A stretch of 53,921 nucleotides of DNA. Source: Dysgonomonas sp. PH5-45 (GTDB lineage Bacteria; Bacteroidota; Bacteroidia; Bacteroidales; Dysgonomonadaceae). The stretch's first letter is position 1. Every line of letters begins with the position of its first letter. Position numbers and translations under genes: made by a program. Positions 1 to 53,921 of the stretch are shown here, one piece after another. The notes under the pieces were generated by a model. The model worked only from the letters and a program-made list of their open reading frames with translations, did not search any database and was not told the origin of the DNA. The stretch lies in assembly GCF_029893235.1 (NCBI RefSeq), contig NZ_JARXWE010000020.1:1-53921 (forward strand), given 5' to 3'.

Positions 1-33
1 AAGTAAGGTCCACTGCCGGACTACTCATACATA

Positions 34-64
34 CGATGGGCAAAATTGCCATCGCTTTTATTTA
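34..64 (+). terminator. Rho-independent terminator of an upstream plus-strand gene
   Basis: CGATGG (34-39) pairs with CCATCG (49-54), with one bulged G and a short inner C-A/T-G extension. On the plus strand it is followed by CTTTTATTTATC, a U-rich tail. The gene it would end lies outside the window to the left. Confidence 0.6.
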
Positions 65-65
65 T

Positions 66-173
66 CTAATTTTTTAAATACTGATTCGCATTAATTTTAT
101 TTTCGGAAAGGAGAGATAGTGTTTTGCTTGCGTTTCGGGCGGCTTCCAACAGCCGTTTAATATCGTCGTCCAT
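66..173 (-). pseudogene. proA: N-terminal remnant of proA (glutamate-5-semialdehyde dehydrogenase)
   Basis: The minus strand carries an ATG at 173 and a 35-codon frame ending in TAG at 66-68. Its first 29 residues read like the N-terminus of Bacteroidetes ProA, including the segment ASKTLSLLSENKINA, which matches the AASRxLAxLSxEKINA start of that family as I know it. The match stops there and the frame runs into NQYLKN and a stop, so about 400 residues of the normal enzyme are missing. I read it as the stump left by a deletion or rearrangement. ProA makes glutamate-5-semialdehyde in proline synthesis; this fragment has no catalytic domain. It could instead be an unrelated 35-aa small protein. 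Confidence 0.55.
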
Positions 174-251
174 CGTTTTGTTGTTCTCATTTTGTGGCTT
201 CGCAATGAAAGCCTGTTTTCGACAAAGATAATAATTTTATAAAAAAAGCAA

Positions 252-282
252 ATAGGCTGCACCCTATTAAAATGCAGCCTAT
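252..282 (-). terminator. Rho-independent terminator of the TonB receptor gene
   Basis: A perfect 10-bp stem, ATAGGCTGCA (252-261) against TGCAGCCTAT (273-282), lies 22 bp past the stop codon of the receptor gene. On the minus strand it is followed by TTGCTTTTTTTAT. Confidence 0.85.
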
Positions 283-303
283 CAGAGATATAATTATCAG
301 CCC

Positions 304-2367
304 TTATCTGAACGTGTAGCTTACCCCGCCCATCAGCCAAAAACCGGCCTGCGGAATATTGCCCAAATCAAAATAGTGCGTATCATAAAGGTTATTTATA
401 TCCAGATTTACAACAAGATTACGGTATGCGTTCCACTTCAGTTGAAGATCGAGTACCGAGTACGATTTATACGGTTCGGGGGTAGAGGTTTTCGTTGCCG
501 AATCGTATTTCGCATAACTGCCCATTCGTTTCTGGAAGCGGAAGTTCCAGCTTGCATATACTTTATCTTTATAGATGGGGTGTCCCAACTGTGCCGTAAA
601 TTTATCGCGCAGGTAATTAAGCACATAGTTAGAGTTCATTTCCCCCGAAACATTGTCGCCATTCTGATGCAGGCGGGTATAGCCCAGTTGCAGGGTTGTG
701 GGGTAACGCAAGCATGCGAATATCTGGTTCAAGTGGAATTTGGCTCCTACTTCCAATCCCTTCTTGTCGATAGAAGCATGATTGACCGAATGCCATTTTT
801 CGATAGGATTGGCAGGGTCGTCGGGGTTTTCTTCACGACGCAACACCCAATCTATCAGATTATCGCCTTCCATATAATAACCTGTAATGAAGGCTTGCAT
901 AAAATGGTTCGAATATTTGAAGCCTACCTCAAAAGCTTCCGAGCGTTCGGGCTTCAGATTAGGGCTGCCCGTATGCGTTTTGGTTGTATAATACATGTCG
1001 GTGAATGTAGGCATGCGTGTTGCTTTGCTCCACGAGCCGTAAACTTTCAGGTTATCAACAAGGCGATAACTTGTACTGATGGAAGGATAGAACTTATAGT
1101 CGCCCTTCAAGGCCGTGTTGTAGTTTGCCAAAACGCCCGCCGTCAGAGTGAATCTATCCAATACGACGTTATGCTCTAAGGCATAGCTTATATTGGTGCG
1201 GTCGTCTTCGCACTTATATTTTCCATCGGGTTCGTCCATCCTTTTTCCAAGCACACTACTCATTATTCCCTCGTTGCGGAATTCAGCACCCAAACTGGTT
1301 ATCCCCAAAACTGAGGAGTACTGAAAATTGAGGTTAGTGCCGTAAACATCCGTTCGGTGATGATTCTGCCCTATGGTAGTGTTACGGACAAGGTCGAAGC
1401 GGTCGTGATGGCGATTCCAATAGACCGTCGGGATAAATTTTAGTTTATCGCCCGTTTCACCTCTCACGGAGGCAAAATACGACTTAGTTCTGTCGTACTG
1501 GTTAGGATATACAGCCGAATAAAAGGTATTTGCCCCATACCGTTTATCGTTGTATCCGAGTTGAATATCAATTTTTGATTTTTCTACATCCAAGCGTGTT
1601 TGCCACAAAGCGTTAAAGATATCGTAATCGCTATTGGCTATGTAGCCGCCCGAAGTGCTGTACCCTACCGAAAGCTGATTGGTAGAAATGCCGGCCCGGA
1701 GCGCGCCTCCCGCCTCGGCATTGAACAGTTCGTGGCCTCCTGCCTGAAACTTTGCATAGGCCTTGTGGTCGGGGTACTTTTTGGTAATAATGTTCACTCC
1801 GCCCGAAAACGCGCTGGCGCCATACACCAAGGACGATGGCCCGTGCAGGATTTCTATGCGCTCAATGTCGTTAAGGTTTATTGGAATGTCGAAGCTGTAG
1901 TGCCCTGTTTGTGGATTGGAGAGGTTTACTCCGTTGAGAAGAATTGCTGTCTGGTCGAACGATCCGCCACGGATCGAAATATCGGCTTGTACGCCGTGTC
2001 CGCCTCTTTGCTGTACGTCTATGCCTGCCGCATAAGAGAGAAGGTCTTGAATACTTTGGACGGGCGCTCGTTGAATCTCATCGCGAGTGATAACCGTCAC
2101 CAACTTTGCCACCTGATTTGCTGCCAGTTCTACTCGCGATGCGGTAACGGTGACCTCATCGAGTTCCCTTTCTATCAGTTTTTCCTGCCTTGCCAACGTG
2201 TCGGAGGCTGTTTGCGCCGATGCCGTTGAATGCGCGAATGTAAGCACACAGCCCGCAACAACGCCAATGTTCACTACCCGGTTCATACTGTTGAACGCAC
2301 TGTAACCCGCACGGCAAAACCGTTTGAAGCGATATGCCCGGGCTTCCTTAATAAGTTTTTGTTTCAT
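304..2367 (-). CDS. TonB-dependent outer-membrane receptor, BtuB/CirA type
   Basis: A 687-aa receptor for energised uptake of a ligand across the outer membrane. An N-terminal plug (about residues 70-200) contains DEVTVTASR, SIQDLLSYAAGIDV, RGGSFDQTAILLNGVNLSNP and RIEILHGPSSLVYG, all typical of plug domains. A 22-strand-type barrel follows and ends in the aromatic-rich GGVSYTFR. There is no CarboxypepD_reg domain, so it is not SusC-like but resembles vitamin B12 and siderophore receptors. I saw no cobalamin riboswitch, so the ligand is open. ATG 2367 is chosen because a -7 box sits at 2415-2408, inside the longer possible reading frame. The leader is odd: a conserved-looking block (RFKRFCRAGYSAFNSM) precedes the hydrophobic signal segment, giving a signal peptide of about 50 residues. 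Its own terminator follows at 282-252. Confidence 0.93.
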   Translation of the reverse strand: MKQKLIKEARAYRFKRFCRAGYSAFNSMNRVVNIGVVAGCVLTFAHSTASAQTASDTLARQEKLIERELDEVTVTASRVELAANQVAKLVTVITRDEIQRAPVQSIQDLLSYAAGIDVQQRGGHGVQADISIRGGSFDQTAILLNGVNLSNPQTGHYSFDIPINLNDIERIEILHGPSSLVYGASAFSGGVNIITKKYPDHKAYAKFQAGGHELFNAEAGGALRAGISTNQLSVGYSTSGGYIANSDYDIFNALWQTRLDVEKSKIDIQLGYNDKRYGANTFYSAVYPNQYDRTKSYFASVRGETGDKLKFIPTVYWNRHHDRFDLVRNTTIGQNHHRTDVYGTNLNFQYSSVLGITSLGAEFRNEGIMSSVLGKRMDEPDGKYKCEDDRTNISYALEHNVVLDRFTLTAGVLANYNTALKGDYKFYPSISTSYRLVDNLKVYGSWSKATRMPTFTDMYYTTKTHTGSPNLKPERSEAFEVGFKYSNHFMQAFITGYYMEGDNLIDWVLRREENPDDPANPIEKWHSVNHASIDKKGLEVGAKFHLNQIFACLRYPTTLQLGYTRLHQNGDNVSGEMNSNYVLNYLRDKFTAQLGHPIYKDKVYASWNFRFQKRMGSYAKYDSATKTSTPEPYKSYSVLDLQLKWNAYRNLVVNLDINNLYDTHYFDLGNIPQAGFWLMGGVSYTFR

Positions 2368-2696
2368 TGATTTGTTTTGTTTAATTATTAAAAAAATTAA
2401 GTTGAAGCAAAAATAAATAAACAAACCATATCAGTTCCTTTATTTTTTATTTTTCACGCAACCCCGATTCCTTGCAGATATATTAAACAACAAATTATCA
2501 GTGTATTTTTTACAAAAACAATTTTAACCCCCAATAATGAAATTAGCTTTATTATGTGAAAAAAAGTTATATTTTTAATTTTATATACTTTATACTGTAA
2601 TTATTTTGAAGATTTTGCGTCTAATAACGCAGAAGGTTTAACTTTCTTCCCGGAAATAATCAGAATGCACTTTTTTATAACCAAATGTATTACTAA
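2368..2696. other. Divergent intergenic region between two outer-membrane protein genes
   Basis: AT-rich, 329 bp, between the minus-strand receptor and the plus-strand barrel protein. Apart from the minus-strand -7 box at 2408-2415 I see no riboswitch, gene or convincing plus-strand TAnnTTTG box. Confidence 0.6.
2408..2415 (-). promoter_or_regulatory. Bacteroidetes -7 box of the TonB receptor gene
   Basis: The minus strand reads TATTTTTG followed by C, an exact TAnnTTTG match, about 40 nt upstream of ATG 2367. No clear -33 TTTG at the usual spacing. Confidence 0.5.
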
Positions 2697-5153
2697 ATGA
2701 AAACATTAACAGCTCTACTTCTCTCCTTTTTCATTTTTTCTTCCCTGCAAGCACAAGGAAGCTATACGGTGAAAGGCCAATTTATTGATACGGACAAAGA
2801 CCCCATCGTTTATGCAACTCTTTCGGTTGCGAAAGATTCGCTTGCGAAAAATGTGGTACGCCGCCTTGCCTCGGACGATAAAGGGCGGTTTTCGGCCAAA
2901 ATAACCGAACCCGGGAAATACTACCTCACAGGTAGCGCTTTTAGCAAACAGGACTATAAAATGGAGTTCGAGATAAAAGAGGGCGACAAGGTTGTAGACC
3001 TCGGACAGCTGGTTATGCAAATAGCATCGCAAGAACTTGGCGAGGTAACCATAACCACCGCTAAACCCCTCGTAAAAGTAGAGATAGACAAACTGGTGTA
3101 CGACATGGAGAGCGACCCCGAGGCACAGACCTCCAACGCGCTCGATGTGCTCCGCAAAGTGCCCCTCATTACGGTAGACGGAGAAGACAAAATACAGGTA
3201 AAAGGTTCGAGCAGTTACAAGATTCTGGTCAACGGAAAACCGTCGAACCTGTTTAACACCAGTCCCGAAAAAGTGCTTAAAGGCATGCCTGCCAACTCCA
3301 TCAAGAATGTAGAAGTAATAACCGAACCCGGTGCCAAATACGACTCCGAAGGGGTTTCGGCACTGATAAACCTTATTACAGAGCAAAAATCATTGGATGG
3401 CTACACCGGTTCGGTGGGTGCAGGTATTGACTCGCAAGGAGCCTACAACGGAAGCCTCTATCTGGCCTTTACCAAAGGAAAACTCGGTTTCACAACCAAC
3501 ATGAGCTATTACCAATGGAAAAGCCCGAAATCGAGCTTCAGTAATATGACCGATTTCCTTCAGACCGGGCAAACACAACGATCTACCGGAAACAGCAAGT
3601 TCGACGGCGACGGAATGTATGGCACGGCTCTTTTGTCGTACGAGTTCGACTCGCTCAGATTATTAAGCTTTTCGGCACAGCGTTATGGTGGTGGTGGCGA
3701 CAACAAATCGTTCGGATATACAGGACTCTTCAAGAACGAAAATGATTTGATTTATTCGTTCGACCGCAATACAAAAACCGAAAGCGAATACGGAGGCACA
3801 TCCCTGAGCCTCGACTATCAGCGTTCGTTCGCAAAAAAAGGCGAATTGCTTACCCTCTCGTACAAATTGGGCTTGACCCCCGACGACTCCAAGAGCAATT
3901 CGCAAATACTGAACATATGGGGTACACCACCCGCCACCGAGCCATTCAAAACAAAGAACGATGCCGACGGAGCGGAACACACCGCCCAGATAGACTACGT
4001 GAATCCCCTCACCGAAAACCACTCTGTCGAAGCCGGAGTTAAATTCATTTACCGCGACAATAACAGTGACGGTTATTATTCGGTTTTCCGAAACGATGAA
4101 TGGATAGACAGTACACAATTCCATGCCGATAACCAAATGTCGCATATCCAGAGTATTTATTCGGGCTACGGAAGTTATCAGTTTAAGAAAACGAAATATG
4201 CCATAAAGGTAGGCGCTCGTTTTGAAGGCACACATCAGGATTTACAGTTCGGACAAGAGCCGAAAGTAAAAACCGATTATTTTAATGTGGTTCCCTCGGC
4301 TTTGCTTTCTTACCAGATGGGTATGAAGTCTTTGAAGGCGGGCTACAACATGCAGGTCAGACGGCCGGGTATATGGTATCTGAACCCCTACCGCAACGAA
4401 ACCGACCCACTCAACGTACATTATGGTAATCCGAATCTGGATACCGAAAAAACACACTCCTTGTCGCTTACTTACAGCAGCTTCACCCAAAAACTTATGA
4501 GCAACATAGGTTTATCGTACAGTTGGACAAACAACTCGATAGAAGATTACTCGCTGGCAGTTATAAAAGACGATGGAACAACTATAATGGAAAGCACTTA
4601 CAAAAATATAGGAAAGAACAAAAGACTGAGCCTGTACACTTATCTGAACTGGAATCCCGTTCCGATAGTACGTATGTACACCAACCTGTCTATCAGTTAC
4701 AACGACTACAAGAGCGCTAACGGCGACCTGAGCAACAACGGGTTTCAATCGAACGCATATCTTGGCGGTTCTTTAACTTTGCCAAAAGACTTCCGTTTCA
4801 GTGCCAACGCAGGGTTATATCAGTGGGGTATAGGGCTGCAATCGTCTAAAACGACAACAGGTTACTACACATCTTTTTCGCTGTCGAAAGAGCTGTTTGA
4901 CAAAAAGTTAACCCTGTCGGCCTACGCCCGCGATCCGTTCTGGAACAGCCAGTCGAGTAAATATTCATCGAGCGATACGAACTTCCGTACCGAAGGCCGA
5001 TACGACAGAAAAAGCCGTTCGTTCGGGTTCAGCATCAGTTATCGCTTTGGTGAAATGAAGAAAAGCGTGAAAACAATAGAACGGGGCATCTCGAACGACG
5101 ATGTTACCGGAGGCGGAAGCAAAGGCGGTGGTCAAGGTGGTGGCGGCAACTAA
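2697..5153 (+). CDS. Outer-membrane beta-barrel family protein with N-terminal CarboxypepD_reg-like domain
   Basis: An 818-aa TonB-receptor-like protein. A Sec signal peptide (MKTLTALLLSFFIFSSLQAQ) is followed by a beta-sandwich regulatory domain (about residues 20-105, YTVKGQFIDTDKDPIVYATL). Next comes a plug-like region (DVLRKVPLITVDGEDKIQVKG, VEVITEPGAKYDSEGVSALIN; about 150-230), then a barrel of the OMP_b-brl_3 type. The last barrel strand (FGFSISYRFG) is followed by about 35 residues ending in a Gly-rich tail, GGGSKGGGQGGGGN. Proteins of this type are common in Bacteroidetes and mostly of unknown substrate. The gene is divergent from the 304-2367 receptor and is closed by a hairpin at 5188-5239, so it is probably transcribed alone. 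The glycine-rich tail after the barrel is unusual and may be surface exposed or disordered. Confidence 0.9.
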   Translation: MKTLTALLLSFFIFSSLQAQGSYTVKGQFIDTDKDPIVYATLSVAKDSLAKNVVRRLASDDKGRFSAKITEPGKYYLTGSAFSKQDYKMEFEIKEGDKVVDLGQLVMQIASQELGEVTITTAKPLVKVEIDKLVYDMESDPEAQTSNALDVLRKVPLITVDGEDKIQVKGSSSYKILVNGKPSNLFNTSPEKVLKGMPANSIKNVEVITEPGAKYDSEGVSALINLITEQKSLDGYTGSVGAGIDSQGAYNGSLYLAFTKGKLGFTTNMSYYQWKSPKSSFSNMTDFLQTGQTQRSTGNSKFDGDGMYGTALLSYEFDSLRLLSFSAQRYGGGGDNKSFGYTGLFKNENDLIYSFDRNTKTESEYGGTSLSLDYQRSFAKKGELLTLSYKLGLTPDDSKSNSQILNIWGTPPATEPFKTKNDADGAEHTAQIDYVNPLTENHSVEAGVKFIYRDNNSDGYYSVFRNDEWIDSTQFHADNQMSHIQSIYSGYGSYQFKKTKYAIKVGARFEGTHQDLQFGQEPKVKTDYFNVVPSALLSYQMGMKSLKAGYNMQVRRPGIWYLNPYRNETDPLNVHYGNPNLDTEKTHSLSLTYSSFTQKLMSNIGLSYSWTNNSIEDYSLAVIKDDGTTIMESTYKNIGKNKRLSLYTYLNWNPVPIVRMYTNLSISYNDYKSANGDLSNNGFQSNAYLGGSLTLPKDFRFSANAGLYQWGIGLQSSKTTTGYYTSFSLSKELFDKKLTLSAYARDPFWNSQSSKYSSSDTNFRTEGRYDRKSRSFGFSISYRFGEMKKSVKTIERGISNDDVTGGGSKGGGQGGGGN

Positions 5154-5187
5154 AAGTCCTTCTATACGAAGCTAATAGCAAATGAAA

Positions 5188-5239
5188 ATTCCTTTCAAAC
5201 TCGCTCATGTACTAAAAGTAGAGTGAGTTTGAAAGGAAT
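5188..5239 (+). terminator. Hairpin terminator after the outer-membrane barrel gene
   Basis: A 19-bp stem with a single G-T wobble (5188-5206 with 5221-5239, loop 14 nt) begins 35 bp after the stop codon. The downstream tail AATATTT is only weakly U-rich, so it may work as a 3' stabiliser as well as a terminator. Confidence 0.6.
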
Positions 5240-5296
5240 AATATTTAGAAGAGGGTATCAAAAATCGGTTGATGGTATCAAATTGATATACTCTAC

Positions 5297-5366
5297 TGTC
5301 ATGTTGAACAATAGTGAAACATCTTTTCCTGTAAAAGGAGATTCTTCCCTACGGTGCAGAAGGACA
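5297..5366. repeat. REP-like intergenic repeat (one degenerate copy)
   Basis: The stretch starts TGTCATGTTGAAC, has GAGATTCTTCCCTACGG in the middle and ends GCAGAAGGACA. It resembles the dispersed palindromic repeats (TGTCATGCTGAAC...GAATGACA) often seen between Bacteroidetes genes. Only one copy is visible here, so the call rests on recall of that repeat type. Confidence 0.4.
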
Positions 5367-5370
5367 AAAA

Positions 5371-6059
5371 GAAATTAAAATTTACTTTTTACGCACTCCT
5401 TTCTATTTGTTTTACCTCAAAGGCTTATCATTCATTGTTGCGGAAGTTGCTTTAAATTATTTGCCCACAGAGCTTTGTTTGCAATACGAACATTTTTTTA
5501 ATTCTTATATTATACGTGGATACACCAAAAATGTAAAGATTTGCACAAAGCGCATTATTCGGATATAAAGATTCCATCAGAGATAGAGCAACTGCGAGAA
5601 AACATAAGCATAGATGCCCGAAGGATAAATAATAATACGTTTATTCTTGACTCAAATGTATTTTTAAATCCGCCGAAAACGGTTCTTTACTTCTATCAAT
5701 AAGGATTCATAAACAACGAAGATAAGGAAATGATTAAAGGCTGTTTCATTAAAATAGCTGATTCCTTTGAAGAAATGGTGAGCGTTATAAACCCGTGTTT
5801 CGGAGCCAAAAACTATTTTTATGTATCCGACCTCAATATCAACTCAAACAGTAGCTACCTGTCGTGGAACGGAAAAGCTTCGTCTTCTTTCAACTTACTT
5901 TTTTTCAACAGAATAATAATCCATAAGCCCGAAATATGCAACGCCCACAAGGAATGGCTCTTGTCCCTGAAAAAATATTCTACTCTGATAAGTGGCTCGA
6001 ACGAAATGGCTCAAGCCCAGTACCTCAAAAAACAAAGGGAATACATAAATTGGTTGTAA
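5371..6059 (+). pseudogene. Degraded gene of unknown family
   Basis: Three collinear pieces look coding. The first runs from about 5371 to 5540 in one frame (IYFLRTPFYLFYLKG ... YEHFFNSYIIRGYTKNV). The second, 5502-5699, is in another frame (IPSEIEQLRENI ... NPPKTVLYFYQ). The third continues in that same frame after a TAA at 5700-5702 and ends at 6059 (ADSFEEMVSVINPCFG ... KKQREYINWL). The switch between the first two falls around 5510-5560. So the gene carries at least one frameshift and one nonsense codon, and I find no start codon for the 5' part. The last piece alone has an ATG at 5730 and could be read as a 109-aa protein, but the coding-like sequence before the stop argues for decay. 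I do not recognise the family. Confidence 0.55.
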
Positions 6060-6079
6060 TATCATGATATATAAACTAA

Positions 6080-6110
6080 AGGCTCAACTATCTAAAACAT
6101 AGTTAAGCCT
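6080..6110 (-). terminator. Hairpin terminator, probably for the minus-strand gene 6200-6607
   Basis: AGGCTCAACTA (6080-6090) faces TAGTTAAGCCT (6100-6110). On the minus strand the single non-Watson-Crick pair is a T-G wobble, and the tail TTTAGTTTATATAT is U-rich, so the minus strand is favoured. It lies between the convergent pseudogene and the 6200-6607 gene. Confidence 0.5.
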
Positions 6111-6199
6111 CAGGTATTTTTTATCCAGCACCACCATACAAGATACACCGCAACCAAATGTACCGAATGTGATGTATCATCAATAGTGTGCCGGGGAGT

Positions 6200-6607
6200 T
6201 TAATGGCTTTCTACCTCTGCAAGCACTGGCCGAGGTTTACATGCCCTATGCTGATCTATGGAGAGAGCCTCCCAGCGTTCTCCATTCCAAACATACGGCC
6301 CGGGACAGAAGTACGAAACTGAAGCAAGATTATAAACTACAAGACCGATATAAACATTCTTATAGTCATCTCCTTTATCTATCGCCAAACCATCCATATC
6401 ATCTTCTTTTTCGAGGCTTACGCGTGGCAATCCTAATCCTCGCAAAGAGTTTGCTCCTATAACATCTGTTTCTTTTAAATCTAACAAAGCTCCTTTATTT
6501 GGCTCCAAAGCAGAACCTATGGTCACTTGCGCATTAAGATTCACCATTGTGCCCAAGCATATGGCTATAATGAACATCCTTAGTTTTGTACATTTGTCTG
6601 TTTTCAT
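6200..6607 (-). CDS. Small secreted protein of the Bacteroidetes VTIGS...GALLDLK family, probably C-terminally shortened
   Basis: 135 aa. A signal peptide ending LNAQ (about residue 27) is followed by VTIGSALEPNKGALLDLKE, then GLGLPRVSLEKEDDM, IGLVVYNLAS and YVWNGERWEAL. This order is typical of a family of exported Bacteroidetes proteins, often with FISUMP or other C-terminal domains. Relatives I know are usually 300 aa or more; this one stops about 20 residues after YVWNGERWE, so it may be truncated or a short form. Function unknown. ATG 6607 is used; the internal Met11 would also keep the signal peptide. A strong promoter on the same strand lies about 340 bp upstream (6943-6974). Confidence 0.7.
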   Translation of the reverse strand: MKTDKCTKLRMFIIAICLGTMVNLNAQVTIGSALEPNKGALLDLKETDVIGANSLRGLGLPRVSLEKEDDMDGLAIDKGDDYKNVYIGLVVYNLASVSYFCPGPYVWNGERWEALSIDQHRACKPRPVLAEVESH

Positions 6608-6814
6608 AATTATAAAATATTTTGGTAATGATCATATCAATAAAACGATGGGGAATATTTAACTTCATTGTCCTGATATCCTGTATTTATCATATCCGGA
6701 ATACACCAAGAACGAAATCGTATTAAAATAACCGTACTTTTGCCTTTTATTTTCTGCCTTTTTTAGAATCTGAAAAGAATAAAAATCACACTCATACAAT
6801 TTAAGAATAATCTC

Positions 6815-6839
6815 CTTATGAAAGCCTCTCTTTCATAAG
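6815..6839 (-). promoter_or_regulatory. Perfect 10-bp hairpin in the leader of 6200-6607 or end of a small RNA
   Basis: CTTATGAAAG (6815-6824) and CTTTCATAAG (6830-6839) with a 5-nt loop. On the minus strand it lies about 100 nt downstream of the expected start of the 6943-6974 promoter and is followed by GAGATTATTCTTAAATT, a moderately U-rich stretch. It could be an attenuator or terminator. Confidence 0.4.
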
Positions 6840-6942
6840 AGAAAGATATCCCCACTTACACTCACTATAATAAAGAAAAGAAATATTATTTGCCTCATTG
6901 TATCATCCGAGAACCAAATATTTGCCTTTTTCATCTTCAACT

Positions 6943-6974
6943 GCAAAGATAAATCAAATATTTGTATATACAAA
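6943..6974 (-). promoter_or_regulatory. Strong Bacteroidetes promoter, leftward
   Basis: On the minus strand TTTG (6974-6971), 19 nt, then TATCTTTGC (6951-6943): both boxes and their spacing match the consensus. The expected start is near 6936, about 330 nt before the 6200-6607 gene. Confidence 0.65.
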
Positions 6975-7267
6975 AAAACTCGTCCAAACAGATCCTATAA
7001 AAAAATAAAAATTGAATGAAATTCAGTTTACAAAAAAGCACAATCATCTTTCTTGCAATCACTTACAACATTCACATCAGTAAACCAAACAGCCCTCCCC
7101 ACCAAAAAGAACGAAGATAACCAACCCATCATCCATTTGTTAATAAAACACAAAAACCAATGTTTGGCTTTATATTTAGAACCATTCCGTTTATTTTGCC
7201 TTTATATAGTACCGTTTTGCGTATATTAGCTTTATAGAACGGTTCTTAGAAACTAAAAGGGACAAAA

Positions 7268-8581
7268 ATGATTGAAAAAATAAAAAACCTGATAAGGAGT
7301 TTAATCCACTTCCTGACAGACGGTATCTGGAATGTGGATACAAACGGGATAGGTGCTCTCCGTGGAATGTTTTACAAAATAATCAAGGCTTTTATTTTGG
7401 CATACCGGAAGCTCGATTTCACCCAGATGAATACCCGTGCAGGCTCCCTCACATACAGCACACTGCTGTCTATTGTGCCCATGCTTGCCGTTTTGTTTGC
7501 CATAGCCCGAGGATTCGGATTCCAGAATATTGTAAGGAGCGAGTTGTTCAGCTATTTTTCGGGGCAGCAGGAAATCCTCGAAAAAGCGATGGGATTTATA
7601 GACAAATCGTTGGAATATGCCCAAGGAGGAATATTTGTTGGGGTGGGTGTGGTTTTATTGTTATATACGGTCATCAATTTGTTGTCGAGCATAGAAGATA
7701 ACTTCAATTATGTTTGGGGCATAAAGGTGGGGCGGACATATTACCGCCAGTTTACCGATTATGTAGCCCTTCTGCTCATTGCACCCGTATTCATGGTTTG
7801 CAACGCGGGATTGATGATATTGATTAACGCCGCCTCCGAAAACCTTGTGATAGGCGTTGTGCTTAGCCCCTTTGTCAAGATACTGCCCTTTGCGCTGACC
7901 ATTCTTTTGTTTACGTTCATGTATATGTACATTCCCAATAAAAAGATAAACTTCAGCGCGGCTCTGTTTGCGGGAATTATTGCGGGAACAGCCTTTCAGA
8001 TTTTTCAAGGCATTTATATTGACGGACAGATATGGATATCGAAATACAACGCTATTTATGGTAGTTTTGCCGCCCTTCCGTTGTTGCTTTTGTGGTTGCA
8101 GCTATCGTGGCTTATCTGCCTTATAGGTGTGGAACTGTCGTTTGCATACCAGAACGTCCGCCGGTTCAGTTTCGAGAAAGAAACCGACCACATAAGCCGC
8201 CGGTATAAAGACTTTGTTGTTCTGTCTATAATGACTCTTATCGTAAAACGGTTTGCAAAAGGAGAAGCCCCCTATTCGGCCGACGAACTTTCGGAAACCT
8301 ATAAGATTCCCACAAAACTCACATCCGATGTTTTATTCTTATTGATGGAAGTAGGCCTCATCATACAAACCCCCATCGACGAAGGCAGAAGTAATGCCTA
8401 CGTGCCGGCCATAGATATAAACCGGATAACGGTAAACTTTCTGTTCCGCAAGCTTGACGAACATGGAACCGAAAACCTTAAAATAAACAACAAAGGTGAG
8501 TTCGATGAAGAATGGCAAGTCATTCTGGATATACAACAATTGGTAGAAACAAAGTACGACATTCCCCTCACAGAACTATAA
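7268..8581 (+). CDS. yihY: YihY/BrkB family inner-membrane protein (UPF0761)
   Basis: 437 aa. The N-terminal part carries the family signature NTRAGSLTYSTLLSIVPMLAV (about residues 56-76). About six membrane segments lie between residues 60 and 295, among them GIFVGVGVVLLLYTVINLLSS, and the stretch YNAIYGSFAALPLLLLWLQLSW is also family-typical. The C-terminal 140 residues are soluble and resemble a winged-helix region (YSADELSETYKIPTKLTSDVLFLL), as in the longer members of the family. The molecular role is unsettled; roles in envelope stress or transport have been suggested. The gene stands alone and converges on the DUF6056 gene 14 bp away, with no visible terminator between them. Confidence 0.92.
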   Translation: MIEKIKNLIRSLIHFLTDGIWNVDTNGIGALRGMFYKIIKAFILAYRKLDFTQMNTRAGSLTYSTLLSIVPMLAVLFAIARGFGFQNIVRSELFSYFSGQQEILEKAMGFIDKSLEYAQGGIFVGVGVVLLLYTVINLLSSIEDNFNYVWGIKVGRTYYRQFTDYVALLLIAPVFMVCNAGLMILINAASENLVIGVVLSPFVKILPFALTILLFTFMYMYIPNKKINFSAALFAGIIAGTAFQIFQGIYIDGQIWISKYNAIYGSFAALPLLLLWLQLSWLICLIGVELSFAYQNVRRFSFEKETDHISRRYKDFVVLSIMTLIVKRFAKGEAPYSADELSETYKIPTKLTSDVLFLLMEVGLIIQTPIDEGRSNAYVPAIDINRITVNFLFRKLDEHGTENLKINNKGEFDEEWQVILDIQQLVETKYDIPLTEL

Positions 8582-8595
8582 GGGCGGGGGGAAGG

Positions 8596-9996
8596 CTACC
8601 ACTCCATTCGGACGGAATTGACGCTGTAGTATTTCGAATATATTTGGTTGTGCCAATCGGCCGAGTCGGCTTGCAGCTCAAAGAAATGAAAATATTTGGT
8701 TTGAGGCCCATAGATAGGTTCGGATAGTATTATATCGCTAACGCCTCTTTGCTTTTCTTTCCGCACAAACTCTGCCCGTTTCTCTAAAGTAGTGTATGCT
8801 GATGCCAGTTCCTTACGGCCTTTGCTATAATCGCCCACCCAGAAAAACAATCCGAATGCAAGGGCGCAGATGCTCACCTGTTTTATAATCTGTTTCGAAA
8901 AATCAAGTTGCGCAAACAAAGTTGCGGCAGCCGTAACAATCAGCATATTCAACCCAAAAGAAGCCCGTGGCGGAAATATAGGCGATGCCGCCATTGCCAG
9001 CATAGCCAAAATTGCCCCGAAGAAAAAGATTAACGACACAGCCGTAGCTTCTTTCCGTTTTTCTTTGTCCGATATATATATTCTTGCCACAATCAGCAGC
9101 AAAACAAAAATAAACGCCAAGCCCAAGCTGTAATTATAGAATGCTGCCAAAGCTGCCAAAAACTGGTTTGCATAAGCCGCCAGCCGGGAAGCTTTATTGG
9201 TGTGTTCCATCATATCCATACGGGCAAAATTACCCGGAGCGGCAATCATAAAAGCACAACCAATCAGAACCCCAACCAATCCGCAAATAGCCCAAACAGG
9301 AATCTTCCGTCCCGATTGTTTGTAGTAAAACAGTAATAAAGCGATGATGGCAACCAAGGCTACCCCCATGTTTTCGTTAGTCCATCCGGCAACGATACCG
9401 AAAAGAAAGAGAAAGGAGCTTTTCAGTACAACGCCGCTATCTTCTTTGCCTTTATTCAGATAAAACTTATAGGGGAGCAAAAAGGCAAGAATTATGAGTG
9501 TTCCCCACAAATAGTTGGCACTACCCGTTATCCACAGGCAGGTTGACCCAAATGCCGGCTGAAGCAGAAAAACAATCAGGTTGATACCCAACAGCAACGA
9601 CGGATTTGCCGATTTCCCCTTGTTTGCCAGCATGTAAATCACAAAAGTCAGGGCAACAAAAGCAAGGCTGTTCAGCAAATCGGCAGGGCCTTCACCTATC
9701 AGCAAAAGGCTTTGGGCAATGATGTGCACCACCGAGCGCCCTCCCCAAGTGAAGTAATGCTCGTATTGGGTTTGCAATATCTGCCCAAAATTGGAGATAT
9801 GCTCATACAACGGAGCAGGAGTCATGCTGTACATCCAATCGTCGGCATAGAGTGGATGCAAACGGTTTAGTATGTAGATAAAAATAAAGGAACAGAGGGC
9901 GATAAACGCAAGATTGAACTTCTTGACCGAAGGCTTATCGGTAAAAGAGTCCAATCGCTTTGCCGCGTCTCTTATTTTAGTCTGGATAGTTGTCAA
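8596..9996 (-). CDS. DUF6056 family polytopic membrane protein (GT-C-like)
   Basis: 466 aa with about ten membrane segments. After the first segment comes YADDWMYS (Asp52-Asp53), placed like the acidic pair in the first periplasmic loop of GT-C glycosyltransferases. WGGR (about 84-87), LWITGSANYLWG (about 155) and AGWTNENMG (about 210) follow. The same series recurs in the paralogue at 49795-51189. It is the last gene of a five-gene operon, 6 bp after the GtrB-like gene. Inferred job: transfer of a lipid-linked sugar to a surface glycan in the periplasm, using the product of its neighbour. No enzymatic activity is established for DUF6056 as far as I know. Confidence 0.85.
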   Translation of the reverse strand: MTTIQTKIRDAAKRLDSFTDKPSVKKFNLAFIALCSFIFIYILNRLHPLYADDWMYSMTPAPLYEHISNFGQILQTQYEHYFTWGGRSVVHIIAQSLLLIGEGPADLLNSLAFVALTFVIYMLANKGKSANPSLLLGINLIVFLLQPAFGSTCLWITGSANYLWGTLIILAFLLPYKFYLNKGKEDSGVVLKSSFLFLFGIVAGWTNENMGVALVAIIALLLFYYKQSGRKIPVWAICGLVGVLIGCAFMIAAPGNFARMDMMEHTNKASRLAAYANQFLAALAAFYNYSLGLAFIFVLLLIVARIYISDKEKRKEATAVSLIFFFGAILAMLAMAASPIFPPRASFGLNMLIVTAAATLFAQLDFSKQIIKQVSICALAFGLFFWVGDYSKGRKELASAYTTLEKRAEFVRKEKQRGVSDIILSEPIYGPQTKYFHFFELQADSADWHNQIYSKYYSVNSVRMEW

Positions 9997-10002
9997 TTTG
10001 GT

Positions 10003-10965
10003 TTAGTTCTTTCTGTTCCGGCGGTCTTTTTCTTTACCTTCCTCGGTTTCCTTTACAATATAAATGGGGCGGCGTTTGGTTTCGAGGTATGTTTTTGACA
10101 GGTATTGCCCCAGAATACCCATACACAGCAGTTGTATGCCTCCTATCAGGAAGATTACGCAGACGGTAGACGGCCAACCTTGCACGGGGTCGTCCCAGAT
10201 TAAGGTTTTAGTAATAATTACGGCTATCATCACCAGCGAAATCAAGAAAAACAGTATGCCAAAAAGCGAAGCTATTGCCAACGGACGGGTAGAAAATGCC
10301 ACAATGCCTTCGAGCGAATAAAAGAACAGTCCCCAGAAAGACCACTTGGTGGTTCCTGCCACACGCTCCACGTTCTCGTACGAAATCCATTTGGTATTAA
10401 AACCAACCCATCCAAATATCCCTTTCGAGAAACGGTTATATTCCCTCAACTCCAGAATAGAATCTACCATCTGCCGGGTCATAAGCCTGAAGTCGCGAGC
10501 CCCGTCAACCAGTTTTGTATCCGAAATATTGTTTATGAGCTGATAAAATTTTCGGGCAAAGAACGAACGTATCACCGGTTCGCCCGTGCGGGTGGTACGG
10601 CGGGTAGCTACACAGTCGTAGTCTTCGGTTTGCAAGGTGTTGTACATCTCTTCTATCAGCATGGGTGGGTCTTGCAGGTCGGCATCGATCATTGCCACAT
10701 AATCGCCTGTCGAAGCCTCGAAGCCTGCAAATATGGCCGCTTCCTTGCCAAAGTTGCGCGAAAAAGAAATGAACCGTACACGGTTGTCTTTTGCACGGAG
10801 TTGTTTAAATACTTCCAAAGTCCGGTCTTTCGAGCCATCGTTCACGAAGACGAATTCAAACTCCTGCCCATTCATCCTATTGGCAACCTTGCACAACTCC
10901 TCGTAAAGGAAGGGTAAGGCTTCTTCTTCGTTATAGCATGGTATCACCAGCGAAATTCTATCCAT
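10003..10965 (-). CDS. GtrB/DPM1-like GT2 polyprenyl-phosphate glycosyltransferase
   Basis: 320 aa. A GT2 domain fills residues 1-225: SLVIPCYNEEEALP at the start, FVNDGSKDRT (about 40-49), the metal and sugar-nucleotide site DADLQDPP (94-101), and DGARDFRLM, which carries the catalytic-type Asp. Two C-terminal membrane helices (about 230-255 and 268-292) are as in GtrB and ArnC. Such enzymes move a hexose or aminosugar from a nucleotide to undecaprenyl phosphate on the cytoplasmic face. The lipid-linked sugar is then used by a GT-C protein, for which the adjoining DUF6056 gene is the obvious candidate. It sits 14 bp after the GT2 gene and 6 bp before DUF6056. The donor sugar cannot be told from sequence. 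Confidence 0.93.
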   Translation of the reverse strand: MDRISLVIPCYNEEEALPFLYEELCKVANRMNGQEFEFVFVNDGSKDRTLEVFKQLRAKDNRVRFISFSRNFGKEAAIFAGFEASTGDYVAMIDADLQDPPMLIEEMYNTLQTEDYDCVATRRTTRTGEPVIRSFFARKFYQLINNISDTKLVDGARDFRLMTRQMVDSILELREYNRFSKGIFGWVGFNTKWISYENVERVAGTTKWSFWGLFFYSLEGIVAFSTRPLAIASLFGILFFLISLVMIAVIITKTLIWDDPVQGWPSTVCVIFLIGGIQLLCMGILGQYLSKTYLETKRRPIYIVKETEEGKEKDRRNRKN

Positions 10966-10979
10966 AAATTGTGGAATTC

Positions 10980-12014
10980 TTATATTCTATTCTTAATCAG
11001 AAGAGCCGTCTGAAACAAAGATAAAAGCAAGGCGTGCCGTTTTTTTACGCACCACAACACGATTTTACCTTTCGTCCCCAGCGGTTCTGCCTCAAGTTTT
11101 GCGGCAGCGTTTCTGACATAATTGTTTGTAATAATTTGTTTTACCCTTCGGTAACGGAAAGCAAAGCTATTATTATTTTTCGAGAAAAACACATTGTCGA
11201 CACTTATTATTGCACGGAGCACATAATCGGTTTTTATGCGCCGGTCGGCCTTTTCGGTGTCGTCAGGGTTAAGTTTTTTCCTGTATTCGTTTTTGAGTTT
11301 ATCCAAAAAAAGCAATTCCTGCTCCCAGCGAATGGGGTCGTATTTGTTCGACAGCGAACCACTGTTTACAGTGTAATGATAGAGAACATCGTCCACAAAA
11401 AAAACCGACTGGGCATGCAGCAATGCCGTGATGCAAAACAGGCGGTCTTCGCACCGGCGCAACTCTCGGCTGAAAAAGATACCATTTTCGGTTATCACCT
11501 CCCGGCGGAAAGCATACGTCCAAGGAACCCCCATCAGAAAAGGGCCTCCGTACTTTTCGGCGCCAATCATTGGCAAAACAATATTTTTTGTGATATCATC
11601 TCCCCTGTAATTGCCTTTCAGATTGGTTTGGTTTAGAATCTGGTCGTTACGGAAGGCATTGAAGCGGATTACATCGGCATGACTCTGGTCAATAACCGCC
11701 ACTAAAACCTCGTACATATTCTTTTCCAACCAATCGTCGGGATCAACAAAACTCAAGTATAGACCTGTTGCCAGCTCTATACCTGAGTTCCGGGCTTCGG
11801 ATACTCCGGCGTTCTTTTTATGAACGGCCTTTATCCGGCTGTCGCTTTTTGCGTACTCGTCACAAATCTGACCCGAAGAATCGACCGAACCGTCATTCAC
11901 AAGTATGACTTCAAAATCGGCGAAAGTTTGCCCTATAATAGAATCCAAACAACGGGGAAGCAGTTCTTCCATGTTGTAGATGGGCAATATTATAGAAAAA
12001 ACAGGGCTGCTCAT
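10980..12014 (-). CDS. GT2 family glycosyltransferase (EpsJ/WcaA-like)
   Basis: 344 aa, cytoplasmic. The GT-A domain occupies about residues 5-220: FSIILPIYNMEELLPRCLDS, VNDGSVDSSGQ (40-49) and the DxD-type FVDPDDW (89-95). A later acidic segment, SRELRRCEDRLF, provides the catalytic base region (ED). It probably adds one sugar to a lipid-linked repeat unit of a surface polysaccharide. It is the third gene of the operon, with a 31-bp gap after the cytidylyltransferase and 14 bp before the GtrB-like gene. The last 25 residues are hydrophobic and may touch the membrane. Substrate unknown. Confidence 0.92.
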   Translation of the reverse strand: MSSPVFSIILPIYNMEELLPRCLDSIIGQTFADFEVILVNDGSVDSSGQICDEYAKSDSRIKAVHKKNAGVSEARNSGIELATGLYLSFVDPDDWLEKNMYEVLVAVIDQSHADVIRFNAFRNDQILNQTNLKGNYRGDDITKNIVLPMIGAEKYGGPFLMGVPWTYAFRREVITENGIFFSRELRRCEDRLFCITALLHAQSVFFVDDVLYHYTVNSGSLSNKYDPIRWEQELLFLDKLKNEYRKKLNPDDTEKADRRIKTDYVLRAIISVDNVFFSKNNNSFAFRYRRVKQIITNNYVRNAAAKLEAEPLGTKGKIVLWCVKKRHALLLSLFQTALLIKNRI

Positions 12015-12045
12015 TGGTACGATACTCCGCGCGAACTATTTATTT

Positions 12046-12705
12046 TTAAAGATTGTATTTTTTCTTGTATAAGAATTCGGATATCTCGAAATCGAATTCA
12101 GTATCAATATCGACCGACTCTGTCTCTGTCAGTTCAAACATATAAGGTTTACGGCCTACAACGTTTTTGTACTTTATCATATCCTCGCGGGTGATGATAG
12201 AGATGGCAAAGTTAAGAGCATATATATTAGGAAGATCCTGACTACGAGGCTGATGTATAAGGTCGTAGTTGATAGGCTTATTGTCGAGAAACATAAACTC
12301 TTTGATAAGGTGCGCAGAGTTTAGCGAGTCGAACTGACCGTTAAGTTCCTTATATTTGTTGATTGCGTTCGAGTAGCTTGCTGTTTCGACCAAAGGGTTG
12401 GTTACGTTAGTATATACCACAATATCGCCATTGAAGTTTTCGGCCATGTTCTGGTAAACATCACTCATCGACACGCTGCTCGAAGCATATACGGGGTCTC
12501 TCTTCACGGTTTCGGCACCAAGGCGGGCTGCGATTTCAAGCATACTGTCGTCGTTCGAGTTCACGATTATACCGTCAAACTCTTTCACTTGCATCAGTTG
12601 CTTAATTTTTAGCTCCAATAAATTTGACCCTGCAAAAGGGCGCAGATTCTTGTTAATCACTCTTTCCGAGCCCGAGCGAACGGCTATTAAAGCTTTAAAT
12701 TTCAT
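12046..12705 (-). CDS. CMP-sugar synthetase-like cytidylyltransferase (NeuA/PseF family)
   Basis: 219 aa. Opens with IAVRSGSERVINKNLRPFAG (7-26), the phosphate-binding loop of acylneuraminate and KDO-type cytidylyltransferases. TNVTNPLVE (about 98-106) takes the place of the family's QPTSPLR-like motif, and the protein ends with ESVDIDTEFDFEISE, the conserved metal-binding D-x-D segment near the C-terminus. The known reaction is CTP plus a nonulosonic or ulosonic acid giving the CMP-sugar and PPi. No synthase for sialic, pseudaminic or legionaminic acid lies in the window, so the sugar must be made elsewhere or be a different acid. The gene is 8 bp from the upstream GT-like gene, implying that one of its neighbours uses the CMP-sugar. 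Confidence 0.88.
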   Translation of the reverse strand: MKFKALIAVRSGSERVINKNLRPFAGSNLLELKIKQLMQVKEFDGIIVNSNDDSMLEIAARLGAETVKRDPVYASSSVSMSDVYQNMAENFNGDIVVYTNVTNPLVETASYSNAINKYKELNGQFDSLNSAHLIKEFMFLDNKPINYDLIHQPRSQDLPNIYALNFAISIITREDMIKYKNVVGRKPYMFELTETESVDIDTEFDFEISEFLYKKKYNL

Positions 12706-12713
12706 AATTTCTT

Positions 12714-13961
12714 CTATTTTAAATTAGGATTAAATATATATCTTATCACGTCTTTTGTTTGTTGCAACAGTTCTTGTTGATCCATGTTTTTGAGATACGA
12801 TATTTTCTCTTCAAACTGTTGCAGGTTCTCGAACTTATCGTCGATACCATAAAAATCTTCGTTTTCTTCCTCCGTCCAGCGCAGGCAGGGTTTACCCAAT
12901 GCCATCGACTCGTAATAGGCGGTGGTGTTCACTGCGATAGAAAAATCGACAAGGCCGGAATCCAAAACGTTTTGCACGGAATGTTCCTTCCCCAGAAATA
13001 TCATATTGTCGGCAACCTTCGCAAACTGGGCATGGTCTTTATCATCGAGGAAGGGATGTTTCTTTACATAAAACACAATCTGGTTGTTATGCTTTTTGTT
13101 ATACTCCTGCAAGGCAGCCAATAGCTTGTTGTTGGTTTCTACATACAGTCCCCTGCCCAGAAGCACCAAACAGTGTTTGAATGTTTGCTCCACACGGTCT
13201 ATACGGCAATCCATGTACTTTAGGTTGCCCATCACAATAAAGCGGTCGTTGGTAAATCCCCGGCTCGAGAGGAAGTCGATGGTCGACTGCCCCCAGCATA
13301 GCATTTTGCTGGCCACGCAGTTTTCGGAGTTGATAATATCGAAGGGAACGAAACGCTTAAACTCGCAAAAAATACCGTGTTGCATGGTTATGGTTTCGAT
13401 GTTCCGTTTATTGAAGTAGAGCGTCAACAAGGTTTCGTCTCTGTACGACGAGTTAAAACAGATATACCGGCTAACCTTGTTTTGGGTCTTAACCTTCTCG
13501 ATGGCTCTTATCTGGTTCAACAACAATATTGTCAAGGCTGCATAGTAGAGCTTAAAATTAAGATTGCCCCCTATGGAACGCCCAAAAACCAAAAACAAAG
13601 CCTTGAAAAAGTGCTTAATATACGACGGGCTGAAAGGCGATATCTTTTTCAGTGGCAAGGCCGACAGGTTCACTACCGCCGATTCCGGATAGCGGCTTTG
13701 CGCCGTGTTGGCCAAATCGCGATAGTCGGGGCGGTTTATCAGATAGGTGATGAGCGTTGGCTTGTCTGTTTGCAGCGCCTGGCTCAAGTCGATAAAGTTA
13801 CAGCTCACAAAAAAACCTTTAAAAACATCCCTTATAGCAGGTTTGGCATCGAAGTCTATACCCAAATGACCCGCAACGAGATATTTTAAATTGTAACCTT
13901 TGTAAGTGTAGTCGAATTTTTCTTTTATAGCTTTGTATCCGTTTAACCAAGATTGATCCAT
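12714..13961 (-). CDS. Capsule/polysaccharide-type GT-B-like transferase, family unclear
   Basis: 415 aa, soluble. A C-terminal GT-B-like half is marked by TITMQHGIFCEF (about 205-216), CWGQSTIDFL, VMGNLKYMD, VFYVKKHPFLDD (about 310) and NTTAYYESMALGKPCLRW (about 355-372). QHG, KxHP and the S/T-x-x-x-E-S/A-x-x-x-G-x-P string are shared by CDP-glycerol glycerophosphotransferases, capsule KDO transferases and polysialyltransferase-like proteins. First gene of the glycan operon with a -7 box 24 bp upstream. Next to a CMP-sugar synthetase, the simplest reading is a transferase that uses a CMP-linked acidic sugar, but a phosphotransferase role cannot be excluded. Confidence 0.8.
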   Translation of the reverse strand: MDQSWLNGYKAIKEKFDYTYKGYNLKYLVAGHLGIDFDAKPAIRDVFKGFFVSCNFIDLSQALQTDKPTLITYLINRPDYRDLANTAQSRYPESAVVNLSALPLKKISPFSPSYIKHFFKALFLVFGRSIGGNLNFKLYYAALTILLLNQIRAIEKVKTQNKVSRYICFNSSYRDETLLTLYFNKRNIETITMQHGIFCEFKRFVPFDIINSENCVASKMLCWGQSTIDFLSSRGFTNDRFIVMGNLKYMDCRIDRVEQTFKHCLVLLGRGLYVETNNKLLAALQEYNKKHNNQIVFYVKKHPFLDDKDHAQFAKVADNMIFLGKEHSVQNVLDSGLVDFSIAVNTTAYYESMALGKPCLRWTEEENEDFYGIDDKFENLQQFEEKISYLKNMDQQELLQQTKDVIRYIFNPNLK

Positions 13962-13984
13962 AGTCGCTCCATGATGTTATGACA

Positions 13985-13992
13985 CAAATATA
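13985..13992 (-). promoter_or_regulatory. Bacteroidetes -7 box of the glycan operon
   Basis: The minus strand reads TATATTTG (13992-13985), an exact TAnnTTTG, 24 bp before ATG 13961 and just after the stop of the phosphoesterase gene. No -33 TTTG at normal spacing, and no terminator separates it from the upstream gene, so read-through is likely. Confidence 0.5.
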
Positions 13993-14007
13993 GTATATTT
14001 ATTTATA

Positions 14008-15288
14008 TTATTCAGTTATCTGGAATTCTATTGTAGTTTTATTATCGGCGGGAGGGTAATCAAGTTCAAGGTCCGAAAAGTCGGGTTCCGACTCAGGATC
14101 GAGCATCTGTGCCAGTGCGGCAATGTTTTTTTTAAATTCTTCGGAAATTATTTCATCGCCCGCAACGTGCATCACAAAAACTTCGGCAACGATGTCTGCC
14201 ATTTTATCAACAACGGTGGCGGGGATACTTGCCATGCGCGATTTTATTTTTTGCACAGCCAGTTTTTTAGACAAGTTTTGCATCTTTGCCTTGTCTGTTT
14301 CTGCTAAAAGCGGATTAGCCGGCGTTGATGTTATGTTGCGGGTTTCAACATTCATACCTGTTTCTGTCAGGGTAACCATCCGGTAGGGAAACGGATAGGC
14401 CGACAGCGAACCTGTTTCGATATCGTAGATATCATTGTCTTTGCCCGAAGTAAAGCGGGTTATATCATTGGCATGAAAATGTCCTGTAAAAACAACTGCC
14501 ATCCCTCCATCGGCAAACAGAGAGGCAAGGCCTTGCCAGTCTTCAACAATATATTCCGGAAAAAATGTTGCCTGATAAGCGATATGTTCAACCATCCCGT
14601 GATGCATCATACCTACCATTCGCACACCTTTTTCTTTGGCTTCCGCCATGCGGTCGGCAATCCACCGTTCGGTGTCTTGGTTTATTTTTCCGCCCGAGAT
14701 ACTACGAGTGGTATATTCTCCATACCGACAGGCATCTATTGCTACCAGCCATGTGTTTGCATCGAGTTCTGCCACATAGCTCAGCGATGCGGTGTCTCTT
14801 TTGAGGGGCGAGCCATAACCGTAATGGGCATATATTTCAGAAAATTCCGTAGGGCTTATATTGGGAGTGCTGTAAATCTCGCTTCCGCGATAGCCTTTAG
14901 CGTTGGGCATATTAATATCGTGATTGCCGGGAACAACAAAAACACGTATACCTTTATCCCTGAGAGGTTGTAGTTTTTTTACAAAATCCTGATGGCTTAG
15001 CCGTTCCCCGTCCTTTGTCATGTCGCCCGCTATGAGCAAAACATCAATATCGCTTTGCAGGTAATCGGCAAGCACTTTATCCAGAATGGCTGGGACTTCT
15101 TGTATATTTTTTCCGCTATTGTTGCAGTATGTTTGTATGGCGCTACCCTTGTCCATTAACTGTTCCGACAGGTAATGCACATCTGCTATAACTCCTATTT
15201 TCAGGTTTTTGGCAGATGAAGCTTCCACAAAAAACACTACCAACAAGAAAAACAAAGAAAGGGTTATCCTTATGTTTGGGGCGCGCAT
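14008..15288 (-). CDS. Secreted calcineurin-like metallophosphoesterase
   Basis: 426 aa. A signal peptide (about residues 1-26, ending SSAK) is followed by a complete metallophosphoesterase core: IADVHY (D36, H38), LIAGDMTKDGE (about 85-95), VVPGNHDIN (about 122-130), MMHHGM (about 228-233) and VFTGHFHAND (about 262-271). These supply the two-metal site. The last 110 residues are helical and not part of the catalytic fold. The protein should act in the periplasm or on the surface; its substrate (nucleotide, phospholipid or other phosphoester) is unknown. It lies 16 bp after the small membrane protein gene 15305-15559, so the two are probably cotranscribed. Confidence 0.93.
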   Translation of the reverse strand: MRAPNIRITLSLFFLLVVFFVEASSAKNLKIGVIADVHYLSEQLMDKGSAIQTYCNNSGKNIQEVPAILDKVLADYLQSDIDVLLIAGDMTKDGERLSHQDFVKKLQPLRDKGIRVFVVPGNHDINMPNAKGYRGSEIYSTPNISPTEFSEIYAHYGYGSPLKRDTASLSYVAELDANTWLVAIDACRYGEYTTRSISGGKINQDTERWIADRMAEAKEKGVRMVGMMHHGMVEHIAYQATFFPEYIVEDWQGLASLFADGGMAVVFTGHFHANDITRFTSGKDNDIYDIETGSLSAYPFPYRMVTLTETGMNVETRNITSTPANPLLAETDKAKMQNLSKKLAVQKIKSRMASIPATVVDKMADIVAEVFVMHVAGDEIISEEFKKNIAALAQMLDPESEPDFSDLELDYPPADNKTTIEFQITE

Positions 15289-15304
15289 CCTGTTTGCCTC
15301 CTCC

Positions 15305-15559
15305 CTACTCTGCGATGCGTGTATTTATATAGCTATCTATGTAGCTATCTACCCGTTCGTTCAGTTTCCTGTTTATCAGAAATGTACAAACAGCAAGTAT
15401 CGCCCCGAAAAGGAAGATATATGTTCCCCGTCTTCTGGACTCATTATCCTTGCGATATATACCCACAGCGAGCATAACCAAACCTATGAGGCCTATAATA
15501 ATAAACAGATATTTGACTGTGGCGAATATTGTGTATAAAACAGATGTACTATCTTCCAT
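15305..15559 (-). CDS. Small two-helix membrane protein
   Basis: 84 aa when started at ATG 15559 (MEDSTSVLYTIF). A longer frame to 15610 adds a poorly hydrophobic KK-rich stretch and is less likely. Two membrane segments (about residues 12-33 and 45-60) are separated by the basic loop RKDNESRRRG; the tail NERVDSYIDSYIN is soluble. It precedes the phosphoesterase gene by 16 bp. I do not recognise a named family. Confidence 0.65.
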   Translation of the reverse strand: MEDSTSVLYTIFATVKYLFIIIGLIGLVMLAVGIYRKDNESRRRGTYIFLFGAILAVCTFLINRKLNERVDSYIDSYINTRIAE

Positions 15560-15612
15560 GCGAAATATTTTTTTCGCTAAAATAGTAAAAATCTTTTTGT
15601 TCCGAAGCATAT

Positions 15613-15647
15613 TTTGTCACGACATCCATCTATTATTTATATTTTTG
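15613..15647 (+). promoter_or_regulatory. Possible promoter of the GHL10 lipoprotein gene
   Basis: TTTG (15613-15616) and TATTTTTG (15640-15647) both match, but the spacing is 23 nt, longer than the usual 19-21. The -7 box is 29 bp before ATG 15677, which supports that start over the upstream frame. Confidence 0.4.
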
Positions 15648-15676
15648 TGCTTCATTGCGGACAAAATATATCTTTA

Positions 15677-17218
15677 ATGAAGAATAATTTACAAATATTT
15701 CTTTTGTTGACTGTCGCTTCCTTGCTTATTTTTTCTTCTTGCGGCCCCAAAAAGACAACAATACATTACGCCGATCTGAAAAACCCGAAAAGGGAATTCC
15801 GTGGCGCTTGGCTGCATACCATAGGGCAAGGGCAATACCGAAACATGACTTCGGCCCAGATGCAGCAGTATTTTGTTGATGTGCTCGATAAATTTCAGGA
15901 AGTGGGCATTAATGCTGTGATTTTTCAGGTACGCCCACAAGCCGATGCGTTTTACAAATCGGATTTAGAGCCTTGGAGCCGTTATCTGACAGGGGTGCAA
16001 GGCAAAGCTCCCGACAGCGGTTTCGACCCCTTGACTTTTCTGGTGAACGAATGCCACAAACGCAATATGGAACTGCATGCGTGGATGAATCCGTATCGTG
16101 TGACCAGTGCCGAAGGGCAGGCATTGGCTCCAAGTCATATTTATAATAGGTATCCCGAACGTTTTGTGAAGTATGGAACACAAACTTACTTCGACCCCGG
16201 AATTCCCGAAAACCGTGAGTTTATCTGCCAAGTGGTGAAAGACATAATAGCCCGTTATGACGTGGATGCCATACATATGGACGATTATTTTTATCCTTAT
16301 CCCATTGCAGGCAAAAGCTTCCCCGACGATGCCAGCTTTGCCCGTTATGCTCCGGAGCAGGGTTTTGCCAACAATCAGCGGTCCGATTGGCGGCGCAACA
16401 ACGTGAACGTACTTATCCAAGAAATAAAACAAACCATCATGCGCAACAAGCCTTGGGTGAGGTTTGGCATCAGCCCTTTTGGTATTTACCGGAACAAAAA
16501 AAGTGATGCCACAGGCAGCGACACAAATGGATTGCAAAACTATGACGATCTGTATGCCGACATAAAACTATGGGTAGAAAAAGACTGGATCGATTATAAC
16601 ATACCTCAGGTTTACTGGGAGATAGGTCATAAGGCGGCCGACTACAATACACTGGTAGAATGGTGGGCAAAGAATAATTTCTACAAACACCTTTATATAG
16701 GGCAGGATGTGAAGCGGACGATGGATGCGCAAACTCCGTCGGGCAACACACAGTTGGCCGATAAATTCATAAAAGCCCGCAGCTATCCGCAGGTAGATGG
16801 AAATTGTTTCTGGAGCGGATATGTGCTTCTTGATAATTACAAGGGTGTTTATGGCGAATTGGTGAATAACTACCACCGCTATCCGGCATTGATACCTGCT
16901 TACCTACATTTACACGACAAAGCCCCGAAAGATATCAAGAAGATAAGGGAAGAATATACCGAAACCAACCACATGTTGGTTTGGGACAGAAACGGTAATC
17001 CTGCCGACCCCGTAAAAGCCCAATACTATGTAGTGTACCGCTTTGCCAAAGGCGAAGCAAAAAACACAGGCAATGCTCGTAATATTGTAGCCATCACACG
17101 CGATACGAGAGTTGTATTGCCATACGAGGGCGGGAAAAACAAATATGAGTATGTCGTTACTTCGGTCGATCGTTTTCATAACGAATCGAAAGGAAAATCG
17201 AAAAAAGTAACATTATAA
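15677..17218 (+). CDS. GHL10 (DUF187) glycoside hydrolase-like lipoprotein, DigH-related
   Basis: 513 aa from ATG 15677. Lipoprotein signal with lipobox SSC (Cys22). The GHL10 TIM-barrel spans about residues 40-400: EFRGAWLHTIGQG, VGINAVIFQVRPQADAFY, LHAWMNPYRV, YFDPGIPENREF, DAIHMDDYFYPYP (acidic pair), RFGISPFGIYRN and WIDYNIPQVYWEIG. A fibronectin-like C-terminal domain (about 420-513) ends the protein. The E. coli relative DigH hydrolyses denuded peptidoglycan glycan strands at the divisome; by analogy this protein may trim peptidoglycan or another glycan from its anchor in the periplasm. A longer frame to 15614 would place the signal peptide internally and is rejected. The gene is 23 bp before the ASCH-like gene. 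Confidence 0.92.
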   Translation: MKNNLQIFLLLTVASLLIFSSCGPKKTTIHYADLKNPKREFRGAWLHTIGQGQYRNMTSAQMQQYFVDVLDKFQEVGINAVIFQVRPQADAFYKSDLEPWSRYLTGVQGKAPDSGFDPLTFLVNECHKRNMELHAWMNPYRVTSAEGQALAPSHIYNRYPERFVKYGTQTYFDPGIPENREFICQVVKDIIARYDVDAIHMDDYFYPYPIAGKSFPDDASFARYAPEQGFANNQRSDWRRNNVNVLIQEIKQTIMRNKPWVRFGISPFGIYRNKKSDATGSDTNGLQNYDDLYADIKLWVEKDWIDYNIPQVYWEIGHKAADYNTLVEWWAKNNFYKHLYIGQDVKRTMDAQTPSGNTQLADKFIKARSYPQVDGNCFWSGYVLLDNYKGVYGELVNNYHRYPALIPAYLHLHDKAPKDIKKIREEYTETNHMLVWDRNGNPADPVKAQYYVVYRFAKGEAKNTGNARNIVAITRDTRVVLPYEGGKNKYEYVVTSVDRFHNESKGKSKKVTL

Positions 17219-17241
17219 CTTGCCGACACTAAGAAAAGAGG

Positions 17242-17694
17242 ATGACACCAAACAAAGAAAACACCCTGAATGTAACTATCGGGAAAGCCGAGTTCGACCT
17301 GATTGAGAGAGGTGTACAGAAAAACCTGTTCAGGGAAATAACAGACCGGAACTTTAAAAAACATCTCCTCTACGATTATACCGAAAACCTGCTTTATGTG
17401 GCAGCAGGAGCATGGCACAACACGGAGAAAGAGCCCGATGACATCTTGCTTTACAATGAGGGTACTTATCCGTTTCTGCCCACAGAGTACAAGTTCGTAA
17501 CATTGGCAACAGGCTCTAAGATAAACCGTAAAACCATGACAGTGGAGGTTAAGGACGTTTCTTTCTTTGCCGCTACCGATTCCACAGAAAAGGTTATCCG
17601 CCTGAAATGGTCGGAACGCATAGGCTTCGTTCCCGACAATGAAGGAGAGTTGGCCTCGTGGTTTGTGGTGTATCATCTGGGGAATAGAATTTAA
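17242..17694 (+). CDS. Small protein, possibly ASCH-like fold
   Basis: 150 aa, soluble, no signal peptide. FDLIERGVQKNLFREITDRNFKK (about 19-41) recalls the start of ASCH-like proteins (DxIxxGxKxxEYREI), and MTVEVKDVSFF followed by a C-terminal FVVYHLGN also fits that order. ASCH domains bind RNA or modified nucleosides, which would suit its place between a glycosidase and an rRNA methyltransferase gene, but the match is weak and from memory. It starts 23 bp after the GHL10 gene and ends 55 bp before the methyltransferase ATG; likely one transcript. Confidence 0.65.
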   Translation: MTPNKENTLNVTIGKAEFDLIERGVQKNLFREITDRNFKKHLLYDYTENLLYVAAGAWHNTEKEPDDILLYNEGTYPFLPTEYKFVTLATGSKINRKTMTVEVKDVSFFAATDSTEKVIRLKWSERIGFVPDNEGELASWFVVYHLGNRI

Positions 17695-17749
17695 TGAGAT
17701 TAACCGGAACGAAAACCGATTCCGAATTTTAAAATATAGCATAGCTGCA

Positions 17750-18922
17750 ATGGAAAAAACATTTACGATGATTGCCAAAACAATGGCAGGCTTAGAAGAC
17801 GTACTGGCCGAAGAATTAATAGCTTTAGGGGCAGACGATCTGCAAATAGGCACTCGGATGGTATCGTTTTCGGGCGATAAAACCCTCCTCTACAAAGCCA
17901 ATATCCATTGCCGCACGGCATTGCGTATACTGAAACCCATACACACCTTCAAAGCCCGTACGGCGGACGAGATTTATGCCGAGATAAAGAAGTTCAACTG
18001 GTTCGACTATCTGCACGAAGAAAAAACCTTTGCTGTCGATTCGGTTGTTTTTTCCGACATCTTCACACATTCAAAATTCGTGGCATATAGGGTAAAGGAC
18101 GGCATTGTAGATTTTTTCACCCAGAAAACAGGCAAACGCCCTTCGGTAAGCGTAGCAAACCCCGAGGTGCTGATAAATATACATGTGGCTCACGATAAAT
18201 GCACGCTCTCGCTCGACAGTTCGGGCGAATCGTTGCACAAACGGGGTTATCGTGCCGCCCAGACCGAAGCTCCGCTTAATGAAGTTTTGGCAGCCGGAAT
18301 GATTCTGAAAACAGGATGGCGGGGCGAATGCGATTTCGTTGACCCCATGTGCGGTTCGGGTACGTTGCTTATAGAAGCTGCTATGATTGCCATGAACGTT
18401 CCCCCCGGTATTTACAGGCAGAGTTTCGCTTTTGAGAAATGGGCCGATTTTGACCAGGAGTTGTTCGACCATCTTTATAACGACGACAGCGGCGAACGCG
18501 AATTTGAACATAAAATATACGGCTCCGATATCTCGGCAAGAGCCATCAAGATAGCCGAGGAGAACATCAAGAACGCAGGACTGTCGCGTCATATCAATTT
18601 GCAGGTAAAATCCCTGCAACAGTACACCGAAGCTCCCGCCGAAAAAGGTTTGATTGTAACAAATCCGCCTTATGGCGAACGCATCAAGCCCGACGATTTG
18701 TTTGGCCTGTACGAAATGATAGGCGAACGCCTGAAACATGTATTTATGGGCTACACAGCATGGGTGTTGAGCTACAAAACCGAATGTTTCCATAAAATAG
18801 GTCTGAAGCCAACCTCCAAAATTAAACTGAAGAACGGCTCGCTCGATTGCGAATACCGCCGCTACGATATATTTGCCGGCAAAAAGTACGACCGTGCCAA
18901 AAAGCAAAACACAGACCAATAA
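17750..18922 (+). CDS. THUMP-domain class I SAM-dependent RNA methyltransferase (RlmL N-terminal/YpsC-like)
   Basis: 390 aa from ATG 17750 (MEKTFTMIAKTMAGLEDVL, the usual family start; the frame extends to 17639 but that part overlaps the preceding gene). A ferredoxin-like plus THUMP region covers about residues 1-160 and binds RNA. The Rossmann methyltransferase domain holds CDFVDPMCGSGTLLIEAA (about 198-215, SAM loop), YGSDISARAI (about 265) and IVTNPPYGERI (about 303-313), whose NPPY is the N2-guanine methylation motif. Known relatives make m2G in 23S rRNA (RlmL, G2445). Length matches the single-function form; the RlmK half is absent. Confidence 0.93.
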   Translation: MEKTFTMIAKTMAGLEDVLAEELIALGADDLQIGTRMVSFSGDKTLLYKANIHCRTALRILKPIHTFKARTADEIYAEIKKFNWFDYLHEEKTFAVDSVVFSDIFTHSKFVAYRVKDGIVDFFTQKTGKRPSVSVANPEVLINIHVAHDKCTLSLDSSGESLHKRGYRAAQTEAPLNEVLAAGMILKTGWRGECDFVDPMCGSGTLLIEAAMIAMNVPPGIYRQSFAFEKWADFDQELFDHLYNDDSGEREFEHKIYGSDISARAIKIAEENIKNAGLSRHINLQVKSLQQYTEAPAEKGLIVTNPPYGERIKPDDLFGLYEMIGERLKHVFMGYTAWVLSYKTECFHKIGLKPTSKIKLKNGSLDCEYRRYDIFAGKKYDRAKKQNTDQ

Positions 18923-19050
18923 AGCAAAATGCAAAAGTAAGAATTGTCATTTGCCATTTCTGTCTTTCAGGCTAAGGTTTTTTATTCCGAAAATATCTTG
19001 AAAAAAGAGAAGTTAACCTAAAAACAGGGCGGGTATTACCCAATCTTTCT

Positions 19051-19059
19051 TATCTTTGC
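19051..19059 (+). promoter_or_regulatory. Bacteroidetes -7 box of guaA
   Basis: TATCTTTGC, a perfect TAnnTTTG plus C, 40 bp before ATG 19100. No TTTG at the -33 position. A short GGGTATTACCC palindrome (19031-19041) lies just upstream. Confidence 0.6.
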
Positions 19060-19099
19060 AGGCAATTTTAATAATCAATTTACTTAATAGTTTTTGGCT

Positions 19100-20620
19100 A
19101 TGCACGAGAAGATAATCATTCTTGATTTTGGTTCTCAAACCACACAACTTATTGGCAGACGCATACGCGAGTTAAATACCTACTGCGAAATTTTGCCTTA
19201 CAATAAATTTCCGTTTGATGACCCAACCATTAAAGGAGTAATACTTTCGGGTAGTCCTTTTTCGGTGAACGATCCGAATTCTTTTAAACCCGATCTGAGC
19301 CAGATAAGGGGCAAATATCCTGTTTTGGGCATTTGTTATGGAGCACAATATATAGCATACACCTCGGGTGGTAAGGTTGAAAAAGGCGATTCGCGCGAAT
19401 ACGGCCGGGCGCACCTGACATCTATCAAACCTCAAGATTCACTGTTTGATGGTATTCCTGAAGGTTCGCAGGTATGGATGTCGCACGGAGATACCATAAC
19501 CTCTCTCCCCGACAATTTTGAACCTATCGCAAGTACCGAAGACGTAAAATACGCGGCTTACAGGGTTACTACAGAAAAAACTTGGGCTGTGCAATATCAC
19601 CCCGAAGTTTTCCATTCGGTAGACGGAACAAGATTGTTGAGCAACTTCCTTAATATTTGCGGATACAAGCGCGATTGGTCGCCGTCTTCGTTTATAGACA
19701 CAACAGTAGCTGAGTTGAAGGAGAAACTGGGGAACGATAAAGTTATACTTGCCCTTTCGGGTGGAGTCGATTCGTCGGTTACAGCTGTATTGTTAAACAA
19801 GGCTATCGGGAAAAACCTCACATGTGTTTTTGTTGATAATGGCTTGTTGCGTAAAAACGAATTCCAGAGCGTTCTGAAAGATTACGAACATCTTGGGCTG
19901 AATGTTTTGGGCATAGACGCTAAAGAAAAATTCTATACTGCTTTGGCAGGCGTTAGCGATCCTGAGCAAAAGCGAAAAATTATAGGCCGTCTTTTCATTG
20001 AGGTTTTCGATGAAGAAGCTCATAAGTTGAAAGATATAAAATGGTTAGGACAAGGCACTATCTATCCGGATATTATAGAATCGCTGTCAATTACGGGAAC
20101 AACCATCAAATCGCACCACAACGTAGGCGGACTGCCTAAGGAGATGAACCTGAAACTGGTTGAACCCCTGCGCCTGTTGTTTAAGGACGAGGTTCGCCGT
20201 GTTGGCTTGGAATTGGGAATGAAGGAGCATCTTATAAAACGTCATCCGTTTCCCGGTCCCGGCTTGGCAATACGTGTTCTTGGTGATATCACTCCTGAAA
20301 AAATTGAAGTACTTCAGAATGCCGATGATATTTATATTCGTGGCTTACGCGAACATGGCTTGTACAATCAGGTTTGGCAAGCAGGAGCAGTTTTGCTACC
20401 CGTTCGTTCGGTTGGCGTGATGGGCGATGAAAGAACATACGAAAGTACCGTAGCTTTGCGTGCTGTTACTTCGTCCGATGGTATGACTGCCGACTGGGCA
20501 CATCTGCCATATGAGTTTTTGGCAAAAATATCGAACGAAATTATCAATAAAGTACAGGGAGTTAATCGTGTAGTGTACGATATCTCATCAAAACCCCCTG
20601 CAACCATAGAGTGGGAGTAA
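19100..20620 (+). CDS. guaA: GMP synthase (glutamine-hydrolysing)
   Basis: 506 aa, normal family length. XMP + ATP + glutamine + H2O gives GMP + AMP + PPi + glutamate, the last step of GMP synthesis. The class I glutamine amidotransferase domain (about 1-190) has the nucleophile in GICYGAQ (Cys79) and the His-Glu pair in QYHPEVFHS (about 168). The ATP-pyrophosphatase domain starts with [10 protein letters not shown] (about 216), and the C-terminal dimerisation domain has [15 protein letters not shown] and ends [12 protein letters not shown] 19100 ([11 protein letters not shown]) is preferred to the TTG two codons upstream because it matches the family start. It has its own promoter (19051) and terminator (20682-20722). 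Confidence 0.98.
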
Positions 20621-20681
20621 TCTCTCCACTGGTTTTTATTGTGTTATATAAGCATTGACGAAACCCAATAATAAAAACTTC

Positions 20682-20722
20682 AAAAAGTGTATCCTATACA
20701 GAGATGGGGTACACTTTTTTTT
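20682..20722 (+). terminator. Rho-independent terminator of guaA
   Basis: AAAAAGTGTATCC (20682-20694) pairs, with T-G wobbles, with GGGGTACACTTTTT (20706-20719); the plus strand continues TTT, giving a U tail. Confidence 0.8.
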
Positions 20723-20767
20723 GTATGCCGTTGCCCCTCTATATTAATGGTAATATACCAAACAAAA

Positions 20768-20790
20768 AAAGTAGCTTACTGAGCTACTTT
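20768..20790 (-). terminator. Rho-independent terminator of the fimbrial operon
   Basis: Perfect 9-bp stem AAAGTAGCT (20768-20776) with AGCTACTTT (20782-20790), loop 5 nt. On the minus strand it is followed by TTTTGTTTGG. It lies 35 bp past the stop codon of the last fimbrial gene. Confidence 0.8.
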
Positions 20791-20824
20791 CTTTATTCTA
20801 TTAATATTGTGGGAGCATAATTCT

Positions 20825-21820
20825 TTATTCTTCGTTCAGCTCGCTAACAATGCGCCATTTGATTTCTGCCGAAGCAGTGCCAACGCTTCGCTTTTGGGAT
20901 GGCGAAGGAGATGATGGCGCGCTTAAATCAAGATAGAAGGTATAACGTTTACCCATTTGGAATACAAAATCCGGGAGCGTATAACTATCTTCACCTGTAG
21001 TAACCGATGTCCCCTCTATCATATCGTAGTTTACAGTGATATTAAAATCAGCGACATCCGGTTCTTGTGGTTGCGGAAGCACCATCAGGCTACCTATTTC
21101 CCTATAAGTGCTGCCATCTGTCTCTATGGGATATTTCTGATAGACGGTATAGTCTCTCGTCCCTGACTGTCCATACCACGACCAAATTGATGTTGCTTCA
21201 TTATCTATTCCTGTAAGGATACCTTGGTTACATAAGCCAACCAACGTTATCTTTTTTATACGGTATTCAACACCGGGGTTGTTGCTGCATGCCTGAAAAT
21301 TAACAACCGAAAGCGCATGTTTAAAGTCGAGCTGAATAGGGTTAGCTGTTTTATCAAGGCTGGTGGCCACCATAAAATCTTCCTGCTCTTGATGGTTGGT
21401 GCTTACAGTATATTCGATAGAAACTTGATTTATGTCGTTTTCTATGTGAAGCACATCCAAGCCCGACGATATTGCCGGAGTGTAGGCAAAAAAGCTTACC
21501 GAACCATATCCCGGCCAGTATTTTATGGGCGAATACACCCAGCTATTGCCTTGTTTTTCCACAAGTTGGTTGTCCATAAACGAATAGTAAACCCCATCTC
21601 CTTTATTCCAGAGGGCCGATACACGAAAATATTGCATATCATCGATGGTGGTTTTTGCGGCACGCAGGCTTGAAGTGGAGCAATCAAAAGCAATGGCATT
21701 TGTTCCTGTTCCATTGCCCGTAGCGGTATCCTCGTCCGAACACCCGGCAAAAAACAAGACCGACAGGAAAAACAAAACCGCTGCCCATCTACCAATCTTT
21801 AGTTTGTTGTTTCTCTCCAT
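20825..21820 (-). CDS. Fimbrillin family lipoprotein
   Basis: 331 aa with lipobox FAGC (Cys27). Fimbrillin-like features are KYWPGYGSVSFFAYTP (about 95-110), EDFMVATSLDKTANPIQLDFKHALSVVNF (about 145-173) and the C-terminal VFQMGKRYTFYLDLS. The KYWP...FxAYSP and LxFxHALSxVxF motifs are shared by the Bacteroidales FimA/Mfa superfamily, whose lipidated precursors are cut and assembled into type V pili on the surface. The protein is the last gene of the operon and a close cousin of the fimbrillin half of 21952-23994. It could be a shaft or accessory subunit. Confidence 0.88.
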   Translation of the reverse strand: MERNNKLKIGRWAAVLFFLSVLFFAGCSDEDTATGNGTGTNAIAFDCSTSSLRAAKTTIDDMQYFRVSALWNKGDGVYYSFMDNQLVEKQGNSWVYSPIKYWPGYGSVSFFAYTPAISSGLDVLHIENDINQVSIEYTVSTNHQEQEDFMVATSLDKTANPIQLDFKHALSVVNFQACSNNPGVEYRIKKITLVGLCNQGILTGIDNEATSIWSWYGQSGTRDYTVYQKYPIETDGSTYREIGSLMVLPQPQEPDVADFNITVNYDMIEGTSVTTGEDSYTLPDFVFQMGKRYTFYLDLSAPSSPSPSQKRSVGTASAEIKWRIVSELNEE

Positions 21821-21855
21821 TTCAAATTTCTTTTTCGTAGCTTTTTATTTTGTAA

Positions 21856-21883
21856 CCGGAAGGGGACATTCAACCCCTTCCGG
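21856..21883 (-). promoter_or_regulatory. Perfect 10-bp hairpin between the two fimbrillin genes
   Basis: CCGGAAGGGG (21856-21865) and CCCCTTCCGG (21874-21883), loop 8 nt, ending 36 bp before the start codon of the downstream fimbrillin. The minus-strand tail TTACAAAATAAAAA is not a U run, so a processing or partial-attenuation element setting subunit ratio is more likely than a full terminator. A second small palindrome, ACAGGTAAAACCTGT, lies at 21900-21914. Confidence 0.5.
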
Positions 21884-21951
21884 CTTGGATTATTAATTAC
21901 AGGTAAAACCTGTAGTGTAACTTAGTCATTGAAATATTAGGAAAATTAAGG

Positions 21952-23994
21952 TTATGGTATAGCCGTAACTTTATTTTCTTGACCAGAAAGTAACTGACCT
22001 ATAACCGTACCATCCGCTGTTACGATTTTACTGATCTCTCCCGCACCAGATCCGCTAGCAACATTTAATATACCATAACCTGTACCATTTAGATAATCCC
22101 GTGTGCATCCTGTCCATAGCACCAACTCAGATATAAAACTGAATCTAGGATTAACGGCTTTGATATTTTTGCTGTCTTGTATATCCAATTTCTTTAATAA
22201 GATACCTCCATAATTACTATTTTCAAATTCAATTTTCTGCAAAGCTTTATTTCCTAAGGCACTTACATTTGATATCTCAATTTTATCACCTTTTTTAGAA
22301 TAAGAAGAAGCCTTAGCAGTATTCGCGGCAAAGATCAAGTTAGTAAGTTTCGCATTATTCTCTATATTCAGAGTTTCAATTTTACAATCGCGTATAGTCA
22401 ATGTCTCAATATTATTATTTGATAAATTGAGTTCCGGAATAGTGATACTTGCATCATTTGGCATAGGTACTTCGGTCAATCCGCAATTCGACATATTTAA
22501 TGTACCTGTTATGGTAACTGCCGCCAAATTTATTTTGTTAGTTCCTCCAAACTCTGTAATCCTTGTATTCGATACATCCAAATTTTTAATAGTAGCTGCG
22601 CTACCAAACTTCAGAGTTGTTAAAGCCGTATTGGAAAGATTTACTGTACCAAGATTTATTGTACTATAGAATTCTACTGTGTTAAGTTTCGCATTTTTAG
22701 ATGCATCAAGGTCACTACCACCGGTAGCATCCTCAACAGTAAGTTTTGTTATGTTCTCAAAATACTCAAGGCCAGTGAAATCGGTTGTTTTTACCGAACT
22801 ATTCTTAACCGTTAAAGAGGTTTTTGATAATAGATCAGCTTTAGTAACCGCACCTGTCAACCACCCCGCAGCAGCTAAAAGATCAGCACTAATTACCGAA
22901 CGATAATCATTCAGTTCCGGCAGATAGCCAGGAGCATTTTCGGTCCAATTGCTTACTCTAACGCTGAAGTTAATTTCTTTACCCACTTCGTCACCAAATT
23001 CGAGGTAGAAGTTATATTGGCGTCCCATTTCGAAAGTTATAGGCTCGCTTACATCCGAAGGATCGTTCACAGCAAAGTATTTCTCCGCGCTTTTTGTTGC
23101 TGTACCCGCATAGTATATACCGCCAGCAAATGCTTTGTAAGATACTTTTACAGCAAACTTACCTGTACCAGGCACAGTTTTTCCATCTCCGTCATATTTT
23201 GTAGTTGCTTGTGGCAATACCATTACAGCGTTGGTTTGTCCCAATACCGAAGCATAATCGTTAAGCAAATACGCAGGCGATTCGCCTCTGTCTACAGCAT
23301 AGGTTTTAAAACTTGATTGGTCAGTCCATGGTTGACAAGGATAAGTCAAACTATTTTCCTCTGGAATACCAGATAGATTAAGAGTCCCTGTTTCATTCAG
23401 GTTAACCAACTCTACTTTGTCGATAGTGTATGTAACATTTTCTTGAGTAGTCCGTGCAAAGAACATCACACGCGAAAGAGCGTGGTGAAAGTTTAACACA
23501 ACAGGATCTGTTCCATTCGTTCCTCCATTTTGTTGCATAGATCTTGCCACAAGGAAGTCTTCCTGCGCATCTTTGTTGCTGATTTGCGGAACAGTATAGG
23601 TAATAGATTTGGCTGAGGTATAGTCTGTTATACCAACTGTTACATTTTTAGACGAAGAAGGGCTGTAGGCATAGAAGTCAATCTTTTCTCCTTTTGGCCA
23701 ATAACGTTTTGGATTGTAGTTCCATTTACCGTCTTCACCGCGTGTAATGCCCTCTCCATTGAAGAGGTATTCTCCATTGTAGTCACCACCGGTTCTTATT
23801 CCGGTAAGGGTAAAACTCAGGATACTTGTCTCGTCAGTGATTGCCGTACGCAAATTAGACGATGGTTTATCCATCAGTGTGCGAAACTCTATCGCACCGT
23901 CGCCTGCACCTGCAGAACCGCCTAAATCCTCATCGTTAGAGCAAGAGGCAAAGACTAAAGCTATTGCCGAAGCAAATAAAAATAATTTTTTCAT
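21952..23994 (-). CDS. Fimbrillin-domain lipoprotein with C-terminal leucine-rich repeats
   Basis: 680 aa. Lipobox FASC (Cys18). Residues about 30-350 form a fimbrillin region: KRYWPKGEKIDFYAYSPSS, EDFLVARSMQQ, VVLNFHHALSRVMFF, AVMVLPQAT, TFEMGRQYNFYLEFGD and VRVSNWTENA. After a linker (about 355-390) comes a leucine-rich-repeat-like region of about 250 residues: LEYFENITKLTVEDA, NAKLNTVEFYS, TLKFGSAATIKNLDVSNTRI, TLNMSNCGLTEVPMP, IPELNLSNNNIETLTIRDC, IETLNIENNAKLTNLIFAAN and LKKLDIQDSKNIKAV. LRRs bind proteins or glycans, so the molecule may be a pilus-borne adhesin. It sits second to last in the operon, between the DUF5119 and fimbrillin genes. Confidence 0.88.
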   Translation of the reverse strand: MKKLFLFASAIALVFASCSNDEDLGGSAGAGDGAIEFRTLMDKPSSNLRTAITDETSILSFTLTGIRTGGDYNGEYLFNGEGITRGEDGKWNYNPKRYWPKGEKIDFYAYSPSSSKNVTVGITDYTSAKSITYTVPQISNKDAQEDFLVARSMQQNGGTNGTDPVVLNFHHALSRVMFFARTTQENVTYTIDKVELVNLNETGTLNLSGIPEENSLTYPCQPWTDQSSFKTYAVDRGESPAYLLNDYASVLGQTNAVMVLPQATTKYDGDGKTVPGTGKFAVKVSYKAFAGGIYYAGTATKSAEKYFAVNDPSDVSEPITFEMGRQYNFYLEFGDEVGKEINFSVRVSNWTENAPGYLPELNDYRSVISADLLAAAGWLTGAVTKADLLSKTSLTVKNSSVKTTDFTGLEYFENITKLTVEDATGGSDLDASKNAKLNTVEFYSTINLGTVNLSNTALTTLKFGSAATIKNLDVSNTRITEFGGTNKINLAAVTITGTLNMSNCGLTEVPMPNDASITIPELNLSNNNIETLTIRDCKIETLNIENNAKLTNLIFAANTAKASSYSKKGDKIEISNVSALGNKALQKIEFENSNYGGILLKKLDIQDSKNIKAVNPRFSFISELVLWTGCTRDYLNGTGYGILNVASGSGAGEISKIVTADGTVIGQLLSGQENKVTAIP

Positions 23995-24045
23995 TTCGAT
24001 AATTTAGTTTATTAATAATTAGTGTATAATATTTATGTTTGGGGT

Positions 24046-25029
24046 TTATAAATAGACATCAACATTGTCCCAGTCGCCAACCCCGACTTCAAATCCACCA
24101 CCAGAGTCGGGATTCTCTCCTCCCGGTTCCGGGATTTCCGGAATTTTAGTATTGTCTATAAGTATATCATATCCGTCTTTTTGCAGTTTTGCCTCCCTAT
24201 CGGCCATCGATTCGCTTATTTGCCCCGATACGTCCCAATAGGCGGTATAATATAAATTTGCTTTAGAGAGTATTTCTATCGTAAATCTGTTCTGATAGGG
24301 ATACACAGGGCCGAAAGTGTAGAACGAGCCTTCTATATAACCCTTTCCGTTTTCGTCGACCCCTACGGTGGCTTTCTCGAACAAAACGGTAGATCGTTCG
24401 GTGGTTAGCTTGTCGGTCTGGAAAAAATATGTGGCAGCCATCCCCGAAGCAGCCCCGCGAGCCTCGCTTATGTTTTTTGCCCCCGATATATTATTAACCC
24501 GGTAGGTAAACTGGCGAAGCTTATTTTTTGGGTAAAAGTTAAGAATCAGAGTATCTCCACACTCATCGCAAAATACAACGTCGAAAGTTTCTTGCCACGA
24601 ATGCGCAAAGAAATCGCCGCCGGGGTCTTCTATGGTCTTTTCTCCTTCCACGGGTGTAGCCAGTTCTTTGTAGGTCTGGCGCGAAGCTTCGGCACAATAT
24701 GCCTGAAACGTACCGAGCGCGGTTTCGTTCCTGAAATGTACATTTGTTTTGTAATAATCGTAACAGAACGGAATATAAGACGCTCCACCAACAAGTTCAA
24801 TTATACTTTCGCCGCTAATGGGGATGCTATTCACTCCGTAATCGCCCACACCGCCAGTCACAGAAAAAATATTCATCCGCATAGCACGGGTATCCGATTG
24901 TTTTTCCCAATTCACAACCACCTTGATGGCTACATCCCCTTCCGCGCACAAGCCCGCGTCACACAGACTCTTGTTTTCGCAAGAAATCGTGACTAAAGCT
25001 AATATGAACAGGAACAGAATATTTTTCAT
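24046..25029 (-). CDS. DUF5119 family lipoprotein (Mfa2/FimB-like fimbrial subunit)
   Basis: 327 aa with lipobox TISC (Cys17). NWEKQSDTRAMRMNIFSVTG (about 40-59) and the paired Cys of CDECGD (about 170-175) fit the DUF5119 group. Such proteins travel with DUF3575 and fimbrillin genes and resemble the Mfa2/FimB anchor subunits that fix the pilus base and limit its length. The last 30 residues are acidic and Pro/Gly-rich. Its ATG overlaps the stop of the DUF3575 gene by 4 bp (ATGA, 25026-25029), implying translational coupling. The anchor role is inference from context. Confidence 0.85.
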   Translation of the reverse strand: MKNILFLFILALVTISCENKSLCDAGLCAEGDVAIKVVVNWEKQSDTRAMRMNIFSVTGGVGDYGVNSIPISGESIIELVGGASYIPFCYDYYKTNVHFRNETALGTFQAYCAEASRQTYKELATPVEGEKTIEDPGGDFFAHSWQETFDVVFCDECGDTLILNFYPKNKLRQFTYRVNNISGAKNISEARGAASGMAATYFFQTDKLTTERSTVLFEKATVGVDENGKGYIEGSFYTFGPVYPYQNRFTIEILSKANLYYTAYWDVSGQISESMADREAKLQKDGYDILIDNTKIPEIPEPGGENPDSGGGFEVGVGDWDNVDVYL

Positions 25030-26348
25030 CGTTGGTTCTCCTTTCCTTTATTTTTACCGAAAACGTTGCCTATGAGCCACACCAGCGAAATATTGGCTTT
25101 GGTGAGCCCTATATAATTTCTTTGGTGGGTACTTTTCCATGGGAAGATACATTCATCGCATGCGCCAACAGTGTATTTGTAGTATTTTCCGCCAAAGTAT
25201 CCAGCTCCGATTCCGAATTCGAGGTTAAATCTTTTGGCTATGGATATGGCATATCCGAATGTCAATCCACCCGAATAGCTCCAGTTGCTTAGCTGCCCCT
25301 CGTCGCTGTTTTTGTTTGTAAACAGGCGGATATCGTAAGTGCCTCCGTATCCGTAAGCTCCTACAAACCATCCGTTCAGTGGCTTGCCTGTTCTGTTTCC
25401 GAACCAGCGGCGCATCTCCACTCCGGCTATCTGTATGCGGTGGTAATAGTAGTTGCTGGCATTGGTGTTCCACCACGACCAGTTTCCTTCTATCCCTACC
25501 GACCAGTTGTAATTGCGCCCGAAAGGGATTTCAACGGCCAGATTGGGTAATAACGCGGCATCGTAAAGCAGGTTACTTTTGACAGCCATAACGAATGGGC
25601 GTCTCTGTTTTTCGGGACAAACCGTGTCTACCCGAACCACTACCCTGTCTACGAAAACGGTATCGAAACGGAATATTTCCACTGTATCGGTTTTGGCAAA
25701 GCGTTCGTCTTTCTTGGTATATATCGTACCGGTGGCACTTCCCCGCAAATGTGGCAATATATTTTTCAACAAATATCCGTAAGGCTTACCCCTGCCTATT
25801 TTCATTATCCTCAGCTTTTTGCTTTCATCACTCAGGTTACTGTTGAGTATGTAGAGCAACTGACTGCGGGCGGGCACATCCTTGTCTTTTTCAATCATTT
25901 CTTTAAGCCCGTCCCAATCTTCGGCATGGGGAAGCATTATAACCTGATTATCTTTTATTCGGGGATTTATTTGCATTATGTAGTTTCTGAGCGAAAGTGC
26001 CCTTTCTTTGGCTAAGCGTTGGTTATTGTCGAAACCACCTTCGGGCGATGCCGTACTGGTTATGACTATGAAATCGTCTTTTTCCAACGTTTTTTTGGCA
26101 AATATTTTCTTTATAAGACTCAAAGTCTTGGCATTACCCATATAACCGCTGTCTATTTCCGTTCGGTTTACACGATAATAGATACGCACGGTTTCGGAAG
26201 AAGGTACGCCAAAAGTCTGTTTTGTGCCAGTATTTGCTGTATTCAGGGAAACTTCAACAAACGCGCTACTCGGAGCAACTGTCGAGGCTTCTAAGGAACC
26301 TGCAACATAAATAATTCCACACCAAAACAGAAACGTTCTCCGGAACAA
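25026..26348 (-). CDS. DUF3575 outer-membrane protein with OmpA-like N-terminal half
   Basis: 440 aa if started at TTG 26348, the only in-frame initiator before the hydrophobic segment FLFWCGIIYVAGSLEA. The reading frame is open to 26594, but the operon promoter (26444-26474) lies inside that stretch, so the longer form is excluded. Residues about 30-130 resemble an OmpA-type region (VRIYYRVNRTEID, VITSTASPEGGFDNNQRLAKERALSLRNYI). The C-terminal half is a DUF3575 barrel (VMAVKSNLLYDAALLPNLAVE, WSVGIEGNWSWW, GAYGYGGTYD, LEFGIGAGYFGGKYYKY). In Bacteroidales such genes open fimbrial operons; the protein may help anchor pili in the outer membrane. A close ATG (26369, minus strand) is out of frame, so either a TTG start is used or a small frameshift has occurred. 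Confidence 0.82.
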   Translation of the reverse strand: MFRRTFLFWCGIIYVAGSLEASTVAPSSAFVEVSLNTANTGTKQTFGVPSSETVRIYYRVNRTEIDSGYMGNAKTLSLIKKIFAKKTLEKDDFIVITSTASPEGGFDNNQRLAKERALSLRNYIMQINPRIKDNQVIMLPHAEDWDGLKEMIEKDKDVPARSQLLYILNSNLSDESKKLRIMKIGRGKPYGYLLKNILPHLRGSATGTIYTKKDERFAKTDTVEIFRFDTVFVDRVVVRVDTVCPEKQRRPFVMAVKSNLLYDAALLPNLAVEIPFGRNYNWSVGIEGNWSWWNTNASNYYYHRIQIAGVEMRRWFGNRTGKPLNGWFVGAYGYGGTYDIRLFTNKNSDEGQLSNWSYSGGLTFGYAISIAKRFNLEFGIGAGYFGGKYYKYTVGACDECIFPWKSTHQRNYIGLTKANISLVWLIGNVFGKNKGKENQR

Positions 26349-26759
26349 CCGTAGAATTTCATTTTTTGAGAAATTCGCTTTTTTATCTATAATAATACTG
26401 TAAATAAATTTGTGTATCAATTGCCAATTATGTAAGTATGACACAAAAGTATTCAAAATAAAGCAAACGACAAAAAAAACTTTCAAAAAATATGTATTCA
26501 GCCTAATATAATCGAGTTTATAACCTACTTGAGCATCTATAATATCAAACTGTAACATACTGAAAAACAGAAATAAATATACATTTTGAAGCAAGGCGGA
26601 AAAATCGCAAAAAAATTATGCCACAAATCTCAATATTGACAAAAAAAATGCAGAGATTTAAAATATAAGAGGAAGTTATTCGTCCTTAAAAGATATAGAG
26701 AGGGTTTTCTTTCTTCCGATTGATTTTTTTAGTAACTATGACAATAAAATAAATAGAAA
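26349..26759. other. Divergent intergenic region, fimbrial operon and sigma-factor unit
   Basis: AT-rich, about 410 bp. It holds the fimbrial promoter. In front of the rightward His-rich gene I see no TAnnTTTG box, which would fit a promoter read by an alternative sigma factor such as the one encoded in that unit, but absence of a box is weak evidence. Confidence 0.45.
26444..26474 (-). promoter_or_regulatory. Promoter of the fimbrial operon
   Basis: Minus strand: TTTG (26474-26471), 19-nt spacer, TACTTTTG (26451-26444). Both boxes and spacing match the Bacteroidetes consensus. It places the start of transcription near 26438, about 90 nt before the TTG start of the DUF3575 gene. Confidence 0.65.
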
Positions 26760-27128
26760 ATGAAAAAAGAGATGAAAAAATGGCATAAATTGGGCTTCGC
26801 TCTGTCTTTTGTTGCAATATTTGCCGCGGCTGCGGCTGTGGTGATGTTATTGTGGAACGCGCTTATCCCTTCAATTGTTGGATGGACGGAGATAAATTAC
26901 TGGCAATCGGCAGGGTTAATGCTATTGTGCCGCTTGTTGTTTAGCGGGTTTCGTCCTCATGGGCATCGCCACAAGCACTCGCATAAGCACCAAAAGCATA
27001 TGCATCTGCACGAAATGATGCGCGATATGTCGCGCGAGGAACGCCGCAATTTTATCCGCGAACGTATGGGTAAAGACTTTAATGGTAGAGAAAATGCCGC
27101 CGCAGAGCAAGACCATGAAAAAGGATGA
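26760..27128 (+). CDS. Small membrane protein with a His-rich metal-binding-like segment
   Basis: 122 aa. Two hydrophobic helices (about residues 11-34 and 44-62) are followed by HRHKHSHKHQKHMHLH (about 69-84) and a charged helix, EMMRDMSREERRNFIRERMG. The positively charged N-terminus (MKKEMKKWHK) predicts both ends in the cytoplasm. Its last 4 bp overlap the start of the ECF sigma factor (ATGA, 27125-27128). That is the layout of a membrane-bound anti-sigma or sensor with its sigma factor, and the His cluster suggests Zn, Ni or Cu as the signal. No anti-sigma domain such as ZAS or FecR is visible; the role is inference. Confidence 0.75.
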   Translation: MKKEMKKWHKLGFALSFVAIFAAAAAVVMLLWNALIPSIVGWTEINYWQSAGLMLLCRLLFSGFRPHGHRHKHSHKHQKHMHLHEMMRDMSREERRNFIRERMGKDFNGRENAAAEQDHEKG

Positions 27129-27703
27129 AAACAGAAAACCTTGAAAAGAATCTGAAGCATAACAAAGAGGTAACCGAAATATACCAAAAATACAATTCTC
27201 CGCTAAGAGGGTTTATTGCTAAGCGGGTTCCTTCGAAGGAAGATTGTGAGGATATTTTGCAAAATGTTTTCTATCAGCTCAGTAAAACGGATTTCGAGAC
27301 AAATCCTATCGAGCAGATTTCGGGATGGCTCTACTCTGTGGCGCGAAACCAGATTATAGACCGTAGCCGTAAACATAAAGAGCAGGAATTGCCTTACGTT
27401 ATCAACGATAACGACGAGGCGGTTTTCCTGAAAGAAATTACCGAAACGATACTCGATTCGGATTCGCCCGAAACCGAATTTCTCAAATCGTTGGTTTGGA
27501 AAGAGCTGGAGGTAGCACTCGGCGAACTTCCTCCCGAACAGCGGAGTGTGTTTGAGTTGACCGAATTGGAAGGTTTTTCCTTCAAAGAAATCTCCGAAGC
27601 AACGGATATTGGCGTAAATACCTTAATTTCGCGGAAGCGTTATGCTGTATTGCATTTACGCAAGAAACTGTATGAACTGTACGAAGACTTATTGTCCGAT
27701 TAA
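27125..27703 (+). CDS. ECF-type RNA polymerase sigma factor
   Basis: 192 aa. Region 2 (about residues 17-85) reads YQKYNSPLRGFIAKRVPSKE, EDILQNVFYQL and ISGWLYSVARNQIIDRSRK. Region 4 (about 127-180) reads LGELPPEQRSVFELTELEGFSFKEISEATDIGVNTLISRKRYAV, with the usual helix-turn-helix. It directs RNA polymerase to a special promoter set, probably on a membrane-borne cue. It overlaps the His-rich membrane protein gene by 4 bp, and the next gene is on the other strand, so these two form a unit. The sequence is longer at the region 2-4 linker (DSDSPETEF) than in FecI-type sigmas, and no FecR gene follows. Confidence 0.93.
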   Translation: MKTENLEKNLKHNKEVTEIYQKYNSPLRGFIAKRVPSKEDCEDILQNVFYQLSKTDFETNPIEQISGWLYSVARNQIIDRSRKHKEQELPYVINDNDEAVFLKEITETILDSDSPETEFLKSLVWKELEVALGELPPEQRSVFELTELEGFSFKEISEATDIGVNTLISRKRYAVLHLRKKLYELYEDLLSD

Positions 27704-28020
27704 GGTTCTTCCTATTTTATCACGAATAAAGAAAATGAAGGGAAATAAAACCGATTCGCCACGTTTCACTCCTTACCAGATATTCGCCCGTAACAAATGA
27801 ATAAAGCTAAAGGGACAGCCTTTCCGGCCAGTTTCTTTTCTATTTCTATATGCAAGGTCGCAAGACAAAGTCCTGCCATTTTTTACGTCCCCTCTAAACA
27901 TCATTTCTGGATGAGACGAAAGCATTCAAACAAAACGACCAATTTATACACAAAACAATAAAGCTGCTGCAATTACCGCAACAGCTTTAATCTTAATATC
28001 TAAATAAAATTCCTTCTTAT
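27704..28020. other. 317-bp intergenic region with a possible gene stump
   Basis: Contains a 21-codon frame at 27735-27800 (MKGNKTDSPRFTPYQIFARNK) that resembles the first residues of some MFS transporters but goes no further, and the minus-strand terminator at 27959-27989. Nothing else is recognised. Confidence 0.4.
27959..27989 (-). terminator. Rho-independent terminator of the T9SS cargo operon
   Basis: A 12-bp stem with one T-G wobble, TAAAGCTGCTGC (27959-27970) with GCAACAGCTTTA (27978-27989), about 30 bp past the stop of 28021-28353. The minus-strand tail is TTGTTTTGTG. Confidence 0.75.
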
Positions 28021-28353
28021 TTATTTTCCTTTTCTCATGCGGAATACCGCATACCCTACCGAAAGCAGAATGAAAGAAATTACAGGAATTTCTCCTATTG
28101 GTGCTTCGCCTTCACCAACACCCATATCAGCATCGCCCTCTTGACCTTCAGTACCGCTGCCGGGACCACCACCTCCAGGGCCAAACCTATAATTAAGATT
28201 CTCATTATAATAGGCATCAGACGTTGGCTGATCGGTAGCAATATTCTGGTTATAATAATCATCCGCGGTTGAACCGTATGTATCCTTTGCCGAAATCTGA
28301 CCTAAAGGAAGAAAAAGCAACGCAATCAAATACAATAATATAGTTTGTTTCAT
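28021..28353 (-). CDS. Small exported Gly-rich protein with C-terminal sorting-signal-like tail
   Basis: 110 aa. A signal peptide (about 1-22, ending ISA) leads to a short mature region with two similar repeats (ADDYYNQNIATDQ, SDAYYNENLNYR). A GPGGGGPGSG linker and an acidic stretch follow. The tail is PIGEIP, a hydrophobic helix (VISFILLSVGYAVF) and RMRKGK. A short motif, a helix and a basic end is the three-part plan of C-terminal cell-surface sorting signals. Many Bacteroidetes encode a small protein with such a PxG-type tail directly after a large exported protein. Here it follows the T9SS cargo gene by 49 bp on the same strand. Function unknown. Confidence 0.75.
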   Translation of the reverse strand: MKQTILLYLIALLFLPLGQISAKDTYGSTADDYYNQNIATDQPTSDAYYNENLNYRFGPGGGGPGSGTEGQEGDADMGVGEGEAPIGEIPVISFILLSVGYAVFRMRKGK

Positions 28354-28402
28354 AATATATTCTTAGTGTCTTTTTATGTGTGTTCTGTTCGTTATAAATA
28401 AA

Positions 28403-30640
28403 TTATTGTACTAAAAGCTTCACAGTTTTGGCATTAGCACCTGTTGTCTTAATCAGATATACTCCCGGTACCAAATACTGATTAACGTAAACAATGTTGT
28501 CGTTTATCTTAGCTTGTCCAATCTTCGATCCCTGAAGGTTATACAGATATAATTCATTTCCAAAATCAGCTTGTGCAAAACCTTTAACTGTTACCCTTGA
28601 TTCATTGTAATAAGCATACAGCGCTTGTGTTACATCTTCTTCCATACCCATCTGTTTTGTGAAGTGCACTACAAAACGGTCTTCACGATCGGTTGGTGTA
28701 GAGTGTGTTTCGTATGGGGTTTCGGGTGTCAACTCCACCATAACGTCCATCAATCTATCTTCGAGCCAAATACCTTCAGCTTCTTGTTTAGATTCTAACC
28801 TGTAGCAAGAAATTACAATATCTTGCTCCACTGCCGAAGGTGTATCATAAAGCATTACCGATTTTTTGGTTTCTAATGGTAAAAATTCCCCAGTTAAGGC
28901 AACTCCTTCAGAGTTACGTGTATATATCTGGCTTGCGGTGCTTTGTAGAATATCAGTTTTGGTAGAACTTTTCATCATTCCGCTTTTTTCATTAACCTCA
29001 GCACTTGATATCATGCGCTCCACATCAGAGTAATTTCTATCAGCTATTTCCTTAGCTGTACGGAGTACCAAACTTACACGGTCTATAGTTCCTGTTTCTT
29101 TATCTCTTATTTCTATAATAAAGTCATCTTTACGTTGTTTTTTCTTTTCAGAGCGCCAGAATGCTACATCTTTGCGTTCTTTTGCTTTTGCGGGTATTGT
29201 CATTGTAGGAGTAGCATCCTCTACCCAGATACAAAACATTTGAAGAGGAGCTATAATATCATCAACTACTGTACCTCCCGTTCCTGCACCATAAAAATAG
29301 TTATATGTATACAACATAGGAGTATCTATTTTGGCTTCCTTTGGCTTAGCATTTGAGTTTGGAGCTAAAACCCAATATTGGGCATAAACATGTGGAGCAT
29401 CATTCTCTTTTTCACTAATCTTTACACCCCAATCCGAATTCACAATTGCACTTGATATTGTTAAATCCGTCAAGTCGATAGGCGTAGTGTATGGGTTAGA
29501 CAAGAAGTTATATCCAGGTCTTAATTCTATACCTCCAACATCTCCGGTATTTAAATTTTCATCATTATAGCCTGCCCCAGAAGCACCAAACATATTATTA
29601 TATTTACGTACACCATCCGTAGAGAAACGATTACGGTTGAAGTAATGACCTTTGTGTGCCCTGGCATTAAATCTGTCTGTAAGTATCCCTCCAGTATCGT
29701 CATTGGGGAGACGATAATAAGTAGTATCAGTACCACGCAAGTCAATGCCCAAAACATAACCTCCACCAGCAGACAATTGGTCATTTGGGTTAGTTATATG
29801 GGTCTTACCCATGTACCCTTCCGGGGTTGGCATAAACAATGTATTATACATAAAATAGTCTGCTCCTAATTTCTCATAAGGAGATCCTAAACCCACTATA
29901 CTTTTACCCGAATCATCCCCTGTTACAGAATTTATTAGAGGATCAGGATCCCCTTCACTGGTTACAGCTAATCGCACTTCAACCGCACCACGGTCTGCAG
30001 GCGTTCCAGAAGTTCTATTATAAGTTGCAGATTTCACATTCAAGTGAGCTAAAACAGTTTCGTCATTATTAGCTTTCTTTTTTGAGTTTAGTATAAGCCA
30101 ACCTTTTTCTAAGTGCAAATCATCAACATCCATAGCGATATTAGAACTAACTACCACATGTTTGTTGTTATTAACTTCAACATCAGGAAAAGCAATATAA
30201 TTTGTCTCTTTTGAAGGATATGCGCCTGCTGCACGAGTTGTTGTAATGCGTTGTTCGGCATTTCCGGCAAAAACGAATTTACCTGTAATATCATTAGGGT
30301 TAGCAGGTAGTGTAAATAAGGTCTTATGCAAAGACGCTTCGGTCGTATTCACATTGTTAATAAAATCGCCTGTTAGTATAGTCTTACTATATCCAACCAT
30401 TTTAATATTACAGGAAGTTTTGTCGGCATTTTGTCCGGCAACGAAACTACCTTGTATGTACATAGTCCCTTTGCCTGTTGGAGAGTTCACATCCGCAACA
30501 GCCATCTTCCCTTCGTTATAGAAAACAATGGGAGGGGTATCTGCAGGATTACTTCTATCATGTCCATCTGATAACTCTTGTGCGAAAGAAAAACCGCAAA
30601 AAAGGAATGAGCTTACTAAAAAGAGTAATGTTTTCTTCAT
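28403..30640 (-). CDS. T9SS type A sorting domain-containing surface protein
   Basis: 745 aa from ATG 30640 (MKKTLLFLVSSFLFCGFSFAQ, clear signal peptide); an upstream in-frame Met lengthens the protein but weakens the signal. The long central region (about 25-560) has no domain I can name; it contains beta-rich text such as TMYIQGSFVAGQNADKTSCNIKMVG and AFPDVEVNNNKHVVVSSN. The last 65 residues carry the T9SS type A C-terminal domain (LYLYNLQGSKIGQAKIN, QYLVPGVYLIKTTG, KTVKLLVQ), which directs export by the type IX system and surface attachment. PorW, a T9SS component, is encoded at 37367-41047. It is cotranscribed with the small tail protein. Confidence 0.88.
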   Translation of the reverse strand: MKKTLLFLVSSFLFCGFSFAQELSDGHDRSNPADTPPIVFYNEGKMAVADVNSPTGKGTMYIQGSFVAGQNADKTSCNIKMVGYSKTILTGDFINNVNTTEASLHKTLFTLPANPNDITGKFVFAGNAEQRITTTRAAGAYPSKETNYIAFPDVEVNNNKHVVVSSNIAMDVDDLHLEKGWLILNSKKKANNDETVLAHLNVKSATYNRTSGTPADRGAVEVRLAVTSEGDPDPLINSVTGDDSGKSIVGLGSPYEKLGADYFMYNTLFMPTPEGYMGKTHITNPNDQLSAGGGYVLGIDLRGTDTTYYRLPNDDTGGILTDRFNARAHKGHYFNRNRFSTDGVRKYNNMFGASGAGYNDENLNTGDVGGIELRPGYNFLSNPYTTPIDLTDLTISSAIVNSDWGVKISEKENDAPHVYAQYWVLAPNSNAKPKEAKIDTPMLYTYNYFYGAGTGGTVVDDIIAPLQMFCIWVEDATPTMTIPAKAKERKDVAFWRSEKKKQRKDDFIIEIRDKETGTIDRVSLVLRTAKEIADRNYSDVERMISSAEVNEKSGMMKSSTKTDILQSTASQIYTRNSEGVALTGEFLPLETKKSVMLYDTPSAVEQDIVISCYRLESKQEAEGIWLEDRLMDVMVELTPETPYETHSTPTDREDRFVVHFTKQMGMEEDVTQALYAYYNESRVTVKGFAQADFGNELYLYNLQGSKIGQAKINDNIVYVNQYLVPGVYLIKTTGANAKTVKLLVQ

Positions 30641-30978
30641 TGTGTATATTTTTTGTGTTATATTCAGTAGCAAACGCAACACACCACTATCTTGCTCATT
30701 TAGAGCAAATAAAGTATGTTGCAGTAATAATTAATCGTCTTTTCAACTTTATTTTATACATTTTATCACTAAAACTTTAGGCTCTGTGACCTACTCTCAA
30801 ATCGAGGCAAAGATAAATATTTTTTTTTATCCGCTATATTTATTTTCTTTTTTATGCGTCTTTTTAACCTTTGCTATTTTATATTTATATTTATAGCCTC
30901 AAGTACTCTTCACAGATACAAAATAACAGAAAGGATTACTGAAAAATAATGGAACGACATCGCCTCTTTGCTTTTGGA
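30641..30978. other. 338-bp intergenic region upstream of the T9SS cargo gene
   Basis: No gene seen. Contains a minus-strand -7 box at 30807-30815, giving a long leader of about 160 nt, and long T/A runs around 30821-30900. Confidence 0.5.
30807..30815 (-). promoter_or_regulatory. Bacteroidetes -7 box of the T9SS cargo operon
   Basis: Minus strand TATCTTTGC (30815-30807), exact consensus, 167 bp before ATG 30640. No TTTG at -33 spacing. Confidence 0.5.
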
Positions 30979-31689
30979 TTATTTAACTTTTAAAACAGAA
31001 TCTATTTCTATTTTAACCAATTCACTCATCGTGAGATAACCTTCGGACGTGATATGAATCCCATCGGTAGTGTATTCCGACAGAAGCCCTCCCTTTTCGT
31101 CCCTCAAGGCCGAATGGTAGTCTACATAAGCAATGCCGTTGCTTTGCGCAAAAGCTTGCACACGTTTGTTTAAAGAGATTATTTTTTCTGCAACATCTGT
31201 CATTTCCGGCTTTCCGGGAATCCGGGAGCAAGGTAATACCGAAACCATTATGGGCAGCACTCCTTTTTCGCGAGCCTGAGTGGCTATCTTTGTCAGATTC
31301 GAAAACGTGCTATCTTCGCTATAAGGCTCTCTGCCAGCCCTGATATCGTTAATGCCGCCTGCTATAACAACCACCTTAGCTTTTATATCAACCACATCAC
31401 AATCTAAACGTCCTGCGATTTGCGATGTCAACTGCTCGCTTATACCTCTGTTCACAAAGTTATTTTTGTCAAAAAAGCCGGGCATCGCCTTATACCAGTC
31501 CTGAACAATGGAGTTACCGATAAAAACAACTCTGTTTGCAGGCACAGGTTGTGCCATTATTTTTTTATTATCGGCAGCATAATATGCCGTTTGATTTATA
31601 TCTTCTTTTTGCGCTTTTTTGCACGCGCTAAATCCAAAGATGCTTGAACCAAGAACCGAAAGAAAGAAAAAGATACTTACTTTTCTCAT
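30979..31689 (-). CDS. SGNH/GDSL-family hydrolase lipoprotein
   Basis: 236 aa from ATG 31689 (the frame extends 5 codons further). Lipobox FSAC (Cys23). SGNH blocks are in order: VVFIGNSIVQDW (block I, nucleophile Ser; GNS replaces GDS as in platelet-activating-factor acetylhydrolase-like members), VNRGISEQ (block II Gly), VIAGGINDIRAG (block III Asn) and TTDGIHITSEGY (block V Asp-x-x-His). Members remove acetyl or acyl groups from glycans and lipids. The protein is expected in the periplasm or on the outer membrane. A -7 box 32 bp upstream makes it a single-gene unit. Confidence 0.92.
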   Translation of the reverse strand: MRKVSIFFFLSVLGSSIFGFSACKKAQKEDINQTAYYAADNKKIMAQPVPANRVVFIGNSIVQDWYKAMPGFFDKNNFVNRGISEQLTSQIAGRLDCDVVDIKAKVVVIAGGINDIRAGREPYSEDSTFSNLTKIATQAREKGVLPIMVSVLPCSRIPGKPEMTDVAEKIISLNKRVQAFAQSNGIAYVDYHSALRDEKGGLLSEYTTDGIHITSEGYLTMSELVKIEIDSVLKVK

Positions 31690-31720
31690 ATGCAGACATT
31701 TCATTACAACTTCAACTTTT

Positions 31721-31728
31721 CAAAGATA
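31721..31728 (-). promoter_or_regulatory. Bacteroidetes -7 box of the SGNH hydrolase gene
   Basis: Minus strand TATCTTTG (31728-31721), exact TAnnTTTG, 31 bp before ATG 31689. Confidence 0.5.
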
Positions 31729-31804
31729 TAAAATTTCATTAATATATTAAGAATGATTTTACCTAAAAAAAACTTAACGCCGGTCACATCCTCCTTGCCA
31801 TCCG

Positions 31805-32362
31805 TTATTGCATCTTCACTCTGTAATATATTGTTTTAGCCTTTTGGTCATAGATTTCTATTATTGGCAATTTCTTCAGATTATGCCGCTTACAATATTT
31901 CCATATTTTGGATTGCACCCTTATTATACCTACTACTTGCGACAGCCTTCCTTTATATGGAAACTCGGCCGTCAGATATTTCCCTTCCGCAAGGGATGCT
32001 ATTTTGTATTTTCCGGCAAGTTGTTTCAACACCTCTTCTTTTATATCCTTGGGGAGTATCCGCCCTACCCTCGACTTTAACTCGTGTTCCGGAACCCGCT
32101 GAGGGTCTTCGTAAAAAACAGCTATACCCTTCGTTGTCTCTACTAAATGATTGTGCGATAACTCCTGAAACAACCTATCGTTTACAATCCCATACTGTGT
32201 ATAATCGCCCACAAGGTCTTCGTAAATAAAAATTTCCTTACCGACCCACGATTCTTTTATACGCACAGAACTGAATCCCCCAAAATACACCCACAAAATA
32301 AGTAAGGTAGAGAAAATCAAGACCAACAATAAAACGATTACCGATAAAATATTCTTCATCAT
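31805..32362 (-). CDS. Membrane-anchored GyrI-like domain protein
   Basis: 185 aa. One N-terminal membrane helix (about residues 4-27) is followed by a soluble domain with GKEIFIYEDLVGDYTQYGIVNDRLFQEL (about 41-68), GIAVFYEDPQRVPEHELKSRVGRIL (about 79-103) and LTAEFPYKGRLSQVVG. The GDY...YEDPxxVPExxLRxxxG pattern is that of GyrI-like (AraC effector-binding, SHS2-type) small-molecule-binding domains in Bacteroidetes. Ligand unknown. The ATG follows the MtaD-type stop codon without any gap (TAA then ATG), so the two are translationally coupled. Confidence 0.78.
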   Translation of the reverse strand: MMKNILSVIVLLLVLIFSTLLILWVYFGGFSSVRIKESWVGKEIFIYEDLVGDYTQYGIVNDRLFQELSHNHLVETTKGIAVFYEDPQRVPEHELKSRVGRILPKDIKEEVLKQLAGKYKIASLAEGKYLTAEFPYKGRLSQVVGIIRVQSKIWKYCKRHNLKKLPIIEIYDQKAKTIYYRVKMQ

Positions 32363-33625
32363 TTACCTCGTCCTCCCCATCAATCTGTAAGCCGCCCGGG
32401 CTGCCTGTTGCAAGATATCATCCTCGCCCTGTACTTTGCGGTTTTGCATCACAACTTTTCCATCGCATATCACGGTATCCACACAGCTGCCATTTGCTGC
32501 ATATACAAGATTCGACTCGAAATTGAAGTTTGGAGTAAAAGCTGGTGCTTTCAGGTCTATCAGACATAAATCGGCAAGACAACCTTCTTCTATACGCCCT
32601 GCATTTATACGCAGGATATCTGCTCCGTTCCGGGTTGCAGACTGCAGCATATCATTTACAGGTAAAGCCTCCGGATCCCTGCGCCACACCTTACCCAATA
32701 GGGAAGCAAGCTTCATGGTTTCTATCATATCCAAATTATTGGACGACGAGCATCCGTCAGTACCTAAGCCGATTGTCACACCGGCCTCTTTCATTTCCTT
32801 ATACCGGAAGCGATATCCCGAGGCAAGCTTCATATTCGAAGCAGGATTATGAACCACTTTCACATCATATCGAGCCAACAGTTCGATTTCTTCATCATCA
32901 ACATACAGCCCATGGGCTATAACTAACCGTGGAGAAAGAACGCCCAATTTATGTAGATACCGGACGGGGGTCAATCCGAATTGCTTTTTCGAATAGGCGA
33001 TTTCGGTTTCGGTTTCAGCCAAATGTAAATGAATCAACAAATCATTATCGCAGGCATAATGATGCACCCATTGCAGTAATTGCCCCGACACCGTATAAAT
33101 AGCATGCGGCCCCAATGCAAAACTAATCCTGTTGCTATAGTTCTTTCTACTAGAAAATCGTTGGGGAAGTTCGTCCTTAACCTTCGATGTCAGTTCGGGT
33201 TTAAACCTGTCGAATATAGTATCCGAAATAACGGCACGGATACCCATATCTCCCACAGCTTGAGCCGCAACATCGGGCATATAATACATATCAAAAAAAC
33301 ATGTCGTCCCGCTTTTTATCATCTCCAGGCAAGCCAACTTCGTTCCCCAATAAATATCTTCGTCAGTCAGCTTGGCTTCATTCGGCCATATTTTCTGCTC
33401 AAGCCAAGGCATTAAAGGCATATCGTCTGCGAATCCGCGAAAAAGCGTCATCGCCGCATGTGTATGAGCGTTTATAAGTCCTGGGATAACAGCCATGCCC
33501 TGCGCATCAATTTCGACATCGGCTTTCAGTGAGATATCTTCGTCTATCTTCTTTATTACATTCTTTTCAACATATATATCCTTATAACAACCTGATACTA
33601 ATGCTCTTTTTATCAATAGGGTCAT
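32363..33625 (-). CDS. mtaD: MtaD-type amidohydrolase (methylthioadenosine/S-adenosylhomocysteine deaminase family)
   Basis: 420 aa from ATG 33625; ATGs at 33640, 33652 and an open frame to 33664 are possible, but the -7 box at 33661-33669 puts the mRNA start near 33655, favouring the late starts. Metal ligands of the amidohydrolase fold are present: GLINAHTHAAMTLFRG (HxH), LIHLHLAETETE, VIAHGLYV and GLGTDGCSSSNNLD. Family members deaminate MTA, SAH or adenosine to the inosine derivative, replacing the usual MTA/SAH salvage; some act on guanine or atrazine-like rings. The 420-aa length is normal. First gene of a two-gene operon with the GyrI-like protein. Confidence 0.88.
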   Translation of the reverse strand: MTLLIKRALVSGCYKDIYVEKNVIKKIDEDISLKADVEIDAQGMAVIPGLINAHTHAAMTLFRGFADDMPLMPWLEQKIWPNEAKLTDEDIYWGTKLACLEMIKSGTTCFFDMYYMPDVAAQAVGDMGIRAVISDTIFDRFKPELTSKVKDELPQRFSSRKNYSNRISFALGPHAIYTVSGQLLQWVHHYACDNDLLIHLHLAETETEIAYSKKQFGLTPVRYLHKLGVLSPRLVIAHGLYVDDEEIELLARYDVKVVHNPASNMKLASGYRFRYKEMKEAGVTIGLGTDGCSSSNNLDMIETMKLASLLGKVWRRDPEALPVNDMLQSATRNGADILRINAGRIEEGCLADLCLIDLKAPAFTPNFNFESNLVYAANGSCVDTVICDGKVVMQNRKVQGEDDILQQAARAAYRLMGRTR

Positions 33626-33660
33626 ATTCTTTTCTTTCATCAAACATTCCATTATGCAGA

Positions 33661-33669
33661 GCAAATGTA
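33661..33669 (-). promoter_or_regulatory. Bacteroidetes -7 box of the mtaD operon
   Basis: Minus strand TACATTTGC (33669-33661), exact consensus, about 36 bp before the chosen ATG. Confidence 0.55.
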
Positions 33670-33825
33670 GTGCTAATTATTTGGCGACAGAAATGATTTC
33701 AATAGTTTTTACCACATTCGCATTCAGGATAATGAATCTTTTCGGCAGTTTGCAAAAGTGATGAAAACATAAAACCATTTTGCAATATCAGATAGTTTTA
33801 ACTCTATCTTTTTTTAAATGTTATG

Positions 33826-33856
33826 TTGGCAGTTATAATAAAATAGTTATCTTTGC
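33826..33856 (+). promoter_or_regulatory. Promoter of the 125-aa lipoprotein gene
   Basis: TTG (33826-33828), 19 nt, TATCTTTGC (33848-33856). It gives a leader of about 145 nt before ATG 34008, which contains a 26-codon open frame. Confidence 0.6.
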
Positions 33857-33880
33857 CTACAATAAATATAGCATAAAAGA

Positions 33881-33961
33881 ATGACTCATAAACTTATAAA
33901 ACAGCTGTTCGTGCAGAAACATGGGGTTGTTAGTTTAGCTTGTTCAAGAAATGTTATCTAA
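33881..33961 (+). CDS. Possible 26-aa leader peptide
   Basis: An ATG at 33881 opens a 26-codon frame (MTHKLIKQLFVQKHG...) ending TAA 33959-33961, lying wholly in the leader between the promoter and the lipoprotein gene. It begins about 20 nt after the expected mRNA start. Short frames occur by chance in AT-rich leaders, so this is only a candidate upstream ORF. Confidence 0.25.
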   Translation: MTHKLIKQLFVQKHGVVSLACSRNVI

Positions 33962-34007
33962 ATAATTAGAATTATTGATTTTACTAACAACATAATCTTA
34001 TTTAATT

Positions 34008-34385
34008 ATGAAAAAAATTCTTCTTTTAGCATTTGCAGCTCTTTTGTTTGCTTCTTGCGCAGATGATAATGATGATGATAATGGAATTTATTATGCAACT
34101 TCTATTTCTATCAGATCTTCTGTTGGCGATAAAGTTGTAGACATCAAACCGAATAGAATCGGATATTACAATATAATAGTTGAGCCAAGCAATTCTGAAT
34201 ACATCCTTGAAGTAATAAATCCTGAAGGCAAAAATGTGCTAACAGTTGATACTGAAAAAAAGTCTTTCATAGCTAACACCAAGGATGAGGATGGTAATTT
34301 TTTAACCGGAAAAACATTTATTGTTGCGAAAACTATAGGGGCACTTGGATATGTAACTGATACGCTTTTTGTAAACGTAGAATAA
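34008..34385 (+). CDS. Small lipoprotein of unknown function
   Basis: 125 aa. Signal peptide with lipobox FASC (Cys17), then an acidic DDNDDDN linker, then a beta-rich domain (IYYATSISIRSSVGDKVVDIK, YYNIIVEPSNSEYILEVIN, TGKTFIVAKTIGALGYVTDTLFVNVE). The Asp-rich residues just after the lipidated Cys may act as a lipoprotein export signal to the cell surface, as described for Bacteroidetes, though the known signals are K-D-D/S-D-D-like. I do not recognise the domain. Own promoter and terminator, so a single-gene unit. Confidence 0.75.
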   Translation: MKKILLLAFAALLFASCADDNDDDNGIYYATSISIRSSVGDKVVDIKPNRIGYYNIIVEPSNSEYILEVINPEGKNVLTVDTEKKSFIANTKDEDGNFLTGKTFIVAKTIGALGYVTDTLFVNVE

Positions 34386-34409
34386 ATAATATCAAGGAAA
34401 ATACAATAT

Positions 34410-34451
34410 AACGGGTAGACCATTTAATATGGATTTATCCGTTTATTTTTT
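34410..34451 (+). terminator. Rho-independent terminator of the small lipoprotein gene
   Basis: AACGGGTA (34410-34417) pairs with TATCCGTT (34436-34443) with one wobble; an inner CCAT/ATGG stem extends it. It is followed by TATTTTTT. Confidence 0.75.
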
Positions 34452-34471
34452 CACAAAAAACTCCTTTAGTG

Positions 34472-34502
34472 TTTGCTTGGTAAGAAAAACAAGCTATATT
34501 TG
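34472..34502 (+). promoter_or_regulatory. Promoter of tRNA-Cys
   Basis: TTTG (34472-34475), 19 nt, TATATTTG (34495-34502): full match to the Bacteroidetes consensus, 18 bp before the tRNA. Confidence 0.7.
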
Positions 34503-34520
34503 TACTCGCAAAACAAAAAA

Positions 34521-34591
34521 GGTTCCTTGGCCGAGTGGCTAGGCGCCGGTCTGCAAAACCGTTTACGGCGGTTCGAATCCGCCAGGAACCT
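34521..34591 (+). tRNA. tRNA-Cys (anticodon GCA)
   Basis: A 71-nt cloverleaf. The acceptor stem GGTTCCT (34521-34527) pairs with AGGAACC (34584-34590); the discriminator base is T, as required for tRNA-Cys. The anticodon GCA is at 34553-34555 in the loop CTGCAAA, and the T arm is GGCGGTTCGAATCCGCC. The first pair of the anticodon stem is a C-T mismatch. CCA is not encoded. Confidence 0.95.
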
Positions 34592-34605
34592 CAAATGTGT
34601 GTTTA

Positions 34606-34646
34606 AAGCCCTTGTAAGACAATAACTTACAGGGGCTTATTTTTTA
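34606..34646 (+). terminator. Rho-independent terminator of tRNA-Cys
   Basis: AAGCCCTTGTAAG (34606-34618) pairs, with one wobble, with CTTACAGGGGCTT (34626-34638), followed by ATTTTTTAA. Confidence 0.8.
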
Positions 34647-34648
34647 AA

Positions 34649-34931
34649 GTGCCCAAAATGGTGCCCATGAATGTAAAATACTAATTATTATGTAATTAGG
34701 CTTTTAAAGTAGTTATTCAACACCCCAGAATAGGTTCAACTATTCGGTTATTATGCCTTTCGAATAAATTAGAACCTATGCTTATTGCTGAGCACTATCT
34801 CCTCAAATTGTGGTCACTAGAGCCCAAAATGGAGCCCATAGTAAGTGAACTTAGCCCCTTTCTCCCTCCCCCTCTGAATAGGCAGAGAGAGCATATTCCC
34901 CAATACCCTAAAATGCACAAAATGGGCACCC
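34649..34931. repeat. Imperfect repeats of GYGCCCAAAATGGNGCCCA downstream of tRNA-Cys
   Basis: GTGCCCAAAATGGTGCCCAT (34649-34668) and GAGCCCAAAATGGAGCCCAT (34820-34839) differ at only two positions. A weaker third copy, GCACAAAATGGGCACCC, is at 34915-34931. Each unit is partly palindromic. Their place beside a tRNA gene and ahead of mobile-element relics suggests recombinase-binding or attachment-site sequence. Confidence 0.55.
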
Positions 34932-35022
34932 GAAAGGTCACCCAATTCTGATTAGTAGAGAAATTTGATTCTAAACAAGGGCTTTAGACTAAAAGTTCAA
35001 GTCCTTGTTGGTTGCAAATCAT

Positions 35023-35502
35023 TTATCTATCCTTAATTGTAATAATGTAATCTTCAGTTTTAGTCAATTCTCCATCTAATACTTGAAAATGAGTTTTAGA
35101 TTCTCTTTCTATTATTGAAAGCCCTTTTCGGAATGGTTGCAACTTATACTTACTTTTTTCAGGATTATAATCCCTTCGAGCCATGTAAATACCTTCAATA
35201 TTTTCAGAATCTACAGGTCTATGATTTCTTATTAATTTTAAATTCTCTCCTCCATACTTTTCTATCCATCGTTCAACCGTCAGTCGGTCTGAATTTAATA
35301 TTTTTGCGATTTTAGAATAGTCTAATCCTTCAAGATATAGAATTATTGCATAACGGCGTTTATCAATTTTTGCTATTGTAATATCAACATAGAAATTCTT
35401 CTTACACTCTTGACATCGGTAACGTTGTTTTCCTTTAATGACACCATTTTTTACACAAGAAATGCTCTTCTGACAATAAACACAAATTACACTTTTCTTC
35501 AT
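35023..35502 (-). CDS. InsA-like zinc-ribbon and HTH protein, possibly transposase-derived
   Basis: 159 aa. Residues 1-45 form a zinc ribbon with CVYC and CQEC pairs (CxxC...CxxC) like IS1 InsA and IS1595-type transposases. A helix-turn-helix follows (YLEGLDYSKIAKILNSDRLTVERWI, about 55-80). The rest (about 85-159; EGIYMARRDYNPEKSKYKL, YIITIK) has no DDE catalytic domain that I can see. It may be the DNA-binding part of a decayed insertion sequence or a domesticated regulator. Its start lies 25 bp from the left inverted repeat of the neighbouring IS4-type element. Confidence 0.65.
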   Translation of the reverse strand: MKKSVICVYCQKSISCVKNGVIKGKQRYRCQECKKNFYVDITIAKIDKRRYAIILYLEGLDYSKIAKILNSDRLTVERWIEKYGGENLKLIRNHRPVDSENIEGIYMARRDYNPEKSKYKLQPFRKGLSIIERESKTHFQVLDGELTKTEDYIITIKDR

Positions 35503-35527
35503 ACATTTTTATTTTCTACAACACTAG

Positions 35528-36468
35528 TGTCCCATTAAAATTGGGACGTTATTAAAAATCAAATAAACTTGGCTCATTAGAGTCGCATCGTTCTTTGTCA
35601 TATTGAAAATTAGTTTTGTTAAAGAGGTCTTTCAAGTGCGTTTTATCCGTTAGAGAGATACTTAGGATTTGTAGCACTTCGTATGTAGTTCGGTCAAGTT
35701 TCATATCATGTTGGATGATTGCAACTAAGCAGTAAGCACAAATGGCAGCATAGATTTGTATTCTTACGGCATTTTCTGTAGTACCCCAGAACTTTTTAAT
35801 TTTGAGGTGCTGCTTATCCATGGCTTTAGAATCGTGAACGGAAGCTGTTGTAATATGGAAGAATGTCGGAATCTGAGTTTCCACATCATACAATGTGTGA
35901 ACCTTAATACCGCCTTTTTTCTTCCGAAACTTCGCCCACCAGAAAACATTCAGGCATAAGTCAATGGTTGTGGAATCAAAAGCATATACATTCCCTCCCA
36001 ACTTGAAGATATCTGTCTTACGTTTCTGCTGTGCTTCATTGACAAGGAAGTAAGCAAATTCTTCAAAGATACGGTAGTCTCTATCTTGATTAGCTCGGGC
36101 CAAAGATGACTTTGATATGTTCTTGCCCATCCCTAAATGATAACACTTAGAACGATGAGCACCCAAAGCAATAATCAAATCTCGTAAACTTTCTCTGTTG
36201 GATAATTGGCCGAACATAAGTGCGAGCAATTGATTCCAGCACGTGAAGTGTTTTACATACTTGTCGCCACCATACTTGGCAACAATTCGATTAAACTTAC
36301 TTCGGTTGAGAAATGCAACCAATTGAGCGAAGACGAATTTATCTTGAAACATAGCAATCAGATTAAACTGATACGAAATTATAAATTCAAGTCCGTTCGC
36401 TTGTAAAATCCACGTAACTAACTAAATTTCAAATATTTCAAAGAGCGCTTTGCAATTTTAATGGGACA
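35528..36468 (-). mobile_element. IS4-family insertion sequence, internally deleted
   Basis: The element is bounded by perfect 16-bp inverted repeats TGTCCCATTAAAATTG (35528-35543; complement at 36453-36468) and is 941 bp long. The one gene inside lacks the middle of its transposase, so the element cannot move unaided. I find no target-site duplication in the 12 bp on each side. Confidence 0.88.
35552..36352 (-). pseudogene. IS4-family transposase with internal in-frame deletion
   Basis: 266 aa instead of about 385. The N-terminal DUF4372-type region (MFQDKFVFAQLVAFLNRSKF, KHFTCWNQLLALMFGQLSNRESLRDL) and the first catalytic Asp in VYAFDSTTID are present. The sequence then jumps from SVHDSKAMD straight to KQHLKIKKFWGTTENAVRIQIY, a C-terminal motif normally reached some 115 residues later. 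So the second Asp (IFDRGY) and the Glu (YKNRWQIELFFKW) have been lost and the protein cannot transpose DNA. The frame is kept, so a shortened DNA-binding protein could still be made and might inhibit full-length relatives. Confidence 0.88.
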
Positions 36469-36717
36469 GCAATGAGATAATGTATTAAATTAGGAAAATT
36501 CATACCTCTCCGATAATTAGTAAATAAATACAATAGGATAGTAAGAATGTGTCAAAATTAAATTGGCACATCTTCATTCTGCTGACAGCTTGGTTTTTAT
36601 GTCTTTAGTTGATACAAGCTATACTTGGAATAGAAATAATAATAGAGTTTATATTTAGAGCCTGTTTAAATTTTGTTCAACAATAATTTAAACAGGCTCT
36701 AATAATTTTGAGTAATT
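36469..36717. other. Intergenic mobile-DNA debris
   Basis: Between the IS4-type element and the IS256-type stump. A stem ATGTGTCAA/TTGGCACAT at 36547-36571 (one wobble) and the perfect inverted repeat at 36657-36700 are the only structures seen. Confidence 0.4.
36657..36700. repeat. Perfect 16-bp inverted repeat AGAGCCTGTTTAAATT
   Basis: 36657-36672 is the exact reverse complement of 36685-36700, with a 12-nt loop. It lies directly beyond the stop of the IS256-type fragment and could be the fused or folded end of that element, or a bidirectional terminator. Confidence 0.6.
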
Positions 36718-36843
36718 TTAATCATCTTTACCTAATAAAGACTTGCCGGACTTTAACTGCTCTAATGCCTTGTTCTTAATCTCTTCAAAATTAAATTCTT
36801 CCCCGAGCGATGAGTATTGATTTATTGAAGATAAGATGCTGAC
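36718..36843 (-). pseudogene. N-terminal stump of an IS256-family (Mutator) transposase
   Basis: A minus-strand frame reads INQYSSLGEEFNFEE, IKNKALEQLKSGKSL and LGKDD then TAA (36718-36720). KALEQLKSGKSLxGKDG is the well-known start of IS256-type transposases, which then continue with AFAPLLKxxxEAALEGE; that part is absent. No start codon precedes it within the fragment. It is non-functional. Confidence 0.75.
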
Positions 36844-36875
36844 ACAGTTTGGCGGACACGCCCTCAGAGGGGACA

Positions 36876-37304
36876 CTACCACTGAAACGAACCTTCCTTG
36901 TTATCAGAGTTTGGTGCGTTGTTGCGTGGTTCTACATACACTAAACTGTCTACAATATACTTTGTGTATCCTCGCCACGGCAGGGCGCCGTAATATTCCT
37001 TATAATGAAGTTTTACTTCTTCTCCGGCAAGGGTCATCAACCGTTTGGCGAGAGCCTCGTTTTCTATCGAAAAACTAAATTCGTTCGACTGAATCTTCCC
37101 TACCTCAACGCTTTTCAGCCCCGATTGGATAAGCTTACCCTCGTAAGTTTTAAATATATACCCTTGGTGCTGCACGTTGTTCAATCGTCCGGCTTTGATG
37201 CTGCCATCGCCGTAAGGTACATAAAACCAGAAATAGAAAAACCCTGCTCCAAGTAGCAACACCACAGCAAGGATGGTGATAAATATTTTCTTAACCTTTG
37301 CCAT
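36876..37304 (-). CDS. Small membrane-anchored protein of the Bacteroidetes type often mislabelled 6-phosphogluconate dehydrogenase
   Basis: 142 aa. One N-terminal membrane helix (about residues 7-28) is followed by a domain with VPYGDGSIKAGRLNNVQHQG (about 29-48), KTYEGKLIQSG, NEFSFSIENEALA and LHYKEYYGALPWRGYTKYIVDS. This arrangement is conserved in Bacteroidetes; it has no dehydrogenase fold, and its function is unknown. The last dozen residues (APNSDNKEGSFQW) are close to the mobile-element debris and may be altered by it. It lies 62 bp after the end of porW, on the same strand. Confidence 0.8.
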   Translation of the reverse strand: MAKVKKIFITILAVVLLLGAGFFYFWFYVPYGDGSIKAGRLNNVQHQGYIFKTYEGKLIQSGLKSVEVGKIQSNEFSFSIENEALAKRLMTLAGEEVKLHYKEYYGALPWRGYTKYIVDSLVYVEPRNNAPNSDNKEGSFQW

Positions 37305-37366
37305 AATCTTTATACAGTTTTATGCTATTATAACCGATAAAGATGCTAACTTGTTTAAAGGCGGCA

Positions 37367-40300
37367 TCACTTTCTTTTTTGCCGTTCGCGTTCGCGCCGC
37401 TCCTGTTCCTTTTGCCGGAGCCGTTCTTTGCGCTCTTCTTCTTTTTGTTTCAGACGTTCCTTGCGTTCACGCTCTTTCTGCTTAAGTTCGGCTTCGCGAG
37501 CTTTTTGGCGTTCTTTACGTTCGCGTTCTTTTTCTTTAAGGCGCTCCTTACGTTCTTTTTCCTTGTCTTTACGTTCCTGTACTTTTTGCTTCTGAGCGTC
37601 TTCTTTGGCTTTTTTAGCTGCTTTCGCTACATTTTTAATAGAGTCTTGGCGGAATTTTTCGGCATCCTCTTTTTCGCGAGCTTGCTGTTCTATCAGGTCT
37701 TGAGCAGCTTTTTCAATTTTCTGTATCGAGTCCTGACGGTGTTTCTCGGCCTGTTTAATAGCCTTCTCTGCTGCTTTGCGAGCTGCTTTTTCTTCTTTTA
37801 GTTGTTGTTTTTCTTCCTTCGTCAGTTTAGGCTTATCGTTGTCTTTGCTGAAAAGGTTTTTCAATCCGTCAACAGGGTTCTTGACAATTTGCTGGATGGT
37901 ATTTACCGTGTTGTCAATTGTTTCTATTTGGTCGTCATCAAACAGGTCGGCTGCCGAAACCTCTGTTTTCAGCTCGGTTGTGCCATCATCTTTTTTCTCT
38001 ATATCTACTCCTTCGGCGGGTTTCGGTTCAACTGTTGTTGTTGTATCTGTTGCAACCCCGTCGGGTTTCGTTTCCGGTTGTGTTACCTTTTCTTCGGCAA
38101 GGATATCTTCTTTTTCTTCAACCTTTTTTGGTTCTTCCAGAACATCTTTCAGATATTTTTCTTTTTCGGCCAAGATACGCTCCATTTCTTCCTGTTGCGC
38201 ACGCTCAGTCTCTTCTTCTATTTGCATGTTCCAGTAAGAAATCACCTTACCCATGCTTGTGTTGTAATTCTTGGCAAAGAACTCGAAGTAAGAGTTTAAT
38301 GTCTTACCCTTCATCAAGGAAGCATAATTATCGACCGATATGGGTACAAGTACTATTGTTGAATCGAGCTTTGACACCAAAGAATTTTTCTCGAAGGCCA
38401 TATCTACATACTCTTTGATATCGCTCAACGAATTGAACTCTTTTACTTGTAGCATTTCGAGCGAATGAACGTTGGTAAAGGCAAGGTCGAATGTTTTGGA
38501 AACGAATTTCGAGAAGTTGTATGCCGCAACATCGTATATCAGCTTGTTTTTATCCACTTTCAGGGGATCGTATATAAACAGCAGCAGGTATCTGGCCTGA
38601 TCGTCGACCGTGAACTGCACACTGTCGAGGTCTAAATTATCTAAATCGTCGCCAAAGGCGATATCCCATATCATACCCTTTGTCATGGAACCATCGGCTG
38701 CCAAAGTCCGTCCGTTTGCCAGATTTTTGAGCATGCCCGTAGCAACCTCCGATACATCTTCTTGCGGGTATTTCTCAACCAATTCTTTCAATCCACTCCT
38801 GAACTCATTTACATTGTTTGTCTGCGCATATGTCAACGCATTGAGGAACATGAATTTAGGCATGAGTTTAGAGAGAGGATATTTCTCCTTTACGTAGGTA
38901 TAATTTTCGCGAACGGTATTTACCCGACTGTTCAGATAAGAATCATAAGTGGCATCGTATAGCGAATCCTGCAAGGAAAGCATATTTGCCATATTCCACT
39001 CGTAATTAGGGTCTGACAGGGTTTTGGCATAAGATTTTTCAGGAAATTGAGCCAACAACCTGCTACGATAAAGCTCCATGTTGGTTCTATCGCCCAGTTG
39101 CATATAGATAAGGAACAGTTGGTAATAAATCTCCTCCGTATTAGGTGTTTCGGGGAAGCGGCGCAAATCGGTATCGAATGTTTCGATTGCCAGATATGGA
39201 TCGCTAAGACCTTCCCTATAGATTATCCCCATATTAAAAAGGGCATTGTCGATAATATCGTCCGACTCTTTCAAGGCTTCCGGCGTTAGCGGTAGCTGAG
39301 AGATGTAATATTCGGCAGAATATCTTTGAGCTTTTTCGTCTACTTCCGGTTTTTCTTCGTCTCCTGTTTTTTCGGTTGGGTTATCACCTTCTTTTTGTTC
39401 GCCATCGTCGGCCAAAAGGTCTTGCTGTTCGTCGCCGAATATAGGCTCTGTCTTATCCTTTCGCCGCCAGTTATCCTCGAGCTTGCGAGTTCCCCATTGC
39501 CGCTGGAAGGTTACTTTCCCCTGTGATACGGCTTGCGGATTGTAAAAGTAGAAGGACGATTGATTGCTGTTGCCGAACGTTGGCGTTTGCTGTTGATTGG
39601 GTGTTTGCTGATTGCGGTCGAACATAGATTCGGGTGTATCAGCATTGTCCCTACCCTCCTCACGAGCCAAGCGGCGAGCTTCTTCCTCCTGCTCTTTATC
39701 TTCTTTTTTCAGCCGTTCTATATAACGGTTTATAGTGTCAAGCCGTTCGGCTTCGGGCAACTTAGCCAGATATTGAATACTGTCCTGATCGTGCTGTGCC
39801 TGTGCATGCACAACAAGCCCGTCCAAAACCTCCGAACGTTGTGCCGCGCGGGGATATAGTTCATGCCTTTTGGTGAGGAGATTGACTACGTCCGAATAGC
39901 AAGGCTGCGCCTTCAGGAAATCGTGGCGGTCGAAATAAATATCGCCCAACTTTAACTGGCTGATTGCCTTATCAAATCCGTTTCGGGTGCTTTTTTCGGC
40001 TGCCAATTTATAATTTTCTATGGCTTTAACCGTATCGCCCTCATTCAGCCAAATGTTACCGATAGCATAATATACTTGGTCGAGATACTCTTTGTTTTTA
40101 GACGATTTGGCCATCCCGTTGAGTTTAGACAGCACCTTGTCGCGGTTCTTTGCATCGTAAAACTCAGATTGATGCATTGTGGCATTAAACGAGTACAGAT
40201 AAGGCGTACTCATTCCATGCACCTTGTCGAAGGCTTTGTAGGCTTTTTGCCCTTCGTCGTTTTTGGCATACAGTTGCCCCAACAGGTAACGCAGGCGTAT

Positions 40301-41047
40301 TTTTTGCTGCTTGTTCGACTCGTGCTTTATTGCCTGTTCTACATAGGGTATGGCTGCCTCGTATTCTTTGTTACGTACCAGATAATTGGCATAGATGGAT
40401 GAAAATTCCTTTCTCAGATTTTTGGGGACGCCTCCGGCTGCCTGTATTTTCTGGAGTATATTTTCAGCTTCGTAAAACCATCCCATCTGTGTGTAGCTCA
40501 AAGCCGTCCATAAACGAGCTTCGGCTAATATCTCTTCATTCTGATTGTAGAGATGCGTAATGTAGGTAAAGGTTGTAACGGCCTGCATGTAGTCTTCGTT
40601 CTGATACTCGGCTTTTCCCATCAGTAACCATGCGTTTTTCAGAAAAGGATTAAACTCCCTCTGTTTGAGCCACTGCTGGTATTTTTGGTTTTTACGTTTA
40701 TCGGGGTCGCGCTGAGGCTTTGCCTTTATGGAGTGCAGCTTTATTGCTTTGGTACATTTGTCGATGGTTATATCGAAAGGGCCTCCCACTTTCTTGTTTT
40801 CGTCCAGTTCGGGATTATAAGGGTAAACCGAAAGTATATCCGAAAGATTATCCTGACTACCGTTCAGTTTGTTTTTCAAGGCATCCTCATAGGCCTGCTC
40901 GGCATTGAAATAGATGTTGTAGCGTGTATTGATAGAATGGTAGGCACGGGTTACAGACGTGTTCTTTTTGGTAGAACACGAAACGAAAAACAAAGCTAAT
41001 ATTATAGTAACCGCCCAAGCGGTATATTGTTTACGGATATGCAACAC
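37367..41047 (-). CDS. porW: PorW/SprE-like TPR lipoprotein of the type IX secretion system, with a long charged tail
   Basis: 1226 aa. A lipobox (FVSC, Cys24) leads into CSTKKNTSVTRAYHSINTRYNIYFNAEQAYEDAL, the hallmark start of PorW/SprE. About 900 residues of TPR-type helices follow (NAWLLMGKAEYQNEDYMQAV, AIPYVEQAIKHESNKQQK, QVYYAIGNIWLNEGDTVKAIENY). PorW links the PorKN ring to the translocon and is needed for T9SS export. From about residue 1010 the chain turns to long K/E/R/A/Q-rich helix ending RRERERQKRK, making the protein longer than PorW or SprE as I know them. No ATG is near the signal; GTG 41047 or TTG 41044 must start translation, and a -7 box lies at 41090-41083. Confidence 0.88.
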   Translation of the reverse strand: MLHIRKQYTAWAVTIILALFFVSCSTKKNTSVTRAYHSINTRYNIYFNAEQAYEDALKNKLNGSQDNLSDILSVYPYNPELDENKKVGGPFDITIDKCTKAIKLHSIKAKPQRDPDKRKNQKYQQWLKQREFNPFLKNAWLLMGKAEYQNEDYMQAVTTFTYITHLYNQNEEILAEARLWTALSYTQMGWFYEAENILQKIQAAGGVPKNLRKEFSSIYANYLVRNKEYEAAIPYVEQAIKHESNKQQKIRLRYLLGQLYAKNDEGQKAYKAFDKVHGMSTPYLYSFNATMHQSEFYDAKNRDKVLSKLNGMAKSSKNKEYLDQVYYAIGNIWLNEGDTVKAIENYKLAAEKSTRNGFDKAISQLKLGDIYFDRHDFLKAQPCYSDVVNLLTKRHELYPRAAQRSEVLDGLVVHAQAQHDQDSIQYLAKLPEAERLDTINRYIERLKKEDKEQEEEARRLAREEGRDNADTPESMFDRNQQTPNQQQTPTFGNSNQSSFYFYNPQAVSQGKVTFQRQWGTRKLEDNWRRKDKTEPIFGDEQQDLLADDGEQKEGDNPTEKTGDEEKPEVDEKAQRYSAEYYISQLPLTPEALKESDDIIDNALFNMGIIYREGLSDPYLAIETFDTDLRRFPETPNTEEIYYQLFLIYMQLGDRTNMELYRSRLLAQFPEKSYAKTLSDPNYEWNMANMLSLQDSLYDATYDSYLNSRVNTVRENYTYVKEKYPLSKLMPKFMFLNALTYAQTNNVNEFRSGLKELVEKYPQEDVSEVATGMLKNLANGRTLAADGSMTKGMIWDIAFGDDLDNLDLDSVQFTVDDQARYLLLFIYDPLKVDKNKLIYDVAAYNFSKFVSKTFDLAFTNVHSLEMLQVKEFNSLSDIKEYVDMAFEKNSLVSKLDSTIVLVPISVDNYASLMKGKTLNSYFEFFAKNYNTSMGKVISYWNMQIEEETERAQQEEMERILAEKEKYLKDVLEEPKKVEEKEDILAEEKVTQPETKPDGVATDTTTTVEPKPAEGVDIEKKDDGTTELKTEVSAADLFDDDQIETIDNTVNTIQQIVKNPVDGLKNLFSKDNDKPKLTKEEKQQLKEEKAARKAAEKAIKQAEKHRQDSIQKIEKAAQDLIEQQAREKEDAEKFRQDSIKNVAKAAKKAKEDAQKQKVQERKDKEKERKERLKEKERERKERQKAREAELKQKERERKERLKQKEEERKERLRQKEQERRERERQKRK

Positions 41048-41082
41048 GTATCAGTGTATAAAATAGTGATATATTATAAACA

Positions 41083-41090
41083 CAAAAATA
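41083..41090 (-). promoter_or_regulatory. Bacteroidetes -7 box of porW
   Basis: Minus strand TATTTTTG (41090-41083), exact TAnnTTTG, 36 bp before the GTG start. It supports a start at 41047 or 41044. Confidence 0.5.
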
Positions 41091-41191
41091 GCCTTTTTAT
41101 TGTCCTGTCATCTCGCTCACATTAATTTTATGGTGCGCAAAGACTATCTTTTCACTGCGGGAGGCTTTATACGCCACCTCCCCGGCATAGG

Positions 41192-43435
41192 TTAGGTGAG
41201 GCGATTTACGGATTCCACCCCTTTTATTTTATGTATCTGGGTGCAAAGTTTTTGCAAGCTTTTAACATTATGCACATAGAGTTTTATCCGTCCTTCAAAG
41301 ATACCGTCGTTCGATTCGATATTGAATATCTTTATGTTGAACGAATCGGATATTATACTTTTGGTTATATCGTTTATCATACCTATGCGGTCTATACCCC
41401 TGACTATAATTGTAGCCAAAAACGAAAATTGCGAACTCTCGCTCCATGTCACATTTACGATTTTATCTCCTTGACTGGCTTTCAGTTTTATGCCCACAGG
41501 ACAGTTTATGGCGTGAACTTCTACCTCGTTCTTTTCGTTTACAAAGCCAAATACCTTATCGCCCGGTATGGGGTTGCAACAGTCTAAAACTTTAAAGTTT
41601 TTCTTAAATCCGTTCTCTTCGAGCACGTAAGTTGCTTTTTTGTCGATAGGGGCATTTGTTATTTCGGCAACGATGTTCGATTTGTCGTCCGATTTCTTAA
41701 CCACATTCATTGCCTGTTTCACGTACTTTATCAGGAAGTTACGGTTTCCGCGGCTGTCGCTCACCAGTTTGTTCAACTTGTTGGGCAGTTCAAGGTTTTT
41801 GGAGCCGATGGCATAAAACAAATCTTCTTTTTTGTTCAGCTTATAATAGTCAAGCACACGGTCTATAACCGGTTGCGATACTTCTACATTGGCTTCTTTC
41901 AGCAAAAAGCGGAAGCGTTCTTCGCCCAGCTTCACCACTTCTTTGCGTATTTTTCGCAGGGCTTGTTCTACCTTGGTTCTGGCCTTTGCCGTGGTTACAA
42001 TGTTTACCCATTCGGGTTGTGGCTGTTGTGTTTTGGAGGTAAGTATTTCTACCTGATCTCCGCTATTCAGTTTTTGGCTTAACGGAACAAGGTTGTGGTT
42101 TATCTTTGCCCCTATACAACGATTGCCGATATCGGAATGGAGATCGTACGCAAAATCGAGAGCGGTTGCTCCTTGTGCCAGAGTACGCAACTGCCCCTTG
42201 GGGGTAAAGACAAATATTTCTTGCGAAAACAGATTCAGTTTTATCGTATCAAGAAAATCAATGGCATTGGGGTTAGGATCGGTCAAAACCTCTTGCACGG
42301 TTTTTATCCATTTATCAAATTCGTTATCTTCCTCAATCTTACCTTCTTTATACTTCCAATGGGCGGCAAAACCTTTTTCGGCAATATCGTCCATCCGCCG
42401 GCTTCGTATCTGTACTTCCATCCATTCGCCATCGGGGCCCATCACCGTGAGATGCAAGGCCTGATAACCGTTTGCTTTAGGACGGCTCACCCAATCGCGA
42501 ATCCGGTCGGGTTTCAACCTATAAATCTCGGTTATCACCGTATAGATATCCCAACAGCGTTTCCGTTCGTCTTCGCCGGGCATTGTATCAAATATGATTC
42601 TTACGGCAAAGATATCGTATATCTCCTCGAACGAAACCGATTTTTTCTGCATCTTGTTCCATATGGAGTAGACCGATTTTTCGCGCGACTTTATTTCGAA
42701 TCGAATTCCTAAGGTTTTGAGTCGTTCGTTTATAGGTTCTGCAAAATGCAGGAATTCATCGCTGCGCTTTTTCTTTGTTTCCTCAAGTTTCCGAACAATA
42801 TTGTTGTAGGCTTCGGGGTTTTCGTATTTGAAGCTGAGGTCTTCGAGTTCCGTCTTTATGGCAAACAAGCCCAAGCGGTGGGCAAGCGGTGCATAAATAT
42901 AGATGGTTTCGCCGGCAATCTTATACTGTTTGGCTGGCGACATTGCCCCCAAAGTGCGCATATTGTGCAAGCGGTCTGCTATCTTGATGAGTATAACCCG
43001 AATATCTTCGGACATGGTGAGCAGGAGTTTTCTGAAATTTTCGGCTTGTGCCGATACATTTTCGCCAAACATACCGCTCGATATTTTTGTTAGCCCGTCA
43101 ACAATATTGGCAATTTTTTCTCCAAAAAGCATTTTCAGGTCTTCGACCGTATAGTCGGTATCTTCCACAACATCGTGCAGCAAAGCTGCCGAAATAGATG
43201 TAGACCCAAGGCCTATATCATTACAAACAATCTTAGCAACGGCTATGGGATGCAGTATATATGGTTCGCCCGATTTGCGTTTAACTCCCTTGTGCGCTTC
43301 GTTAGCCACATTAAAAGCCTTGGTGATAAGCTCCACTTTGCGCCGGTGCTTTGAATTGACATAATCGTTTATCAATTCATTAAACGCATCCTCGACCATC
43401 TGCTCGCCATTGATAATTTCTTCTTTTTTGCTCAT
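41192..43435 (-). CDS. rel: Rel/SpoT bifunctional (p)ppGpp synthetase and hydrolase
   Basis: 747 aa. The HD hydrolase domain (about 30-200) has YILHPIAVAKI, ALLHDVVEDT and IKIADRLHNMRTLGAM. The synthetase domain (about 240-370) has YSIWNKMQKK, IYDIFAVRIIFD, KANGYQALHLTV and AHWKYKEG. TGS (about 405-465; FVFTPKGQLRTLAQGATALDF), a helical and zinc-finger-like region (VLDCCNPIPGDKVFGF) and ACT (about 670-747; FLATIIVRGIDRIGMI) complete the usual plan. Both catalytic centres look intact, so it should make and destroy the starvation alarmone. It has its own -7 box overlapping the terminator of the upstream operon, which suggests independent expression. Confidence 0.97.
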   Translation of the reverse strand: MSKKEEIINGEQMVEDAFNELINDYVNSKHRRKVELITKAFNVANEAHKGVKRKSGEPYILHPIAVAKIVCNDIGLGSTSISAALLHDVVEDTDYTVEDLKMLFGEKIANIVDGLTKISSGMFGENVSAQAENFRKLLLTMSEDIRVILIKIADRLHNMRTLGAMSPAKQYKIAGETIYIYAPLAHRLGLFAIKTELEDLSFKYENPEAYNNIVRKLEETKKKRSDEFLHFAEPINERLKTLGIRFEIKSREKSVYSIWNKMQKKSVSFEEIYDIFAVRIIFDTMPGEDERKRCWDIYTVITEIYRLKPDRIRDWVSRPKANGYQALHLTVMGPDGEWMEVQIRSRRMDDIAEKGFAAHWKYKEGKIEEDNEFDKWIKTVQEVLTDPNPNAIDFLDTIKLNLFSQEIFVFTPKGQLRTLAQGATALDFAYDLHSDIGNRCIGAKINHNLVPLSQKLNSGDQVEILTSKTQQPQPEWVNIVTTAKARTKVEQALRKIRKEVVKLGEERFRFLLKEANVEVSQPVIDRVLDYYKLNKKEDLFYAIGSKNLELPNKLNKLVSDSRGNRNFLIKYVKQAMNVVKKSDDKSNIVAEITNAPIDKKATYVLEENGFKKNFKVLDCCNPIPGDKVFGFVNEKNEVEVHAINCPVGIKLKASQGDKIVNVTWSESSQFSFLATIIVRGIDRIGMINDITKSIISDSFNIKIFNIESNDGIFEGRIKLYVHNVKSLQKLCTQIHKIKGVESVNRLT

Positions 43436-43470
43436 AAAGTTTTTTTAGGCATTTTTTGGAACTAAGAAAA

Positions 43471-43478
43471 CAAAAATA
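43471..43478 (-). promoter_or_regulatory. Bacteroidetes -7 box of rel
   Basis: Minus strand TATTTTTG (43478-43471), exact match, 36 bp before ATG 43435; it touches the last base of the terminator stem of the preceding operon. Confidence 0.45.
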
Positions 43479-43521
43479 AAAAAATAACTCCGAATGCTTA
43501 TTTATTCAGAGTTATTTTTTT
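43478..43521 (-). terminator. Rho-independent terminator of the parA-mltD operon
   Basis: A 13-bp stem, AAAAAAATAACTC (43478-43490) with GAGTTATTTTTTT (43509-43521), extended by GAAT/ATTC in the loop. It begins 25 bp after the stop codon of the transglycosylase gene. Being A/T-flanked, it could work on both strands. Confidence 0.8.
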
Positions 43522-43545
43522 GGATTTAATATTTTCTTCCTTCGC

Positions 43546-45498
43546 TTATTTTTGTGGAATCTTCAGTTTTTGCCCCAGCGAAAGTTTTGTGCTTTTCAGA
43601 TTGTTGGCTCTCTTAATATCGGCCACCGTTACTCTCCGGTATTTGCTTGCAATACCCGACAGGGTATCGTTTTTCTTTACTGTATAAATTACGGTTTTTT
43701 TCTTTTTTGGTTTTTCGGGCTTGGTTGTTGTTTTAGCCTTTGGTGTGCTTTCTTGCTGAGGCTTCACTTCCACAGATTGCGCTTCCTGTGTATCGGCAGC
43801 AAACGATGTTTCCTGTTGGTTAGATGCGCTTGGTTTTTCTTCTGGGATATGTATTATAAGCCTTACACCCACCTTAACGGCACTCGATGATATTTTATTC
43901 CATTTCTGGATATCCTCCTTCTCTACATCGTAACGGTTGGCTATCGAGGTCAGAGTTTCGCCTATGCGCACTTTATGATATACGGTGCGGGTATTCTCTG
44001 TATAAGCTCGGTTACCGCGATTTTCTGTTTTTAGCTCAGTAATATCCGACTCATGGCCTAATTCATTACTGTGGTTTTGTTTGTTTTTCAGATAGTTGCC
44101 AATCAGACTTTCGGTATCGGTATTCGCCAATGCGCTACTGCTGTCTGTTGCTGGCGATGATGATGTAGTTGTCGATTCCGTATTTTGTGCCAATTGGTCT
44201 GTTGGTTTTGCCGATGGTTTGGTATAAATGGGCTTATTGATAGTGAGGCGTCGGCCTACGGAAAGTTTATTAGACCGGAGCCTGTTCCAACTCTTTATTT
44301 GAGAGGATGATACTCCATGTTTTCTTGCAATAGAACCTAATGTTTCTCCTTTGCGTACTTTATGCACAAGTTTTCGGGTACTCAATTTTCCGTTGCTGGC
44401 AGAATTGGAATAGCCCTCTACTTCCACTGTTTTACGGTGAGCCAACAATTCTTCCGTCCGGTGTTTGTAGATGGTATCGGACAGGCTGATGAAATCGGTA
44501 ATTTTAGAAGATGGTAAGCATATGTAATAGGGCTTATAATCGCCCGGAACCATGTCTTTTTTATATTGCGGATTTAAAGTACGGATATCTTCGATAGGAA
44601 TATTCAGTATGTCGGCAATCTGCTGAAAATGAACTGTTTTATTCACCGTTATGGTATCCAGGGTAGAAGGGAACTCATATTCCATAGGGCATATGTTATG
44701 CTCCTTGTAATAGTTCATGATGTATGTTGCTGCTATGAAGGCAGGCACATATCCCCTTGTTTCGCGTGGCAGATAAGGATAGATAGACCAATAATCTGTC
44801 CGTCCGTTGCTACGGCGGATAGCTTTATTTACATTGCGAGGGCCACAGTTGTAGGCGGCAATAACCAAGTTCCAGTCGCCATATATTCCATAAAGGTCTT
44901 TAAGGTAACGGGCTGCGGCATCGGTTGCTTTCAGAGGGTCGCGCCGTTCGTCAACAAGGCTGTTTATTTCGAGGTCGTACATTTTTCCTGTACCCAATAT
45001 AAACTGCCAAAGGCCTGTTGCCCCCATAGGCGAAACAGCCGTGGGTTTCAGTGCTGATTCAATAACGGGTAGGTATTTAAGCTCTAAAGGAAGATCATAT
45101 TTGTCGAGGGCATGTTCAAATATTGGGAAATAATAATCGCCCCGGGCAAGCATATAAGCTACCTGATTGCGACGACGCCCCGAGTACATATCGATATAAG
45201 TACGTACAATCGGATTGTATGCCAGTTCCATGATAGAAGGAAAAGAATACAGGCGGTTGATGTAAACAGAATCGGGGTAAACAGCATCTTGCGACGAAGT
45301 TTCCTTGCAAAGGGTTGATGGTTTTGTGTTTCTTGACCATTCTTCGAGCAAAGCGTCAAAATTACGTTCTATCTCTGCCGGAATCACTATATCCGGGTCG
45401 GTAATCGTATCTTTCAATGATATTTCCCGCTGTTGAGCCAAGAGGCTGAAACATGCAAAAAATATGTATAAAGAGGTAATTGCAATTTTTCTCATCAT
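43546..45498 (-). CDS. mltD: Periplasmic lytic transglycosylase with LysM repeats (MltD-like)
   Basis: 650 aa from ATG 45498 (an MM pair; ATG 45495 is equally possible). Signal peptide to LLAQQ. The SLT domain (about 135-260) has IESALKPTAVSPMGATGLWQF with the catalytic Glu, and VIAAYNCGPRNVNKAI. Three LysM domains bind glycan: HKVRKGETLGSIARKHGV (about 375), HKVRIGETLTSIANRYDV (about 500) and YTVKKNDTLSGIASKYRR (about 600, C-terminal). A Ser/Thr-rich linker separates the first two. It cleaves peptidoglycan to 1,6-anhydro ends. It lies 45 bp after the DUF5683 gene in the parA operon and is followed by a terminator. Confidence 0.94.
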   Translation of the reverse strand: MMRKIAITSLYIFFACFSLLAQQREISLKDTITDPDIVIPAEIERNFDALLEEWSRNTKPSTLCKETSSQDAVYPDSVYINRLYSFPSIMELAYNPIVRTYIDMYSGRRRNQVAYMLARGDYYFPIFEHALDKYDLPLELKYLPVIESALKPTAVSPMGATGLWQFILGTGKMYDLEINSLVDERRDPLKATDAAARYLKDLYGIYGDWNLVIAAYNCGPRNVNKAIRRSNGRTDYWSIYPYLPRETRGYVPAFIAATYIMNYYKEHNICPMEYEFPSTLDTITVNKTVHFQQIADILNIPIEDIRTLNPQYKKDMVPGDYKPYYICLPSSKITDFISLSDTIYKHRTEELLAHRKTVEVEGYSNSASNGKLSTRKLVHKVRKGETLGSIARKHGVSSSQIKSWNRLRSNKLSVGRRLTINKPIYTKPSAKPTDQLAQNTESTTTSSSPATDSSSALANTDTESLIGNYLKNKQNHSNELGHESDITELKTENRGNRAYTENTRTVYHKVRIGETLTSIANRYDVEKEDIQKWNKISSSAVKVGVRLIIHIPEEKPSASNQQETSFAADTQEAQSVEVKPQQESTPKAKTTTKPEKPKKKKTVIYTVKKNDTLSGIASKYRRVTVADIKRANNLKSTKLSLGQKLKIPQK

Positions 45499-45543
45499 AA
45501 ATTTTCTTCTAAAAACAAGGAACAGTCCGATTGTAACACACAA

Positions 45544-46278
45544 TCAGAAATTTATACTGCACTGAAAGCCTACGGCTCCGTAGCGCGACTCTACTGTTTT
45601 CAAAACAGCAGGTTCTATTCTGAACGACAAATCTTCCGAGATATTAAAGTCGAACAACTGGGCATCTACATAAGCATCAATCATGCATACGGCATAAAGG
45701 GCTACTGTGCCTATTATGCTCAAATCGCGATATCTGCGGAAATAATCTCTTTTTCTCTTAAAAGCTCCTTGATAACTCACAATCTGCGCGTCTGTAAGAT
45801 CGTCCAGACTGGTGTTGGAACTAAGAAATACCAACCACTTGGAACTGTTTTCGGGGCTTCGGGGATCATCACTCATAATAGCCTTGTAAGCATCCGTATA
45901 ATCGTTATAATAGCGTCCATTCCACGATATGGCATAAGCCAAACCTATAAACCCGCCATAAACGATGGGCAATTTCCAATACCGCCTGTTGTATATTTGC
46001 CCCAATCCCGGACAGATAGCCGAATACAAGACTGCTTTCTTTGGGTCGGGCCTAAATATCTTTACTTCGGTTCTGGTGAACGCTATGGAATCTGCAGGCA
46101 AAGTTGCCCGATAAAATTCGGCCGAATCTATGACCATTGGCACAGCCTGAATCACAGAATTTGTATCTGGGGCGATAACCTCAGCCGACTTCACAATGTT
46201 TAAACTGTCCTGAGCATTCAACGGAAGGCAGCCCATCAGTAAAATAATAAACAGCGTGATTGCAGAGGTTAACTTCAT
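45544..46278 (-). CDS. DUF5683 family exported membrane protein
   Basis: 244 aa. A signal peptide (about 1-22, ending LNAQ) and a low-complexity stretch lead to the DUF5683 core: FRPDPKKAVLYSAICPGLGQIYNRRYWKLPIVYGG (about 75-110), GLAYAISWNGRYYNDYTDAYKA and KRKRDYFRRYRDLSIIGTVALYAVCMIDAYVDAQLFDF. Two or three membrane helices are expected. Function unknown, but the gene is regularly found between parB and mltD in Bacteroidetes, as here (25 bp after parB, 45 bp before mltD), hinting at a link between cell-wall growth and segregation. Confidence 0.88.
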   Translation of the reverse strand: MKLTSAITLFIILLMGCLPLNAQDSLNIVKSAEVIAPDTNSVIQAVPMVIDSAEFYRATLPADSIAFTRTEVKIFRPDPKKAVLYSAICPGLGQIYNRRYWKLPIVYGGFIGLAYAISWNGRYYNDYTDAYKAIMSDDPRSPENSSKWLVFLSSNTSLDDLTDAQIVSYQGAFKRKRDYFRRYRDLSIIGTVALYAVCMIDAYVDAQLFDFNISEDLSFRIEPAVLKTVESRYGAVGFQCSINF

Positions 46279-46303
46279 TTGATATATTCCGTAATTTCCG
46301 TTT

Positions 46304-47212
46304 TTATTTTTTCAATTGGTCAAAAACCGATATTATTCGTTCAAGTTCTTCTTCCGATTTGAAAGGAATGCTTATTTTCCCTTTTCCTTGCTCATTGCAG
46401 GTGAATTGTATTTTGGTATCGAAAAACTTAGATAAATGTTTCTTCAACAGTTCAAATTCTTCGGGGGTAGCTTTGTGCATACCTCCGCTTTTAGCCGTTT
46501 GTACAGCAGCTTTTTCTTTTTTTATTTCCTGCAAGTTTTCGCCACCGTTCAGGGCTTTCACATATTCCTCAACTTTGCGGACAGACAATCCCTCCTCTAT
46601 TATCAACTCATAAATCTCGATTTGGGTTGCCGGATCGTCGAGTGTGACAAGTGTACGGGCATGAGCCATATCAATTTTTTTGTCACGGATGCCCATTTGT
46701 ATCTCGGCCGGTAGTTTCAGCAAGCGCAGGTAATTGGCTATTGTTGTCCTCTTCTTTCCTATTCGCTCGCTTAATTGCTCTTGTGTTAGGTTTAGTGTAT
46801 CCAGTAAGTTTTGATAGGCCAGTGCTATTTCTATCGAATTCAGGTCTTCACGTTGGATGTTTTCTATCAAGGCTATCTCCAGAACATCGTCGTCGGCAGC
46901 AGTCTTGATATATGCCGGAATCTGCTCCAGACCGGCCATTTGCGATGCTCTGTACCGGCGTTCGCCGGCTATAATCTGGTAGTTATCCTCATCAATCTGG
47001 CGTAGGGTGATGGGTTGCACTACTCCAACTTGCCTGATGGATGCAGCCAATTCGGCAAGCGCTTCGGCATCAAAATCGTGCCGGGGCTGATCGGGGTTGG
47101 GATGTATCTTCGATATTGCTATTTCACTGATAGAAGATGAACCCTGTACTTGTACGTCATCCATCGTGATAAGTGCATCCAGACCTCTGCCTAAAGCTGA
47201 TTTTTTTGCCAT
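46304..47212 (-). CDS. parB: Chromosome-partitioning protein ParB
   Basis: 302 aa, standard length. The N-terminal CTPase/clamp domain (about 28-125) has HPNPDQPRHDFD, LAASIRQVGVVQPITL and IIAGERRYRASQMAG (GERRxR motif). The helix-turn-helix for parS (about 140-175) has LTQEQLSERIGKKRTTIANYLRLL, and the C-terminal dimerisation region follows a linker containing KEKAAVQTAKSG. ParB binds parS, spreads as a CTP-dependent clamp and works with ParA. I found no convincing 16-bp parS palindrome in the window. It begins 37 bp after parA. Confidence 0.96.
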   Translation of the reverse strand: MAKKSALGRGLDALITMDDVQVQGSSSISEIAISKIHPNPDQPRHDFDAEALAELAASIRQVGVVQPITLRQIDEDNYQIIAGERRYRASQMAGLEQIPAYIKTAADDDVLEIALIENIQREDLNSIEIALAYQNLLDTLNLTQEQLSERIGKKRTTIANYLRLLKLPAEIQMGIRDKKIDMAHARTLVTLDDPATQIEIYELIIEEGLSVRKVEEYVKALNGGENLQEIKKEKAAVQTAKSGGMHKATPEEFELLKKHLSKFFDTKIQFTCNEQGKGKISIPFKSEEELERIISVFDQLKK

Positions 47213-47249
47213 ATTATTTATTGAAATTTTATTTGGTTAATGTGCAAAG

Positions 47250-48014
47250 TTATGAATTTTTCTCGATAAGCTCTTTTGCCAACTGCATATGGTTGATACT
47301 CCCGCGCGAGGCAGCATCATATAGAATAACGGGTTGAGCAAAACTCTGCGACTCGCTCAACTTAACGTTACGCTGTATGACGGTAGCGAATACCAATTCC
47401 TGGAAATGTTTCTTCACTTCCTCGTATATCTGGTTGGCCAATCGCAAGCGAGCGTCGTACATAGTGAGCAAGAAGCCTTCAATCTCTAAGTCGGGGTTAA
47501 GCTTCGACTTTATAATCTTTATCGTATTCAGCAGTTTACTGATACCCTCAAGGGCAAAGTATTCGCACTGAACAGGAATAATGACCGAATCGGCCGCTGT
47601 GAGGGCATTAACCGTTATCAATCCCAACGAAGGAGAACAGTCTATCAATATATAGTCATATTCGTCTTTTAAGGGACGCAGAACAGCAGCTAAACGTTTT
47701 TCGCGATTCTCTATATTCAGCATCTCCAATTCGGCCCCAACCAAATTGATGTGCGAAGGTATAATATCCAACCTTTCTACTTCTGTTTTCTGGATAGAGT
47801 CTTGAGCCGTAGCTTCGCCGATAAGACATTCGTAGATAGTTTTCTTTATGTGGCGTATATCAATACCCAATCCTGACGAGGCATTTGCCTGAGGGTCGGC
47901 ATCTACAACCAGCACTTTTTTTTCGAGAGTAGCTAACGAAGCAGCCAAATTGATTGTTGTAGTTGTTTTACCAACTCCTCCCTTTTGGTTTGCCAAAGCT
48001 ATGATTTTACCCAT
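47250..48014 (-). CDS. parA: Chromosome-partitioning ATPase ParA (Soj)
   Basis: 254 aa. Deviant Walker [17 protein letters not shown] (11-26), Walker A' [16 protein letters not shown] (about 36-51) and Walker [21 protein letters not shown] (about 114-133). Together these mark the ParA/Soj ATPase that moves ParB-parS complexes over the nucleoid. The start ([13 protein letters not shown]) is the normal family start. First gene of the parA-parB-DUF5683-mltD operon on the minus strand. Confidence 0.97.
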
Positions 48015-48172
48015 GTATAATTTTCAGTTTTTAATTTGCAGCACAAAATAAAGAATAAAATCAGTTTCTTATTTTATCTATCTTGTTATAAATAGTTTAT
48101 ATGTTGAAAACTGTCCTTTTCTGTTAATAAAGTGTATAAAATACATAAACCCAACAGTTTGCATATGCAAAG

Positions 48173-48215
48173 AAAGGGGGTTGCCGACATAAGACAACCC
48201 CCTTTGCGTTTTTAT
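48173..48215. terminator. Bidirectional-looking terminator between ompA-like gene and parA
   Basis: Perfect 11-bp stem AAAGGGGGTTG (48173-48183) with CAACCCCCTTT (48195-48205), loop 11 nt, 24 bp past the stop of the OmpA-family gene. The plus side tail GCGTTTTTATT is more U-rich than the minus side tail CTTTCTTTGC, though only the minus strand has a gene ending here. Confidence 0.75.
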
Positions 48216-48229
48216 TGTATTTTTTATGT

Positions 48230-49597
48230 TTATTTATCTAAAACAAATATCACAACGCGGTTCCATTCGTTAACTTCATATGGCTGCACTTTGTCTCCCG
48301 ACCAGTCAACTGATACTCTTGAAGGACTTACGCCATAAGTACTGATTAGTGATTTGGCTACATTTTTAGAACGACGTTCCGACAGCTTCATGTTGTAAGC
48401 AGGGTAAGCGGTTTTCTTATCGGCATATCCTGTAACAATAACTTTTACATCCGGATGTGCTTGCAAATAATTTGCAGCTTTTTCTATTTTAACCCATTCT
48501 GACTTATCAATAACTGATTTATCGATACGGAAGAATACTGGGTCTGGAAGGAACTTAGTAGTTTGAGGTTTTTCTTCCTCTTGTGGCTGTGGTTGTGGCA
48601 CCGGAGGACATTCAGGACATTCAGGACATTCCTTGTTTCTCAAATCGTTTATCGTACGGTTTAGGTCGTCTATCAAACCATAATCCACAGGTTCGCACAC
48701 ATTCCATGTGCTCTTTCCAATTTTATAAGTAACACCCCCTACAACCTGAGCAACAAGATCTGTTACAACATTGTCACCGGCATGGCCGTCAAAATCGTCT
48801 GGATACATCGACAATGTACCTTCAGCAAAGATATTCCATTTGTCGTTCATGCGGAACTTGAATTGAAGACCGGCATTTGCTCCAAAGCCATCGTAAGCAA
48901 TCTGTCCTTTATGAGGGAATACATGGAAGTAAGTAAGACCGGCAAAAGGAGTGATCTCAAAAGACCTTTTTGGGTCGTAATTTCCTATAAGAGTAAGGAA
49001 ATCGAACATAAAATCGAGGTTAGTAGCCAAGTAATGTACATGTTGCATATACAATTTGCCATCACCACTATTCTTACTCCAATAATATTCTCCTTTTCCA
49101 TTTTGAGCAATACCACCACCATCTAAGTACCATCCCATATAGTTCCATTGAGGATCCCATGTCAACATATTAGTCCCCTGCTCTTTGGGGTAATTAGGGT
49201 AGTTTTCAGGCTTCGCATACCCTTCGCCCAAGTAGTTTTTAGAACCTTTGTTCCACTTACGGTATGTACCGGCTTGTCCATCGTTATAGCCGTGAAGCGA
49301 CCCTCCGGTTAAATTAAGTCTTAACCCCCAAATAGGAGAAAAGTACTTACCGATTGTAAACGACGGTGCATAGGTAACAGCTTTCAACTGATCTCCTTTA
49401 TCGTCATCTTCGCCCATTAGTAACTGCGCACCACTACCGAAAGATATAAACCAAGTGTCTTTGAATCGATTTTTTTCCCAGGTAGTTTTGTAAGTGTTGT
49501 ATTTCTTCTGTGTTGTTTCTTGCTCAGTAACTTGTTGAGCGTTTAGTGTAAAGCTGCATCCTATAAGAAATGCGGCCGTTAGTAATCGTTTTTTCAT
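48230..49597 (-). CDS. OmpA-family outer-membrane protein
   Basis: 455 aa from ATG 49597 (signal peptide MKKRLLTAAFLIGCSFTLNAQ); the longer frame to 49684 runs past the -7 box at 49650 and is rejected. An N-terminal barrel (about 40-320) reads WFISFGSGAQLLMG, GLRLNLTGGSLHG and FEITPFAGLTYFHVF. It is followed by the linker CPECPECPPVPQPQPQEEE, with a 9-bp repeat in the DNA. The OmpA C-terminal peptidoglycan-binding domain (about 345-455) has FFRIDKSVIDKSEWVKI, VIVTGYADKKTAYPAYNMKL and SERRSKNVAKSLI. It is like the abundant Omp40/41 of Porphyromonas, tying the outer membrane to the wall. Confidence 0.93.
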   Translation of the reverse strand: MKKRLLTAAFLIGCSFTLNAQQVTEQETTQKKYNTYKTTWEKNRFKDTWFISFGSGAQLLMGEDDDKGDQLKAVTYAPSFTIGKYFSPIWGLRLNLTGGSLHGYNDGQAGTYRKWNKGSKNYLGEGYAKPENYPNYPKEQGTNMLTWDPQWNYMGWYLDGGGIAQNGKGEYYWSKNSGDGKLYMQHVHYLATNLDFMFDFLTLIGNYDPKRSFEITPFAGLTYFHVFPHKGQIAYDGFGANAGLQFKFRMNDKWNIFAEGTLSMYPDDFDGHAGDNVVTDLVAQVVGGVTYKIGKSTWNVCEPVDYGLIDDLNRTINDLRNKECPECPECPPVPQPQPQEEEKPQTTKFLPDPVFFRIDKSVIDKSEWVKIEKAANYLQAHPDVKVIVTGYADKKTAYPAYNMKLSERRSKNVAKSLISTYGVSPSRVSVDWSGDKVQPYEVNEWNRVVIFVLDK

Positions 49598-49641
49598 ATT
49601 TAAAACATTATGATTATGAATGACATAATATCTCTTGGACT

Positions 49642-49650
49642 GCAAAAATA
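49642..49650 (-). promoter_or_regulatory. Bacteroidetes -7 box of the OmpA-family gene
   Basis: Minus strand TATTTTTGC (49650-49642), exact consensus; a TTTG lies 16 nt further upstream (49670-49667), slightly close. 45 bp before ATG 49597. Confidence 0.55.
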
Positions 49651-49750
49651 ATACAAATTTCGATACCAAAACACTTTTTCGCAAAAATATTTTTCGGGAT
49701 ACAGTTAAACTATAATTTATTAAGACAGGTTCAGTCTGGTTTTAATGTAT

Positions 49751-49759
49751 TATATTTGC
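49751..49759 (+). promoter_or_regulatory. Bacteroidetes -7 box of the second glycan locus
   Basis: TATATTTGC, exact consensus, 36 bp before ATG 49795. It overlaps a TTG that would otherwise open the reading frame, so the later ATG is the start. Confidence 0.6.
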
Positions 49760-49794
49760 AGAGGTTTTTATTGTCAAGAGCAACAATACAAAGT

Positions 49795-51189
49795 ATGTGT
49801 ACAATGAATATGTTTTCCAATAAATCTTTCTGTTGGATTAAAAATAAATTAGAGCAATCATCGGTTTCGGTCGATAACTGTTATTTGACAATTGCCCGGA
49901 ATAGCAAGGTGAAGAAATTGCTGAGTGCCTTGTTTTTACTCTTTGTCTTTTTCGTTATTTTTTTTCTTAACAGGTACTCTATATTTCAGGGCGACGACTA
50001 TGCTTATTCCTTTGTGTTTTCGACAAGCGAAAGGATATCCGGCCTCAGCGATATTGTTCACTCCCAGCTAATTCATTATAAGCTATGGGGTGGACGGACT
50101 GTTGTACACTCCATTCTCCAACTACTGCTAATGGGCAGCCCGCTAACCATTGACATTATAAACTCCTTGGCCTTTGTGCTTCTTGTTGTAGTAATGTACT
50201 ATCATGCAAAAGGGCGTAGCGAACATTCGTTTAGCTTGCTTGGGGGAATGTTTTTTTTGGTATGGATACTTCAACCTGTTTTTGCTGATACTGTGTTGTG
50301 GGTTACAGGCAGTGTAAACTATCTGTGGGGAACGGTTATTATTCTCCTATTCCTTTTACCATACCGTTTATACCAAGGAAAAGAAAGAAAAGGAGCAGCC
50401 TTTATATTCCAAACCGCCATATTCTTTTTATTGGGTATCGTGGCAGGATGGACAAACGAGAATACCGCAGTGGCAATGATTGCCATGATTTTGCTTTTCC
50501 TTTTATCCTATAAAGTAAATAATATCAAGATTCCTGCCTGGGCCATTGCCGGACTTGCAGGGGGCATAATAGGCTTCGTTATGATGATTGTTGCACCGGG
50601 AAACTTTGCCCGCGCGGAGGGAGCATCGCCTTCGGCTCTCAAGATTGTGTACAATCTGCTGACTTCAACACAGTTTTTTGTTTATTACTTGGGGGCTCTC
50701 AACCTTATTATGATTATTTTCTTGGTAATATACCATAGAATAAGCCTATCGGGCAAACGACAATTATTCCTTTATGTGGCTATATACATGGTTGGTGTGT
50801 TAGGGGCTATATACTCTATGACCTTTTCTCCGGCTTTTCCTCCGCGTGCTTGGTTTGGAGCCATTTGTCTGAACATTATTGCCGCAGGTATAGCATACAA
50901 ACACCTCTTGTCGGACAAAAAACTCGTACGCCAAATAAAAACCGCCATCACTGTCTATATTTTCCTTATGTTCGGATTCAGCTTTTATGATGCTGCCAAA
51001 GACGTAACCACATTAGCCAACGAACGAGGGGATAGAGAGGCTTTCATAGCAACTCAAAAAGAAAAAGGAGAGAAAAAGGTCGTACTTAAAAAAGCTTATC
51101 CGAAAACAAAATTCGGGCTTATAGACGCTACTTATGGTGTTAAATTCATGTCAGAATATTATGGTATTGAAATCGAATTTGCAGACTGA
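49795..51189 (+). CDS. DUF6056 family polytopic membrane protein (GT-C-like), paralogue of 8596-9996
   Basis: 464 aa from ATG 49795; in-frame ATGs at 49804 and 49810 are alternatives. About ten membrane helices. Diagnostic motifs in the same order as the other copy: FQGDDYAYSF (Asp67-Asp68 after the first helix), WGGRTVVHSILQLLL, LWVTGSVNYLWGTVIIL, AGWTNENTAVAMIA, IVAPGNFAR and PAFPPRAWFG. The acidic pair after helix 1 is where GT-C enzymes place their catalytic residues. The N-terminus has about 40 extra, partly polar residues. The next gene starts before this one ends. Probable role: sugar transfer to a surface glycan; inference. Confidence 0.83.
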   Translation: MCTMNMFSNKSFCWIKNKLEQSSVSVDNCYLTIARNSKVKKLLSALFLLFVFFVIFFLNRYSIFQGDDYAYSFVFSTSERISGLSDIVHSQLIHYKLWGGRTVVHSILQLLLMGSPLTIDIINSLAFVLLVVVMYYHAKGRSEHSFSLLGGMFFLVWILQPVFADTVLWVTGSVNYLWGTVIILLFLLPYRLYQGKERKGAAFIFQTAIFFLLGIVAGWTNENTAVAMIAMILLFLLSYKVNNIKIPAWAIAGLAGGIIGFVMMIVAPGNFARAEGASPSALKIVYNLLTSTQFFVYYLGALNLIMIIFLVIYHRISLSGKRQLFLYVAIYMVGVLGAIYSMTFSPAFPPRAWFGAICLNIIAAGIAYKHLLSDKKLVRQIKTAITVYIFLMFGFSFYDAAKDVTTLANERGDREAFIATQKEKGEKKVVLKKAYPKTKFGLIDATYGVKFMSEYYGIEIEFAD

Positions 51190-52687
51190 AAACCAACTCA
51201 GTTACGGTCAAAAGATAGGAATGATGATAGGGTTTGTCATCACCGCCGTTTTTTTCTTGCTTATTTTTTCTTATTCAACCAGCCCTTTATATAGCTACTT
51301 AGGTTACGATAGCGCTATTTTTATGCTTATAGGCCGAGCCATTGGAGAGGGTAAACTGCTTTATGTAGATATTTTCGATCATAAGGGCCCTGTCCTTTTC
51401 TTTTTACAGGCATTGGGGATGAAGCTGGGTGGATATATGGGAATCTTTATTCTGCAAATAATTAATCTGACTATTATACAATGGTACACTTATAAACTGG
51501 CAGTTCTGATAAAAATACCTTTGAAGTACTTACCCCTGCCTATTTTTGTCAGTTTTGTGTTTTGGGGAATAACTGCCGAGGGTGGTAATCTGACCGAAGA
51601 ATACAGTATTACTCCAATTTTAATCAGCCTTTATCTTGCCCTTAAATATTCTTTTTCCGGATCGAAGCAACACCCGCCTGTATACGCATTAGTGTATGGC
51701 ATTTGTTTTTCAGCAATGGCTTTCACACGCCTATCGAACAACACTGGCCTATGTGGCATTATTCTGGCTGTGGGGCTTTGTCTGATTGCAGACAAGCAAT
51801 GGAAAAATCTTTTACTCAATATTGGGGCATTCTTGTTAGGAATCCTTTGCATTACGTTGCCTGTTTGCCTATATTTTGCTTTGAACGGTACTTTCGACGA
51901 AATGATATACGCAACCTTTACCTTCAACTTCAAATATGTATCTGTTCATAGTCATAATTATGGATATGGACTGTCGGTCAAAGATTTAGTTTTTCTGAGT
52001 TATATTATTTTCCCTTGCTTTACAGCTATTTTCGCGGCTTTCTTATTATGGAGAAAAAATAAGAATGGAAAAGCGCTTATTTGTATTATTTGTGTAGCTA
52101 TTACTACCGCAATAGGCATTAAGCTTGGCTTGAAGAGCGAACATTATTCGATGATGAATATTCCTGTTCTCATTGTGGGGCTTATCCTTTCTGTTCGTGT
52201 ATTGAAAGAAACCGGTTTCAGTAAAACTATTAAATGGATACTTGCCATATGTATAATTTGCCCAAGTTTGGTATATACAAAAAAGACTTTAGCCATAAAA
52301 AAAATGTACGACTGGTCGGAAAACGTATATGAAAACTTTTTCTTTACAGATAAAGCTACTGTCTATAAAATAATTCCGGAGAAAGACCGTGATAGTGTTT
52401 TTGGCTACAATCTGCAATCTTCGTGGTACTTAGAAACCGATATACTGCCTCCTTTCAGATTCTATACCAATCAGGAAGCGTGGGCAAGGGCAGATGAGCA
52501 GGTGTTTAACGAAATGAACCATTATCTGCGAACCACTCCTCCAAAGTGGATAGCTATACCCCGTCCCGAAACCCAATACCCAATAACGGGAGTAGACTCT
52601 AACCCCGTATTAAAAGAGGTTCTGCAAAATGAGTATGAAGAAAAGGGGAAAGATTTTGTACATAGCTATTATAGGCGTAAACACTAA
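51161..52687 (+). CDS. GT39/ArnT-like polytopic membrane glycosyltransferase
   Basis: 508 aa from ATG 51161 (ATG 51134 and ATG 51221 are possible; the first two overlap the DUF6056 gene). About ten helices. After the first helix comes YLGYDSAIFMLIGRAIGEGKLLYVDIFDHKGP (about 49-80). The Asp, the GRxxxEGxxxYxDxxDHKGP string and its position are those of PMT/ArnT-like GT-C enzymes that use dolichyl- or undecaprenyl-phosphate sugars. A soluble C-terminal part of about 110 residues (WYLETDILPPFRFYTN, VLKEVLQNEYE) is also usual. The gene lies between DUF6056 and a GT14 gene in one operon. Substrate unknown. Confidence 0.8.
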   Translation: MVLKSNLQTENQLSYGQKIGMMIGFVITAVFFLLIFSYSTSPLYSYLGYDSAIFMLIGRAIGEGKLLYVDIFDHKGPVLFFLQALGMKLGGYMGIFILQIINLTIIQWYTYKLAVLIKIPLKYLPLPIFVSFVFWGITAEGGNLTEEYSITPILISLYLALKYSFSGSKQHPPVYALVYGICFSAMAFTRLSNNTGLCGIILAVGLCLIADKQWKNLLLNIGAFLLGILCITLPVCLYFALNGTFDEMIYATFTFNFKYVSVHSHNYGYGLSVKDLVFLSYIIFPCFTAIFAAFLLWRKNKNGKALICIICVAITTAIGIKLGLKSEHYSMMNIPVLIVGLILSVRVLKETGFSKTIKWILAICIICPSLVYTKKTLAIKKMYDWSENVYENFFFTDKATVYKIIPEKDRDSVFGYNLQSSWYLETDILPPFRFYTNQEAWARADEQVFNEMNHYLRTTPPKWIAIPRPETQYPITGVDSNPVLKEVLQNEYEEKGKDFVHSYYRRKH

Positions 52688-52696
52688 AAGAAAAAG

Positions 52697-53575
52697 ATGC
52701 AGCACGCTATATTGATAACGGCATATAAAAACAGGAAACAGTTGGAAGGTCTGATAGATACTTTCAGCCCGAATTTCAGGTGTTATATCCATATAGACAA
52801 AAAAAGTTCTCTTTCGGATAATGATTTGGAAATATTGAGCAAAAAACCGAATGTTGACTTCGTTTGCCGTCATTATAAAATTAACTGGGGAGGCGTAAAC
52901 CACCTGTTGGCCATAATAATGCTATTGCAGGAAGCGATAAAAAATCCGGCTAACCAGTATTTTCATCTCATTACAGGGCAGGACTTCCCTATAAAACCGG
53001 TGATGGATATAGACCGTTTTTTTGAAGAAAACAATGGACGGGAATTTATGGAAGTATTCAAAATGCCATACGAGAAATGGTGGTATGGCGGATACGACCG
53101 TATTGACCAATATGTGTTTGCCGACGCTTTTAACCGGAAATCGACTTTCGGCAAGGCAGTGATTCGCACATCGGTACTGATTCAGCGAAAATTAGGATTC
53201 AAACGTAAATATTACGAAGGATTCCCCGAATTATATGGAGGCTCCACATACTGGTCTGTAAGTCGCGATTGTGCCCACTATATAACACAATATATAGATA
53301 ATAATCCTCGCTATCTGAAACGCTTTAAATATACCTTCTGCACCGAAGAGATATTTTTTCAGACCATTGTCATGAACTCTCCTTTTGGTAAGAATGTAAC
53401 CAACAATCCCCTCCGGTACATTGTATGGGAAGTACGTAATGGGAATTTCCCGGCAAACCTTGATGAACAAGACGAAGAAGCCATCCGGCAATCGGACGCC
53501 ATATTTGCCCGTAAATTCGAAAGCCCCGTATCGGATGGTCTATTATCAAATATAAAAAAAAGGATAAAACAGTAA
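52697..53575 (+). CDS. GT14 (core-2/I-branching type) beta-1,6-N-acetylglucosaminyltransferase-like
   Basis: 292 aa, soluble. HAILITAYKNRKQLEGLI (3-20), CYIHIDKKSS (about 29-38), WGGVNHLLAIIMLLQEAI (about 64-81), YFHLITGQDFPIKP (about 87-100), GGSTYWSVSRDCAHYI (about 182-197) and FKYTFCTEEIFFQTIVMNSP (about 214-233) are the GT14 landmarks. The ITGQDxP and EExFFQT segments bind the acceptor and catalyse transfer. Bacterial GT14 enzymes decorate surface polysaccharides with GlcNAc or xylose. Third gene of the locus, 9 bp after the GT39-like gene. Confidence 0.92.
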   Translation: MQHAILITAYKNRKQLEGLIDTFSPNFRCYIHIDKKSSLSDNDLEILSKKPNVDFVCRHYKINWGGVNHLLAIIMLLQEAIKNPANQYFHLITGQDFPIKPVMDIDRFFEENNGREFMEVFKMPYEKWWYGGYDRIDQYVFADAFNRKSTFGKAVIRTSVLIQRKLGFKRKYYEGFPELYGGSTYWSVSRDCAHYITQYIDNNPRYLKRFKYTFCTEEIFFQTIVMNSPFGKNVTNNPLRYIVWEVRNGNFPANLDEQDEEAIRQSDAIFARKFESPVSDGLLSNIKKRIKQ

Positions 53576-53642
53576 ATATTAGACAATAAAAAGCCTCTAA
53601 TGTTTAAATAATTTTAAATGCGTCAAAATTACCCTTTTAATA

Positions 53643-53674
53643 TTTGTGGTAAATGAAATAGCTCTTTAAATTTG
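53643..53674 (+). promoter_or_regulatory. Strong Bacteroidetes promoter with no gene behind it
   Basis: TTTG (53643-53646), 20 nt, TAAATTTG (53667-53674): both boxes and spacing are ideal. The expected start is near 53681, and only a hairpin terminator lies downstream. Confidence 0.6.
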
Positions 53675-53680
53675 TACTGT

Positions 53681-53755
53681 GTTTTTCATAGTATTAGATT
53701 TAAGGTTATAATAAAAGAGATTGGGTTGTCGGGAGGACAACCTTTTCTTGTTTTT
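53681..53755 (+). ncRNA. Candidate small RNA of about 75 nt
   Basis: The interval between the 53643-53674 promoter and the terminator at 53724-53755. No open frame of note is inside. Its ends are predictions. Confidence 0.35.
53724..53755 (+). terminator. Rho-independent terminator
   Basis: GGTTGTC (53724-53730) and GACAACC (53736-53742), loop GGGAG, then TTTTCTTGTTTTT. Confidence 0.75.
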
Positions 53756-53882
53756 AGCCTTACCCCCACATCTTCATTATCCAAAGCTTTTCTTGTGTAG
53801 AATATATCAAAATGGGAGGCATATAATCAGGGCAACCGCATCAAAATTTCATCATAATTTGTAGAAATGTTATCTTCGTCTC

Positions 53883-53921
53883 ATGAATACATTAATCTCT
53901 CCCTATTTTGCTGAAGTTACA
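53883..53921 (+). CDS. Start of a gene cut off by the window end
   Basis: An ATG at 53883 opens a frame (MNTLISPYFAEVT) that is still open at the last base. A near-consensus -7 box (TATCTTCG, 53871-53878) is very close upstream, which would leave almost no leader. Too short to identify. Confidence 0.35.
   Translation, partial: MNTLISPYFAEVT

Follow-up and report, generated by a model that had tools for sequence, protein, structure and literature searches.

A conserved unit of an ECF sigma factor and a small membrane-hairpin protein, a candidate sigma regulator, behind a shared promoter motif

The window, that is, the whole stretch of 53,921 nucleotides of Dysgonomonas sp. PH5-45 that was analysed, carries a short operon in which the gene of a small membrane protein is followed by that of an ECF sigma factor, with a promoter-like element in front (Table 1). 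The two frames share 4 bp (27125-27128), as stated in the preliminary description, whose assignment of the downstream gene was borne out by matches to Sigma70_r2 and Sigma70_r4_2 above the Pfam cut-offs and to TIGR02937 above its NCBIfam cut-off. The sigma profile matches the structures of SigH, SigW and RpoE, and the product consists of sigma2 and sigma4 with nothing else large. The small protein contains 11 histidines, nine of which (residues 67, 69, 71, 73, 75, 77, 80, 82 and 84) form the cluster noted previously, spanning 18 residues and not about 16; residue shuffling of the protein reached nine histidines in 18 residues in 0 of 20,000 trials. Reverse-strand genes flank the pair (21952-26594 and 28021-30682 of the window), several of which look secreted by eye.

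Table 1. Features of the operon, in window coordinates.
Feature	Position	Strand	Remark
ECF-type promoter-like element	26657..26684	+	exact family dyad, 75 nt before ATG
Gene of small membrane-hairpin protein, 122 aa, ATG start	26760..27128	+	proposed sigma regulator, anti-sigma candidate
His run, residues 67-84 of the 122-aa protein (9 His)	26958..27011	+	variable linker, not conserved
C-terminal helix DMSREERRNFIRERMG, residues 89-104	27024..27071	+	M[ST]xEExxxF motif, conserved
Gene of ECF sigma factor, 192 aa, ATG start	27125..27703	+	sigma2 + sigma4

Genomes were searched for the small protein at E ≤ 0.001 with a single sequence or a profile; the phyla of the relatives are inferred, and many relatives are metagenome bins. 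One scan of GTDB genomes for relatives yielded 61 loci, and the single-sequence search found the protein in 11 of 41 relatives' genomes. With the profile, it was recovered from 28/198 genomes of the window's order, from 71/295 sampled genomes of its class and from 47/296 of its phylum, some of the latter being common to the class search. Other orders of the same class gave 100/161 in one case and 9/12 in a third order. Matches were also obtained in 13/99 genomes of the phylum of the Acidobacteria locus, 21/120 of that of the Spirochaetes locus and 11/369 of the class of the Rhodocyclales locus. Among these last 11, two exceeded 100 bits, one being the centre itself, and two others lay at 36-44 bits, the remainder being repeat or other proteins. 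The weak matches L177-L184 in this class were judged by eye to be repeat-type or other proteins and were discarded as family members. A further search gave 14/118, with most rows repeating places and scores of the phylum search and thus not independent.

After removal of 14 of 356 loci lacking a small protein over 40 bits and of 33 duplicate copies, 311 distinct small proteins were left, and a sigma gene was present in the fetched locus for 303 of them. All 303 pairs lie on the same strand, none on opposite strands, and 298 are within 200 bp of each other, the gap sizes being approximate as gene starts were picked by rule. The order is small gene before sigma gene in 47 loci and the reverse in 256. 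Eight small proteins are without a sigma gene, and three of their loci (L043, L087, L094) break off less than 250 bases away on the side expected to hold it. As the loci were selected via the small protein, these counts start from it and not from the sigma factor. Conservation of the neighbourhood, proposed earlier as a check within Bacteroidales, was found to extend beyond that order and into several phyla. Judged from these neighbourhoods, we conclude that the sigma factor and the small membrane protein are a conserved two-gene unit in several phyla.

Named isolates with the pair include Dysgonomonas spp., Hylemonella gracilis, Curvibacter, Pantoea dispersa and Burkholderia arboris, the Pantoea small gene being annotated as "hypothetical protein". 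One genome (G020) belongs to the same family as the window genome, and its small protein (L003) is the same as that of D. macrotermitis (L012). A plasmid search with the window's small protein returned nothing at E ≤ 0.01 and is insensitive, since relatives were found beside sigma homologues on one Pantoea and one Burkholderia plasmid record. One genome has two neighbouring copies of the small protein (L258 and L280, G1440 contig 12), the second being preceded by an 18.1-bit match to the promoter motif described below.

The family core consists of a membrane hairpin and an M[ST]xEExxxF helix, with the conserved order AVVMLLWN...P, YWQA..GL..L.RILFGGF, variable linker and M..EER.EF; M90 is kept in at least 90% of the A1 family members. 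An M[ST]xEExxxF-like motif is present in 177/303 small proteins and 6/303 sigma factors. Two hydrophobic segments were detected in 263 of the 303 proteins, one in 23 and three in 17. The AlphaFold model of the window protein, which is of moderate confidence (pLDDT 78, pTM 0.34), has four helices, including residues 2-41 and 47-62 and a C-terminal helix at 92-120. The two-helix membrane protein described previously is, hence, supported by the family and by the model; a plain hydropathy scan of the window copy shows a single hydrophobic stretch because its second segment is weak. K+R residues number on average 1.6 ahead of the first segment, 0.2 within the loop and 4.25 in the 20 residues that follow the second segment; among the 280 proteins that have at least two segments, 275 have more K+R in this last stretch than in the loop. 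From this charge pattern, both termini are predicted to be cytoplasmic, with a median of 4 residues before the first segment and a C-terminal tail of median 61 residues.

No Pfam or NCBIfam family was matched by the window protein at cut-off; an MFS_1 match fell below it and was set aside as membrane-helix bias. Among the 67 A1 members, to which the Pfam run was confined, DUF3106 was the commonest match at E ≤ 0.01 (3 members), followed by Metal_resist, MFS_1 and others with one member each, and five NCBIfam families were matched by one member each. No anti-sigma domain appeared among these Pfam and NCBIfam matches, in agreement with the earlier statement that no known one is visible, and the Hx3Cx2C zinc motif occurs in 0/303 family proteins. 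DUF3106 and Metal_resist, matched by the tails of a few members (3/67 and 1/67), are periplasmic families, a likeness that would contradict a cytoplasmic tail. Foldseek returned no match for the small-protein model, which is weak evidence given the pTM of 0.34, and a PDB sequence search revealed no relative (best E 0.15).

The element in front of the window operon consists of TAAA at 26659 and CGTC at 26681-26684, separated by 18 nucleotides. The TAAA-N18-YGTC dyad lies upstream of 137/296 operons; other spacings from 14 to 22 occur 1-10 times and the reverse strand gives one. A relaxed core, A[AG]T[AG]-N15-YGTC, which the window contains as AATA-N15-CGTC from 26662, was found in 182/296 upstream regions, with at most 14 for other spacings and 3 for the reversed pattern. 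By phylum, it was present in 6/6 Pseudomonadota, 6/12 Acidobacteriota and 11/19 Spirochaetota regions, and it was seen by eye upstream of the Pantoea and Burkholderia operons as well; it is absent within 200 bp of 114/296 operons, some of which have a site farther upstream. As far as upstream regions can tell, one core promoter geometry is common to four phyla.

A 34-bp position weight matrix (PWM) built from 134 instances reached at least 11 bits on the right strand in 181/296 upstream regions and on the wrong strand in one. The window element, itself one of the instances, scores 20.3 bits; the next-best site within the 53.9-kb window reaches 11.0 bits, and three shuffles gave at most 11.0 bits. 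In the 2.65-Mb window genome, the strict pattern has a single exact match, at the window operon, and a backwards control pattern matches twice. The housekeeping -7 box TAnnTTTG, already described as missing, was absent from 26561-26759, and the suggestion of autoregulation made on that ground gains support from the conserved ECF-type dyad present, by sequence, before the window operon. That the pair retains one promoter geometry in different phyla is the strongest argument for control of the operon by its own sigma factor, and we infer that the sigma factor reads the CGTC motif in front of it. For Flavobacterium, PMC9723704 describes an ECF motif containing a CGT box, in passages that do not tie the CGT-box motif to this pair.

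What the sequences show, namely the pair and its conservation, the charges from which the topology is predicted, the common promoter motif and the linked targets, is consistent with an autoregulated ECF sigma module in which the small membrane-hairpin protein most likely holds the sigma factor inactive, a reading that we regard as probable. With its near-obligate linkage and no known anti-sigma domain in 67 members, the small protein qualifies well as a candidate sigma regulator of an unrecognised kind, probably an anti-sigma factor. The sigma factor would transcribe its own operon, as well as a small number of linked genes in other species, from promoters of the form TAAAATAT-N14-CGTC. As an inner-membrane hairpin with both ends in the cytoplasm, the small protein would bind and inhibit the sigma factor, most likely holding it inactive at the membrane by its C-terminal helix, and envelope, redox, metal or protein-folding stress would release it. 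In direct coupling analysis (DCA) of small protein against sigma factor, scores were above 13 global shuffles and 11 of the 25 top pairs fell in the C-terminal helix (26/98 columns); clade-controlled shuffles with clade-aware mutual information gave no clear or stable contact block.

The PWM at 14 bits or more found 274 sites on the operon strand and three on the opposite strand in the 303 loci. Same-strand sites lie within 220 bp upstream of the operon (193), farther upstream (22), downstream (57) or inside (2). At the 21 far-upstream sites whose following frame was inspected, this frame encodes a 4Fe-4S ferredoxin in 13 cases and a soluble protein bearing M[ST]xEE-type motifs in five. Small membrane proteins follow 46 of the 57 downstream sites (mem88 36, p89 5, mem95 5); the rest precede Hsp20 (2), a 77-residue protein (1), other products (7) and nothing (1), and one of the seven others (L105) is Hsp20 by eye. 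Hsp20-like genes also occur further along the downstream operon in several genomes, and one copy tested was Hsp20 by Pfam. In Burkholderia, a ferredoxin-like frame follows the pair by eye. Three loci (L005, L015, L019) show a Dysgonomonas-type order of promoter, ferredoxin and/or micro-protein, small gene and sigma gene. A single-helix micro-protein of 36-49 residues lies directly before the small gene in these three and in L002; none was found in the window. One promoter-linked membrane protein (L051) has a metallothionein-like Cys/Gly tail (CGCGCGCGCNCGCGCG...).

Across whole genomes, the strict pattern was not enriched, with 22 exact matches in 8 genomes and 21 for the backwards control, so that unlinked regulon members are uncertain. 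Of the sites read in these 8 genomes, six lie before the sigma/small-protein operon, three before a linked membrane gene, two before an unlinked HMA-like gene by eye (L393 and L396, in G120 and G1223, with the motif 32-43 bp in front) and nine elsewhere. A conserved 154-residue membrane protein (LHSL.RW...) is encoded at two further unlinked loci (L390 and L397, in G1244 and G1199), with the motif 11-21 bp upstream.

An M[ST]xEExxxF-like motif was found in 12/76 promoter targets and 2/574 control ORFs, counts that are not independent as the targets are mutually related. By target group, it was seen in 4/5 p89, 3/5 soluble proteins, 3/36 mem88, 2/9 unassigned targets and 0/13 ferredoxins; of the two control ORFs with the motif, one shares its locus with the soluble protein and the second resembles p89. 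A common binding partner is one possible reason for this sharing. It could also mean that the small protein is itself a sigma-dependent effector, for instance a membrane-protecting or chaperone-like one, with the sigma factor controlled transcriptionally or by another protein. The co-motif genes encode small membrane proteins alike in layout and partly in an M[ST]xEE(R/Y)xxF helix, the small gene sits between promoter and sigma gene wherever it comes first, and the small protein has no known anti-sigma domain. Against this alternative stands the near-obligate sigma linkage in both gene orders, while the other linked families occur in at most 50 loci each, and we consider it unlikely.

According to the preliminary description, the histidine-rich protein may be a sensor for Zn, Ni, Cu or Co controlling the sigma factor. 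The window copy, with nine histidines in 18 residues, and the family linkers, with 7.4% histidine, point that way, as does the Cys+His content per 20 residues, which is higher in the small proteins than in 574 control ORFs (p = 1.3e-15), the controls including doubtful ORFs and the small proteins being mutually related. An HMA-like gene (71-77 residues) adjoins the pair in 50 loci, L364-L368 included, 38 of them in one order; its representative has a predicted ferredoxin-like fold (pLDDT 91) with copper chaperones as nearest structures (best E 3.4e-4, TM about 0.8). Together with the 4Fe-4S ferredoxin linked in 13 loci and the weak Metal_resist match of 1/67 members, this makes a metal or redox role possible.

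The histidine run is, however, no family feature, and conserved metal-ligand residues were not found. The maximum number of histidines per 18 residues ranges from 0 to 9 across the 303 proteins, being 0 in 9, 1 in 83, 2, the commonest value, in 87, 3 in 52, 4 in 35, 5 in 21, 6 in 10, 7 in 2, 8 in 3 and 9 in the window protein only. In 231/303 homologues it is at most 3, and 51/243 extracted linkers are devoid of histidine. CxxC is present in 0/50 HMA-like proteins and a DCD motif in 40/50 (45/50 members were aligned). Although the small proteins are richer in Cys and His, those of the promoter's targets that are small membrane proteins do not exceed the controls (p = 0.30), and the presence of Hsp20 in the linked set suggests protein stress too. 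The metal reading, resting on the histidine run, was consequently dropped as a family trait, and we hold it to be quite improbable, although the window copy itself may bind metal; what survives of the proposed anti-sigma factor or metal sensor is the candidacy as a regulator, given near-obligate linkage and no known domain. That the two genes are unrelated chance neighbours in a short operon, short overlaps between unrelated genes being generally common, is barely conceivable in view of the 303/311 linkage, same strand throughout, in both orders and in several phyla.

The pair thus appears to be an unnamed, widespread ECF sigma/membrane-protein module, with evidence from sequence comparison that is strong for autoregulation and good but indirect for a regulatory role, probably that of an anti-sigma factor. 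According to passages of PMC7406223, a class I anti-sigma factor is encoded near just 6% of the ECF sigma factors of Bacteroidetes. For the control of the others, the small membrane protein, present in 71/295 sampled genomes of the class and sigma-adjacent at almost all loci, is a direct candidate, and by means of the common promoter motif both the regulon and the trigger could be tested in genera that can be cultured. More tentatively, and in our view less likely than not, the module may be a single cross-phylum one, combining an ECF sigma factor, one old geometry (AATA-N15-CGTC), a membrane-hairpin anti-sigma factor of a new class and a helix recurring in products of its own promoter. If so, the regulator could face competition for the sigma factor from the M[ST]xEExxxF products, or these could share its partner, and this would set the response. 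The module would then, in some lineages, watch a membrane-proximal metal, redox or folding state, as hinted by His- or Cys-rich linkers, the HMA-fold protein, ferredoxin or Hsp20.

Among the matches listed in the literature search, no title or abstract concerned the pair, the ECF reclassification (gkaa1229) lying outside that search; one article (PMC9104464), on CydP, proved a false lead. The DUF3106-like proteins encoded near sigma genes in the class of the Rhodocyclales locus resemble the family in having W..MSPEER repeats and, at five of the weak loci, a sigma homologue in the same locus. They are longer repeat proteins without the hairpin core, and the match covers nothing but the tail (about 15-25 bits); DUF3106 is matched at E ≤ 0.01 by 3/67 members and not by the window protein.

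The module resembles the class I systems RpoE-RseA and SigW-RsiW in its adjacent genes, membrane partner and ECF-type promoter before the operon. Unlike these, it shows no anti-sigma domain in 67 members, neither ASDI nor ZAS, and Hx3Cx2C in 0/303; where they have an N-terminal anti-sigma domain, it has two membrane segments followed by a tail at the C-terminus. In class II, CnrY binds via an N-terminal segment before one membrane helix. The small protein has a very short stretch before its first segment (median 4 residues) and its tail is C-terminal (median 61), in contrast to CnrY, so that an N-terminal sigma-wrapping segment of the CnrY/NepR type was not found. The likeness to CnrH-CnrY-CnrX of Cupriavidus, which responds to Co/Ni (passages of PMC7406223), lies in a short membrane protein adjoining an ECF sigma factor. 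Membrane regulators of ECF sigma factors in Bacteroidota, as cited in PMC12596196, are alike in phylum and in being membrane regulators; by the cited title they span both membranes, whereas the protein described here would be a hairpin of about 120 residues and is set apart from them by that description.
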